Shown piece by piece: positions 1 to 51,197 of a stretch of DNA of 51,197 nucleotides. The DNA lies in contig SKKK01000432.1 of NCBI GenBank assembly GCA_007121535.1, positions 1 to 51,197 on the forward strand. Direction: 5' to 3'. The position numbers and the translations under genes were made by a program. Under the pieces are notes generated by a model that saw nothing but the letters and a program-made list of their open reading frames with translations, did no database searches and had not been told where the DNA came from. This stretch comes from Planctomycetaceae bacterium (GTDB lineage: Bacteria; Planctomycetota; Planctomycetia; Pirellulales; Pirellulaceae). The number at the start of each line of letters is the position of its first letter. The first letter of the stretch is position 1.

Positions 1-641
1 CCGAGCTAGCCACCCGCCGCTGGTTGGCTAACCAATCCCCCCAGCACCTCGTCTCCAGCGATCGGCCGCGAAAAACGTCCGCGCGAGCCCCCTCACCGCT
101 TCGCATTTCGCCGGGCTTCCTCAAGACCTGACCCCTTTCTCGCGCATTGTAACCTTCAACAAGCCTCGACAAAATAGGCGACCGAAACGCCATATTGCCG
201 AACATCCACTACGTTTTCGTCTGCCGTCGACCATCGGCACACGCACATCGGCTTCTCGCGGTCGGAGGCTTCGATCTCGCTGTGTGCCAGCCGTAACAAT
301 TCGGCCACCCGAAAAACGTCGCTCGCCGTCCCCCGGCCTTTATCTTTCTGCCATCCATCTTTCTGCCCTATTTTGCGTTTGGGCACTGGCATGCTACCGT
401 TTTGTCGCTAAGCACCCGACTTGTCCATCAGGTTAGTTTTGCATGGCTGACGCGAGCCCTTCTGTCGCTTCTGCCAAAAGATGCTTGGCTGGTGCCCACG
501 AGTTGTGCAACGATTGTAACCCATTCGTTCCATACTGGCAGCAGGGGGCGATGAACAGTTCGCAAGACGGTGAGTCGGGCGAGCACGATAGGTGCCGCCC
601 ATCTACCGATCGACCTTACCGATATATGGGTGGCACCTTTC
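1..641. other. Non-coding or unassigned left edge
   Basis: No gene can be supported in these 641 bases. A 78-codon minus-strand frame at 156-392 has no recognisable family. The bases at 121-135 (tcaagacctgacccc) match one arm end of the hairpin element at 2636-2743, so a half copy or decayed copy of that element may sit here. The stretch lies downstream of the phosphoesterase gene and may carry its terminator, but I see no clear hairpin with a T-run. Confidence 0.4.
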
Positions 642-2483
642 TCATTGCCGATCAGGAGATGGTTGTCCCCGTTGAAGAGCTGACTCTTCTCCCTTGATCG
701 TTGTTTTCCGGGTGCGATGGTCGGCTATTGCTTCGGAAATATCCAGGATGAACTGGTGGTCGTCCGGTTGCATGACGTGGCGCATGCCGTCGCACAGCCG
801 GTCCTGGGCCGGGCTATAGGTAAACACCCGGACCTCTTTGCGGTTGGGATCGAAGCGGAACAACCGCAACCAATCGGAGTCGTCCGCGTCCCGGGGGTAG
901 TCCTGCATGACTTCATAGACCAGATTGCCGTGTTCTCCACGGCTCTCTTGACGCAGCGCGATGACGCCGGACTGGTCTCCCGCCAGCACGAGAAACAGGT
1001 TCGAATGCCTGCTGAAGCACTTGTCCCACATTTCCTGCGGCGTATTGCCGCGGTCGCCGTGGACCTTTTTCCATTGCATTCGCCCCTGGGGAACCTTTAG
1101 CCAGACCGCCCGGCTAGGCGGGCGCGGCACCGGGCCCAGGAACATGTGGGTCGAGACGATGGCCATCCGACCGCGGTGCTCCTCCAGGACCCGGTCCACC
1201 CACTCGAGCACATCGTCGGGAGCGTTGCACTCGACATGCACGATCACGAAATCCAATCCGCTCGCTGAGAATAACTGGTAACTGTTGGCGTTGTTCCCCG
1301 AGATCTGCGGGCCGTGGTCTGGCCGGCCTTCATAGGTTCCCCCATACCAGGGTTTCCCTTCAAAGCGTTCCGCGCCGAAGTATTGCTGAAATAAAGAGGA
1401 GTTCCCGGCGCCAGTCATGTCGTGGTTGCCGATGGCAATCCCGTAAGGCACTCGACCGTGGAAGCGATCCATATTCTCCCGCGCGATGCGCCACTGGTAG
1501 TGGTTGTTCCGGTCGACGATATCACCCATGTGGGTGACGAACACGATCCTTTGAGCATCAAGATTCTCAGCCAGCCATCTAGTGCGTGAGTCGAAGGCCG
1601 GATTACGCGGCTCGCCGCTCTCGTCGCCCCGCCCCGAACCCGGGCCATGGTATCGCTGGGTATCGGGAATGACCGCAATCGTGAACGTGCCCTCGGGGGC
1701 TTCCGTCAAAGCCTCCGCACCCTTCTGCGAGTCCAGGGCGAATTTCGAAATAAGGTATTGCTCCACCTCCCGGCGCTGCGGTTCGTCCAGCGCGCGATGG
1801 AAAACAATCAATTCTGCCACGTCGAAATCCAGGCGCTGGGAGGCCCCTCCGTCGCGAGCGCCAATCACCACTTGGGCATCGACCTTTCCCGTGCCAGCTC
1901 TCCCCGAGTTTTCCAAAACCCCGTCGACGAACAGCTCCAAGCGCCGGCTCCCTGCGTACTCCGAATTGACGACCGACAGGAGTCGAAAGGTATGAGGTGT
2001 CGTGACAGACGATGTGTCGAGTTGCTCGCCTCCACTTCCCAGACCAACACGAAAGGTGCGCTGGCCGGGAATGTGAAAGCGGTATTGAAACCGGCTGCCA
2101 TCGGTCTTGGCAAAGATGGAGCCATTGCTGCGGGAATTCACCACCGCAAAGAACGTGAAATCATCTGCTCCTTCGAAATCCAATCGTTCTGGGCGACCGA
2201 GCAACAAGGCGCTCCTGCCGTCAAAGCGAAGAAGCCCCCTTCCGTTGAGCGCATCCGGAACCCAGTCCGGTGGGTGGCGATCTTCCGCGCGGATCGCCAG
2301 ATGTGCCCCATCGCTTTTGTCTTGCCAGGACATAAGGCGCCCCGACTCGTCGAACGACATGGTCTGTCGGTCGTCGGCATCCATCCACAGAATCAGGTTG
2401 TCCAGCTCCCGCGGCGAAAACCCCTCCGCGGAACTACCCAAAAGAATGCTGACGGCTGCTACCGTGGCAAGAACCCGTCTCAT
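642..2483 (-). CDS. Secreted LamG-like / calcineurin-type metallophosphoesterase
   Basis: The 613-residue protein starts at an ATG with an N-terminal signal peptide (about residues 1-21). Residues 25-250 look like a LamG/concanavalin-type beta-sandwich, with a typical FDG...LFVDG...RALDEPQR pattern. Residues 266-505 form a metallophosphoesterase core: PDTQ (273-276), HMGDIVD (318-324), GNHD (352-355), STH (444-446) and a final GDQ (502-504) where GxH is usual. The metal ligands of the first four motifs are present. It is probably exported and acts on a phosphoester substrate, which the sequence does not identify. The last 30 residues are polar and unlike the domain. The gene stands alone, with gene remnants upstream and no operon partner. 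Confidence 0.85.
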   Translation of the reverse strand: MRRVLATVAAVSILLGSSAEGFSPRELDNLILWMDADDRQTMSFDESGRLMSWQDKSDGAHLAIRAEDRHPPDWVPDALNGRGLLRFDGRSALLLGRPERLDFEGADDFTFFAVVNSRSNGSIFAKTDGSRFQYRFHIPGQRTFRVGLGSGGEQLDTSSVTTPHTFRLLSVVNSEYAGSRRLELFVDGVLENSGRAGTGKVDAQVVIGARDGGASQRLDFDVAELIVFHRALDEPQRREVEQYLISKFALDSQKGAEALTEAPEGTFTIAVIPDTQRYHGPGSGRGDESGEPRNPAFDSRTRWLAENLDAQRIVFVTHMGDIVDRNNHYQWRIARENMDRFHGRVPYGIAIGNHDMTGAGNSSLFQQYFGAERFEGKPWYGGTYEGRPDHGPQISGNNANSYQLFSASGLDFVIVHVECNAPDDVLEWVDRVLEEHRGRMAIVSTHMFLGPVPRPPSRAVWLKVPQGRMQWKKVHGDRGNTPQEMWDKCFSRHSNLFLVLAGDQSGVIALRQESRGEHGNLVYEVMQDYPRDADDSDWLRLFRFDPNRKEVRVFTYSPAQDRLCDGMRHVMQPDDHQFILDISEAIADHRTRKTTIKGEESALQRGQPSPDRQ

Positions 2484-2529
2484 TGGGATGGCCCTTCCTG
2501 CGAAAGAGACTTCGTGAGGCTTCGGGTGG

Positions 2530-2635
2530 CTACCGATCGATTTGGAAGTCGAACGTGTTGCTCCCTTCGACCACGGTGGCCGTCAGTCCGGAGGTTTGCG
2601 CATTAGCGTACCGTTCCGGCGGGACTTGAACGACT
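2530..2635 (-). pseudogene. C-terminal remnant of a small secreted planctomycete protein
   Basis: The minus-strand frame ending with TAG at 2530-2532 encodes about 35 residues with the core TSGLTATVVEGSNTFDF. From memory this resembles the C-terminal tail of the carboxypeptidase-regulatory-like small lipoproteins common in planctomycetes. The frame upstream runs straight into the hairpin element at 2636-2743 and then into rplQ, so the N-terminal part is missing. It is best read as a gene truncated at the repeat. The family assignment comes from pattern memory only. Confidence 0.4.
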
Positions 2636-2743
2636 GGGGTCAGGTCTTGACATTTAACTTTTTCGGCAGAGAGACTCGCCACAAATCTGGATATCAAGAC
2701 CCGACCGCAGCTACAAAAAAAGTTAAATGTCAAGACCTGACCC
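2636..2743. repeat. Hairpin element with 27-bp perfect inverted arms
   Basis: The arm at 2637-2663 (beginning gggtcaggtcttgacattta) is repeated exactly in inverted orientation at 2717-2743, around a 53-base centre. This resembles the short non-autonomous elements mobilised by Y1/RAYT-type transposases, in which a tcaagacctgacccc terminus is often seen. No transposase is encoded in the window. It sits 13 bases past the rplQ stop, so its arms with A/T runs could also terminate ribosomal cluster transcripts. A half copy of the arm end lies at 121-135. Confidence 0.7.
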
Positions 2744-2756
2744 TTGGTATGACCCG

Positions 2757-3473
2757 CTATGCCTTTTCGTCGCTGTCGGCCTGCGTCTGCGGCTGTTCCC
2801 CGCCGCTTTCGGAGTCCGCGACCACAGCGGGCTGATCCTCGGTCGCCGTGGAATTCTCGGTCGGTGCGCCAACTGCAGCAGTCTCGTCCTGTTCCTCTGT
2901 GTCCTCGACCTCAAAGGCCGGTTTCTCGCTGACTCGGCGGACGCGGTCGTGCGTGCCGACGAATTCCAGGATGGCTCGGGTGCCCGCGTCGCCCAGACGC
3001 GGTTTTGCCAGACGCAGGATCCGGGTATAGCCGCCGGGGCGACCTTCGAAACGCGGCGCGACTTCCTCGAACAGCACTCGCATGGCTTCTTTGTCGCCGA
3101 GCATCTGCACGACGCGCCGACGTGCAGCCACCGACGGCGCGATCGCGTTGTTCCACTGCTGCCATTGTTCGCTGGTACGCCATTGGCGCCACTGCTCGCT
3201 TCCTCGCTCGGCCGTGGTCGCGTACTGCTCGGCAGCTTCTTCGGCCAACAGCGACTTGCGAGCGATGGTGATGCACTTTTCCACCAGCGGGCGTACTTCT
3301 TTGGCCTTTTGCAACGTGGTGATGACCCGTCCCTTGACCTTGGGCACGGATGCGTCCAGATCGGGGTCCGCTTGCCGTTCGGTCAAGAACAGACTGCTGG
3401 CCAAGTTCTTCAGCATGGCCTTTCGGTGGCTGGGAGAACGTCCTAAATGTCGACCTCGTTTTCGGTGTCTCAT
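2757..3473 (-). CDS. rplQ: 50S ribosomal protein L17 (enlarged)
   Basis: This is a large-subunit protein lining the exit-tunnel region. The first 31 residues (MRHRKRGRHLGR...) and the segment around residues 130-180 (LFEEVAPRF...GGYTRIL) are unmistakable L17. The protein has 238 residues against roughly 120-130 in most bacteria. The excess lies in an insert near residues 32-48, a Glu/Gln/Trp-rich insert near 74-115, and an acidic tail from about 180 to 238. It is the last gene of the ribosomal cluster, 106 bases after rpoA. Confidence 0.97.
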   Translation of the reverse strand: MRHRKRGRHLGRSPSHRKAMLKNLASSLFLTERQADPDLDASVPKVKGRVITTLQKAKEVRPLVEKCITIARKSLLAEEAAEQYATTAERGSEQWRQWRTSEQWQQWNNAIAPSVAARRRVVQMLGDKEAMRVLFEEVAPRFEGRPGGYTRILRLAKPRLGDAGTRAILEFVGTHDRVRRVSEKPAFEVEDTEEQDETAAVGAPTENSTATEDQPAVVADSESGGEQPQTQADSDEKA

Positions 3474-3579
3474 GATCGCCTGTGAAATCGTCTTGGCTGG
3501 CGCCAGCCGCGAATCGCTCCGATCGACTGACGCTCAGCGGGGTGTGACTAATGGGAGTTTTTCGTTGACCGCGGCGGCA

Positions 3580-4575
3580 TCAACCGACGCCGGGCGACAT
3601 GGGCGTCAGCCGCATCCCCAGATGCATGCCCAGATCCTTCAGCCGCTCGTGTACCTCGTTCAGTGTCGTTTCGCCGAAATTGCGGACCTCCAACAACTCG
3701 TCCTCCGACCTTTGGACCAGATCGCGCACCGAGGTGATGTCGGCCGATTCCAGGCAGTTCATGGCACGCACTGACAGCTTCAGTTCCGCCAACGTCATGT
3801 TCAACTTGGCTTCCATCGCGGCATCCATCGTTCCCGAACCCGAACGTGCTGGCGTGGTGATCCGGGGCCCCAGCTCGTTGTACTGAATGAACGGGTTCAG
3901 ATGCTTGCGGAGGATCTTTGCCGATTCGACCATCGCCATCTCGGGGCTGATCGAGCCATCGGTCCAAACCTCCAAGGTCAGTTTGTCGTAGTTTGTCTTC
4001 TGACCCACGCGCGTTTCCTCGATGTCATAGCGCACTCGGATCACAGGACTGTAGACGGCATCCACGGGGATGATGCCGATCTCGCGATCGCCCTGGCTGT
4101 GTTCCGTCGACGGCACGTAACCGCGTCCGTTTTCGACGACCATTTCCATCATGAAGGGCACGTCGTCCGTCAGCGTCGCCAGCACGTGGTCGGTGTTGAT
4201 CACCTGGACATCCGCATCGGTTTCGATGTCCGCCCCCGTGACGACGCCGGTCGTACTCTTTTCCACCGCGATGACGCGCGTCGATTCGCTGAAGTTCTTG
4301 ACCACCAGCGACTTGACGTTCAACACGATGTCGGTCACATCCTCCAGCACGCCGGGGATCGTGGAGAATTCGTGCTGGGCGCCGCGAATCTTGATCTGTG
4401 TGACCGCGCTGCCCATCAGACTGGACAGCAGGATCCGCCGCAGGCTGTTCCCGATGGTCGAGCCGAAGCCACGTTCGAACGGTTCGGCGACAAACTTACC
4501 GTAGGTCGTCGAAAGAGTCTCCGCGTCACAAATGACCGCGCTGGGCAATTCAAGTCCACGCCAGCGAATATGCAT
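3580..4575 (-). CDS. rpoA: DNA-directed RNA polymerase subunit alpha
   Basis: This 331-residue protein has a complete alpha N-terminal assembly domain ([11 protein letters not shown] near residue 42, VDAVYSPV) and a helix-hairpin-helix C-terminal domain from about residue 255. The C-terminal domain keeps the Arg and Asn used for UP-element DNA contact in [10 protein letters not shown]. It seeds RNA polymerase assembly. It lies between rpsK and rplQ, as in other bacteria, but without rpsD. The ATG start gives the family's usual N-terminus plus a few residues. Confidence 0.98.
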
Positions 4576-4612
4576 TCTTTTCTCCTCGGGGTATCGCTCT
4601 CGGGCTGCTGGT

Positions 4613-4996
4613 CTAAACGCGTCGCTTCTTCCTGGGACGGCAGCCGTTGTGGGGAATCGGGGTGCAATCCTCGATCGACTTGACGGTCAAGCCGGCCGCC
4701 TGCAGCGCGGTGATCGCGCTCTCGCGTCCCGAGCCGGGACCTTTGACCCGGACGTCAACCTCTTTCACCCCGAACTTGATCGCTTTCTCTGCCGCCTGCT
4801 GGGCCGCGCACTGGCCGGCGAACGGCGTGCTCTTCCGACTGCCCTTGAAGCCGCATGTCCCGGCACTGGACCAGCACAGCGTATCTCCCTTGGTATCGGT
4901 GATCGTCACGGTCGTATTGTTGAAGGTCGCCTGGATAAAAGCGATGCCCACCGTCACATTGCGACGAACTCGGCGTTTCTTGCTCTTGACTGCCAC
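4613..4996 (-). CDS. rpsK: 30S ribosomal protein S11
   Basis: This 127-residue small-subunit platform protein has the family core [14 protein letters not shown] and the C-terminal [10 protein letters not shown]. Length and motifs are normal. It sits between rpsM and rpoA; the 37-base gap to rpoA suggests cotranscription. Confidence 0.98.
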
Positions 4997-5065
4997 TGCC
5001 TGGCTACTCCTGTCGAAACCTCAAAAACTCACTGCCACCCCTGCGATGCGCGAACCCAGCCCGGA

Positions 5066-5449
5066 TCAACGCAAGTCCTTCACGCCCTTCTTGCCCGCCA
5101 CGGTCTTCTTTGGCCCCTTGCGCGTCCGAGCATTGGTCCGCGTCCGCTGACCACGGACGGGCAACCCCAAGCGGTGCCGGATGCCCCGGTAGCAGCGGAT
5201 ATCCCGCAGACGGTTCACGTTCTGCGCGACCTGACGCCGCAAGGGACCTTCGACCACGTAATCCCGTTCCAACAGAGCCGCCAGACGACTCAATTCATCG
5301 TCCGCCAGATCCCTGGCCTTTCGCAACGGATCGATCCCCGCTTTGTGGCACAGGTCGCGCGCGATCTTGTCACCCACACCGTACAGGTATCTGAGCGAGA
5401 TATGCGTCGGCTTGTCGTTCGGAATGTCCACACCTAGAAGACGCGGCAT
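5066..5449 (-). CDS. rpsM: 30S ribosomal protein S13
   Basis: This 127-residue small-subunit head protein has the typical N-terminus MPRLLGVDIPNDK, the helix-two-turn-helix region YGVGDKIARDLC and the basic tail RGQRTRTNARTRKGPKK. It follows rpmJ by 27 bases in the alpha-operon order. Confidence 0.98.
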   Translation of the reverse strand: MPRLLGVDIPNDKPTHISLRYLYGVGDKIARDLCHKAGIDPLRKARDLADDELSRLAALLERDYVVEGPLRRQVAQNVNRLRDIRCYRGIRHRLGLPVRGQRTRTNARTRKGPKKTVAGKKGVKDLR

Positions 5450-5476
5450 GTTTTCGTTTCTCCTGTACCGGGCCTG

Positions 5477-5590
5477 TTAGCCCTGACGTTGCTTGTGTCG
5501 CGGATTGCTGCAGATGACGTACACGCGCCCTTTGCGCCGCACGATCTTGCAATTCTCGCAGATCCGTTTTACGCTCGATCGTACCTTCAT
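5477..5590 (-). CDS. rpmJ: 50S ribosomal protein L36 (zinc-binding form)
   Basis: This 37-residue protein begins [15 protein letters not shown] and contains [10 protein letters not shown]. The C11-x2-C14...C27...H32 set is the zinc ribbon of the C-plus form. It was read directly from the minus strand between secY and rpsM. The usual infA, map and adk genes that often separate secY from rpmJ are absent here. Confidence 0.96.
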
Positions 5591-5672
5591 GTCAAAACTC
5601 CTGCGGGGTCCGGGCAAACCGCTTAATATACGAAGACCAACGGTCACTTATCAAGGGGCTATCGACGGAAGA

Positions 5673-7046
5673 TCACGAATCCAGCAAACCGCGATAGTTC
5701 CGCATGACCAAGTGGCTGTCGATCTTCTGCACCAAATCGAATCCCACGCTGACGGCAATCAGCAACCCCGTACCTCCATAAAAACTGGCAACTGTAAAAC
5801 TGACGCCCAACGAGGCGGAAACCACCGTGGGCACAATGGCGACGATGGCCAAAAAGCCAGCGCCTACATAGGTGATCCGTTCCAAAACCCGCTCCAAGTA
5901 ATCGGCCGTTCGTCTTCCAGGCCGGTACCCTGGAATAAAGGTGCCGTAATCCTTCAGATTTTCGGCCATCTCCTTTGGATTAAAGGTGATCGCCACCCAA
6001 AAATAGCAGAAGAAGTAGATCAGCCCCACATAGACCAGGTTATAGGTGAACGACGTACCCGGTCCAAAAATCTGGTACAAATTGGCCCAGAGATTGGCGG
6101 TTCCCGTAAAAGTATTCGCCATGAAATTGAAAATCATAGCGGGCAACATCAAAAGGCTGCTGGCGAAAATGATGGGCATGACACCGGCTTGATTGATCCG
6201 CAACGGCAGGTACTGACGCGTCCCACCATATACGCGACGGCCCCGGACGTGTTTTGCACTCTGAGTCGGGATACGACGCTGGCCCAACGTGATGAACACG
6301 ACCCCGACAACGACGGCGACAAACAACACCGTCAGCACGATCAGCGTTTCGACGCCGATACGGCCGGGAGTGAGGCCTGCGAGCTGCATGTCCGCGTCAC
6401 GGAACAACTGAGCGGCGGCTCCGGGCATCTGAGCCAGGATGCCTGCCATGATCAACAAGCTGATTCCGTTGCCGATTCCGAATTCATCGATCTGTTCGCC
6501 CAGCCACATCAGGAAGATGGTGCCACACGTCATGATCAGCACGGCAGTAAATTGCCAGCCCAGATGAAGCACTCTGTCGGCGGTCAGGAACGCAGGATCG
6601 ACCAAACCCGCCTCTCCGCCAGCGGGTTGCGCCATCAGGTACAATCGGACATAGAACCAGCTTTGCACCAAGCAGAGGGCAACCGTCAGATAGCGAGTGT
6701 ATTCATTGATCTTCTTCCGCCCGGTTTCGCCCTCCTTTCGAAGCTGTTCGATCGGTTTCCATACGCTTCCCAGCAATTGGAAGATGATCGAGGCACTGAT
6801 ATAGGGCATAATTCCGAGACCGAAGATTGTGGCCTGACGCAGGTTGCTGGCACTGAACACGGCCACACGATCGACGAAATCACCCAGGCCGCCGTCTTGC
6901 CCTGCCGTTTGCGACATGACTTCCTGGTCGATGATCGGCAACGGGATATGCCATCCCACGCGGTAGATGGCCAGGAACAGCATGGTCAGAAAGATCTTCT
7001 GCCTGAGTTCCGGGATGGTGAAAACGATGCGAAGTTTCTCCCACAT
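5673..7046 (-). CDS. secY: Protein translocase subunit SecY
   Basis: This 457-residue polytopic membrane protein is the pore of the Sec translocon in the cytoplasmic membrane. Family features include the plug/TM2 region FSASNLRQATIFGLGIMPYI, the TM3-4 segment with GETGRKKINEYTRY, GNGISLLIMAGI, and the cytoplasmic loop RRIPTQSAKHVRGRR followed by LPLRINQAGVMPIIFA. Near the C-terminus PGYRPGRRT is also typical. It follows rplO as in the standard spc operon and is followed 82 bases later by rpmJ. Confidence 0.98.
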   Translation of the reverse strand: MWEKLRIVFTIPELRQKIFLTMLFLAIYRVGWHIPLPIIDQEVMSQTAGQDGGLGDFVDRVAVFSASNLRQATIFGLGIMPYISASIIFQLLGSVWKPIEQLRKEGETGRKKINEYTRYLTVALCLVQSWFYVRLYLMAQPAGGEAGLVDPAFLTADRVLHLGWQFTAVLIMTCGTIFLMWLGEQIDEFGIGNGISLLIMAGILAQMPGAAAQLFRDADMQLAGLTPGRIGVETLIVLTVLFVAVVVGVVFITLGQRRIPTQSAKHVRGRRVYGGTRQYLPLRINQAGVMPIIFASSLLMLPAMIFNFMANTFTGTANLWANLYQIFGPGTSFTYNLVYVGLIYFFCYFWVAITFNPKEMAENLKDYGTFIPGYRPGRRTADYLERVLERITYVGAGFLAIVAIVPTVVSASLGVSFTVASFYGGTGLLIAVSVGFDLVQKIDSHLVMRNYRGLLDS

Positions 7047-7142
7047 GATTACGTTCCGTCCTTTCCATGTCCGTCGGCCATCAGATTACAACGGTCTTTC
7101 AGGAGTCTTCGATAATTCGCCTGGCGGCGGATCCTTCGCCAA

Positions 7143-7628
7143 TTATGAGGAGGGTGCCGCTTTCTCGGAAGGTTCGCTCTGCCCGCCCAGCACGCAGACC
7201 TCGCCTCCCGCCTGTTCGATCTTTTCCCGAGCCGACTGGCTGAAGCGGTGAGCCGATACTTTCAGCCGCTTGGTCAGCGTTCCATCGCCCAGGATCTTCA
7301 GCACGTCATACCGCCCCTTCGCCAGCGACTTGCTGCGCAGCGTCTCGGGGTCGACTTCATCGCCATCCTGGAACGTCCGCTGAAGGTCGGCGACGTTGAC
7401 GGTCGCGACATTCAGCGCAAAGCGGTTGTGGAACCCACGTTTGGGCACACGTCGGACCAGAGGCATCGTGCCGCCTTGAAAAATGGCCGGCGCCGACCAT
7501 CCGGCTCGCGATTTCTGTCCCTTGTGCCCCCGTCCACACGTCTTGCCTCGTCCCGAACCGGTGCCCCGCCCGACACGCCGCGACTTTTTCCGCTTGTGGA
7601 CCCCCTGATGTACGTCATTCAATTTCAT
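7143..7628 (-). CDS. rplO: 50S ribosomal protein L15
   Basis: This 161-residue large-subunit protein has the glycine/arginine-rich N-terminus (RRVGRGTGSGRGKTCGRGHKG) and FEGG-like motif FQGGTMPLVRRVPKRGF. Its start codon overlaps the rpsE stop by four bases (ATGA), so the two are translationally coupled. There is no room for rpmD (L30), which normally lies between them. Confidence 0.97.
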   Translation of the reverse strand: MKLNDVHQGVHKRKKSRRVGRGTGSGRGKTCGRGHKGQKSRAGWSAPAIFQGGTMPLVRRVPKRGFHNRFALNVATVNVADLQRTFQDGDEVDPETLRSKSLAKGRYDVLKILGDGTLTKRLKVSAHRFSQSAREKIEQAGGEVCVLGGQSEPSEKAAPSS

Positions 7629-8110
7629 GACAAAGTTACTCCTCGAAGCCGCTCGGTTTCTTCCCGCGTCCTCAGTTTAGCCAGGGCATCGAAGGTCGCC
7701 TTCACGAGCGTGATCGGATTATTGGTTCCATAACTCTTGGTCAAGATATTTTCCAAGCCGGCGGCCTCGCACACGGCGCGAACCGCCTGGCCCGCGATGA
7801 TTCCGGTACCGGGACCGGCCGGGACCAAGACAACTCGCCCTGCCCCAAAGTGGCCATGGACGGTGTGCGGGATCGTTCCGTCCACAATGCTCACTTCGAC
7901 CATCTCGCGAGCAGCCTGTTTATTGGCCTTTTCCACACTGGGCGGCACTTCGTTCGCCTTGCCGTATCCCCAGCCGACCTTGCCACGGCGGTTGCCGACA
8001 ACGGTCATGGCGGCAAAACTGAAACGCCTTCCACCTTTGACCACAGCGGCGCAGCGGCGGATCTTGACAACTTTTTCGATGTTTTCACCGAGATTTCCAT
8101 CTGTCGACAC
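7625..8110 (-). CDS. rpsE: 30S ribosomal protein S5
   Basis: This 161-residue small-subunit fidelity protein has the double-stranded RNA-binding core VVKGGRRFSFAAMTVVGN and the second-domain motif GTGIIAGQAVRAVCEAAG. It overlaps rplO by four bases at its 3' end and follows rplR after 91 bases. Confidence 0.98.
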   Translation of the reverse strand: MSTDGNLGENIEKVVKIRRCAAVVKGGRRFSFAAMTVVGNRRGKVGWGYGKANEVPPSVEKANKQAAREMVEVSIVDGTIPHTVHGHFGAGRVVLVPAGPGTGIIAGQAVRAVCEAAGLENILTKSYGTNNPITLVKATFDALAKLRTREETERLRGVTLS

Positions 8111-8201
8111 GTCTTTAAGCTCCTGGCATGCCCGTTGACGACGGGCAACTTTCTGGTGTTCTCAGCGCTAGGGACTTTCTGCTATTTTGCAAAAAACAAG
8201 G

Positions 8202-8570
8202 CTAAAAGGTCAATCCCGCCTCGCGGGCCGCATTCGCCAACGAAGCCACTCGTCCGTGGTATTTGCAGTGGCCTCGATCAAAGGCGACCTGTTCCACGCC
8301 GATGGCCTTCGCCTTTTCGGCGATGATCTTTCCTAAAATCTCAGCCGCAGCCTTGTTGCCGCCGTACTTCACCTGCTCGCGAACGTCCCGGTCTCGCGTG
8401 CTGGCCGAGGCCAAGGTCTTCCGAGTCATATCGTCGATAATCTGCACGCCGATATGTTGCAGGCTGCGATGCACGGACAACCGCGGACGCTCGGCAGTGC
8501 CGCGGACGCAATTGCGTACGTGGCGCCGGCGACGCAGCCTCCGTAATTCGATCTCTTTTTGCTTATTCAC
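8202..8570 (-). CDS. rplR: 50S ribosomal protein L18
   Basis: This protein binds 5S rRNA together with L5. It has the core [18 protein letters not shown] and the C-terminal [24 protein letters not shown] chose the GTG at 8568-8570, which gives 122 residues beginning [10 protein letters not shown], the normal length. A TTG start at 8634-8636 would add 22 residues unlike the family. An AGGA about 14 bases upstream of the GTG is only weak support. Confidence 0.95.
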
Positions 8571-8639
8571 AGTTCGACTCGTCTTCCTGGATGTTCGTGG
8601 GTTCGACCGCAACCGGCGGCCAACGACGGCCTTCAAGGA

Positions 8640-9182
8640 TCAGGTCGCCGACTTGCCCGGCTTGATCTTGACGTATTCACCCTGATATCGCACGCCCTTG
8701 CCCTTGTAAGGCTCAGGCTTGCGGATCGCCCGTACTTCGGCAGCAAACTCGCCAACCTGCTGTTTGTCGCAACCGCGGACGACGATGTGCGTCTGATCGG
8801 GGCACTTCACATCAAGTTCTTTGGGGATCTTCTTCTGAATCTCGTTTGCAAATCCTACTCGCAACTGGAGCGTGTCGCCTTGCACGGCGGCCAAATAACC
8901 GACGCCGACGATTTCCAGCCGCTTTTCGTACCCATCCTTCACACCGATGATCATGTTGTTGATCAGCGATCGCGTCAGGCCGTGAAAGGCGCGGGATTGG
9001 CGACTGTCTTTCAACTTGGTGACAATCACTTGCTTGGCGTCTGGATCGACCTGCACCTGGACCTCGGGACGATGCTCCAAGTGCAGCGTCCCTTGGGGAC
9101 CTACGGCGGTCACCTTACGGCCTTCGATGGTCAGCTTCACGCCGTCGAGCAGAGGAATGGGTTGATTTCCGATACGGGACAT
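8640..9182 (-). CDS. rplF: 50S ribosomal protein L6
   Basis: This 180-residue protein has the L6 start MSRIGNQPIPL and the C-terminal signature region RKPEPYKGKGVRYQGE. It sits near the factor-binding base of the large subunit. Length and order (rpsH-rplF-rplR) are standard. Confidence 0.98.
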   Translation of the reverse strand: MSRIGNQPIPLLDGVKLTIEGRKVTAVGPQGTLHLEHRPEVQVQVDPDAKQVIVTKLKDSRQSRAFHGLTRSLINNMIIGVKDGYEKRLEIVGVGYLAAVQGDTLQLRVGFANEIQKKIPKELDVKCPDQTHIVVRGCDKQQVGEFAAEVRAIRKPEPYKGKGVRYQGEYVKIKPGKSAT

Positions 9183-9206
9183 GGCACTAATCGCTTCTGA
9201 AACTGC

Positions 9207-9602
9207 TTACCACACTTCACACAAAACTTCGCCGCCAAGATTACGCTGACGCGCCTCGCGGTCGCTGACCACTCCGCGGCTGGTGCTGATGATGCAGATC
9301 CCCAGCCCATCCAAGATCGGTTTCAGATCCTTCGCCTTGGAATAGATGCGTCGTCCGGGCTTGCTGATACGTCGGATGCGCTGGATGACGCGTTCCCCGT
9401 TGGGGCCATACTTCAGCTCGATGCGCAGTTGCGTCACCGGCTTGTCCTCCAGTTCCTGCCAATCCCAAATATAGCCCTCGCGTTTGAGGACATCCGCCAA
9501 GCCCCGCTTGACTTTGGAGATGGGCATGTCGACGTAGGGACGCTCGACACCTACCGCATTACGGATGCGGGTCAACATATCGGCGATCGGGTCAGTCATC
9601 AT
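9207..9602 (-). CDS. rpsH: 30S ribosomal protein S8
   Basis: This 131-residue protein binds the central domain of 16S rRNA. The N-terminus [15 protein letters not shown] and C-terminal [13 protein letters not shown] are diagnostic. Two ATG codons in a row (9602 and 9599) could both serve as start. Confidence 0.97.
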
Positions 9603-9620
9603 GGGGGTTGGGTTCTCCCT

Positions 9621-9806
9621 TTACCAGCTCGATTTTCGGACACCGGGGATCAGTCCCTGGTCGGCCAATTTGCGAAAACAGATCCGGCAGATGCCGAACT
9701 TTCGATAGACCGCCCGGGGCCTGCCACAAAGCTTGCAACGCCGTACCAGACGGGTGGAAAACTTGGGCTCGCGCCGAGCTTTGGCAATCTTCGATTTACT
9801 AGCCAC
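9621..9806 (-). CDS. rpsN: 30S ribosomal protein S14, type Z
   Basis: This is the short 61-residue zinc form of S14. Cysteines occur as CKLC...CRIC, followed by the [18 protein letters not shown] tail. It lies between rplE and rpsH as usual. An 82-base gap separates it from rplE. Confidence 0.97.
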
Positions 9807-9888
9807 AGACTGTTACCTGTTGGGGATAGGATGGATCGAATCAAGGTACATGACACATTAACTCCAATTGCTTGCCGTCGCAAAGGCA

Positions 9889-10449
9889 CTACGCGGCGGC
9901 CGATTCCTCACGTTTGAAGGGCAGTCCCAACCGAGTCAAGAGGTCCAGGGCTTCCTGGTCGCTGGCACATGCGGTGACGATGGTGATGTTCATACCCTGG
10001 ACGCGCAGAAATTTGTCGGGGTTCAATTCGGGAAAGACCAATTGTTCCGACAGCCCCAGGCTATAATTCCCGCTACCGTCGAAGGCCGTCCGGCTGATCC
10101 CGCGAAAGTCGCGCACCCGCGGCAGCGCCACCGAGACCAGGCGGTCCAAAAATTCCCACATCCGGGCTCGCCGCAAACTTACCTTGCAACCGATGGGCAT
10201 TCCCTCTCGCAGCCGGAACCCTGCCACGCTCTTTCGCGCATGGGTGACGATCGGTTTCTGGCCGGTGATCTGCGTCAGCGCATCGACGGCCATCTCCAGG
10301 TGCTTTTTTTCCTGGACCGCCGTGCCCACGCCCATGTTGACGACGATCTTTTCCAAGCGCGGCAACGCCAACCGGTTCGTTCGGCCGAGGCTTTCCCTCA
10401 GGGCAGGCAGCACTTCGCTTTCGTATTTTTCTTTCAGACGCGGGATCAT
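9889..10449 (-). CDS. rplE: 50S ribosomal protein L5
   Basis: This 186-residue 5S rRNA-binding protein has the family motifs LEKIVVNMGVG, RKSVAGFRLREGMPIG, RVRDFRG and the C-terminal segment with MNITIVT. It starts five bases after the rplX stop region, consistent with coupling. Confidence 0.98.
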   Translation of the reverse strand: MIPRLKEKYESEVLPALRESLGRTNRLALPRLEKIVVNMGVGTAVQEKKHLEMAVDALTQITGQKPIVTHARKSVAGFRLREGMPIGCKVSLRRARMWEFLDRLVSVALPRVRDFRGISRTAFDGSGNYSLGLSEQLVFPELNPDKFLRVQGMNITIVTACASDQEALDLLTRLGLPFKREESAAA

Positions 10450-10454
10450 GTTCT

Positions 10455-10805
10455 TTACGTCTCCTTGGCGTAGCTAGGACGCGGCGGACTGATGATTCCC
10501 AACGAGGCGCCGCTACGCTTGGCGTAACGTTCCTTGGAACCGTCCGGCAAGTACCGATAGCCGATCCGCGTGGGCTGGTTGGTCTTCGGGCACAGCAGCA
10601 TCACGTTCGACGCCGGGACGGGCATCTCCTTGCTCAGCCGACCGCCCTGCGGATTCTTTTGACTCCGCCGCACGTGCTTGTACACTCGATTCACGCCTTC
10701 GACGACCACCTTGTTCGCCCTGGCGTCGACCGCCAGCACCCTGCCTTTTTGACCGGCATCGTCACCGCATATCACCATCACGAAATCGTCGACTTTGATC
10801 CGCAT
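10455..10805 (-). CDS. rplX: 50S ribosomal protein L24
   Basis: This 116-residue assembly initiator has a KOW motif (DDAGQKGRVLAVD) and the NPQGG loop. The ATG at 10803-10805 overlaps the rplN stop by one base (TGATG); a GTG one codon earlier is also possible. The C-terminus is slightly longer than in E. coli. Confidence 0.96.
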   Translation of the reverse strand: MRIKVDDFVMVICGDDAGQKGRVLAVDARANKVVVEGVNRVYKHVRRSQKNPQGGRLSKEMPVPASNVMLLCPKTNQPTRIGYRYLPDGSKERYAKRSGASLGIISPPRPSYAKET

Positions 10806-11173
10806 CACAACACCTCACTCGCCAAGCTGACGATCTTCATAAAGTTGCGCTCGCGCAACTCGCGGGCCACCGCACCGAAGATACGCGTACCGCGTGGATT
10901 CTTTTCGTTGTCGATGATGACGACCGCGTTACTGTCGAACCGGATGTAGCTGCCATCGCGGCGCCGCGTGGGTTGCTTGCAGCGTACGATCACCGCCCGG
11001 ACCACCGACTTCTTCTTGATCTCGCTGCCGGGGATCACGCTCTTGACGCTGCAGACGATAACGTCCCCGAGTCCGGCAACGCGGCGTCGCGAGCCACCCA
11101 GCACCTTGATGCACTGCACTTCTCTCGCCCCGGTGTTGTCCGCCACCTGCAGGCGCGTTTCTTGCTGAATCAT
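10805..11173 (-). CDS. rplN: 50S ribosomal protein L14
   Basis: This 122-residue protein begins [16 protein letters not shown] and contains KVLGGSRRR and the conserved [14 protein letters not shown]. It has normal length. It overlaps rplX by one base and follows rpsQ by six bases. Confidence 0.98.
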
Positions 11174-11179
11174 AGCCGC

Positions 11180-11494
11180 TTATCCCTCTTCTATACTTTT
11201 CTCTTGACCGCTCTGCTGCGCCGCGGCCCGCAAAGCAGCCAGGTCGACGGCCGTCGATTTCTCCAGCACTCGCACCAATTCCCAACGCTTCGACTTGGAA
11301 CGCCGACGCGACTCGATGATCTCCACCCTGTCTCCGACGGCCGACTCCTGCGTTTCGTCATGCACGTGGCAAACCGTCTTTTGCCGGATAAACTTTCCAT
11401 ACATGGGGTGCTTCACCAGTCGCGGAATCTCGACGACTCGTGTCTTTTCCATCTTGTCACTGGTGACGATACCGACAGCAACTCGTTTAGGCAT
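11180..11494 (-). CDS. rpsQ: 30S ribosomal protein S17
   Basis: This 104-residue OB-fold protein has the core [17 protein letters not shown] and HPMYGKFI. It carries a C-terminal extension of about 20 residues (Ala/Gln/Glu-rich) beyond the usual 80-90 residue family length. It lies six bases downstream of rpmC. Confidence 0.96.
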
Positions 11495-11500
11495 GGCTGC

Positions 11501-11704
11501 TCAATTTCCTTGTACGCTCATCTCACGTTGTCGTTGAATGGTTTTGATCTGGGCGACCATGCGGCGGTGCCTGCGCAGTTCGCTGGGCGCGTCCAGCCGC
11601 TCGGTCTGCGATTGGATGCGCAGCCGGAACAGGCTTTCGCAGGCATCGCGAAGCTGCAACTGCAGTTGTTCGTCGCTCATTTCACGCAATTCGGAAACTT
11701 TCAT
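11501..11704 (-). CDS. rpmC: 50S ribosomal protein L29
   Basis: This 67-residue helical hairpin protein near the tunnel exit starts MKVSELREMSDEQLQLQL. It contains the family segment LFRLRIQSQTERLD and ends in a basic helix. I used the ATG at 11702-11704; a longer open frame upstream runs antisense through rplP and is not plausible. Confidence 0.95.
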   Translation of the reverse strand: MKVSELREMSDEQLQLQLRDACESLFRLRIQSQTERLDAPSELRRHRRMVAQIKTIQRQREMSVQGN

Positions 11705-11724
11705 TTCGGCATCCTTCCTATCGC

Positions 11725-12141
11725 TCAGGCGGGTCGCCGTCTGACGAAACGCACCGGGATGGGCATTTTGTGAGCCAGCCGGGCGAAACAGACCTTGGCC
11801 TGCTGCTCGGTGACCCCACCCAACTCGTACAATACCGTGCCAGGCTTGACCACAGCCGCCCAAAACTCAGGCTCGCCTTTTCCCTTGCCCATACGGGTTT
11901 CCAAGGGAGTCGACGTGACGGATTTGTGGGGGAAAATGCGGATGTACAATCGGCCCTCGCCCCGCACGTACTGCTGGGCGGCGATACGACCCGCTTCGAT
12001 CGTCTGCGCTTTGATCCACCCGCCCTTGAGGGCCTGGAGGCCGAAATCGCCGAAGACAACCTTATTCCCGCGGCTCGCCTTACCTTTTATACGTCCTCTT
12101 TGGTTTTTTCGATGTTTGACTCGCTTCGGCATCAGGGCCAT
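11725..12141 (-). CDS. rplP: 50S ribosomal protein L16
   Basis: This 138-residue protein at the tRNA-binding face of the large subunit starts MALMPKRVKHRKNQRG. It contains RIFPHKSVTSTPLETRMGKG and GTVLYELGGV, all diagnostic. Its start lies 62 bases inside the 3' end of rpsC, in another frame. The internal Met of MPKRVKH would still overlap by more than 50 bases. Confidence 0.97.
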   Translation of the reverse strand: MALMPKRVKHRKNQRGRIKGKASRGNKVVFGDFGLQALKGGWIKAQTIEAGRIAAQQYVRGEGRLYIRIFPHKSVTSTPLETRMGKGKGEPEFWAAVVKPGTVLYELGGVTEQQAKVCFARLAHKMPIPVRFVRRRPA

Positions 12142-12793
12142 CGAAACTGTCTCCTTCGTACATGCCTTGGTTGATCCACACTTGGACCCCGATGTGTCCT
12201 TGAGCCGTCTTGGCTTCGGCGAAACCGTAATCGATCTTCGCCCGCAACGTGCTCAGAGGAATCGAGCCCATAATCTGCTTTTCTCGCCGCGCCATTTCCG
12301 CGCCGCCCAACCGCCCGGCCAACTGGATCTTGATCCCCTTGGCGCCGGCGTCCATCGTCAGTTCCATCGATCGCTTCATGGTCCGCCGAAAACTGGCTCG
12401 CCGACCCAATTGCTGTGCGATATCTTCCGCCACCAATTGAGCCCGAACTTCGGGCCGATGGATCTCCTCGATCTTCAAATTGACTCGACGGCCGATCAAG
12501 TTCTGCAGATCCTCCTGCAGCAACTCGACCTCCTGCCCTTTCTTTCCGATAATCAAACCGGGCCGAGCCACGTGCAGGATGACCTTGACTTCGTCACGCG
12601 TCCGCTCGATGTCGATCCGATCGATGCCCGCGTTTCGATACTGCGTTTTCTGTGGGTGGTTCTTGATGTAGCGCCGGATCTTCTGGTCCTCGACCAACAG
12701 TTCCGAGAAGTCCTGCTTCGAGGCGTACCAACGGCTCTTCCAGCCCGTCATGACGCCCGTACGAAATGCCACCGGATTGACCTTCTGACCCAT
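12080..12793 (-). CDS. rpsC: 30S ribosomal protein S3
   Basis: This 237-residue protein has the S3 start MGQKVNPVAFR, a KH domain with the GxxG loop in LIIGKKG, and the C-terminal domain GRLGGAEMARREK followed by IPLSTLRAKIDYG. The final 21 residues (Asp/Ser/Lys-rich) are encoded in the part that overlaps rplP. Confidence 0.97.
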   Translation of the reverse strand: MGQKVNPVAFRTGVMTGWKSRWYASKQDFSELLVEDQKIRRYIKNHPQKTQYRNAGIDRIDIERTRDEVKVILHVARPGLIIGKKGQEVELLQEDLQNLIGRRVNLKIEEIHRPEVRAQLVAEDIAQQLGRRASFRRTMKRSMELTMDAGAKGIKIQLAGRLGGAEMARREKQIMGSIPLSTLRAKIDYGFAEAKTAQGHIGVQVWINQGMYEGDSFDGPDAEASQTSKKPKRTYKR

Positions 12794-12796
12794 AGC

Positions 12797-13150
12797 TCAG
12801 ATCTCGTCGATACTTGCCAATTTGATGTGAATGTGCGCCATCCGCCGCTTGATCATGAACGCCATACCTCGAGCCCGCGGTCGGACACGTTTGAACATCG
12901 GACCGTTATCGATCCGCGCCTCGGCGACCAACAGCCCCTCGATATCCACCGTACGATCCCGATTCTGCTCCGAATCCTGTGCATTGCCCAACGCGCTGCG
13001 GATCACCTTTTCCAGGAGCCGGGCTCCGCGCTGCGGCTGGTACTGCAGCAGATCCAGCGCTTCGTCGGCATACTTGCCGCGAATCAAATCCGCCAGAGGC
13101 CGGACTTTCCGCGGACTGATGCGTGCGAATCGATGAGTTGCTTGAAACAT
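12797..13150 (-). CDS. rplV: 50S ribosomal protein L22
   Basis: This 117-residue exit-tunnel protein has the L22 motif RISPRKVRPLADLIRG and the beta-hairpin region RARGMAFMIKRRMAHI. It starts three bases before rpsC and 17 bases after rpsS. Confidence 0.97.
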   Translation of the reverse strand: MFQATHRFARISPRKVRPLADLIRGKYADEALDLLQYQPQRGARLLEKVIRSALGNAQDSEQNRDRTVDIEGLLVAEARIDNGPMFKRVRPRARGMAFMIKRRMAHIHIKLASIDEI

Positions 13151-13167
13151 CGTCCCGTGCTTTCCTG

Positions 13168-13437
13168 TTAACGCTTTCCTTTGCCCCCGTGACCGCGAAA
13201 GATGCGAGTCGGAGCGAATTCTCCCAGTTTATGTCCCACCATATCTTCCGTCACGAAGACCTTGACATGGATCTTGCCGTTGTGCACCAAGAAGGTATGC
13301 CCCACAAACTCCGGGACGATCGTGCAGGCTCTGGCCCACGTCTTGATCGGTTCCTTGGTTCCCGCCTCGTCCTGCAACTGAACCTTCCGGAACAGCTTGA
13401 AATTGACGAAGGGTCCTTTCTTCAGTGACCTGCTCAT
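13168..13437 (-). CDS. rpsS: 30S ribosomal protein S19
   Basis: This 89-residue head protein starts [12 protein letters not shown]. It contains the S19 signature region [20 protein letters not shown] and [10 protein letters not shown]. Length is normal. Confidence 0.98.
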
Positions 13438-13455
13438 GCCTCACGAACACTCCCG

Positions 13456-14316
13456 TTAGCGTTTGATTTTCAACTGGCCGTACCGTTTGGAACGCCGCCG
13501 CCGCACGATCGCCGCGTTGGACGGCTTTCGCTTTTTCCGCGTGGCGCCGCCTTTGGCGGGCTTGCCCGTCGGGCTGACCGGATGCCGCCCACCCTTGGTT
13601 CGCCCTTCACCGCCGCCGTGCGGGTGATCGATGGGATTCATGGCCGTTCCGCGAACGTGCGGCCGCCGACCCAACCAGCGATTGCGCCCCGCCTTGCCCA
13701 ACTCGATATTCATGTGGTCCGCGTTGCCGACCTTGCCGATGGTCGCTCGGCAATTGGAAGGAATTCGTCGGATCTCGCCGCTGGGCAGCGTGATTTGCGC
13801 CCACGTGGCTTCCCGAGCCACCAGCGTCGCACTGGTACCGGCACTGCGACACAGCGTACCCCCCTGGCCGGGCAGCAACTCGATATTGTGGATGTCCGCG
13901 CCCAGCGGAATCTTCTTCAGCGGCAGGCAATTGCCGAGCGAAGGCGGCGCGTCGGGACCGTTTTCGATGCGATCGCCTTCCTTCAAGCCATCGGGAGCCA
14001 AAATGTACCGTTTTTCTCCGTCCACGTAATACAGCAGCGCGATCCTGGCACTGCGATTGGGATCGTATTGGATGGAGTGCACCCGAGCCGCCACCCCGTC
14101 CTTGTTGCGTCGAAAATCGATGATCCGGTACTGACGCTTGTGGCCGCCGCCACGATGACGCGACGTGATCTTACCCTGGTTGTTGCGTCCCCCCGTCTTC
14201 TTCAACGGACGAAGCAAGGACTTTTCCGGTTTGGCGCCGGGGGTCAGCTCGGCGAAATCGCTGACGCTTGCGCCGCGACGCCCCGGGCTGGTCGGCTTGT
14301 ATTGTTTGATTCCCAT
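13456..14316 (-). CDS. rplB: 50S ribosomal protein L2
   Basis: This 286-residue peptidyl-transferase-centre protein has the N-terminal [18 protein letters not shown]. The conserved histidine region reads [16 protein letters not shown]. The C-terminal [13 protein letters not shown] is also typical. It follows rplW by 40 bases. Confidence 0.98.
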
Positions 14317-14356
14317 GATGATTCTCGACTGCTTTTCTTTGTTGGTGCTGCTCGAC

Positions 14357-14683
14357 TTAGAAGAAGTTGATGCGATCTTCCTTGTCCAGCGTCACCACCG
14401 CTTTCTTCCAGTCCTTGGTATAGCCTTTACGAAAACGATGTCGGCGAGGCTTTCCGGCTCGATTCATGGTCCGCACTTTGACCACCCGGACGTTGAACAG
14501 CGTTTCCACCGCCTGTCGCACGTCTTCCTTCGTCGCCAGCGGATTGACCTCGAAAGCGTACTGATTCAACGTACCGGAACCGTAGACCCCCTTCTCGGTA
14601 ACCAGAGGGCGGAGGACGATCTGATGGGCGCTGAGCATCGCCGAGACCTTCTTGTCCGTTTTGCTTTTTTCCGCTGCCACCAT
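14357..14683 (-). CDS. rplW: 50S ribosomal protein L23
   Basis: This 108-residue tunnel-exit protein docks trigger factor and SRP. The core [31 protein letters not shown] and [10 protein letters not shown] identify it. It has about 15 extra polar N-terminal residues. It starts two bases after rplD ends. Confidence 0.97.
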
Positions 14684-14685
14684 GG

Positions 14686-15354
14686 TTAAGCCTCAACTTC
14701 CGCTTCGTTCGTCTCGATTGCCCCAACCGCCTGACCCTTCTTGGTCAGAACATCCAAAGCCGCCTTGGTGACCAGCATTCGCTCGGGAGTCAACACGCTC
14801 AACACATTCAGGTCGGACGCGGCCGAGATGGTCACGCAGGCGATATTCCGTGCACTGCGATAGACATTGACATCATGCCGGGCCGTGGTCACCAGCGTGG
14901 TTCGCCCGTCCAAATCGAGCGTTTCGAGGATCTTGAACATCTCGCGAGTTCTAGGCTGGTCAAAGGCCAATTCATCGATCACGACCATGCTGCCGCTCTG
15001 GATCTTTGCGGCGATGGCCATTCGAGTCGCCTGACGGATCGCCTTCTTGGGCATCCGAAACGAATAATCTCGATTACGAACGGGATGGATGTGCCCACCG
15101 CCTCGCCGGATCCCCGACCTTCGATGCCCGGCACGTGCGTTTCCCGTGCCTTTTTGGCGATACAGCTTTTTCGTCGAACCCGCCACCTGGCCACGCGACT
15201 TGGTGCGGGCGGTCCCCTGGCGTCGATTCGCCTGGTACATCACCACCGCATCATGCAGTAGCTGCTTGTTGATGCGCGGCGCCAACTCGGTCAGATCGAG
15301 TTCGTACTGGCCGACCTCGACTCCGTTGCGATCGTAGATGGGAAGCGTAGTCAT
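14686..15354 (-). CDS. rplD: 50S ribosomal protein L4
   Basis: This 222-residue protein has the basic tunnel loop KLYRQKGTGNARAGHRRSG and the RMPKKAIRQA motif. In enterobacteria L4 represses its own operon; nothing in this sequence shows that here. It starts eight bases after the rplC stop. Confidence 0.97.
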   Translation of the reverse strand: MTTLPIYDRNGVEVGQYELDLTELAPRINKQLLHDAVVMYQANRRQGTARTKSRGQVAGSTKKLYRQKGTGNARAGHRRSGIRRGGGHIHPVRNRDYSFRMPKKAIRQATRMAIAAKIQSGSMVVIDELAFDQPRTREMFKILETLDLDGRTTLVTTARHDVNVYRSARNIACVTISAASDLNVLSVLTPERMLVTKAALDVLTKKGQAVGAIETNEAEVEA

Positions 15355-15362
15355 GGTGATTC

Positions 15363-16076
15363 CTAACCAACCTTGTTTGTTTCGCGAATGACGACGTAAC
15401 CGCCACTCGGTCCCGGCACCGCCCCACGGACCAACAGGAGATGATTCTCCGGGTCCAAGCGAACCACCTTGAGATTGCGGACCGTATTTCGCTGGTTCCC
15501 GTATTGCCCGGCCATGCGAATGCCCTTGAACAAGCGGCTTGGATCAGCGCTCATCCCCGTACCTCCCGCATGGCGATGGACTTTCTTGACGCCGTGAGAA
15601 GCTCGCTGACCGGCGAAGTTGTGACGGCGCATCACGCCGGAATAGCCGCGTCCTTTGCTGACGCCGACCACGTCGACCGCCTTGACGCCTTCGAGCGACT
15701 GGACCGTTACCTGTTGCCCCACTTTCGCGCCATCGACGGGCCCACGAAGCTCGCGAATGAACTTCTTAGGTTCGCATCCCGCTTTTTCGGGAGGCTTGAC
15801 GCCACCCGCCGAGCGGCGTTTGGCTCGCTTGCTTCCGAGATTGGCAACGTGCCCACGTTCGGACCGACTGGCTTGGCTGGGGCGAATCCGCCTGCCACGA
15901 GGCCGTTTCTTGTCCAGAAAACCGAGTTGTACAGCTTCGTACTTGTCCCGCTCCAACGTTTTCAACTGCAGCACATGACAGGGACCGGCCTGCAACACCG
16001 TTACGGGAATGGCGCGCCCCGATTCGTCATAAATCTGAGTCATGCCGACTTTAACGCCGAGAATGCCTTTCACCAT
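15363..16076 (-). CDS. rplC: 50S ribosomal protein L3
   Basis: I start at the ATG at 16074-16076 (MVKGILGVKVGMTQIYDE), giving 237 residues. A longer frame to 16166 adds 30 residues with no family match. The central motif GVMRRHNFAGQRASHG contacts the peptidyl-transferase centre region. A basic insert of about 30 residues near residues 55-95 makes it longer than E. coli L3. The 175-base gap from rpsJ is the longest inside the cluster. Confidence 0.96.
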   Translation of the reverse strand: MVKGILGVKVGMTQIYDESGRAIPVTVLQAGPCHVLQLKTLERDKYEAVQLGFLDKKRPRGRRIRPSQASRSERGHVANLGSKRAKRRSAGGVKPPEKAGCEPKKFIRELRGPVDGAKVGQQVTVQSLEGVKAVDVVGVSKGRGYSGVMRRHNFAGQRASHGVKKVHRHAGGTGMSADPSRLFKGIRMAGQYGNQRNTVRNLKVVRLDPENHLLLVRGAVPGPSGGYVVIRETNKVG

Positions 16077-16117
16077 CGGTCGAATTCCTGTTGCTATGGT
16101 CGGTTGCCTGCGGGAGC

Positions 16118-16200
16118 CTGAGAACGCGTCTGTAGCCGCGATACGTTTTCCTGCCCGGCCAGCCACCGCCAGCCGAACCGCAATGCTACAGCCGTCTCAG
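16118..16200. repeat. Imperfect palindrome in the rpsJ-rplC spacer
   Basis: ctgaga (16118-16123) pairs with tctcag (16195-16200), and ctgtagc (16130-16136) pairs with gctacag (16185-16191), separated by an interior loop. In the minus-strand transcript this would form a long two-step stem just before the rplC start. It could be a regulatory leader structure or a decayed repeat; the sequence alone does not decide. Confidence 0.4.
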
Positions 16201-16251
16201 CTTACCCGAGCGGCCTGTGCCCATATTCTTTCTCGAAAGAACTAAATGAAA

Positions 16252-16581
16252 CTACCTCGTGGACGCCTTGATTTTGATATCGACACCAGCCGGCAAACTC
16301 AGCTTGTTCAACGACTCGATCGTTTTGGCCGTCGCCTGGACTATGTCAATTAACCTCTTATGGGTTCGGATCTCGAATTGCTGCCTTGCCTTCTTGTCGA
16401 TGTGCGGGCCAGAAAGCACCGTGTATTTCTCGATCCGTGTTGGCAAAGGAATCGGGCCATGCACTTCGGAGTGCGTACGCTTGGCCGTGTCTACGATCTC
16501 TGCCGCACTCTGATCGAGGATCGCATGATCGTAGGCTTCCATTCTGATGCGAATGACCTCGTGGCTCAAAGCTCCTGACAC
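16252..16581 (-). CDS. rpsJ: 30S ribosomal protein S10
   Basis: This 109-residue protein (also NusE in antitermination) has [16 protein letters not shown], the S10 signature [19 protein letters not shown] and RTHKRLIDI. It is the first gene of the cluster; fusA, tuf, rpsG and rpsL are not immediately upstream in this window. Confidence 0.98.
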
Positions 16582-16923
16582 ACCTGACTCCTCACTAACC
16601 CCTTGATCAACACAAAACCAACCCCCTCAATCAAAACCGAATCGCCATCGACAAAATCGCCCCGTTTCACCCTGTGAAAACCAACGGGACTCGGAAGCTT
16701 ACGGCCATCTTCCTACGCCGTCAACGCCCCACCGAGCCGGATCGAAAAATTTTTTTCCGAATCCAGACAGTCGGGGTGTGACGTGGCGAATCAAGAGGCG
16801 TTTGAGCTGGCGCTGCGGGCGTGGGGATGCAAATCACCGCTTCCCAGTGCGAAGCAAGGCTGTTAGTATAACGAACTTCGAAAACAGGTAAAGCGTACTT
16901 CGTCCAAGAAATTGAGGAAAAAC
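16582..16923. other. Divergent intergenic region upstream of rpsJ and the microprotein
   Basis: No gene is seen in these 342 bases. They separate the minus-strand ribosomal cluster from plus-strand genes and must hold promoters for both directions. They contain the ribosomal promoter candidate listed separately, an A/T tract at 16746-16757, and a TATAAC at 16867-16872 that could be the -10 of the downstream microprotein gene (no good -35 seen). Confidence 0.5.
16696..16724 (-). promoter_or_regulatory. Candidate sigma70-type promoter for the ribosomal cluster
   Basis: On the minus strand TTGACG (16719-16724) is followed after 17 bases by TAAGCT (16696-16701). The -35 is a good match and the -10 a weak one. 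An A/T tract at 16746-16757 lies upstream, roughly where an UP element would be. The leader to rpsJ would be about 110 bases. Confidence 0.35.
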
Positions 16924-17022
16924 ATGGCAAAACCACATCATAAAGTGAAAAAGGCCAACCATGGCAAACGTCCGGCAAATGCGAAGGCCCGCAAGGCCAA
17001 ACGCCGTAAAGTCAGCACATAG
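16924..17022 (+). CDS. 32-residue highly basic microprotein
   Basis: The frame ATG 16924 to TAG 17022 encodes 32 residues starting MAKPHHKVKKANHGKRP and ending KAKRRKVST; about half are Lys or Arg. A GAGGA five bases before the ATG is a good ribosome-binding site, and TATAAC lies about 50 bases upstream. I believe similar Lys/Arg/Ala/His microproteins occur in other planctomycetes, but no named family comes to mind. Composition and position beside the ribosomal cluster suggest an RNA- or ribosome-bound peptide; that is inference. Confidence 0.6.
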   Translation: MAKPHHKVKKANHGKRPANAKARKAKRRKVST

Positions 17023-17097
17023 TCATTGCAGGTTTTCATGAATGCTCTTGCTGGGTGATTGAGTGAGCAGGCCGTAGCGGCAAAAAGGAGGCCAAGG

Positions 17098-17610
17098 GTG
17101 TCAAGCAAACAACTTCTTTATGATCTGTCGACGATCGACTTTGATTCACCGACGGCCGATATCGAAACGATTCGGCGGTATAATCCCCAACGTTACGAGA
17201 TGGAACAGTTGACGGCGATCGTTCTGGAAGACGTCGAGAATTACCTGTGCATCGGGTACAAGGATCTGACGAATGACGAGTTCTGGGTGCGAGGCCACAT
17301 GCCGGGGATGCCCTTGATGCCAGGGGTCATCATGCTGGAAGGAGCGGCACAAATGTGCAGCTACTTTGTGCAAAAATATGAACTCCTGGGTGCCGCCATG
17401 GTTGGCTTTGGCGGACTGGAAGACGTTCGGTTTCGCGATCCAGTTCTTCCGGGGGAAAGAATCGTCTTCATCAGCAAACTGACCAAAGTGCGCAAAGGGC
17501 GTATGATTGTTTGCCGTTTCCAAGGAGTCGTCGGAAACAATGTGGTGGTGGAAGGTGGCATCAAAGGCATTCCGATTCCCGTGGAAGCGTTGACCGCCAA
17601 ACAGTCGTAA
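17098..17610 (+). CDS. FabZ-like 3-hydroxyacyl-ACP dehydratase family protein
   Basis: This hotdog-fold protein has the motif HMPGMPLMPGVIMLEGAAQM, matching the FabZ active-site helix with catalytic His and Glu present. The family removes water from 3-hydroxyacyl-ACP in type II fatty-acid synthesis in the cytoplasm. I chose the GTG at 17098, six bases after a strong AAGGAGG, giving 170 residues; a TTG at 17059 would add 13. The N-terminus is longer than canonical FabZ (about 145 residues) and the usual LLxHRxPF start is missing. It may therefore be a paralogue with another acyl substrate. TrmB follows closely. Confidence 0.8.
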   Translation: MSSKQLLYDLSTIDFDSPTADIETIRRYNPQRYEMEQLTAIVLEDVENYLCIGYKDLTNDEFWVRGHMPGMPLMPGVIMLEGAAQMCSYFVQKYELLGAAMVGFGGLEDVRFRDPVLPGERIVFISKLTKVRKGRMIVCRFQGVVGNNVVVEGGIKGIPIPVEALTAKQS

Positions 17611-17623
17611 GCCGGATCGGGTG

Positions 17624-18298
17624 ATGGGGCGAAGAGCCGTTCGAAAGATTGATCCGAACTTGGATCTTTCTCGTCATTTGACTACCCTCGAAGCGTTGCC
17701 AAAAGGGGCCGATTTGGCTCGGCTGTTTGAACGCGAGCAGCCGCTCGAGATCGAGGTGGGTACCGGCAAAGGCCTTTTTCTGGCGACCGCGTCAGAATCG
17801 CGCGTGGACCATAATTTCCTGGGGTGCGAAATCGCTCGAAAATACGCTCGTTACGCAGGGGCTCGGCTCGCTCGGCGTGGTCGTGCGAATGCCATCGTGG
17901 TGCACGGGGACGCGCAGCGATTGTTCACCGAATGGTTGCCCGACGATCGTGCAGCGGCGGTCCACGTCTATTTCCCCGATCCATGGTGGAAGAAACGGCA
18001 TCTTCGGCGTCGGATCATGAACGATCGGTTTGTCGCCCAGATCGAGCGGGTACTTGAACCGTCGGGGACGCTGCACTTTTGGACGGATGTACAAGACTAC
18101 TATCAAGCGACGTTGGCGCTAATCAAAGCTTCCACCCGGTTGCTGGGCCCTCTGCCCGTCGCAGAAAGGCCAGCCAGTCACGACCTGGATTATCGCACGC
18201 ACTTCGAGCGACGGATGCGGATGGGGTCGCAGGAAGTTTGGCGGTGCGAGTTTCGGAAGCAGGCGCTACCACATCAAAAGACGTCCAGCATGAAGTGA
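17624..18298 (+). CDS. trmB: tRNA (guanine-N7-)-methyltransferase
   Basis: This protein methylates G46 in the variable loop of tRNAs using S-adenosylmethionine. It has 224 residues. SAM-binding motif I is EIEVGTGKGLFLATAS. The TrmB-specific motif is HVYFPDPWWKKRHLRRRI, and TDVQDYY follows. The start is taken at ATG 17624, directly after a GTG in frame. It lies 13 bases after the FabZ-like gene, so probably cotranscribed. Its last 25 bases overlap the convergent gene at 18274. Confidence 0.95.
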   Translation: MGRRAVRKIDPNLDLSRHLTTLEALPKGADLARLFEREQPLEIEVGTGKGLFLATASESRVDHNFLGCEIARKYARYAGARLARRGRANAIVVHGDAQRLFTEWLPDDRAAAVHVYFPDPWWKKRHLRRRIMNDRFVAQIERVLEPSGTLHFWTDVQDYYQATLALIKASTRLLGPLPVAERPASHDLDYRTHFERRMRMGSQEVWRCEFRKQALPHQKTSSMK

Positions 18299-18606
18299 TG
18301 GCCCGAATGCCACCGACGCCCTGCCGGGTAGAAGTTGTGCCACTTTTGGTTGTAAACGGGGATCCGCATTTCCTGCGGATAGCGGTAGTACAGGTCTTCG
18401 CTGCTGCGATAATACTCGTTACCCCAGAAATTTTGGGGGTAAAACACGTACGGATAATGGTAGAAGCGTTCCCAATCTCGGTTCCCGTACGCTCCGCCCC
18501 AAACCCGACCGAAAGCACGCTGCTGGTCCGCCGCGGCTGGCGTCGCTTGCAAACAGATCGAAAGGGCTGAAACGGCCAATAACGCCAAAACGGCTCGACG
18601 AATCAT
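18274..18606 (-). CDS. Small secreted Tyr/Trp-rich protein
   Basis: The ATG at 18604-18606 gives 110 residues with a signal peptide (ending near TPAAADQQ). The mature part is rich in Tyr, Trp, Phe and Arg, for example RDWERFYHYPYVFYPQNFW and YYRYPQEMRIPVYNQKWHN. From memory this resembles short planctomycete proteins annotated as calmodulin-binding, a label with little functional support. There are no Cys or catalytic motifs. A G-rich ribosome-binding site precedes the ATG. The 3' end overlaps trmB by 25 bases, tail to tail. Confidence 0.75.
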   Translation of the reverse strand: MIRRAVLALLAVSALSICLQATPAAADQQRAFGRVWGGAYGNRDWERFYHYPYVFYPQNFWGNEYYRSSEDLYYRYPQEMRIPVYNQKWHNFYPAGRRWHSGHHFMLDVF

Positions 18607-18926
18607 CACAATTCCCCCCGGGATGGTGACAGTTGGTGCATCTGACTGACTCAGCAGCTTACATCGGCTAGTCGTCACTTACGGCATTAGCGCAAAAACC
18701 GGTAAGACCGGTCTTCTATCCCGGTGAACTCAAATCCATCCCGTTCACGGGGTGCGGTTTCTGCGAACAGCAAACTTGCGTTCAGGGCCACGACCAGGCA
18801 ACCGAAGATAACCGTTGCTTGACCAGCCAACGCCGTTTTTCGCGATCGGTCACCCGGTACTGCAAGAGCATTTGGCGCGGCAGTAGCGGGGGCGAAAATA
18901 ATATCCTATTCTTTCCAGATTAACGC
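18607..18926. other. Intergenic region between divergent genes
   Basis: No gene is seen. The stretch lies between the minus-strand secreted protein and the plus-strand promoter at 18927. It includes a short palindromic run aaccggtaagaccggtctt near 18698 but no clear operator or RNA. Confidence 0.45.
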
Positions 18927-18954
18927 TTGAGTCGCGGTTTACCCGCAGTATAAT
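18927..18954 (+). promoter_or_regulatory. Sigma70-type promoter
   Basis: TTGAGT (18927-18932) and a perfect TATAAT (18949-18954) are spaced by 16 bases. It faces the hexapeptide-repeat gene, giving a leader of about 80 bases that ends in GAGGAGG before the ATG. This is the best promoter match in the window. Confidence 0.65.
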
Positions 18955-19041
18955 GGGGAGATTCGGGCAATTTAGGCGCGATTGCGCCTGTCGTTGAGGG
19001 GGTTCGTATCACTACACCAGTTTGAGGAGGGAAGAAAGACG

Positions 19042-19566
19042 ATGAGCAGGGGAACGATTCTTGGTCTTGCCATCCTGGCCGTGGCCGGCCTGTTATTTGT
19101 GGCCGCCGCTCCGCAGGATGCGTTCGCTGGTCATGGCTATGCCGTGACCACCAGTGCACCGGTCACGACCAGTGCCCCGGTAACCACCAGTGCGCCCATG
19201 ACGACGTGGGCTCCGGTGACCACCAGTGCACCTGTCACGACCAGTGCCCCGCGAGTTCGGGTGCACCGGCATCGGCATCGGCATTGGGGAACGCCCATGA
19301 CAACTTGTGCGCCGGTGACAACCAGCGCGCCCGTCACAACCAGTGCGCCGGTGACGACCAGCGCGCCCATGACGACCTGTGCGCCGGTGACGACCAGCGC
19401 CCCGCGAGTGCACATGCGTCGCGTGTGGGTTCATCCCACGACCACCTGTGCGCCGGTGACGACCAGTGCTCCCGTGACGACCAGTGCTCCGGTGACCACC
19501 AGTGCCCCGGTGTACAGGTACAGGGTGGCCCCGATCCAGAAGGACGAGAGCCCCGTTGAAGATTGA
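19042..19566 (+). CDS. Secreted TTSAP hexapeptide-repeat protein
   Basis: The ATG at 19042, 11 bases after GAGGAGG, gives 174 residues. Residues 1-29 are a signal peptide (cleavage near AFA-GHG). The mature protein has 16 copies of (V/M/T)TT(S/C/W)AP in blocks of 6, 6 and 4, separated by two basic linkers: His/Arg-rich (VHRHRHRHW) and RVHMRRVWVHP. The first repeat of blocks 2 and 3 and the fifth of block 2 carry Cys in place of Ser, so disulphide cross-linking is possible. It is probably cell-surface or matrix material. It has its own promoter and terminator. No enzymatic role is visible. Confidence 0.85.
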   Translation: MSRGTILGLAILAVAGLLFVAAAPQDAFAGHGYAVTTSAPVTTSAPVTTSAPMTTWAPVTTSAPVTTSAPRVRVHRHRHRHWGTPMTTCAPVTTSAPVTTSAPVTTSAPMTTCAPVTTSAPRVHMRRVWVHPTTTCAPVTTSAPVTTSAPVTTSAPVYRYRVAPIQKDESPVED

Positions 19567-19677
19567 CGCGGCTACCGCTTCGAGACCGGCCGAAAACGTG
19601 TTCGAGCGGCGAATGCTAGCATTGGCGATTCTCGAACAAGATTCCGCTCAGTCAAGCTGAACTTCCTGGTTCACCCA

Positions 19678-19708
19678 TCGGGCCTCCTTGTGAGGCCCGA
19701 TTTCTTTT
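19678..19708 (+). terminator. Rho-independent terminator
   Basis: A perfect 9-bp stem, tcgggcctc (19678-19686) with gaggcccga (19692-19700), encloses a 5-base loop and is followed by tttctttt. It closes the TTSAP-repeat gene. Confidence 0.8.
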
Positions 19709-19792
19709 GGTCTTCCCTTCTTTCCGCTGAATTCCCGCCGGGTGGCTCGTCGAAGAAAAGCACGAAACCCAGCCCTGCCGGAAATTTTGCCC

Positions 19793-22609
19793 ATGGAAAG
19801 AGACAACGTGAACCGTCCGGCGTTTGGCCCGGTGCGAATTTCTGAAGCAGCGGTTGCGTCGGTCTTGGTCCTGGCAGCCTGCTGGGCGTCCGGGACGACT
19901 GGGCTGATGACCGAAACTTTGCGGATCGTCGGGACTTGGCTGCTGCTGGGAACCGCCGTGTTGTTGACGGGCATCGGTCGGATGACGGTCATGCCGCGCC
20001 CTTTCTGGCAACGCCTTGGACCATCTTCTGAGTCGAACAGAGGCGTGCAAGCGGATCGTAGCCGAATTCGCCAGAATTCGGAATGTTCAAGAGCAACCGA
20101 ATTCTGGCGAATTCGGCTACGAAAATCCTTCAAGGCATTGCCGTTCGGCGCGTGGGGGCTATTGATACTATTGCTGGTCCTTCCGCATACCGGCTGGACG
20201 GATGCTCGCCACGAGATCCTGTTGGTCGCCGCGTTCGCTGCATGTTTGGCCGACTCGCATCGCGGTGCGGCGAGGTCGATGCTCAGCAGTGTGGCGTCGG
20301 GGATTTTGCTGTGGGCAATTCTAGCGATCGTCAGCCGGAGCAACACCGCGATTTGGCGTTTGACCGAACATTGCGGGCTGTGGATGGGCGATGTGGCAGG
20401 CCGGTTCTCCGGTACCCAGCTATCGATCGGCAGTTCGTTCGGTGCGGTCCCGCTATTGATGCTTCTAGCGATTCTTTACGCACTGTGGCTGAAGACCGCT
20501 TCGGGTCGCAGGCTGGGTCGAGCCGTCTTGGCAATCGTTCTGGTCGTGGGGGCCCACCTCGGTTACCTGCATTTGCTGGCCCGTAGCCCGGACCTGATCG
20601 CGGCGTTGCCGGAGGTTGCCGAGCGCCCCTTCGAGCATCCGTACACGCCGCCGCCTTGGGCCTGGTCGGCGGCTGTCAACACGCTGCTGCCATGGAACCT
20701 GCCTCTGCTGGCCGCGATCGTGCACTCGTCGCTCCTGGGGCTGCTGTTCCGCTGGTCGCGCTGGCCGATCCACGACACGACCGATCAGCATGCACCCAAG
20801 ATCGGCGATTGCTGTCCCCGCATGAATTCGTGGCTGCGGGGAACAGGCGGCATGGTCGTGCTGATCGTCCTTGCCGTCACAGTCACCTTGGTCAGCGATC
20901 TGGCATGGGGAAGGTCCGATCTGGCGGGCAAGGTCATCTTGGCCAATGGGCAGGGGCGAGTCGATTGGCGTCAACCGGTGCACGATCGCTATGGTCGGCA
21001 GTCCGCCGGCATGTTTGGCATGTTGCCCGAGTTCGTTCAAAGCTTGGGGGGGGAACTACGAATCGTCCAGCGTTGGGACGAGAACGAGTTATCCGAGGCG
21101 GACGCGGTCGTGTTGCTGCATCCGACCAATGAATTGTCCGCGGCATGCCGCGAGCATATCCTGGCGTACGTCCAGCGTGGTGGCAGGTTGCTGGTGGTCG
21201 CCGAGCCGCATCTGCGGCAGGGCGACGCGGTCAGCGACCACAACGAAGTGCTGGCCGGCACGTCGATTTCCGTACGTCGCGACGTGGCCGTACCGATGAC
21301 TTCGGGGTGGCAGCATGCTTTGCAGGTCACATCGCATCCGGCGACCGCCAACATCCACCGCCGCCTCAACCATCACTTCAGCGGGATCGGGTCCTCGCTG
21401 GAGCTTCGCTGGCCGGCGCGGCCGGTGCTGATCGGGCGCTGGGGTTGGAGCGATCCGGGTAGCGATTCGCTGTTCACCGGGGTTCAACGATGGGAAATCG
21501 GCGAACGGTTGGGGGATCTGGTATTGGTAGCCGAACAGTCTTGGGGCCGTGGACGAGTGTTGGTGATCGGTGATGGTCACAGCCTGACGAACGAGGGCGG
21601 ATTTCGCGGGTATTGGTTCGCCGGATCGCTGCTGGCGTACCTGGTGGACGGAACATCCGACCGTTTGGCTTGGGGACGGCAGATCCTGCTGTTGGTCTTG
21701 GCGCTCGGGTTGATCGTTGCCCTGCTGACGCGATCACAGCCTGGTTGCCAATGGATGGTCGCTACGGTTCTGGCCCTGGGGATTGCCATCTGGCAGCCGA
21801 TCAATGCACACGCGACTCGCATCGTACCCGACGGTCGCCTGCTGGTCGACGATCGGGACCGGATCGCCAGCCGATTGGCCTACGTGGGCGGCTCGCATGC
21901 CGAAGCGTACAGCGATGCTACGTGGTCGATCGACGGAATCGAAGGACTGGCGTTGACCCTGATGCGCAACGATCTGCTTGCGTTGCACCTGCCGAGGTTG
22001 ACTCGCGAGCACTTGTCGGCGGCAGGCGTTTACATCTCGCTCGCTCCGTCTCGAACGTTTTCCACCGCCGAACGGCGGATGCTGGTCGATTTCGTCAAAC
22101 GGGGTGGAATTTTGATTTGTACCGTGGGTGCCGAAGAATCCAGAGGCAGCCGAGCGTTGCTCGCCGATTTCGGGATTCGCGTCCCGCCGTCACCCGTCCC
22201 CACGGTCAGCACGGATTTCGAGCCGGAACCGATGGGCAGGACCCGGGCTCTTTATCTGCGAGTCGAGCAGCCGGACGGCGCCGTGCACGATTTGGGAGTC
22301 AACTTTTTCGCAGGCTGGCCCGTGGAATGGATCGGCGACCAAGGGGAAGTCATGGTCTACGGCCACGGAGAGCGTCCGCTGGCGGTTCGACGAAGCTTCG
22401 GCCAGGGAAAGGTGGTGGTGATCGGCGACAGCGGCTTCGCCTTGAACAAGAACCTGGAACATTTCGGCGGCGAACCGGTCCAGGGGGGGTATGAAAACGC
22501 GCACTTCTGGCGATGGCTGCTGACGGACCTGGTCGATGGGCAGTTATGGTTGCCGCCGCTGGAGTCAGAGAACGTCATGACGCCGAACTTCGAACAGGAG
22601 GTGCCGTAA
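19793..22609 (+). CDS. Large polytopic membrane protein with two DUF4350-like modules
   Basis: I start at the ATG at 19793 (938 residues); a GTG at 19742 would add 17. The N-terminal third has about six to eight membrane segments. Then follows a soluble module with QSLGGELRIVQRWDENELSEADAVVLLHP and WGRGRVLVIGDGHSLTNE. Next comes a short membrane hairpin, then a second soluble module with LVDFVKRGGILICTVGAEE and FGQGKVVVIGDSGFALNKN. The repeated G-x-G-x-V-x-V-I-G-D...N motif is like DUF4350/GATase1-like domains. A perfect DNA palindrome (20057-20121) is translated within it. It overlaps the next gene by one base (TAATG). Function unknown; a cell-envelope role is likely. Confidence 0.8.
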   Translation: MERDNVNRPAFGPVRISEAAVASVLVLAACWASGTTGLMTETLRIVGTWLLLGTAVLLTGIGRMTVMPRPFWQRLGPSSESNRGVQADRSRIRQNSECSRATEFWRIRLRKSFKALPFGAWGLLILLLVLPHTGWTDARHEILLVAAFAACLADSHRGAARSMLSSVASGILLWAILAIVSRSNTAIWRLTEHCGLWMGDVAGRFSGTQLSIGSSFGAVPLLMLLAILYALWLKTASGRRLGRAVLAIVLVVGAHLGYLHLLARSPDLIAALPEVAERPFEHPYTPPPWAWSAAVNTLLPWNLPLLAAIVHSSLLGLLFRWSRWPIHDTTDQHAPKIGDCCPRMNSWLRGTGGMVVLIVLAVTVTLVSDLAWGRSDLAGKVILANGQGRVDWRQPVHDRYGRQSAGMFGMLPEFVQSLGGELRIVQRWDENELSEADAVVLLHPTNELSAACREHILAYVQRGGRLLVVAEPHLRQGDAVSDHNEVLAGTSISVRRDVAVPMTSGWQHALQVTSHPATANIHRRLNHHFSGIGSSLELRWPARPVLIGRWGWSDPGSDSLFTGVQRWEIGERLGDLVLVAEQSWGRGRVLVIGDGHSLTNEGGFRGYWFAGSLLAYLVDGTSDRLAWGRQILLLVLALGLIVALLTRSQPGCQWMVATVLALGIAIWQPINAHATRIVPDGRLLVDDRDRIASRLAYVGGSHAEAYSDATWSIDGIEGLALTLMRNDLLALHLPRLTREHLSAAGVYISLAPSRTFSTAERRMLVDFVKRGGILICTVGAEESRGSRALLADFGIRVPPSPVPTVSTDFEPEPMGRTRALYLRVEQPDGAVHDLGVNFFAGWPVEWIGDQGEVMVYGHGERPLAVRRSFGQGKVVVIGDSGFALNKNLEHFGGEPVQGGYENAHFWRWLLTDLVDGQLWLPPLESENVMTPNFEQEVP
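20057..20121. repeat. Perfect 25-bp inverted repeat inside a coding region
   Basis: The arm at 20057-20081 (cgtagccgaattcgccagaa...) is repeated exactly in inverted orientation at 20097-20121 around a 15-base loop. It keeps the reading frame open and encodes an Arg-rich stretch in a predicted cytoplasmic loop. It looks like a REP-type element that inserted in frame. Confidence 0.85.
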
Positions 22610-25176
22610 TGGTTCGCGGCTGGATCGCCGTCGCCTGCCTGGCGGCAAGTTGGTTGTTCGGGGTGGGATACTTTGCGCCAGCCAGACCGCTGGTCGGAAT
22701 CTGTCTGGTCGTCACCGCCGTGGTCCTATTGTCGGGCCTGCGTCTGCGTCGTCCTTCGTGGCTGTTGGTGGGACTTGGCAGCGGGCTGTTGCTGCCTGCG
22801 ATATTGCTGATGCCCTGGCCGTGGAAAGCCATCGCCGTGCTGTTGGCGATCGGGCTGCCGTTGCAGCGCGCGGTCTTGGCCCCCAGTCGTTGGACGCAGC
22901 GATTGGGAAACGGAGCGGTGCTTGCCTCGCTGATGCTGCTGGTCCAGGCATCCATCCTGCACGGATATCAGGTGGGGACCGCGCGGGATCGTGAGCTGCC
23001 CGGGCCGCTGACAGCTCTGGTCGCCAGCGTGGTGCGTTTGCTGGGCGTCGATGTGGCTGTCGACGGTGTGATGATCGTTTTTCGTGAGGTGCTTGCGCAA
23101 CATCGCATCGCGGCAACTTGGGAATTGCTGGTGGACCCAACCAGTCTCCTGTTCCTGGTCGGGGGACTGGTGTGGTTGGCGTGTTATGCCTGGACGCGAA
23201 TTCCTTTCGACGCCAGAAGGTCCTGGTATCTTCGATGGACGTTGCGTCTGACCTTGGTTTGGGCACTTTGGCTTCCGTTGCGAGCCGCTTTCTTGATCGC
23301 TCTGGTAACCCATCGCACGTTGCGAGCCGATCCGCAGACGTTGCCGAACGTGGGCGACGTGTTCGTGAACTCATGGATTCATGCGGGACTGGTCGTGCCG
23401 CTGGCAGCCCTCGCCGCGGTGTTCGTGGTCTTTCACACCGGGGATTCGGATCATCACAGGGGGAAAAGTCGTTCATCACGCCGAAAACTCTCGCTGCCGA
23501 CTGCTCTGCAATCGACCGCGTTGGTCGTCGCCGGCGTAACGATCCTGATGGTCGCCGTGTTCTGGGTTCCCACGGGCCAACCACGAGCCGGCCGCATCAT
23601 GTTCGTGGAACGCCATTCGACATGGGAACCGACCATCGAACCCTACGGCACCGAGATCTACGGCGAAGCCGGTTCGTACACCTATGCGGCGATCTACGAA
23701 TTCTGCGGGCAGTTTTTCGAGATGTCGCGGCTATTGGAGCACGAGGCCATCGATGACCAACGTCTGGCGGCGTGCGATGTGCTGATCATCAAGACGCCCA
23801 CCGCTCGCTACGCACCCGAGGAGGTCGATGCCGTCGAGCGTTTTGTCCACGGTGGTGGAGGCCTGCTGATGATCGGCGACCACACCAACGTGTTCAACAT
23901 GAACACCTACTTGAATGACGTATCTCGCCGCTTCGGATTCACGTTCCGCAACGATCTGCTGTTTTGCGTCTCGTCCCCTTACGAGCAACAGTATCATCCG
24001 CCGCCCATGCGGCACCCGGCTTTGCAGCACCTGCCGCCACTGGACTTTGCGGTCGCCTGTTCCATCGATCCCGGCCGCAGCGCCGGCCGCATGGTGATTC
24101 GAGCTGCCGGTTTGTGGAGTCTTCCGCCGGCGTACCAGGAAGTGAATTATCATCCGCAAGCGGAATACCGGCCCGACATGCAGTACGGAGCCTGGTGCCA
24201 GGCTTGGGCCACGTACCACGGGAAAGGCCGAGTCATCGGGTTCGGCGATTCGACTCTGTTTTCCAACTTTTGCACCTACCAGCCCGGCAAAGCGGAACTG
24301 TTCGTGGGCATGGTCCAGTGGCTGAATCATCATAGTTGGGCGGATGCTGCGTGGGCTTGGTGGCTGCTGCGATTGCCCAGCGTGCTGGTCGGTGGACTGC
24401 TGGCTGGCTGGGGCATCCGGATCGGATGGCCATCGGTCGGAGGTCGGCGTCTTGCCATGGCGTCGATCCTGGCGGCTTGGGCGTTTTCCACAATGTTCGT
24501 CGAGTCATGGAATCGTGCGGCGATGCCGTGGCCCGTTGCCCAGCGACCCATCCCGCACGTGGTCATCGATCGCGAAATCTCCGAAGTACCCCTGTTTACC
24601 GGTGCCTTTGCCGATGACCCCGAGGGTCTGGGCTACGGCATGTTCGAACAGTGGATTCCCCGTCTGGGACATTCGCTTTCGCGGCTTAGCGGCAGCGATG
24701 TGTTCTCGGGTGACGCGCTGGTGATTATCACGCCGACGCGTTCGGTCAGCGATCGATATCTGGAGGACGTGAAACGTTTTGTCAGCGGTGGCGGCCATCT
24801 GCTGGTGATGGATTCGCCCGATGTCCAAGATTCGACGGCACACAGTCTTCTGGAAGCTTTCGGTATGGCGGCCTACCCTATCGCTCCATTGCCGGAACCT
24901 CTTCCGTTGCACGTGTTGGACAGCGACCATCAACCGCCCATGCTGGCATCCCACGCGATCGAGGGCGATGAGCCGATCGGATGGTGGAACGAACACGTCG
25001 TCGCCGCACGTTCCCGGCATGGCCAAGGGACGGTGACGGCCATCGGATTCGGATCGCTGTTCAACGATGCCGCCATGGGATTCCATTGGTTGCCGGAGCC
25101 CGATGCCGAGACGCTTGAGCGATACGAGGCCCTGTACGCACTGCTACGCCTGGCCCTACCCCCGTCTTCTCGATGA
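22609..25176 (+). CDS. Second tandem membrane protein with two DUF4350-like modules
   Basis: The ATG overlaps the previous stop (TAATG), and AGGAGG lies seven bases before it, so translation is coupled. The protein has 855 residues: about ten N-terminal membrane segments, then a module with SYTYAAIYEFCGQFFEMSRLLE, HGGGGLLMIGDHTNVFN and KGRVIGFGDSTLFSNF. A membrane pair follows, then a second module with VSGGGHLLVMDSPDV and GQGTVTAIGFGSLFND. The architecture matches the preceding protein, so the pair are diverged paralogues or subunits of one complex. The N-terminal membrane block has an Arg (LPLRAAFLI) and a His (SWIHAGLVVP) placed as in exosortase-type proteins, but no catalytic Cys-Ser-Gly. 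Function unknown. Confidence 0.8.
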   Translation: MVRGWIAVACLAASWLFGVGYFAPARPLVGICLVVTAVVLLSGLRLRRPSWLLVGLGSGLLLPAILLMPWPWKAIAVLLAIGLPLQRAVLAPSRWTQRLGNGAVLASLMLLVQASILHGYQVGTARDRELPGPLTALVASVVRLLGVDVAVDGVMIVFREVLAQHRIAATWELLVDPTSLLFLVGGLVWLACYAWTRIPFDARRSWYLRWTLRLTLVWALWLPLRAAFLIALVTHRTLRADPQTLPNVGDVFVNSWIHAGLVVPLAALAAVFVVFHTGDSDHHRGKSRSSRRKLSLPTALQSTALVVAGVTILMVAVFWVPTGQPRAGRIMFVERHSTWEPTIEPYGTEIYGEAGSYTYAAIYEFCGQFFEMSRLLEHEAIDDQRLAACDVLIIKTPTARYAPEEVDAVERFVHGGGGLLMIGDHTNVFNMNTYLNDVSRRFGFTFRNDLLFCVSSPYEQQYHPPPMRHPALQHLPPLDFAVACSIDPGRSAGRMVIRAAGLWSLPPAYQEVNYHPQAEYRPDMQYGAWCQAWATYHGKGRVIGFGDSTLFSNFCTYQPGKAELFVGMVQWLNHHSWADAAWAWWLLRLPSVLVGGLLAGWGIRIGWPSVGGRRLAMASILAAWAFSTMFVESWNRAAMPWPVAQRPIPHVVIDREISEVPLFTGAFADDPEGLGYGMFEQWIPRLGHSLSRLSGSDVFSGDALVIITPTRSVSDRYLEDVKRFVSGGGHLLVMDSPDVQDSTAHSLLEAFGMAAYPIAPLPEPLPLHVLDSDHQPPMLASHAIEGDEPIGWWNEHVVAARSRHGQGTVTAIGFGSLFNDAAMGFHWLPEPDAETLERYEALYALLRLALPPSSR

Positions 25177-25295
25177 AAAGGGACGTGCTTACAAGTGATC
25201 TGCGGTGACGGGATTGACCTGATCGTCTTGCGCGCACAGACTGATGGTGCCGGGTAGACTGGCGTGGTATCGGGTGGGTGGAAGTATGGCGAAGC

Positions 25296-26402
25296 ATGGT
25301 CCAGGGAGATATCCGTTTGATTCAGTCTTGGTTGCTCTTGGTGTTGGGTCTGGTGTTGGTGGTCGCTGGCGGCGAGTTGCTGGTGCGCGGCTCGGTGCGC
25401 CTGGCGGCATGGGCGCGAGTGAGTCCGTTGCTGATCGGATTGACGGTCGTGGCATTCGGTACAAGCGCTCCGGAACTGGCGGTTTCGATCCAGGCCAGTT
25501 GGTCCGGCGAGTCGGACATCGCGCTGGGGAACATCGTGGGCAGCAACATCGCCAATATCCTGCTGGTGTTGGGGCTGTCCGCGTGCGTCGCGCCGCTGGT
25601 CGTGTCCAGCCAACTGGTGCGGTTCGATGTCCCGTTGATGATCCTTGCTTCCGTCGCGATGTGGGCTTTGGCTTGGGATGGCCTGCTGAACCGCTGGAAC
25701 GGAGTACTGCTGTTCGGGGCGTTGTTGATCTATCTGGTGTGGTCGATACGAGCCAGTCGCCGGGAAGGCGCGGTGGTCCAAGAGCAATTCGCCGAGCAGT
25801 TTCAGCCGCCCTCGCAAGTTCGCGGGACCGATTTGTTGATCTCGATCGTTCTTGTCCTTGTCGGATTGGGCTTGTTGACACTGGGATCGTCGTGGCTGGT
25901 CGAGGGGGCGGTCAGCGTGGCGACGTGGTTTGGCGTCAGCCAATTGATCATCGGGCTGACGATCGTGGCCTTTGGTACGTCGCTGCCGGAATTGGTTACC
26001 TCGATTATCGCCGTGTTCCACGGTGAACGCGATCTGGCGGTAGGCAACCTTGTGGGCAGCAATCTGTTCAATATCTTGTGCGTAGCTGGCCTGACGTCGA
26101 TGATCGTGCCCGGCGGCATCACGGTCTCGACGGAAGCCTTTCGTTTCGACCTGCCGATCATGATCGCCGTCGCCATCACCTGCTTCCCGGTCTTTTGGTC
26201 CGGGCATCGTATCGATCGCTGGGAAGGCGCTTTGTTGTTCGGGTATTATCTGGTGTATTTGGCCTACCAGATTTTGGCAGCGTCTTACCCCGAGATTCCC
26301 ATGGCCTTTCCGATCCTGGTATTCGGATTCGCCTTGCCGTTGACTGCGATCACGCTGTTAGTGAGCGTGATTCATTGGCTGCGCCGTGGCAACTCAGCTT
26401 GA
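25296..26402 (+). CDS. Calcium/sodium antiporter (YrbG/CaxA-type)
   Basis: This is a cation/Ca exchanger family membrane protein with the two inverted alpha repeats: GLTVVAFGTSAPELAVSIQ with GNIVGSNIANILL, and GLTIVAFGTSLPELVTSI with GNLVGSNLFNILC. These hold the ion-binding Glu and Asn residues. About ten membrane segments are visible; length is usual. The start is uncertain: ATG 25296 gives 368 residues, while TTG 25317 is better placed after AGGGAG and would start right at the first membrane helix. The 3' end overlaps the convergent HEAT-repeat gene by nine bases. Confidence 0.92.
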   Translation: MVQGDIRLIQSWLLLVLGLVLVVAGGELLVRGSVRLAAWARVSPLLIGLTVVAFGTSAPELAVSIQASWSGESDIALGNIVGSNIANILLVLGLSACVAPLVVSSQLVRFDVPLMILASVAMWALAWDGLLNRWNGVLLFGALLIYLVWSIRASRREGAVVQEQFAEQFQPPSQVRGTDLLISIVLVLVGLGLLTLGSSWLVEGAVSVATWFGVSQLIIGLTIVAFGTSLPELVTSIIAVFHGERDLAVGNLVGSNLFNILCVAGLTSMIVPGGITVSTEAFRFDLPIMIAVAITCFPVFWSGHRIDRWEGALLFGYYLVYLAYQILAASYPEIPMAFPILVFGFALPLTAITLLVSVIHWLRRGNSA

Positions 26403-27470
26403 TCGTCGGTAATCGCCATTTGCCGATCGAACCGCTTCTTCGGCCGCCTTTCGCACCGCCGGATGTGGATCGGCCAGCAGCCGTTGCAGGGGGGCAATAG
26501 CCTGACGGGCTAACCCCAATTGTTGTACCGTTTCGATGGCTTGCCAGCGAACGTCGGCGTCCGGGTCTTGGAAACAAGCGATGATTTGCGAGGATGATTT
26601 CTGCGCAGCAATGCCGATCGCTCCCAGTACTTGCAGAGCCCAGAAACGCACAACGGGGTCCGAATCCTGCAACGATTCGGTCAACAGACCTACGGCCTCG
26701 GCACCGGCGCTGGCGACCCGAGGTTGACACAGGGCGATCAATGCTCGACGCCGCCGTTCGGGGGGACCGGACTCCAGAGATGCGAGCAGGTGGGGAATCG
26801 AAGATTCGGGAGCGAGGTTGATCAATTGCAGCAGGTGCGATTCGAAACGCGAATTACCTTGCACAAATTGGTCGACCAATAGCGGCATCAAGGCGGCAGC
26901 GGACTCCGGAAACTCCCGTAGGGCCCTCAGCACCGCAAGCTGTTGTGTTCGATCCCCACGCTGATAGGCGTCTGCCAAGGCCTGATGAGCGGCATCGTCA
27001 CCGATCAGAAGCAGCGAATTCAGAATGTGATACCGACGCTCTTCATTTCGGACCGGCAGAAGTGCTGCCAATGCTGGCACGGCTTCGGCGGCGTCCCGCC
27101 CGATGGCACCTAGCACTTCGATCGCCATCCTTTGCAGCGCGTTGTCAGCGTCGACGGCGATCTCGATCACAGCCGGGACCGCTTCGCTCGCATCGGCGCC
27201 GATTCTTCGCAAGGCCAAGAGAACACTGCTCTGAACCGTAGGATCGTGCGTCGCCAAGATTTCGGTCAGTGGCCGAACAGCAAGGCTACCGAACCCGGCA
27301 ATCTCTTCGGCTGCTTGAACCCGATCGATGCTGGATGCGGGGTTGCGAATCGTTTCGAGCAATTCGGTGAGGGAACGGTTGGGCAAAGGACTGGTCGGAG
27401 TTGGTGCTTGACCTTGAACCAAACTTGGTGAAACCAGACACAGTGCTAACATGAGCGAAAAAAGTCTCAT
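26394..27470 (-). CDS. Secreted HEAT-repeat protein
   Basis: This 358-residue protein has a signal peptide (residues 1-20, ending VQG). It is followed by about nine helical HEAT/PBS-lyase-like repeats with the pattern D..V...A...L..IG..A...VP.L. Such solenoids mediate protein-protein contacts; no catalytic residues are present. Its ATG overlaps the stop of the upstream gene by four bases (ATGA), so both are coupled. Partner and location beyond export are unknown. Confidence 0.85.
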   Translation of the reverse strand: MRLFSLMLALCLVSPSLVQGQAPTPTSPLPNRSLTELLETIRNPASSIDRVQAAEEIAGFGSLAVRPLTEILATHDPTVQSSVLLALRRIGADASEAVPAVIEIAVDADNALQRMAIEVLGAIGRDAAEAVPALAALLPVRNEERRYHILNSLLLIGDDAAHQALADAYQRGDRTQQLAVLRALREFPESAAALMPLLVDQFVQGNSRFESHLLQLINLAPESSIPHLLASLESGPPERRRRALIALCQPRVASAGAEAVGLLTESLQDSDPVVRFWALQVLGAIGIAAQKSSSQIIACFQDPDADVRWQAIETVQQLGLARQAIAPLQRLLADPHPAVRKAAEEAVRSANGDYRRSS

Positions 27471-27997
27471 CGAATCGGCTCCCGGTGTTGATCGGCCAGG
27501 CGTTCTTCGGTCACGGAAAATTCATGCTGCCAACTTCGATCCGGGGACCGTTCCGACATCAAGCGACCAACCAGATGGTGGTACATCTGCGGTTCGACAC
27601 GAACTCGCAACTGATGGATGGCATCGCGGAAATCCTGCACCGACGTGCGATAGTCCTCGCTGGCCTGATTCAATCGGTCCACCTGATGCTCGGCGGCAAT
27701 TCGTAACAATTCCGTACGAGTCCGATTCAATTGCCGAAGGCTGGCCCGCGCATCTTGATACGCGGGCATCGACGAACTCCGAACCAGTTCCCTGCCAAAC
27801 CTGGAATCGCCGGGCCGTCTTGACGCTTGAACCGCCGCAGGGTCGTCCCCCGATATTTGAACGTGCTCGTCCTGATAATCGCTGCCAATCAGATGTTTTC
27901 CCAAGGGGCTGGAAAAGACGACCATCGCCAACGCAATCGACAGTACGCCGTAAATGAACACCTGCGCGATGCATTTTGCTCGATGTCCGATTGCCAT
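27467..27997 (-). CDS. Single-pass membrane protein with coiled coil
   Basis: The ATG at 27995-27997, seven bases after AAGGAG, gives 176 residues; a longer frame to 28162 is unlikely. Residues 9-30 form one membrane helix (VFIYGVLSIALAMVVF). A mostly helical, heptad-rich region from about 78 to 150 includes LRQLNRTRTELLRIAAEHQV, and the tail is polar. No family was recognised. It is translationally coupled to the HEAT-repeat gene and may anchor it at the membrane; that is inference. Confidence 0.7.
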   Translation of the reverse strand: MAIGHRAKCIAQVFIYGVLSIALAMVVFSSPLGKHLIGSDYQDEHVQISGDDPAAVQASRRPGDSRFGRELVRSSSMPAYQDARASLRQLNRTRTELLRIAAEHQVDRLNQASEDYRTSVQDFRDAIHQLRVRVEPQMYHHLVGRLMSERSPDRSWQHEFSVTEERLADQHREPIR

Positions 27998-28461
27998 TCT
28001 TCGCTCCTTCCCTTCTTCTGGACCGGTCGATAACCCAGAACTCATAGCGCGCCTGTCGAATAAACCCCGATACACCACGGGAGTTTCGCCGCAGAGCACC
28101 AAAACACCGGTGGTGGTGACGCCCGACAATGTAATGCTCCGAAGCGATCCCAGGTTGTCCAACTTCTGAACGATGGTTCAAACGTGCGCGCCAACCCGGC
28201 CGCCCGGTGCGTCGTTTGATTAGCACGGATGGCAACGCCGGGTCACGGATGAAGCGGGATCGCGAAATCGGGGCGGAAATCCTGGCAGCCGACTGGTCGC
28301 CGCCGATCGGAAGCCGGGTCCAGGCGTGCGGCGGCCGAGATAACTGATTAGAATAGGGGTCTGTGGGCGTGATCGCTGTCTGGGCGTTTCAGGCAGCGAT
28401 CGCGTCGGCAACAGACGGCTGGATGGTGTCGTCAACCCCTTTTTTCATTAGGAGCCGCTCC
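27998..28461. other. Intergenic region between divergent genes
   Basis: No gene is supported in these 464 bases. They separate the minus-strand coiled-coil gene from the plus-strand isomerase-like gene. A TAGAAT at 28349-28354 (preceded by TGAT) could be a -10 for the isomerase-like gene, but no clear -35 is present. Confidence 0.4.
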
Positions 28462-29373
28462 ATGAAATCCTGCTTGGAACCCTGCCTCGATCGTCGCCGT
28501 TTCCTGAGAGCCAGTGCGGCAATGGCTGGCACCGGCGCACTGTGCGCGTTGCCAACGCCGCGAATCGCTCGTGCCGATCAGGCGTCGGCCACGCCGAATG
28601 CTGCCAAACTGGGCTGGCGAGTCACCTGTGCGGCGTACACCTTCCACCGATTGACCTTTGTCGAAACGCTGGAGCAAGTTGCCTCGCTGGGGTTGAACGC
28701 GGTCGAGGCGTTCGAGTGGCAGCGGCTGAGCGCCCAACATGGTGACGTGCAAACCAACGCGACGATGCCGGACCAGGTGCGCCAGCAAGTCAAGCAGCAG
28801 CTTGCCGATCGCGGGATCGACATGGTGGGTCTGTATTGCCGCGACTTGGACTCCGAAACCGCCGCTCGGCCCGTCTTCCAATTCGCCAAGGAAATGGGCG
28901 TCCAGTACCTGGTGGCCGAACCGGCCTTCGAGGCGTACGACATGTTGGGCCAGTTGTGTGCCGAGTATCGGATCAAGTTGGCCGTGCATAATCATCCGTC
29001 GCCCTCGCGGTACTACAACCCGGAAACCACGCTGAAGATGGTGCAAGGGCGTGGACCGTGGATCGGCGCCTGCTGCGATACGGGGCACTGGGTGCGTTCG
29101 GGGTTCCAGCCCGTCGAGGCGTTGAAGAAGCTGGAAGGTCACATCATTTCGTTTCATTTGAAGGACGTGGACAACTTCGGCGAGAGATCGGCGGTCTGCG
29201 TTCCTTGGGGCGAAGGGGCGGGCCAAATCGCCGAGATCTTGCACGAGATGCATCGGCAACGCTGGCAGGGCGATTTCGGCATCGAGTACGAACCCTATTC
29301 GCCCGAAAACGCCCAACATGCGGCTGAGTGCATCGCGTTTCTCGAAAAGATCGCCGGTCAATTGGCCGGGTGA
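28462..29373 (+). CDS. Tat-exported sugar phosphate isomerase/epimerase-like protein
   Basis: The ATG at 28462 with AGGAG eight bases upstream gives 303 residues. The N-terminus has a twin-arginine signal (DRRRFLRASAAMAGTGALCAL). The rest is a xylose-isomerase-like TIM barrel (AP endonuclease 2 family). Metal-site segments include HNHPSPSRYYNPET, CDTGHWVRSG, SFHLKDVD and FGIEYEPY. Planctomycetes carry many such periplasmic paralogues, generally linked to sugar conversion. The substrate cannot be told from the sequence. A phosphohexomutase gene follows after 69 bases. Confidence 0.88.
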   Translation: MKSCLEPCLDRRRFLRASAAMAGTGALCALPTPRIARADQASATPNAAKLGWRVTCAAYTFHRLTFVETLEQVASLGLNAVEAFEWQRLSAQHGDVQTNATMPDQVRQQVKQQLADRGIDMVGLYCRDLDSETAARPVFQFAKEMGVQYLVAEPAFEAYDMLGQLCAEYRIKLAVHNHPSPSRYYNPETTLKMVQGRGPWIGACCDTGHWVRSGFQPVEALKKLEGHIISFHLKDVDNFGERSAVCVPWGEGAGQIAEILHEMHRQRWQGDFGIEYEPYSPENAQHAAECIAFLEKIAGQLAG

Positions 29374-29442
29374 CGCCGGTGAACCAGTTCCGTTAGAATC
29401 AGCGGCCTGGAACAGCATCCTCTTACGATCTTGGAGTCTTCG

Positions 29443-31053
29443 ATGATCGATCCTGCACAATTTCAACGGAAGGCTGACTTTCGCGGCATCTATCCCGACG
29501 AATTGGACGAAGAACTGGCGTTTCATGCTGGCCGGTACCTGGTTCAGTACGTGGGCCAGATGACCGGTGAAACGGCTCCGGTCGTGCTGGTCGGACGCGA
29601 CGGAAGACTTTCGTCACCACAGATCTACCGCTCGTTGATCGCCGGAATCGGGTCCGCCGGCGGCCAGTCACATGGCGCAGAACTGGCCACCACCGATATG
29701 ATCCAGTGGGCAGCCGGGATGCGATTTCAAGGCGCCGTTGCGGGTGCAATGGTCACCGCTTCGCATAATCCTCCGCAATACAACGGCATAAAAATGGTAC
29801 TTCGCAGTCCCGAGTCGGGTGGTATCAGCATGATTCGCCCCGTCGATCACCTGCGTCCCCTGTGGCAGGCGGATCGGAGTTCGATCGAAGCTGCGCCGGC
29901 TGCGGGATCAGCGGTCCCGGCGGCCGAACCGTTGACGCTGCATCAGGACTTCGTGCGTGCTGCACTCCAGCGCGTCGATTCGCTGGAACAAGCCGCCGGG
30001 TCGTTCGTCCTTGACCCAGGCAACGGCGTGGGGTGTGTTCTTGTGGAACTGTTGAGGGAGGCGTTGGCCGAACGTCAAATCGATGTGCACGTTCATGCGA
30101 TCTTCGACCAGATCGACGGTCGGTTCCCGAATCGGCGTCCCAATCCGGGTCTGCCAGGTCAGACGCGATCCTTGGAAGATGCGGTTTGCCAGCACCACGC
30201 CGGATTCGGCGCCGCCTTTGACGGCGATGCCGATCGAGTCTTCCTGGTCGATGAACGCGGCCAATTCGTCCCCGGATCGCAGTTGCTGGCAGCGTTGGCT
30301 GCGCGAGCATTGACGAAAGTCGGTTCGGGACCGGTGGTGTTTGCCGCCGTCTGTTCGTTCTCGGTCATCGACGCGATCCGACGTTTTGGTGGAACACCCG
30401 TTTTCTGCCGCGTCGGTCAGGACTCGATCAAAGTCGCCATGATGAAGACCAAGGCGATCTTCGGGGGAGAATCTTCGGCTCATTATAATTTCCCGGACGC
30501 CTTCTACCTGGATTCCGGCTTGTTCGCCCTGATGATGTTCTGGGACCTGCTGCTGGAATCGAACGAGCCTTGCTCCCAAGTCCTCGCGCCGTTCGCCTGC
30601 TGGAACCATAGTGGGGAAATCAATCTGAGAATGCGATGCCATGATTGGCAGCAGATGGGGCGTGGGATCATCGACATGCTGCAAACCCGCTTCGAAACAA
30701 CCGAAGCGAACTGCTACGTCACTCGATTGGACGGCATCGGGGTTTACTATCCGCGAGTGCCCGAGTATCCAAGCGTGGATGATGTGTTCCAGATCGACCG
30801 CGCAGAAGACCCGGAAGGGAATCTCTACCGTCTGGTTGCCGACGGTTACCGGCCCCAATGGTGGTTCAACGTGCGAGCTTCGAACAACGAACCGTTGCTG
30901 CGAGTGAACTTCGAAGCCCAGGATGGCACGCCGCTCGTACCCCAAGCATTGGAACTGATCAACAGCATCCGCCATTACTGCCAGCAGCATGGTGCGCAGC
31001 TCGAAGTGGAAGACGCCGGCAATCTGTCCGACGAGTTGCCCCCATCTCCTTGA
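29443..31053 (+). CDS. Phosphomannomutase/phosphoglucomutase family protein
   Basis: This 536-residue alpha-D-phosphohexomutase interconverts hexose 1- and 6-phosphates in the cytoplasm. Motifs are in order: phosphoserine loop TASHNPPQYNG (Ser107), metal loop DGDADR (260-265), sugar loop GGESSAH (341-347; usual GEMSGH) and phosphate loop RASNNEP. All key residues are present. The ATG at 29443 fits the family N-terminus; a TTG at 29431 is also in frame. It is longer than typical ManB (about 450-460), with an insert near 130-170. Substrate preference is unresolved. Confidence 0.92.
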   Translation: MIDPAQFQRKADFRGIYPDELDEELAFHAGRYLVQYVGQMTGETAPVVLVGRDGRLSSPQIYRSLIAGIGSAGGQSHGAELATTDMIQWAAGMRFQGAVAGAMVTASHNPPQYNGIKMVLRSPESGGISMIRPVDHLRPLWQADRSSIEAAPAAGSAVPAAEPLTLHQDFVRAALQRVDSLEQAAGSFVLDPGNGVGCVLVELLREALAERQIDVHVHAIFDQIDGRFPNRRPNPGLPGQTRSLEDAVCQHHAGFGAAFDGDADRVFLVDERGQFVPGSQLLAALAARALTKVGSGPVVFAAVCSFSVIDAIRRFGGTPVFCRVGQDSIKVAMMKTKAIFGGESSAHYNFPDAFYLDSGLFALMMFWDLLLESNEPCSQVLAPFACWNHSGEINLRMRCHDWQQMGRGIIDMLQTRFETTEANCYVTRLDGIGVYYPRVPEYPSVDDVFQIDRAEDPEGNLYRLVADGYRPQWWFNVRASNNEPLLRVNFEAQDGTPLVPQALELINSIRHYCQQHGAQLEVEDAGNLSDELPPSP

Positions 31054-31421
31054 GCAGCCATCGGCAGAAGCAATCCCTGGAACCAATGGCCACGAATGCC
31101 CGTGCCAGGTTCTGTCAGAAAATTCGCATGTGGTCGGCGGCAAATCCTTTTTCCGTGGTCATGGACAATCGAGAGACGGCATGCTCCAATACGCTACGAT
31201 CTGATCGTTATGCAGTCGCTTCGAGGCGGTAACGAAACTGTTCGGCGCGGGTCTCTGACCCCGCCGCAAACGCCGACCGTAGGTCTCCCAGGCCAGTTTT
31301 GTTACCGCCACTTAGGGCGTTCTGTCGATAGTTGTCTAACGGAAACTTGCTTGCGAACGCACGTCCTGCAATCGGTCATTGCGCTCGTCAACACCAGGAA
31401 AACACAAAGGGGAGATGATCC
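31054..31421. other. Intergenic region with a palindromic element
   Basis: No gene is seen in these 368 bases. The only structure is the imperfect inverted repeat at 31225-31309, listed separately. The last 40 bases hold the ribosome-binding site (AAAGGGGAG) for the next gene. Confidence 0.5.
31225..31309. repeat. Imperfect 85-bp palindromic element
   Basis: ggcggtaacgaaactg (31225-31240) is repeated inverted, with one mismatch, at 31294-31309. The centre holds gggtctctgacccc. The structure is that of a short intergenic repeat. No second copy is present in the window, so repeat status is inferred. Confidence 0.6.
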
Positions 31422-32114
31422 ATGTGGTTGAAGAACCGTCGAATTCAAAGTTTGGGTGGCGGCAGAATGGAGAGGTTCGGTTTACGATTGTGGTCGCGTA
31501 TGCAGTTCTCGGCACTAAAATCTCGCAAATCGCCTGAAATCGTATCCTTGATCCGCGAGATCCATCGCCAAAAGAGGACACTGATGAGTGCTTTCGAGTC
31601 CTATATCATTTTCTCGGTTTCTCGAGCCCAGTCCCGGTTGGACGGAGCTTTTGCCGAAATAGGGGTCTTTCGAGGAGGCTCCGCAAGAATTCTGTGCGAG
31701 ACAAAAGGAGACAAACCGTTACATTTGTTCGATACCTTCGAGGGATTACCGCCATCCGCACAGCAAGACCGGAACGTTCATCGCCGGGGCCAGTACAGTT
31801 GCAGCCTTCCGGAAGTCCAAGATTATTTGAAAGGCTACCAGAACATCCATTTTCATCGCGGGACTTTTCCTCAATCATCAGAAGGCGTTCCGGAACAAAC
31901 GTATGCGTTTGCTCATTTTGACGTCGACCTTTACGAAGGGACGAAGGCCTGTTTGGAGTACTTCTACCCGCGGATGACACCCGGTGGAATCATGTTGTCG
32001 CACGATTACGATATCTTGGCGGGAGTCTCGCAAGCATTTCACGAATTTCTGGCCGGCAAACCCGAAACGCTGATCGAACAGCCGACCACGCAGTGCATGG
32101 TGGTCAAGCGATAA
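31422..32114 (+). CDS. TylF/MycF-like SAM-dependent O-methyltransferase
   Basis: This 230-residue class I methyltransferase has the SAM motif FAEIGVFRGGSARILCE. The TylF-family signature HLFDTFEGLPPS and the acidic HFDVDLYEGTKACLEYFYPR with GGIMLSHDY are also present. The family methylates hydroxyls on sugars of macrolides and surface glycans. Its place downstream of a phosphohexomutase fits a polysaccharide or glycan role, though 368 bases separate the two. Codon use in the first 60 codons is less GC-rich than in neighbouring genes, a hint of transfer. The substrate is unknown. Confidence 0.85.
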   Translation: MWLKNRRIQSLGGGRMERFGLRLWSRMQFSALKSRKSPEIVSLIREIHRQKRTLMSAFESYIIFSVSRAQSRLDGAFAEIGVFRGGSARILCETKGDKPLHLFDTFEGLPPSAQQDRNVHRRGQYSCSLPEVQDYLKGYQNIHFHRGTFPQSSEGVPEQTYAFAHFDVDLYEGTKACLEYFYPRMTPGGIMLSHDYDILAGVSQAFHEFLAGKPETLIEQPTTQCMVVKR

Positions 32115-32435
32115 GGATCGGCGAGACAATAGCGGTCGTATTCGGTTGGATGGTCGTAACGGGGCCGGAAGTCGTCTTCGGCCAGCGACCAACCACATGG
32201 AAACGAGCCTGTCCGAAAACGAGTCCCGACCCCTTCTGCGCACTCCCACCAAGAAGTACCCTAGTGCGTTGTCCAGGCGAAATCTTGGGGTCGCGATGAG
32301 TGAGCGGCACGGCGCTAGCCGCCGGTGGCGTCCAGAACCGGCGGCTAGCGCCGTGCCGCTCACAATCCGCATTTTTCGCCTAGACAACGCACTAGCCGGG
32401 TGCTTCATTGCCGATTCCTAACGAGAAGGTCGCCC
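32115..32435. other. Intergenic region holding repeat copy A
   Basis: No gene is supported. It contains the 135-bp nested palindromic element at 32261-32395. The remaining parts show nothing notable. Confidence 0.5.
32261..32395. repeat. Nested palindromic element, copy A
   Basis: The outer 22-bp inverted repeats begin ctagtgcgttgtccaggcga and pair with one mismatch. Inside is a second, perfect 24-bp inverted repeat (gagcggcacggcgctagccg...) around 12 bases. Copy B at 46680-46815 is nearly identical (one inserted T and two substitutions). Size, terminal repeats and dispersal make it MITE-like; there is no coding capacity. CTAG at each end may be part of the repeat or a target duplication. 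Confidence 0.9.
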
Positions 32436-33506
32436 ATGTCCGAACCCGCTTCCAACCCATTCCAGTTGACTTGTCCCGTACCGATCGTGCGACACGCCAC
32501 CGTGCAAATGGCGCATGGGGGCGGTGGCCGCTTGATGCGCGATCTGATCGAAGGAATGTTGCTGCCCGAATTGGGTTCGGGCGGCGGGGTCGACGCCATG
32601 CCACCTCATGACAGCGCCGTGCTGTCGCTGGGCGATCGGCGACTGGCCTTCACCACCGACACGTTCGTCGTCAGCCCCCTGTTCTTTCCCGGCGGCGATA
32701 TCGGCAAACTGGCCGTTTACGGAACGGTCAACGATCTGGCTATGGCCGGTGCCCGGCCCCGATGGATCAGTTGTGCGCTGATCCTGGAAGAAGGCACTCC
32801 GATGGACACTTTGCGTAAGATCGTCCAATCCATGCGAAAGGCGGCGGACGAGGTCGGGGTGCAGATCGTCACGGGTGACACCAAGGTCGTGGATCGCGGC
32901 AAAGGCGACGCCGTGTTCATCAATACGGCCGGAGTCGGTGTGGTGCCCGACGGGATCGACGTTTCGCCGTCCAGGATTCAACCGGGGGACCGCGTGCTGG
33001 TCAGCGGCGACCTGGGAAGACACGGCATCGCCATCATGTCGGTTCGCGAGGGCTTGGCCTTCGAAGGAGCCCTGGACAGCGACTGTGCCTCGCTGGTCGA
33101 TCTGGTCGACAAGCTCAGCGTTCTGGGCTGCGACTTGCACTGCCTGCGCGACTTGACCCGCGGCGGATTGGCATCGGCCTTGATCGAAATGGCGGAACAT
33201 GCCCGGATCGGCATCGATTTGGTCGAAGCCAAGATCCCCATCCAGCCACAGGTGGCCGGTGCGTGCGAGCTGATGGGGCTGGATCCCCTGTACGTAGCCA
33301 ACGAGGGTCGTATGGTCGCCATCGTCCCGCCTCCAGCCGCTGGCGCCGCGTTGCAGATCATGCAATCGCACCCCGCAGCCGATCGACCGGCTGTCATCGG
33401 AACCGTCACGAGCGATCATCCGGGCGCGGTTCAGTTGAGCAATCCGATGGGTAGCGGCCGGTTGCTGGACCTGTTGTCCGGCGAACAGATGCCGCGCATT
33501 TGCTGA
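32436..33506 (+). CDS. hypE: Hydrogenase maturation factor HypE
   Basis: HypE dehydrates the carbamoylated C-terminal Cys to a thiocyanate, providing cyanide for the Fe centre of NiFe hydrogenases. The 356-residue protein has VQMAHGGGGRLMRDLI, the PurM-like GTVNDLAMAGA, VTGDTKVVDRGKGD, and ends exactly in PRIC with the catalytic Cys last. All hallmarks are intact. The ATG at 32436 fits the family. No other hyp or hydrogenase gene lies in the window. Convergent with the next gene. Confidence 0.95.
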   Translation: MSEPASNPFQLTCPVPIVRHATVQMAHGGGGRLMRDLIEGMLLPELGSGGGVDAMPPHDSAVLSLGDRRLAFTTDTFVVSPLFFPGGDIGKLAVYGTVNDLAMAGARPRWISCALILEEGTPMDTLRKIVQSMRKAADEVGVQIVTGDTKVVDRGKGDAVFINTAGVGVVPDGIDVSPSRIQPGDRVLVSGDLGRHGIAIMSVREGLAFEGALDSDCASLVDLVDKLSVLGCDLHCLRDLTRGGLASALIEMAEHARIGIDLVEAKIPIQPQVAGACELMGLDPLYVANEGRMVAIVPPPAAGAALQIMQSHPAADRPAVIGTVTSDHPGAVQLSNPMGSGRLLDLLSGEQMPRIC

Positions 33507-33533
33507 TCCCGAGCGGCGCGGCGCCGTTTCCTG

Positions 33534-34178
33534 CTACGAAAAATCCGCATGCAGGCGGGCCAGTCGCCGGATCTCCTGCCACATCCGGGCGGTCGTCATG
33601 TGGGCGTCGACGGAGATGCGAACGATGGTCGCCCCGCGTTGCCGATACCAATCCACCAACGGCATCGTCCGCTGGTTGTAGATGGTCAACTTTTTTCGCA
33701 CAGCGGGCAATTGATCGTCGATTCGCCCTTCTCGATCGCCGGCGGGATCGAGCTGAATCCTCCGCAGCACCGTCGCGGCATCGCACTCCAGACAGATCAC
33801 GTCCCGAACCGTAACCACGCGCTGCATCGCAGCCGCCTGGCCGACGTGCCGCGGCAGACCGTTCAGGACAATCCGCGTGCGGTGGTCGGCGTGACGCTGC
33901 GTCAGGAAGCCCAGCAGGATTCGTTCGGCGATCGGGAAGTCTCGATCCTCCAGCAAGACGCCACGTTCCAGCACGTCGCGCAGAAAATGGATGTCCTGCG
34001 CCGACAAGCAATCTGGCGGCAATTCACGGCGCACCGCCTTGCGTAGATTTTCGCCAAAGTCAAAGTGAACGCAACGTTGTCCGTCCCATCGCTGCGATTC
34101 GATCCGGTGGCCCAGCGGCGTCTTGCCCGCCCCGGTCGGCCCGAGCAGCAGCACAGCCGGAAACGGAGTTGCGGCCAT
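33534..34178 (-). CDS. Adenylate kinase-like P-loop nucleoside monophosphate kinase
   Basis: The ATG at 34176-34178 gives 214 residues. A Walker A motif (LLGPTGAGKTPLG) follows the first strand. RIVLNGLPRHVGQA matches the adenylate-kinase segment in which a conserved Arg precedes the Gly-hinge. An Arg-rich LID-like part (RRIQLDPAGDREGRIDDQ) is followed by KKLTIYNQRTMPLVDWYRQRG, also adenylate-kinase-like. It is divergent: the Walker A Pro is unusual and the family's FPR is LPR. Its start overlaps the nrnA stop by one base. The substrate nucleotide is uncertain. Confidence 0.75.
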   Translation of the reverse strand: MAATPFPAVLLLGPTGAGKTPLGHRIESQRWDGQRCVHFDFGENLRKAVRRELPPDCLSAQDIHFLRDVLERGVLLEDRDFPIAERILLGFLTQRHADHRTRIVLNGLPRHVGQAAAMQRVVTVRDVICLECDAATVLRRIQLDPAGDREGRIDDQLPAVRKKLTIYNQRTMPLVDWYRQRGATIVRISVDAHMTTARMWQEIRRLARLHADFS

Positions 34179-35173
34179 CAACAAGCGACCTTTCGCATCG
34201 CGTCGCGGACGACATCCAAGACGGTGGGACGCACGTGGTCCAATTCCCCCGCCAAGAACGCGCCGGCAGCCGCTTTGTGACCGCCGCCGCCAAAATGCTC
34301 GGCGATCTGACTGCATTGCACCGCACAACGACTGCGGAAGCTCAACTTGAACCCGCCGGTCGCTTGTTGCACGAAAATCACGGCAAATTCGGTGCCGGCG
34401 ATCGCCAGCGTCATGTTGATGACATCCTCCGTATCGCTCGGCAGCGCCCCCGTGTGTCCGAAGTCCTCGTTCAGAACGTAGGTATGCGCCAGGCGTCCGT
34501 CCAATTCGGAGGTGACTCGAGCCAAGATCACCCCCCGCAACCTGACGCGGCCCACCGTATCCTGCTCGTACAATTGGTTGTAGATCCGCTCCGGCCGCAC
34601 CCCCGCATCCAGCAAGTCGGCAGCATCCCGGTACGTGCGGGCCGAAGTCGACGGGAAGCGGAACCAGCCGGTATCGGTGGCGATGGCTGCAAACAGGGCG
34701 TTGGCGATCTCGGTCGTCAACGGTACTTCCAAGTGTTTCGCTGCTTGCAATACCAAAGTACCGGTCGCTTCGGCCTGCGTGTCTTTGAATGGTTCGGCGC
34801 CCAAATCGTCAGCACTGACGTGGTGATCCAGGATGATCTTCTTCGCCTGACTGGCTCGGATCACGTCGCTCATCGAGCCCAACTGGGCCCAGGCACTGGT
34901 GTCCAGAATGATGATGACCTGGACATCCGCCAACTGTTCCGGTTGAATGTCCTGCCCTAATGCAAAGATACGCCGTTGCGGATCGATCGTTGTCAGATTT
35001 GGTGGCGTCGGGTGGCCGTTGACAATGGTGACATCCTTGCCCAAGGCGTCCAGGATTCCCGCCATGCCCAGCTCGCTGCCCAGAGCGTCGCAGTCGGGGC
35101 GGATATGGCTGGTCAGCAGGAAACGCTGGTGCGCATGGATGATTTCACAGAACCGTGACCAGGCGATCGCCAT
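34178..35173 (-). CDS. DHH/DHHA1 phosphoesterase, NrnA-like
   Basis: This 331-residue protein belongs to the oligoribonuclease/pAp-phosphatase family, which degrades nanoRNA and 3',5'-bisphosphate nucleotides with Mn. Motifs: TSHIRPDCDALGSELG (metal-binding DxD), ILDTSAWAQLG, the DHH motif in IILDHHVSADD, and the DHHA1 glycine loop HFGGGGHKAAAGAF. I start at ATG 35171-35173 because the frame beyond runs through a repeat. Length is normal. It is coupled to the P-loop kinase downstream. Confidence 0.92.
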   Translation of the reverse strand: MAIAWSRFCEIIHAHQRFLLTSHIRPDCDALGSELGMAGILDALGKDVTIVNGHPTPPNLTTIDPQRRIFALGQDIQPEQLADVQVIIILDTSAWAQLGSMSDVIRASQAKKIILDHHVSADDLGAEPFKDTQAEATGTLVLQAAKHLEVPLTTEIANALFAAIATDTGWFRFPSTSARTYRDAADLLDAGVRPERIYNQLYEQDTVGRVRLRGVILARVTSELDGRLAHTYVLNEDFGHTGALPSDTEDVINMTLAIAGTEFAVIFVQQATGGFKLSFRSRCAVQCSQIAEHFGGGGHKAAAGAFLAGELDHVRPTVLDVVRDAMRKVAC

Positions 35174-35246
35174 GGCGAAACTCCTATGGGTGGACCGTTT
35201 TGGGGATATTGGGCTCGGCAAAGGAACAAGGGTTAGGTTTTCAAGT

Positions 35247-35333
35247 GAGCGGCAAGGCGCCGGTCCTGGTGGGGTCGGGAACCGGTGGCTAGCGCCATTC
35301 CGCTGGGAACCGGTGGCTAGCGCCATTCCGCTC
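35247..35333. repeat. Degenerate copies of the 24-bp repeat unit, locus C
   Basis: A shortened unit (35247-35264) is followed by two tandem units in the opposite orientation (35282-35304 and 35310-35333, ccggtggctagcgccattcc...). They lie in the ribF-nrnA spacer. They are related to the inner arms of copies A and B and to array D, but lack the outer terminal repeats. Confidence 0.8.
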
Positions 35334-35340
35334 AGTCTTG

Positions 35341-36309
35341 TCACGCGTCAACAAACCGCTCGGCGATCTGGCCCGCAGACCGGACATCGTGTTGCAGTTG
35401 TTCTTTGAGGTGTTCCACGGATGCAAAGGGACGAATGTCGCGAAGATGCGACAAAAAGTCAACCTCCAATGGCTCGCCGTACAACGAATCCTGGTATCCG
35501 ATCAAATGGACTTCGACCTTGAGCGTCTGTTCGTTGAAGGTCAGGTTCGGCCCGATATGAATCGCGGCGGGCCAGATCGCACCGTTGGTCCAGGCTCGAC
35601 CCGCGTAGACCCCGGACGATGGCAGGAGGGTATCGATCCCTTCGACGTTCGCCGTGGGAAACCCCAAAGTGGCTCCGCGCCTGGCTCCATGCGTGACCAG
35701 ACCGCGAATGCGGTACGGACGGGTCAGCATTTGGCGAGCTGCATCGACATCCCCTTGCCGCACTGCCTCGCGGATTCGACTGCTGGAAATATAGTGGGCG
35801 TCCAGCAACAGCGGCGGCACCACCTCCAGATCGATCTTCGCTTTTCGACACAGCGAAATCAATTGCTTCACGTCGCCCTCGCGATCCCGGCCGAAACGGA
35901 AATTAGGACCTTCGACCATCGCGCGGGCGCTCAATTGCTTGACCACGACGGTGTCGAAGAACTCGCGGGACGACAGCGAAAGAAGATGCTCGTCCGTCGG
36001 ATAAGCCACCATCGCATCGACGCCCAATTCCGTCAGCAGCCCCGCTTTGCGTTCCGACCAAGTCAATGGCGGCGGCGCTTCCGCAGGTCGCAGGAGGCGA
36101 GCGGGATGGGGGTCGAAGGTGAAGACCACAGCGGGACCGCTCACCTTGCGAGCAAGTTCGATCAACCGTTCCACCAGGCGTTGATGCCCGCGGTGGACGC
36201 CATCGAAATTCCCGATCGCGACCGCACCCTGCTGAAGTTCCGTCGTGATTTGATCTAGGTGCCGCAGTAGCCGCACGGGCCTGTTCGCCGAGAGAGAAGG
36301 ATGGTTCAT
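35341..36309 (-). CDS. ribF: Bifunctional riboflavin kinase/FAD synthetase
   Basis: RibF converts riboflavin to FMN and then FAD. In 322 residues it has the nucleotidyltransferase N-domain (AIGNFDGVHRGHQRLVERL near residue 30, FDPHPARLL) and the riboflavin kinase C-domain (GATLGFPTANVEG, SGVYAGRAW, FLSHLRDIRPF). Length and order are standard. No FMN riboswitch was seen upstream; nnrD ends 32 bases before its start. Confidence 0.97.
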   Translation of the reverse strand: MNHPSLSANRPVRLLRHLDQITTELQQGAVAIGNFDGVHRGHQRLVERLIELARKVSGPAVVFTFDPHPARLLRPAEAPPPLTWSERKAGLLTELGVDAMVAYPTDEHLLSLSSREFFDTVVVKQLSARAMVEGPNFRFGRDREGDVKQLISLCRKAKIDLEVVPPLLLDAHYISSSRIREAVRQGDVDAARQMLTRPYRIRGLVTHGARRGATLGFPTANVEGIDTLLPSSGVYAGRAWTNGAIWPAAIHIGPNLTFNEQTLKVEVHLIGYQDSLYGEPLEVDFLSHLRDIRPFASVEHLKEQLQHDVRSAGQIAERFVDA

Positions 36310-36341
36310 CGGTGCGAGACTGCCTTATTCGTCCACTCAGA

Positions 36342-37214
36342 TCAACCAGAATGCAAGTCCTGAAACGCCGCCGGAAGAAATCTTAACAGATCTGCCGCCG
36401 TCATGGCCACCTGGCCTAACTGCCGCGCAGCCAGATCTCCGGCCAACCCGTGGACATGAACTCCCAAGTGGGCTGCCTCGAACGGCTTCAGTCCCTGGCA
36501 GATCAACGCCGTAATGATGCCGGTCAGCACATCTCCCGATCCTCCCGTGCCCATTCCCGGATTGCCCGTCGTGTTGAATGCGACGCGCTGGCCATCGGTG
36601 ATCATCGTGCGATGCCCCTTCAGCACGACAACAATACCCTGCCGCTGCGCCAGGTTCACCGCTTGGTCCGTTGCCGCATCGCTTCCATCTACCGAGCCGG
36701 CAACGCCCATCAGCCGTCGAAATTCACCGGGATGAGGTGTTAAGACACGAGGGCCGACGCAATCGAACGCGAGATCCTTCATCGAGCCCAACGCGTTCAG
36801 CCCATCAGCGTCCACGACCATGGGGACCGATACATGCCGATACAGCCAAGGGACCAGCCGATCCAAGTCCGCCGAGCGCCCCAGCCCCGGACCCAGCCCC
36901 ATGCAAGTTGCCTTTTGCGACAGTTCCATCAAGGCATCATGGCAACCCCAAGAGAGTCGACCGGCGTCATCATCGGCAAGCGAAACGGTCATGTAACAGG
37001 GGTCGAAACCGGCGACAACATCTTGGCACTTGTCCGAGACAGCCACCGTGACCAGCCCGGCGCCGGCTCGCAGGGCCGACATGCCGGCCAGAGCGACCGC
37101 CCCGCTCATCCCCCGAGAACCACCGACCAAGACTGCACGCCCGAAGTCGCCCTTGTGGCTCTCCGGGCGTCGGGCGGGCAGTTCTGGCAACGGCAAACGA
37201 CTGTCGCACGTCAC
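36342..37214 (-). CDS. nnrD: ADP-dependent (S)-NAD(P)H-hydrate dehydratase
   Basis: NnrD repairs hydrated NAD(P)H. In 290 residues it has DFGRAVLVGGSRGMSGA, LTPHPGEFRRLMG, VVVLKGHRTMITDG and the ribokinase-like NTTGNPGMGTGGSGDVLTG. It is complete. I chose the GTG at 37212-37214, which overlaps the upstream stop by four bases (GTGA); the open frame extends further but only antisense-like through the upstream gene. The epimerase partner NnrE, often fused, is not here. Confidence 0.93.
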   Translation of the reverse strand: MTCDSRLPLPELPARRPESHKGDFGRAVLVGGSRGMSGAVALAGMSALRAGAGLVTVAVSDKCQDVVAGFDPCYMTVSLADDDAGRLSWGCHDALMELSQKATCMGLGPGLGRSADLDRLVPWLYRHVSVPMVVDADGLNALGSMKDLAFDCVGPRVLTPHPGEFRRLMGVAGSVDGSDAATDQAVNLAQRQGIVVVLKGHRTMITDGQRVAFNTTGNPGMGTGGSGDVLTGIITALICQGLKPFEAAHLGVHVHGLAGDLAARQLGQVAMTAADLLRFLPAAFQDLHSG

Positions 37215-37624
37215 GGCAGGATGACGGGAAGCACCGGCGAAAAAACCTGCACCGGCGGCGACAGGACCGTGACTGGCGCCGGAGTTGCAAACACCTGCGT
37301 CGGCACGCGGTATGTCGTCACCGGGACCGGCGCTCGATACATCGTCACCGGGGCCATGGGCTGTGCCTGCATCACAGGCGAGGCGACCACGACCGGTGCG
37401 GGAGCCACCGCCACCGGAGTGGCCATGGTCACCACCGGTCGGTACACCGTTTGAAGACCAAACAAACCGCGTCGCTCGGGCATGTAGGCCACAACCGGCA
37501 CCCCCGCAGGCTGAACGACCGGAACGGCTATCGGCACCTGGGCGGACGCTTGCGAAGGCCCCAGCAGCACCAGCCACACAAACCCGAACAGCATCAAAAC
37601 AACAACCCATCGAATACCGGACAT
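37211..37624 (-). CDS. Small secreted Pro/Val-rich protein
   Basis: The ATG at 37622-37624 follows GAGGGAG by about seven bases and gives 137 residues. A signal peptide (about 1-28, ending ASAQ) is followed by a low-complexity chain of Pro, Val, Ala and Thr, for example APVTMYRAPVPVTTYRVPTQ. It resembles the TTSAP-repeat protein in style (TT/AP-rich) but without exact repeats. It is probably a surface or matrix polypeptide. Its stop overlaps the nnrD start, an odd pairing with a metabolic enzyme. Confidence 0.75.
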   Translation of the reverse strand: MSGIRWVVVLMLFGFVWLVLLGPSQASAQVPIAVPVVQPAGVPVVAYMPERRGLFGLQTVYRPVVTMATPVAVAPAPVVVASPVMQAQPMAPVTMYRAPVPVTTYRVPTQVFATPAPVTVLSPPVQVFSPVLPVILP

Positions 37625-37771
37625 CTTCTGCTCCCTCAATGAAAAAGAGTGGACATCATCAATTCGTTCTTTCCATTCTATACCACCCGCAATTCCAGCA
37701 TATGATAATGTTGGCCCGAGGCAAGAGATTAGTTCCAATTAGGGGAATTCTCTGCTGGCCGAATGGCTTAT

Positions 37772-38626
37772 TCAACTGCTGGCGCTGCGATAGCTCAACA
37801 GAGCACGGCGAAAGACCAGCCGCGAACCGATCAAGCTGATGACGGTTGCCAATAAAGCAAAGCCGGTCAGTGGCCATTCCCACCAAGCTCGCGGATCCAA
37901 GGGCCGGGCCAACATTCGAGCCGGTACGTTGACAACCACAAGTACCGGGATCACGAAGGTAAACACGGCCCACAGCACCATTCCCCAACCGCGTTGATAG
38001 ATGTCCATCGGGTACCGAGCAAAGTTGGTGATGTAGAACCAAAAATTGTAGAGCGATTGGTTACGCCCCAACCAGATACTGGTCGCGGCCAGAGAAATCA
38101 TTAAACTGTACAAGATGGCAACCCCGCACAGGATGTAAAACGGATAGAGCAACAAGGCGATCGGGCTGAGCACCAGCGGGTTGTCCGGCCGGATTCTCAA
38201 TTGCCACAGGCTGATCCCCAACAGCACCGCCCCGGCCACCACGTTGACCAGCGAAGACCAATCGATTCGTTGGAATGACACGAGGAATTGGGTATCGATC
38301 GGCTTGAGTAACGCGAAGTCCAGGTTGCCCGTACGAATCAATTCGCTGAATTCCTGGGCGTTGGGCATGAAAAACGCCTGGACCAAGCTGTTGATGAACC
38401 AAGTGGTCGCCAAGAACACGAAGAACTCGAACTTACCCCAACCCGATTCGAGGCCGATCGAACTGGTATGGTGAAAGACCAATAAATAGAAGCCCACGTT
38501 CATCACGGTCCAAGACAGCGACGATAGGCTCTCCAGCAGGAAGTTCGTGCGAAACGTCATGTCGCGGATCAAACTGTTTCGCGCAAACGTCAAAAGGACC
38601 CTTCCATAAGGGGGGTTATCGCTCAT
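37772..38626 (-). CDS. ABC-2 family transporter permease
   Basis: This 284-residue membrane protein has six predicted segments and matches the ABC-2 permease type that includes GNLDFALLKPIDTQFLVSFQ and FPxxIYxxxxR-like ARYPMDIYQRGWGMVLWAVF. It would be the membrane half of an exporter. No ATPase or second permease lies next to it in the window, though such genes are usually adjacent in this family. The substrate is unknown. Confidence 0.85.
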   Translation of the reverse strand: MSDNPPYGRVLLTFARNSLIRDMTFRTNFLLESLSSLSWTVMNVGFYLLVFHHTSSIGLESGWGKFEFFVFLATTWFINSLVQAFFMPNAQEFSELIRTGNLDFALLKPIDTQFLVSFQRIDWSSLVNVVAGAVLLGISLWQLRIRPDNPLVLSPIALLLYPFYILCGVAILYSLMISLAATSIWLGRNQSLYNFWFYITNFARYPMDIYQRGWGMVLWAVFTFVIPVLVVVNVPARMLARPLDPRAWWEWPLTGFALLATVISLIGSRLVFRRALLSYRSASS

Positions 38627-38755
38627 CTCGGTTCAACCCTGTTCCCAGTGCGGATCTGCTGTTAAATTAACGGTTTTGATTCTTGGTGACCTCGCCGGAT
38701 TCGCCGCGCGTTCGGGAAGCGGGCGGTTCGGACAGAGGTCCAGCTACGATGGTGA

Positions 38756-40090
38756 ATGATGATGAAACGTTTCGTACCATGGACCAGTGTCTTCATGGCC
38801 TTCGCCCTTGCCGTTGTAGGCACCGCCTGCCGCCCCGTCAATCAGACAACGGATCCAGGCCCCTCGAATGGTGAGCCTGACCGCGCCGAAACCGAAGATA
38901 CGCCGACTGTCGAGCTCCCAACGGAAGCGGAGGTTTTGGAAGACGAGCCAGTCGAGGCCGAGTTGGCGGACATGCCGGTGCCCCCGCTGCCTCTTGACGA
39001 CCAGCAATTGGCCGAAGGATGGATCGCGCTGTTCGACGGCCAGACGTTGTTTGGTTGGCACGCGGCTTCCGAAGCCAACTGGCGAGTCGAGGAAGGGGCG
39101 ATCGTTGTCAGTTCGGGGGAAAAAGGCTTGCTGCACACCAACGTCCAGTTCGGTGATTACGTGTTGCGTCTGGATTTTCTTAGCGAACCCGGGACCAACA
39201 GCGGCATTTTCCTGCACACCCCGCCCGTTCCCGAGGATCCGGCCGTCGACTGTTACGAAGTGAATATCGCCGATGCGGACGATCCGTTTCCGACCGGCAG
39301 TTTGGTGGGGCGAGCCAAAGTCGAGGACGATTTCAACAGCGAGCAATGGCAGACGTACGAGATCACTGTCGTTGGCGACACGATCACGGTTCACCTGGAC
39401 GGCCAACACGTTCTGGAGTACACGGATCCGGAACCGTTACGGCGGGGTAACATCGGCTTGCAGTACAATCAAGGTCGAGTGGCTTTTCGCAATATTCATC
39501 TCAAGCCGCTCGAGCTGCCATCACTTTTCAACGGCAAAGATTTGACCGGTTGGGTGACGTATCCCGACATGGACAGCCGGTTCACGGTCACCGAGGACGG
39601 GCTCTTGCACGTCGAGGACGGGCGCGGCCAGTTGGAGACGGAGCAATCGTTTGGTGATTTTGTGCTGCAACTTCAGTGCAAGACACACGCTCCCGAATTG
39701 AACTCGGGGATCTTCTTCCGCTGCATCCCCGGGGATATCATGATGGGTTACGAGTTTCAGATCCACAACGGCATCATCGACGGCGATCCTCGTCGTCCCG
39801 TGGATTGCGGTACGGGGGGGATTTTCCGTCGCCAGGACGCTCGGTTTGTGGTGGCCGAGGATCTCCAGTGGTTTTATATGACGATGGTCGTCACCGGCCC
39901 CCACATGGCCGCTTGGGTCAACGGATTGCAGGTCAGCGACTGGACGGACGAGCGACCGCCGGATGAAAACCCGCGTCGCGGCAAGCGACTGGAGCCTGGA
40001 ACCATCATCATTCAAGGGCATGATCCGACAACGGACATCTCGTTCCGCGAGATCTATGCGGCGGAATTGGCGCCCTCGCGCGGCTGGTAG
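38756..40090 (+). CDS. Lipoprotein with two DUF1080 domains
   Basis: This 444-residue protein begins with three ATG codons and has a lipoprotein signal with a lipobox (VGTAC, Cys25). An acidic Pro/Glu linker spans residues 30-80. Two concanavalin-like DUF1080 (3-keto-disaccharide hydrolase) domains follow: about 85-255 (GWIALFDGQTLFGW, NSGIFLHTP) and 256-440 (LPSLFNGKDLTGW, NSGIFFRCIPGD). Most family members have one copy. It is likely periplasmic, membrane-anchored and involved in sugar or glycan breakdown. ProC follows after 20 bases. Confidence 0.9.
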   Translation: MMMKRFVPWTSVFMAFALAVVGTACRPVNQTTDPGPSNGEPDRAETEDTPTVELPTEAEVLEDEPVEAELADMPVPPLPLDDQQLAEGWIALFDGQTLFGWHAASEANWRVEEGAIVVSSGEKGLLHTNVQFGDYVLRLDFLSEPGTNSGIFLHTPPVPEDPAVDCYEVNIADADDPFPTGSLVGRAKVEDDFNSEQWQTYEITVVGDTITVHLDGQHVLEYTDPEPLRRGNIGLQYNQGRVAFRNIHLKPLELPSLFNGKDLTGWVTYPDMDSRFTVTEDGLLHVEDGRGQLETEQSFGDFVLQLQCKTHAPELNSGIFFRCIPGDIMMGYEFQIHNGIIDGDPRRPVDCGTGGIFRRQDARFVVAEDLQWFYMTMVVTGPHMAAWVNGLQVSDWTDERPPDENPRRGKRLEPGTIIIQGHDPTTDISFREIYAAELAPSRGW

Positions 40091-40110
40091 ACCGGGGATT
40101 GGAGCGATCC

Positions 40111-40923
40111 ATGTCACATCGTAAGCTTGGATTCTTGGGCGCGGGCCAAATGGCTCGCGCATTGGCCGCAGGATTCGTGCGCGCCGGTCTGGTCGAAGCA
40201 GCCAGCGTGGTGGCTTACGACCCGGACGCCTCGGCTGCCGAGCAATTCGCGCGGGAACTCGGCGGCGCCCGTTGCCTGGACAGCAACGCGCAGGTCGTCC
40301 AAGCCGCCGACGTTGTCTTTCTGGCCGTCAAGCCCTCGCAGGTCGGTCCGGTGGCCGAGCAGGTCGGTGGGCGATTGGCCGAGGATCGCCTGTTGGTTTC
40401 GATCGCAGCCGGCATCGGACTCAGCAGCCTGACGCAACGATTCGGTACCGAGCGGGTGATCCGGGTGATGCCCAATACCCCGTGCTTGATCGGTCAAGGC
40501 GCCGCAGCGTACGCAAGGGGCCGCGGTGCGACCGACGACGACCGTCTTCTGGTTGACCGCCTGATGAACTCGGTCGGGATTGCCATGGCCGTGGACGAAG
40601 GCTTGTTGGATGCGGTCACCGGACTGTCCGGCTCGGGGCCCGCATTCGTCTTCACGGTGATCGAGGCCTTGGCGGACGGCGGAGTGCGTATGGGGTTGCC
40701 GCGAAACGTCGCGATGGCGCTGGCGGCACAGACCGTTCGCGGCGCCGCCCAGATGGTACTGGACGAAAACGTCCACCCCGCCGAGTTGCGAGATCGGGTG
40801 GCCAGCCCCGGAGGAACGACGATTGCGGGAATCGAGGCGATCGAGCATCATGGGATGCGGGCCGCATTGATGGCAGCCGTCCGCGCGGCGGCGGATCGAT
40901 CGAAAGAATTGGCCGCACAGTAG
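40111..40923 (+). CDS. proC: Pyrroline-5-carboxylate reductase
   Basis: This protein makes proline from pyrroline-5-carboxylate with NAD(P)H. The 270 residues have the Rossmann start LGFLGAGQMARALAAG, VFLAVKPSQV, RVMPNTPCLIGQG and the family signature VTGLSGSGPAFVF with SPGGTTIAG. It is complete. The ATG at 40111 has GGAG upstream. A small cysteine-containing gene follows after 16 bases. Confidence 0.97.
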   Translation: MSHRKLGFLGAGQMARALAAGFVRAGLVEAASVVAYDPDASAAEQFARELGGARCLDSNAQVVQAADVVFLAVKPSQVGPVAEQVGGRLAEDRLLVSIAAGIGLSSLTQRFGTERVIRVMPNTPCLIGQGAAAYARGRGATDDDRLLVDRLMNSVGIAMAVDEGLLDAVTGLSGSGPAFVFTVIEALADGGVRMGLPRNVAMALAAQTVRGAAQMVLDENVHPAELRDRVASPGGTTIAGIEAIEHHGMRAALMAAVRAAADRSKELAAQ

Positions 40924-40939
40924 ATAGGGAGCGAAAGAG

Positions 40940-41176
40940 ATGGCCGAAGTCATATGCGTTATCGACGATAAACACGTCCCCCTTTATCGCATCATGTGGG
41001 TCTCAGACCTGCCGCATTTCTGCGGAAACGAGGATTGCATGTGCGAGGGACGATACGAAGTGCGATTGGAAATGGATGAATCGGTATGGGCCAGTCGCGA
41101 AGAGCGCGACGAGGTCCTGACGGCCTTGGAAGCGTGGGCGGGCGGCGGCACGGAACCCGAGGAGGGCTGGAATTGA
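40940..41176 (+). CDS. Small acidic protein with a Cys cluster
   Basis: The 78-residue frame has a GGGAG ribosome-binding site and starts MAEVICVIDDKHVPLYRIMW. The cluster FCGNEDCMCEG (Cys28, Cys33, Cys35) plus Cys6 could bind a metal. The C-terminal half is acidic and helical. No family was recognised. It is probably cotranscribed with proC. A repeat array begins 66 bases after its stop. Confidence 0.65.
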   Translation: MAEVICVIDDKHVPLYRIMWVSDLPHFCGNEDCMCEGRYEVRLEMDESVWASREERDEVLTALEAWAGGGTEPEEGWN

Positions 41177-41527
41177 CGGCCATCGGCGGCTCGCGGCCAA
41201 CCACGACCGTCGCCGTCGCTTCGGATCGGCAAAGAAAAATTTGAGCGGCACGGCGCTAGCCACCGGTCCCGTGAGCGGCATGGCGCTAGCCACCGGCGCC
41301 CCTGAGCGGACTGGCGCTAGCCACCGGCGCCCCTGGGCGGACTGGCCACCGGCTGCTGTGCGGCAAAAACCGGCGGCTAGCGCCGTGCCGCTCAGGTGAA
41401 AAACCGGCGGCTAGCGCCGTGCCGCTCAGGTGAAAAACCGGCGGCTAGCGCCGTGCCGCTCACGGAAACACCGACAATTTTTTCTTTGCCGACCCTTATA
41501 CGACAGCGAACATCACAAAGGAATGCT
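41177..41527. other. Intergenic region holding repeat array D
   Basis: No gene is seen. Almost the whole stretch is occupied by the array listed at 41226-41492. The last 35 bases lead into efpL. Confidence 0.6.
41226..41492. repeat. Inverted repeat array D with outer inverted repeats
   Basis: Three 24-bp units and one shortened unit (41243-41352, gagcggcacggcgctagcca...) run in one orientation. Three further units (41370-41393, 41404-41427, 41438-41461) run in the other, separated by identical aggtgaaaa spacers. The block is enclosed by tcggcaaagaaaaatt (41226-41241) and its inverse at 41476-41492 (one base longer). Orientation flip and very short spacers exclude CRISPR. Confidence 0.9.
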
Positions 41528-42091
41528 ATGCTGGCAAAAGAAATCAAACCGGGTTCCGTTGTCAACTATCAGGATGCGCCCATTCTGATCGAAACGGTCA
41601 ACGTCCAAACCCCCTCGGCACGCGGGGCGGCGACACTGTATAAATTCCGAGGCCGGCATCTGGTCAGCGGTCAGAAGACGGACATCACGCTGAAGGGTAC
41701 CGAGTCGTTGGACGAGGCGGATTTTGAACGCCGCCCGGTCAACCTGATGTATACCGATGCGACCCACGTGCATCTGCTGGACCAGACCGATTACAACCAA
41801 TACTCGCTGCCGTTGGAACAAGTGGCCGAACAGATGCGTTACGTCACCGAAGCCTTGCAAGGCATGTCGGCGCTGATCTACAACGGCGAGTGCGTCGGGT
41901 TGCAACTTCCGTTGACGGTCGAGTTGACGATCACCCAGTGCGATCCGGCGGTGCGAGGCAATTCGGCCACGTCTCGAACCAAGCCGGCGACGCTGGAAAC
42001 CGGCTTGACCGTCCAGGTCCCCGAATACCTGAAGCAGGGTGAACGGATCAAGATCGATACTCGTACAGGCGATTTTCTTTCCCGCGTTTAG
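41528..42091 (+). CDS. efpL: Elongation factor P-like protein EfpL/YeiP
   Basis: This 187-residue translation factor has three beta-barrel domains (KOW-like N-domain and two OB domains). It eases ribosome stalling at proline-type sequences. The loop QTPSARGAATLYKFRG matches YeiP/EfpL, with Arg32 at the tip where EF-P has a modified Lys. RNKPATL-like RTKPATLETGLTVQVPEYL also matches YeiP. The ATG at 41528 is chosen because the longer frame runs through repeat array D. It is followed 16 bases later by an Asp-rich gene and then ileS. Confidence 0.9.
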   Translation: MLAKEIKPGSVVNYQDAPILIETVNVQTPSARGAATLYKFRGRHLVSGQKTDITLKGTESLDEADFERRPVNLMYTDATHVHLLDQTDYNQYSLPLEQVAEQMRYVTEALQGMSALIYNGECVGLQLPLTVELTITQCDPAVRGNSATSRTKPATLETGLTVQVPEYLKQGERIKIDTRTGDFLSRV

Positions 42092-42107
42092 AAGCTGACA
42101 ACAACCC

Positions 42108-42491
42108 ATGAACAAGAACCCGTTAGATGATGCCGCTTTCACGATGACTTGCGAAGCGCTGCCCGGCGAACACGCCCCCGCACCGGCCGAGTGGCTGGAG
42201 GACGACGAAAGGGGCCTGCCGCCCGTCGCCGGCCAGATCGATGATTTCGATGACTTCGAAGACGACGATTTCGATGACTTCGATGATGATTTCGATGATG
42301 ACTTCGAGGAGGAGCTGGAAGACGAGTATACCCTGGACGACGACGAATTCGCGGACGATTTGGACGACGACAGCGACAATCCGGGCAGCGGTGATGAAGA
42401 GGATGCCGAACCGTCTGACAAGGACGATGACGAGGACGACGACGGCGTCTCCGATGACGATGACTTCGACGACTTCGATGTGGAGACGTGA
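42108..42491 (+). CDS. Asp/Glu-rich low-complexity protein
   Basis: This 127-residue frame starts at an ATG 16 bases after efpL and ends in TGATG shared with the ileS start. From residue 45 it is almost only Asp, Glu and Phe, with repeated DDF and DDD runs. The first 40 residues are ordinary. It is presumably disordered, strongly acidic and cytoplasmic. No family was recognised. Its conserved-looking position between two translation genes argues that it is real; DNA-mimic or ion-binding roles are speculation. Confidence 0.75.
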
Positions 42492-45400
42492 TGTTTGCTC
42501 AAGTTCCCAGCAATGTGAGTTTTCCGAGCCTGGAAGAAGAGATCCTGGCCTTTTGGAAACAACGGCGCATCTACGAACAATCGCTCGATCAGCGACAGGA
42601 CGCGCCGAAGTTCGTGTTTTACGAAGGTCCGCCGACGGCCAATGGATTGCCGCATCCCGGCCACTGCCTGACGCGGGCCATCAAGGATCTGTTCCCCCGC
42701 TATCGCACGATGCGCGGCTATCGCTGCGATCGCAAAGGCGGTTGGGACACGCACGGGCTGCCGGTCGAAGTGGAAGTCTGTAAGGAATTGGGCATCCACT
42801 CGAAGGAAGAGATCGAGGCTTTTGGGGTCGAACCGTTCATCCATCGCTGCCAGGCCAGCGTCTGGCGCTACATGAAGCAGTGGGAACAATTGACCGAGCG
42901 CCTGGGCTTTTGGATCCATCTGGATGAAGCCTACGTGACCTATCACCAGGCTTACGTGGAAAGCGTCTGGTGGTCGCTGAAACATCTGTTCGATCGTGGT
43001 CTGCTGTACCGCGGGCACAAGATCGTCTGGTGGTGGGCTCAAGGGGGCACGGCGCTCAGCAGCGGCGAGGTGGGCCAAGGCTATCGCGAGGTGGCCGACC
43101 CCAGCGTGTACGTGCGGTTTCCCTTGGCCGACAACCCGGATACGGCACTGCTGGTCTGGACCACCACGCCTTGGACGCTGCCCAGCAACCAGTTCGTCGC
43201 CGTCCATCCCGATCTGAATTACGCAACGATCGTGGATGACTCCACCGGCCAGCGATTGATCGTCGCCCAGGCGCTGGTGCCGACGATCGCCGCCAAGATG
43301 AAACGGGAATTGACGATCGAATCGGTTTGCCGAGGCGGCGAATTGGTTGGGAAACGCTACGTGCCGCCTTTCGACTTCTATTATCGGCATGACGGTAGCA
43401 AGACCGGTCAGTTGCTGGATGGCGAAACGCAAGCGATCGCCTGGCGGATCGTCCCGGCGGATTTTGTCACACTGGACAGCGGGACCGGGGTGGTTCATCA
43501 GGCGCCCGCGTTCGGCGAAGTCGATTACGAAGTGTTGATCGACCAACAGCAGCGATTCGTCAACGGCCAGGGACCGCCGCTGATCTGCGCGGTAGGTCCC
43601 GACGGCAAGTTCAACGACGACGCCCCCGAATTCCAAGGGCGTTGGGTCAAGGATTGCGATCGCGACATCAACCGCCAATTGCGCGAGCGAGGTTTGCTGT
43701 ATCATCAGGAACAATACCTGCACGATTACCCGTTCTGTTGGCGAGCCGAGGATGATCCCCTGATTCAGTATCCTCGGGAGAGTTGGTTTATTCGCACCAC
43801 GGCGTTCAAGGACCAGATGCTGGCCAACAACCGGCAGATCCAGTGGTTGCCCGAACACATTCGCAGCGGCCGATTTGGGAACTTTTTGGAAACCAACGTC
43901 GATTGGGCTTTATCGCGGGAACGTTACTGGGGAACGCCGTTGCCGATCTGGGTTTGCGAGCAGACCGGACGCATGGAGGCGGTTGCCAGCTATGACGAGT
44001 TGCTAAACAAGCCGGACGTGCAAGGCGAAGACGCCTGGTTGCAAGCCAAACAGGCCAATCCTGAGTTGGTCGACGACTTGAAGGTTCATAAGCCGTACAT
44101 CGACGCGATCACCTATGCCTCGCCCTTCGCGGAAGGCGCCAGGATGCAGCGTGTTCCCGAGGTCATCGATTGCTGGTATGACTCGGGGGCCATGCCCTTC
44201 GCTCAGTGGGGCTATCCCCACCGGGGCCGTGAACAGTTCGAGCAGCAGTTTCCAGCCCACTTTATCAGCGAAGCGATCGACCAGACTCGCGGATGGTTCT
44301 ACAGCCTGTTGGCGATCAGCACCATGCTGTTCGGGGACCAGGGGTCTGGAACCGAACCGACCGCATCCTCGGACCAGACGGTGTACCCTTTCCCGCATCC
44401 CTACCAGACCTGCATCGTGTTGGGGCTGATGCTGGCCGAATGGTGGGAAAGCGCCGACGGTAAACAGCGATTCTTGAGCGAGAATGATGCTCGGGAACTT
44501 TGCAGCGAAAAGACGGTCCATCGGATCGGCAAGATGTCCAAGCAACTGCGGAATTACCGCAGCCCGCAAGAGATCTTCGACGTGTATGGCGCCGATGCCT
44601 TGCGCTGGTACTTTTTCGCCAACCAGGCGCCTTGGAATTCGATCATCTACAGCGAAAAGGCCATCAAGGAAAGCATCCCCGAGTTCCTGCTGCGGTTGTG
44701 GAACGTCTACAGCTTCTTCGTCATCTACGCGAATATCGACGGGTTCGATCCGGCCACGCGTCTGGACGGCGACGCCGGCCAATTGACCGACAGCGATCTG
44801 GCGGACGCCGCCGGTTGGCGCCCGATCGACCAGCGCGGGGAATTGGATCGCTGGATCACCAGCGAATTGCACCGCACCGTCCAGACGGTGACTCAGCGGA
44901 TGGACGCCTACGACAACTACGGCGCGTGCAAGCAGTTGAGCCATTTCGTCGATGCGCTGAGCAACTGGTACGTCCGCCGCAGCCGCGAACGATTTTGGGC
45001 TGCCGAGACCGATTCGCCAGATAAATTGGACGCCTACTGGACGTTGTACCAATGCCTGTTGACCACCAGCAAACTGATCGCCCCGTTCACGCCGTTTCTG
45101 GCCGAAACGATCTGGCGGAATCTTGCAGGCGTCTTTCAGCAACGAGCGGTGGAGAGCGTGCATCTGTGCGATTATCCCGTAGCCGATCCTGCGGCGATCG
45201 ATGCCGAATTAGCGACGCAAATGGCCTTGCTGCGAGAAATCGCTTCGTCGGGCTTGCGAGTCCGGATGGAGAAAAAGTTGAAGGTCCGACAGCCGCTGTC
45301 CAAGGTCCAGGTGATCCTGGCCGACGACGCGCACCGTTCGTGGCTGGAACAGCACGATGGTCTGTTGCGAGAAGAATTGAACGTCAAACAGGTCGAATAT

Positions 45401-45982
45401 ACCCAGCAGGCCGATCGGTACATCGCCTACCAGGTTCAGCCGAACTTCAAGCGGTTGGGGCCGCGAGTCGGGAAGCGGATGCCGCAGGTCAAGCAGGCGC
45501 TGGTGTCGGCGGATGGCGGAAAACTGTTGGCCGAATTGAACCGGGCGGGCAAAGTCGTATTGACCGTACAGGATCAGACCATCGAACTGGACTCGGAGGA
45601 CATCCACGTCCGGCTGCAAGCTCGCGAAGGCTGGGCGGCCGCCCAAGGCGATCGATCCGTCGTCGTGCTCAGCACCGAGTTGACTCCCGAATTGATCCGC
45701 GAAGGTTGGATTCGCGATCTGGTCCGATTGGTCAACGAACGTCGCAAGGAACTCGATTGCGCGTTCACGGACCGCATTCGTCTGGGCATCGTGACCGAAT
45801 CGGCCGAGTTGATCACCGCGTTGCGCGAGAACGAAGCCTATGTCATGAACGAGACCCTGGCCCGGGAAATCGCAACCAGCCCGCTGGATGATGTCCCATC
45901 GGTCCAGCAGGAGATTGCCAAGTGTCCGGTAACGTTGTTCGTCCAGATCCTCCATGACTGGAAAGAATCCAGCGAAGATTGA
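42491..45982 (+). CDS. ileS: Isoleucyl-tRNA synthetase
   Basis: IleRS charges tRNA-Ile and edits valine. The 1163-residue protein has HIGH as HPGH (55-58) and KMSKS as KMSKQ (681-685), followed by [20 protein letters not shown]. This is the style of the long, type 2 (eukaryote-like) IleRS. The editing domain is present ([16 protein letters not shown]). The start ATG overlaps the Asp-rich gene's stop by one base, and its stop overlaps purN, so it lies in a coupled operon. The long C-terminal domain also fits type 2, which in other species is linked to mupirocin tolerance. Confidence 0.96.
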
Positions 45983-46623
45983 TGGCACCCACGATGACCG
46001 ATCGAAGCCCTATGCCCATCGCCGTGTTCATCTCGGGAGGCGGGACGACGCTGCGCAACCTCTTGGAGAAAATCGAACGAGGCAGCCTGTCGGTCCAGGT
46101 GCGCTTGGTGATTTCCAGTTCGTCCAAGGCGCGTGGATTGCAATATGCGGACGACGCCTCGATCCCCCGGCTGGTTGTACGACCACGAGACCACGCGACG
46201 CCCGAAGCGTATCGTGACGCCATGTTCCAGCCTTGCCGGGATGCGGGCGTCGAATTGGTGGTGATGGGCGGGTTTTTGAAACACGTGTTGATCCCGCCCG
46301 ACTTCGAAAACCGAGTCATCAACATCCATCCCGGCTTGATCCCGGCCTTTTGCGGGCAAGGATTCTACGGGCACCACGTGCATCAGGCCGTGTTGGATTA
46401 CGGGGCCAAGCTCAGCGGCTGTACCGTGCATTTCGCCGACAACCACTACGATCACGGACCGATCATCCTGCAGCAAGCGGTCCCCGTGCTGGATGACGAC
46501 ACGGCCGACACCCTGGCCGCCCGCGTCTTCCAGCAGGAATGCGAGCTTCTCCCGCAGGCCATTCAGTACTTCGCCGAAGGTCGCTTGCACATCTGCGGCC
46601 GTAAAGTCTCCGTGAAACCCTAA
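45982..46623 (+). CDS. purN: Phosphoribosylglycinamide formyltransferase
   Basis: PurN formylates GAR with 10-formyl-THF in purine synthesis. The 213 residues have the nucleotide loop VFISGGGTTLRNLL and catalytic residues in INIHPGLIPAF (Asn114, His116) and HYDHGPIILQQ (Asp157). It is complete. The ATG overlaps the ileS stop by one base (TGATG). The loop between the catalytic segment and SGCTVHF is atypical (CGQGFYGHHVH), as in some longer PurN proteins. Confidence 0.92.
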   Translation: MAPTMTDRSPMPIAVFISGGGTTLRNLLEKIERGSLSVQVRLVISSSSKARGLQYADDASIPRLVVRPRDHATPEAYRDAMFQPCRDAGVELVVMGGFLKHVLIPPDFENRVINIHPGLIPAFCGQGFYGHHVHQAVLDYGAKLSGCTVHFADNHYDHGPIILQQAVPVLDDDTADTLAARVFQQECELLPQAIQYFAEGRLHICGRKVSVKP

Positions 46624-46679
46624 TCTTTCACTTAATCTTTCACATAATCTCTTCGCAACCCCTCGCAGTACCTGGTAGA

Positions 46680-46815
46680 CTAGTGCGTTGTCCAGGCGAA
46701 ATCTTTGGGGTCGCGATGAGTGAGCGGCACGGCGCTAGCCGCCGTTGGCGTCCAGAACCGGCGGCTAGCGCCGTGCCGCTCAGAATCCGCATTTTTCGCC
46801 TAGACAACGCACTAG
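46680..46815. repeat. Nested palindromic element, copy B
   Basis: This is a 136-bp copy of the element at 32261-32395: the same 22-bp outer inverted repeats and perfect 24-bp inner arms. It differs by one extra T near position 27 and two substitutions. It lies between purN and a truncated Rpn-like gene whose remaining frame begins 12 bases further on. Confidence 0.9.
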
Positions 46816-46827
46816 GTGAAAGATTAG

Positions 46828-47121
46828 GTGTCGGCGGCGTACGTTTTGACGGGGCTGCGATTGAAGTCCCCGGATGAGGTAAGACAGCTTTTTCAGGGAG
46901 TATCGATGGCCATGCGAGAATCAGTAACTTATCAGGCGATTTTGGAAGAAGGACATGTCGAGGGACTTCACCGTACGATCCTGCGGCTGGGTCGAGTTCG
47001 GTTTGGGGAGGCAGACGAGTCGATTCGGCAGCAGATCGAGTCGATTCGGGACATCGTGGTGCTCGAAAACCTGAGCGAACGGTTGCTGACCGTGTCGAGC
47101 TGGGATGAATTGTTGGCGTGA
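46828..47121 (+). pseudogene. C-terminal fragment of an Rpn-type PD-(D/E)XK recombination protein
   Basis: The 97-residue frame contains LFQGVSMAMRESVTYQAILE and then GRVRFGEADESIRQQIESI, ending VSSWDELLA. This matches, from memory, the C-terminal DUF4351-like part of Rpn/transposase-related nucleases. The nuclease domain (normally about 200 residues upstream) is missing; upstream is repeat copy B. It is either a decayed gene or, using the ATG at 46906 or 46912, a small independent protein. I favour a remnant. Confidence 0.6.
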
Positions 47122-47332
47122 AGCTCAGGGTACAACCCAACGCCCTCAACTTTCCCTGAATCAACTCCGTAGCGGGTGAAGCATCTAACCGGCAAGCGGT
47201 TCATGGAATGTGTCGCCAGTTCGTCCGGCGCTGTCTGCTTGGCGACGATTTGGTACATTGGCACACCAACGTGGAGAAAACGATCCGATCCAATGATGGC
47301 CGAGCAGAAGGCTGATCTTTCGAGGGATTGTC

Positions 47333-50300
47333 GTGCCGATTGAACGAAAACCGCTGTTTCGCCCGGATGTGATTCACCAGCACTTGGCGGCGTACTCGTT
47401 GCCGGAGCATGTCGACAGCCTGCGCGCGAAGCTGACGCATTGGGCCGATCTGATCGCGTCGGGGCGCGCGGACAAGCTGAACGAGAAGGAACTGCTGCCC
47501 GATTTCTTGACCGATCACTTCGTCTCGCTGCTGGGATACACGCGGCCAGCCGATGGCGGCGCTCGGTATACGCTGTCGCGAGAGAAGCACGTCCAGGTCG
47601 ATGGGAAATTCGCCGATGCCGTCCTGGGCGACTTCAACGGACACGACCGGCCCGTCCTGGCCGTCGAGGGCAAAGGGACAAGGGATCCGCTGGACCGCCC
47701 CTACGCGGGCCGCAAGCTGTCGGCTGTCCAGCAGGGATACCAGTACGCGATCAATCTGACCTGCGATTGGATCATCGTCACCTCGATGCGGCAAACGCGG
47801 CTGTATTACAAGGGCACCGATACGCAGACCTACGAGCTGTTCGACGCCGAGGCGCTGGCCGCCAACGAGAATCTGTTGCGCAAGTTCGTCTTTCTGCTCG
47901 GCGCGGACCGGGTGGTGCCGACCAGCGGACGCTGCCACTTGGTCGAACTGTTGAACGAATCGGAGAAGGTCGGCCGCGAACTGACCAAGAAGTTCTACGT
48001 CCAGTACGGCGACATGCGGCAAGACGCCTTTGCCCGGTTGTGCCAGGACAATCCCGAGGTCTCGCCCAAGGCCGTGTTGGCGTCCACCCAGAAGCTGCTG
48101 GACCGCGTGCTGTTCTGCGCCTTTTCCGAAGACCGTGGCTTGTTGCCAATCGAGACGATCCGCAAGGCCTACGAGCATCGCGACCCGTACCATCCGCGGC
48201 CCATTTACGACAACTTTCGCGGTCTGTTCCAGGCGATCAACCGCGGCAACGCGGCGCTGGGCATCCACGCCTATAACGGCGGGCTGTTCGCCGACGATCC
48301 GGGGCTCGATGCGCTGCGAGTGTCGGACGAAGTGTGCCGCTACTTCCGCGATCTGGGCGACTACGACTATCGCCCGGCGCACCAGACGGCGTTGGTCGAG
48401 GGCGGGGGTCGCATCATCGACGTCGAAATCCTGGGCCATATCTTCGAGCAATCGATCACCGACCTGGAACGGCTGCGGAACGAGCTGGACGGCCTGGTCG
48501 AACCGGCCGGGGCCGACAAGCACAAGACGCGGCGCAAGAAAGAGGGCGCGTTCTACACGCCCTCGTTCATCACCCGGTACATCATCCAGCAAGCGTTGGG
48601 CGGCGTGCTGCGAGACCGCTTCGAACAACTGCGGCACCATCACCAGCAGTCCGCGCGCGGGACGGCGAGCCAAGTGCTGGCCGATCCGGCCGTCTACGCC
48701 ATCGAGACGCTGAAGAAGCCCGGACGCACGGCATTGGTCGAATTCTGGGAGGCGTGGCAGGACGAGCTGGTCGGCATCCGGCTGCTGGACCCGGCCTGCG
48801 GCAGCGGCGCGTTCTTGATCGAAGCGTTCGACCAGATGTACGCCGAGTACCAGCAATCGAACGAGCGGCTGACCGAGTTGCGCGGCGCCCGCCCGCTGTT
48901 GGACTTGGACCGGCGCATTTTGGAGAACAATTTGTACGGAGTGGATTTGAACGACGAAGCGGTCGAGATCTGCCGGTTGAGCCTGTGGATCAAGACGGCT
49001 CACCGCGGCAAGCCGCTCACCAGCCTGGACCACTCGATCCGGGTCGGCAACAGCGTCGTCGACGACACGTCCGTCCACCCCCAGGCCTTCGATTGGCAGG
49101 CCGCGTTTCCCGAAGTCTTCCAAGCCGGCGGCTTCGACGTCGTCGTCGGCAACCCGCCCTATATCCGGCAGGAGTGGCTGGCGCCGTACAAGCCGCATTG
49201 GGAAACGGCGTTTCGATCGTACCACGGCGTGGCCGACATTTTCATTTACTTTTTCGAACGCGGCCTGCAGATCCTGCGCGACGGCGGGCGGTTGGCGTTC
49301 ATCACCTCCGGCAGTTGGGTCCGCGGCAACTTCGGCGGCCCCTTGCGCAAGTACCTGGTCGAAAACGCGGCCATCGAGTCGATGGTCGACTTCGGCGAGT
49401 TTCAACCGTTTGAAGACGCCGAAATGATCCGACCGAGTATCGCCGTCCTGAAAAAGCAACCCACGCCCGGCAAAATGCGGATCTTCAAGTGGCTCACCAG
49501 CGGACGCCCGCCGGAGAACCTATCGGAGGTGGTCGAAACCGCCCCCGTCATGCAGACAGAACACCTGGGGACCGAAGCGTGGGAGTTGGATTCGGACGAC
49601 GTACTTGCCCTTCGTCGAAAAATGTCGGAATTTGGGCAAACCCTGCTTAAATATACGGACGGAGAAATCTACCGCGGAATTGTAAGTGGATGCACGGAAG
49701 TGTTCGTTATCACGCCGACATTGCGAGAGCAGCTAATCAGGGAGGATCGGAGAAGCTCCGAAATCATCCGACCCTTTGCGCAAGGCACACACCTTCGACC
49801 GTGGTACATGGAGGATTCCAACGAGTACTTGGTGTTTTCGCGGCGCGGCATTACCATCGACGAATATCCTGCCATTCTGTCGTATCTCGAAGAACACCGA
49901 ACGCGTTTGGAGCCCAAGCCCAAAGATTGGCCCACCGGCAGAAATTGGCCGGGAAGAAAGCCCGGAGCGTATAAGTGGTACGAAATCCAGGATACGATCG
50001 ACTATTGGGAGGAATTCAACCGACCGAAGATTATCTGGCCTGATATCAGTAAATTGCCGCGATTCAGCATGGACCTCGCCGGACGTCATCTGGGGAACAC
50101 TGCGTTCATTATTCCCGCCGAAGACTACTTCCTACTCGGCATCCTGAACTCTTGGGCAACGTGGTTCTTCATCAGCAAGACGGCACAGCCACTACGTCTT
50201 CGCGGCGATCGCTGGCAGTACCGACTATTCGCTCAGTACATGCAGCACTTGCCGATCCCGGACGCGGGCGAGGGCGATCGGCGGGCGATTGCCGAGTTGG

Positions 50301-50680
50301 CGAGAAACTGCGGCCAGCGGGCGACGGAGCGGTATGAGTTGCAGACGAAGGTCCAGCGTCGATTGCTGCAAACGTTCGGTCAGGACGCGGCGGGGGCGGC
50401 ACTTGGCCGGTTGAATCAGAAGGCCCAGCAGTGGTGGACGCTGTCGCTGAACGAATTGGGCCAAGCCTTGAAGACCAGTTTCAAACTGCGCTCCAGCCCG
50501 TTGAAAGACCCGCGAACGGCCGACCAGTGGGAACCGTACCTGGCCGAAAACCGCGAGGCCGTCGATCGCCTGACCCGCTCGTTGGCCGACGCCGAAGCCG
50601 ACCTGAACGACCGCGTCTACGCCCTGTTCCACCTGACCCCCGAAGAAATCAAACTCCTCCAACGCGAGGTCGAGCATTGA
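47333..50680 (+). CDS. Type IIG single-chain restriction-modification enzyme
   Basis: This 1115-residue protein (GTG start with GAGGG upstream) combines cleavage and methylation. An N-terminal PD-(D/E)xK site is visible at Asp95...Glu112-Gly-Lys114 (FADAVLGDF, LAVEGKG). A helical linker leads to FYTP (407-410). The gamma-type N6-adenine methyltransferase follows: DPACGSGAF (486-494) and NPPY (607-610). A target-recognition domain (about 740-980) and a helical C-terminus complete it. It methylates adenine at, and cuts near, an unknown site. The DNA encoding the recognition domain is visibly lower in GC than the flanks. No separate methylase or specificity gene lies nearby. Confidence 0.9.
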   Translation: MPIERKPLFRPDVIHQHLAAYSLPEHVDSLRAKLTHWADLIASGRADKLNEKELLPDFLTDHFVSLLGYTRPADGGARYTLSREKHVQVDGKFADAVLGDFNGHDRPVLAVEGKGTRDPLDRPYAGRKLSAVQQGYQYAINLTCDWIIVTSMRQTRLYYKGTDTQTYELFDAEALAANENLLRKFVFLLGADRVVPTSGRCHLVELLNESEKVGRELTKKFYVQYGDMRQDAFARLCQDNPEVSPKAVLASTQKLLDRVLFCAFSEDRGLLPIETIRKAYEHRDPYHPRPIYDNFRGLFQAINRGNAALGIHAYNGGLFADDPGLDALRVSDEVCRYFRDLGDYDYRPAHQTALVEGGGRIIDVEILGHIFEQSITDLERLRNELDGLVEPAGADKHKTRRKKEGAFYTPSFITRYIIQQALGGVLRDRFEQLRHHHQQSARGTASQVLADPAVYAIETLKKPGRTALVEFWEAWQDELVGIRLLDPACGSGAFLIEAFDQMYAEYQQSNERLTELRGARPLLDLDRRILENNLYGVDLNDEAVEICRLSLWIKTAHRGKPLTSLDHSIRVGNSVVDDTSVHPQAFDWQAAFPEVFQAGGFDVVVGNPPYIRQEWLAPYKPHWETAFRSYHGVADIFIYFFERGLQILRDGGRLAFITSGSWVRGNFGGPLRKYLVENAAIESMVDFGEFQPFEDAEMIRPSIAVLKKQPTPGKMRIFKWLTSGRPPENLSEVVETAPVMQTEHLGTEAWELDSDDVLALRRKMSEFGQTLLKYTDGEIYRGIVSGCTEVFVITPTLREQLIREDRRSSEIIRPFAQGTHLRPWYMEDSNEYLVFSRRGITIDEYPAILSYLEEHRTRLEPKPKDWPTGRNWPGRKPGAYKWYEIQDTIDYWEEFNRPKIIWPDISKLPRFSMDLAGRHLGNTAFIIPAEDYFLLGILNSWATWFFISKTAQPLRLRGDRWQYRLFAQYMQHLPIPDAGEGDRRAIAELARNCGQRATERYELQTKVQRRLLQTFGQDAAGAALGRLNQKAQQWWTLSLNELGQALKTSFKLRSSPLKDPRTADQWEPYLAENREAVDRLTRSLADAEADLNDRVYALFHLTPEEIKLLQREVEH

Positions 50681-50751
50681 TTCCGCGAATTCATTCCGCA
50701 TCGACGACCTCCGCTAACGGAACGGCCTCGATCTTTGCGGCCAACGGGTAT

Positions 50752-50778
50752 CGCTTCGGGATGAAAGCTAATCCGCAT
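50752..50778 (-). pseudogene. Start of a RelE/ParE-type toxin gene, rest lost
   Basis: The ATG at 50776-50778 overlaps the end of the antitoxin gene in another frame, as in toxin-antitoxin pairs. It reads MRISFHPEA, a typical RelE/ParE opening. After nine codons the similarity stops, and the restriction-modification gene ends only 71 bases downstream, so a full toxin cannot fit. The call rests on a short motif. Confidence 0.4.
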
Positions 50779-51010
50779 CTCTAACACCGTGCCGAGTGAA
50801 CAACCGCTCGCGGATAACCGCCCAATCCTCGGTAGCCACTGCACCGGAATCGATCTCACTGGACCGACGATCAATTTCGCGAAGCCAAGTATCCGAGAGG
50901 TGCGGCGGTTGGTCGTCGGGCATGGATGAGGCGAGTTCATCAATGAGTCGAAGACGCTCACCAATCGGCAACTGGACCGCGGCCAACGCAACTGATTCGT
51001 AATCGGACAT
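50768..51010 (-). CDS. Addiction module (antitoxin) protein
   Basis: This 80-residue protein resembles the putative addiction module component family. It begins MSDYESVALAAVQLPIGERL with LIDELASSMP, then a W..EI.RR..EI.SG pattern (TWLREIDRRSSEIDSG). Antitoxins of this family usually precede a RelE/ParE toxin by overlap. Here only a toxin start remains. The gene faces the restriction-modification gene tail to tail. Confidence 0.75.
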   Translation of the reverse strand: MSDYESVALAAVQLPIGERLRLIDELASSMPDDQPPHLSDTWLREIDRRSSEIDSGAVATEDWAVIRERLFTRHGVRDAD

Positions 51011-51197
51011 GACAGTTTACCTGAACACAATAACAGACACGAAAGCTACTGTCCGCGGGTGGGAAAACAACACACGCGGAACACCATGACCCTAACACAG
51101 CGGCTGGCACGTGCCTAGCCAGAAGTGACGTCCTCGATGCGAATGGATCACCTCCACAAGAGTACGCGCAACGAAAATCTCCGTCAAGTAGGTGTCA

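Follow-up and report, generated by a model that had tools for sequence, protein, structure and literature searches.

A REP array upstream of efpL in a planctomycete, very probably MITE-borne and part of a class 3-like TnpA_Y1 transposase system

REPs are known to occur in planctomycetes, together with tyrosine transposases flanked by terminal inverted repeats (Di Nocera 2013, PMC3733652); in the portion of that paper available to us, R. baltica is named among the species with a plethora of such transposase genes and repeats (PMC3733652). The class 3 TnpA_Y1 transposases were described in 2018 from 24 proteins, mainly from planctomycetes, with a 155-aa profile (Quentin et al. 2018, PMC6006769). 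According to the part of this description that was accessible, these proteins carry the motifs NHVH, W[TA] and YV[VI][AENY]EQ, their genes are flanked by several atypical structures with the foot CnGA, of which there are about 600 copies in Solibacter, and the class is more REPtron-like than IS-like (PMC6006769).

We analyzed a window of 51,197 nucleotides (contig SKKK01000432.1 of assembly GCA_007121535.1) from a Planctomycetaceae bacterium (Pirellulaceae), in which a REP array element spans positions 41223-41495, upstream of efpL (Table 1). The original prediction had described four units in one orientation and three in the other between inverted copies of a 16-nt repeat. The three units of the right arm were found as predicted, whereas the left arm consists of three intact units and a damaged fourth. 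The periods had been read correctly, with unit spacings of 30 and 31 in the left arm and of 34 in the right arm, where the units have the opposite orientation. As had also been claimed, the right-arm 26-mers are identical, and so are the two GGTGAAAA spacers between them. Outer inverted repeats are indeed present but were quoted too short: their arms (41223-41243 and 41475-41495) comprise 21 nt and are 90% complementary. The single-strand fold of the array reached -202.4 kcal/mol, compared to -121.7 kcal/mol (sd 4.9) in 200 shuffles, and a fold energy so far below that of the shuffles indicates more than chance. The array lies between a 78-aa open reading frame downstream of proC (40940-41176) and efpL (41528-42091), with ileS further along. 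ProC and IleS scored over their NCBIfam cut-offs, and EfpL reached 202 of 216 bits, so that efpL is the best but a sub-threshold name. No Rfam family was matched at gathering score within the window. Between efpL and ileS, we observed an Asp-rich, highly acidic open reading frame (42108-42491), and a similar stretch adjoins efpL in the congener G073. The window also contains imperfect tandem repeats of 18/36 bp (19147-19512), which are not related to the REP unit.

Table 1. Coordinates of the array and of related features in the window.
Feature	Position	Strand	Remark
Left flanking triplet TTC	41220..41222	.	Presumed decayed target-site duplication; TTA/TAA flanks at other copies
Left terminal inverted repeat, MITE-like frame B	41223..41241	+	Frame B end search matched 41222-41234
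REP unit 1, left arm	41242..41267	+	
REP unit 2, left arm	41272..41297	+	
REP unit 3, left arm	41303..41328	+	
REP remnant 4, left arm	41334..41353	+	20 nt, part of core deleted
Central linker, left arm to right arm	41354..41368	.	
REP unit 1, right arm	41369..41394	-	
REP unit 2, right arm	41403..41428	-	Identical to right-arm unit 1
REP unit 3, right arm	41437..41462	-	26-mer identical
Right terminal inverted repeat, frame B	41477..41495	-	Frame B end search matched 41484-41496
Right flanking triplet TTA	41496..41498	.	Presumed target-site duplication
Two tandem REP units, 28-bp period	35281..35334	-	Degenerate frame B end seems near 35215
Frame A MITE, head-to-head REP pair	32262..32394	.	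133 bp, CTAG both edges
Second frame A MITE, head-to-head REP pair	46681..46814	.	134 bp, CTAG both edges

The unit belongs to a dispersed family of hairpins with stem covariation. It is a 26-nt hairpin with a TGAG foot, a 3-bp outer stem, a 5' bulge, an inner stem of 3-4 bp and a 4-nt loop, an architecture seen in an alignment of 24 distinct units that were chosen from this genome and its relatives and all have the foot TGAG. In this alignment, 91.4% of the cells were paired compared to 77.0% after shuffling, the covariation score was 0.330 compared to 0.107, and two-sided changes were found in 21 cells compared to 7.0; none of 500 shuffles reached any of these three values, although such counts are not probabilities, since the 24 sequences share kinship. 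Two of the five covariation measures were weak, namely the number of pairs with two-sided change (reached by 57 of 500 shuffles) and that of further pair types (27 of 500). We counted 525 copies of the 11-mer core GGCTAGCGCCG (258 + 267 on the two strands) across the 706 contigs (9.32 Mb) of the genome, compared to 62 (25 + 37) for the reversed control. Core counts across 149 genomes of the same family were patchy. The core outnumbered its control in G066 (303 versus 58), G147 (172 versus 109), G065 (71 versus 15) and G086 (70 versus 44), the counts in G101 were 76 versus 82, and the congeners G009, G073 and G104 had 2, 15 and 1 cores, respectively. Despite the 303 cores of G066, a class 3-like gene was not detected in that genome. 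The G066 loci listed (L159-L173) mostly show a variant unit, TGAGCCGACGGCGCTAGCCGCGGGT.

We then surveyed unit clusters in 826,029 bases of the genome, made up of the window and 40 stretches on contigs matched by the prior search, which is not a fair sample of density. The survey yielded 106 units in 38 clusters (control, 2). All 27 clusters with units on both strands point inwards (>+<+); five further multi-unit clusters are one-stranded and six consist of a single unit. With a crude gene caller that assigned 82% of the sequence as coding, 31 of 35 classifiable clusters were intergenic and 4 lay inside genes, and 3 more were at edges. There was no clear preference for gene context, since 23 clusters lay in co-directional, 5 in convergent and 3 in divergent gaps, compared to 331, 92 and 85 of all gaps. 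The family thus has the imperfect hairpin with a conserved 5' tetranucleotide, the high and extragenic copy number and the inverted pairing of REPs and REPINs. The canonical GT[AG]G foot of the GTAG superfamily is not present, the feet being TGAG, TCAG, TTAG and TAAG.

A search for a Y1/RAYT transposase had been suggested in the original prediction, and this lead proved fruitful. The genome contains 11 matches to PF01797, two of them in one frame, and REP units flank one of the 11 within the fetched flanks: a 158-aa gene on contig C550, which lies between five units and four units (control, 0). A Y1 gene bracketed by unit clusters in this way is the arrangement of a REPtron. The C550 protein has the motifs SNHVH, WT and YITEAQ. 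Its Pfam Y1_Tnp match is weak (27.2 bits; cut-off, 23), it scored far under the cut-off of the RAYT model NCBIfam NF047646 (15.7 of 80 bits), and it was also below the cut-off of the NCBIfam IS200 model. Judged by its NHVH, W[TA] and Y----Q motifs, together with extended N-terminal conservation, the protein fits class 3 TnpA_Y1. In the search of the family genomes, a relative was found in 61 of 149, and the congeners had no match. Scanning named genomes with a 21-sequence alignment gave 458 relatives, of which the best 80 were kept; by their titles, 79 of these 80 are what we take to be planctomycetes, and the remaining one (L280) is named just "bacterium". In the 30 relatives with given loci, H-x-H, W and Y-4-Q were present in all 30 and an N before the first H in 29 (T in L090). 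A structure model of one relative (L270; 158 residues, 67% identical to P0001), built from 35 sequences, had a pLDDT of 87.6. This model matches the transposases of IS608 and ISDra2, a Sulfolobus transposase and the REP-bound RAYT 4er8 (Z 10.5), and the 30 chains returned by Foldseek at E values of 1.2e-05 to 2.6e-04, including 4er8, were IS200/IS605 and RAYT transposases (Z 10.5-15.1). The predicted fold is consequently that of a Y1 HuH enzyme. A sequence search against solved structures returned no Y1 relative, PHROGs gave one weak transposase match, and no plasmid-borne relatives were matched in the plasmid collection.

The hairpin family is physically tied to the Y1 gene across many genomes. 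Using 30 loci of relatives, we derived a fixed rule for the hairpin (T-N-A-G foot, 3-bp outer stem, inner stem of at least 3 bp, loop of 4 nt), and the rule was then used on 66 loci, 14 of the 80 having been dropped for overlap. In the 30 loci, hairpins were present on both sides of the gene in 26, on at least one side in 27 and on neither in 3, and their total was 174 compared to 2.2 expected from Markov shuffles. The 66 non-overlapping loci contained 163 hairpins compared to 5.0 expected, located on both sides in 35, on at least one side in 44 and on neither in 22; in the subset with full flanks (n = 56), 40 loci had hairpins on at least one side and 33 on both. The feet in these 66 loci were TTAG (58), TCAG (53), TGAG (48) and TAAG (4), and their proteins had H-x-H in 64 cases and Y-4-Q in 65. 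Loci lacking hairpins were commoner toward the distant end of the list of relatives, indicating that either the hairpins differ there or the association was lost. With the fixed TNAG foot, unit similarity was correlated with protein identity (Mantel rho, 0.355; 0 of 5,000 permutations; n = 27), in a test that cannot tell shared descent from co-adaptation. The correlation was weaker (rho, 0.248; 9 of 2,000; n = 28) when a loose scan left the foot free, in part since the top repeat was often taken in the wrong register, and a narrower set of feet gave a rho of 0.647 on 22 loci, some of whose hairpins are spurious.

The outer inverted repeats form a separate, MITE-like frame, here called frame B, of the form GGATCGGCAAAG..CTTTGCCGATCC. 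With at most one mismatch, its end AGGATCGGCAAAG matched 130 sites in the genome compared to 8 for the control, from which we estimate some 60 copies. The original prediction had set out beforehand that it would fall if a genome-wide search found the arrangement once only; both the unit and the outer repeat were found to recur. The window's own decayed end is too specific as a query: it gave 26 matches, with unit cores at 5 of the 26 loci. A 16-nt end with at most one mismatch was found 56 times in this genome, 20, 6 and 4 times in the congeners, 9 times in G089 and 0-5 times elsewhere. The frame B end (at most one mismatch over 10 nt) was not found in the transposase locus on C550, and the outer repeats are therefore not part of that locus. 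Under a stricter rule, the fetched sequence contained 29 paired copies, 26 in this genome and 3 in G009 (reversed-end control, 0). Of the 26 copies, 19 carry REPs, 5 the palindrome CCCTCTCCC, 1 the palindrome TCGGGAGTCG and 1, which is doubtful, none of these; the three G009 copies carry the last two of these kinds of cargo, and a laxer pairing rule added two further TCGGGAGTCG copies. The triplets flanking the 29 copies were identical in 6 cases, in each of which they are TTA or TAA, and differed at one position in 16, at two in 4 and at three in 3 (control pairs, 0); those of the window copy (TTC/TTA) differ. Frame B thus shows the hallmarks of a MITE, with terminal inverted repeats, a target-site duplication, multiple copies and no gene. 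An autonomous relative was not recognised in this draft genome among the listed terminal repeat sites (100 of 130) or the loci read. At one G009 locus (L249), a REP pair comes after a frame B end, the right end not being recognised, and the combination of REP and frame B therefore seems older than this species. A palindrome GGGGTCGGGAGTCGTTTTCGG..CCGAAAACGACTCCCGACCCC was also noted in the relatives, complete or as one half, either enclosed by frame B or following one of its ends; it occurs free elsewhere as well (L254, L257, L250, L255 and L263; in the window at about 32216-32240). At L260, in G073, the sequence after a frame B end is a GTAG-tagged palindrome (GTAGTCATCACGCTCCG..), another REP type in the same frame.

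A second frame, frame A (TAGTGCGTTGTC..GACAACGCACTA), encloses a head-to-head pair of units in an element of typically 133 bp. Its ends were found 211 times with at most one mismatch (control, none), corresponding to an estimated 100 copies or so in the genome, and exact ends occurred 138 times here and not at all in the other 148 family genomes. The 4-mers at the two edges agree in 11 of 17 complete copies (CTAG in 9, GTAG in 2), edge types that we find reminiscent of IS5-family duplications. In two copies (L115, 1331-1462; L143, 1500-1632), the two flanks are the two parts of a REP split at the CTAG of its loop, and in a third (L135, 1314-1518) one flank resembles half a REP; in all three cases, frame A seems to have landed in a REP at the CTAG of its loop. 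The L115 element also sits within a copy of frame B. An autonomous element for frame A was not recognised. Among the 38 sampled clusters, 14 were labelled as frame A, 7 as frame B and 17 as neither. One frame A label was false: a lax pattern had matched the transposase gene at L228 (6053-6248), and this cluster was counted as unframed. About half of the clusters (20 of 38) thus lie within frame A or B, and 18 have no frame end within 60 bp.

The site of the array is empty in two congeners. The small open reading frame and efpL are separated by 351 bp in this genome, by 54 bp in G009 and by 42 bp in G073, and the orthologous site contains neither unit nor frame in these two genomes, which suggests that the element arrived recently. 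In 14 same-strand runs of at least three units, spacer similarity was 0.80 within runs (n = 55) compared to 0.14 between runs (n = 91), a pattern expected of local tandem duplication; a few same-strand runs have uneven spacers. Judging from the spacers, both arms of the array probably grew in this way. The recent local expansion originally proposed is thus supported in two respects, the array-specific spacers speaking for expansion and the absence from the two congeners for a recent arrival of the element.

In our view, the array is very probably a cluster of REP/REPIN-type repeats that belong to a TnpA_Y1 (HuH) transposase system resembling class 3 and that reside in a MITE. By analogy with described systems, the Y1 HuH transposase would recognise and cleave a single-stranded hairpin with a 5' TGAG foot and could mobilise units or head-to-head pairs. 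A head-to-head REP pair would have become the cargo of frame B, presumably a DDE-type MITE, which would have inserted before efpL after the split from the two congeners. Each arm would then have been extended by local tandem duplication, as the spacer pattern suggests, to three to four units on the left and three on the right, with spacers specific to each arm. If the contents resembled REPs only incidentally and no Y1 transposase were involved, the element would be just a DDE-type MITE. Such a reading is in line with the dispersed frame formed by the outer repeats and with the share of sampled clusters found in frame A or B; however, the clusters without a nearby frame end include those at the Y1 gene, and flanking units are also found at relatives of this gene in other genomes, and we consider it improbable.

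We likewise attach little credence to the notion that the array serves the host by regulating efpL, be it as a terminator, an attenuator or an mRNA-stability element. Two congeners, with efpL 96% and 90% identical, lack the array at the same site, the unit core is present hundreds of times in the genome, the three terminator-like matches in the region are all on the minus strand, and the contexts of the clusters are not obviously unlike those of all gaps, even though the genes on either side are co-directional, some 30 bp separate the array from the efpL start and the fold of the array is extremely stable. Most likely, the array is selfish, and any polar effect on efpL would be incidental. Near-identical units at regular spacing might also recall a CRISPR, an integron attC or a plain minisatellite array; these were rejected, the first and the last in agreement with the original prediction, in view of spacers that are repeated within an arm instead of being unique, opposed arms, a dispersed unit and the lack of an Rfam match at gathering score in the window, and we give them practically no weight. 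Beyond a REP cluster housed in a MITE, a wider scheme can be proposed, to which we lend rather less than even credence: two unrelated transposition chemistries might feed one REP family, with HuH hairpins loaded into DDE-type MITE frames that spread them. Several unrelated palindromes would be exchangeable as cargo of frame B, frame A would land on the CTAG of the REP loop, and REPs in this genome would owe their amplification mainly to hitch-hiking on MITEs and not to Y1 transposition.

These observations are of interest in two respects. More work was asked for in the accessible part of the 2018 description of class 3 from 24 proteins (PMC6006769), and the 458 relatives, their shared hairpin with a variable TNAG foot and the correlated divergence of hairpin and protein provide a panel for tests of hairpin choice by HuH enzymes. 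Moreover, REPs nested in two MITE-like frames point to a way in which REP families can spread besides REP transposition, and one that can be tested. Among the matches listed for literature on REP-like repeats or MITEs in Planctomycetes or Rhodopirellula and on REPs in MITEs, with most subscription journals outside the coverage, there was no description of REP-bearing MITEs in planctomycetes. The BrickBuilt MITE of Porphyromonas gingivalis, as far as its description was available (PMC4596501), is likewise an intergenic MITE with a tandem array, of a 23-nt unit; its repeats have no spacers, whereas the array described here has opposed REP arms linked to a Y1 gene located elsewhere. With REPINs or BIMEs and their RAYTs, as presented in the accessible parts of the literature (Bertels and Rainey 2011, PMC3116915; PMC3733652), the present system shares a hairpin with a 5' tetranucleotide, inverted pairs, extragenic location, a gene flanked by its own repeats and tandem clusters. 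Unlike them, it has no GT[AG]G foot, its protein is far from reaching the NCBIfam RAYT cut-off, and about half of the sampled clusters lie in MITE-like frames. With class 3 TnpA_Y1, to the extent that the description could be compared, it has in common the planctomycete host, the NHVH, W[TA] and Y----Q motifs, flanking atypical hairpins and high copy number. The foot apparently differs: it is published as CnGA, in a text that does not give its register, whereas here T-N-A-G lies next to the stem, with TGAG following a C in 30 of 123 cases. Further differences are the 24 proteins of the 2018 set compared to 458 relatives here, and the MITE-framed copies, of which the accessible text of PMC6006769 makes no mention. 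The system is thus of a known general kind, most likely a selfish repeat family, and the REPs nested in two MITE frames are its unusual part.
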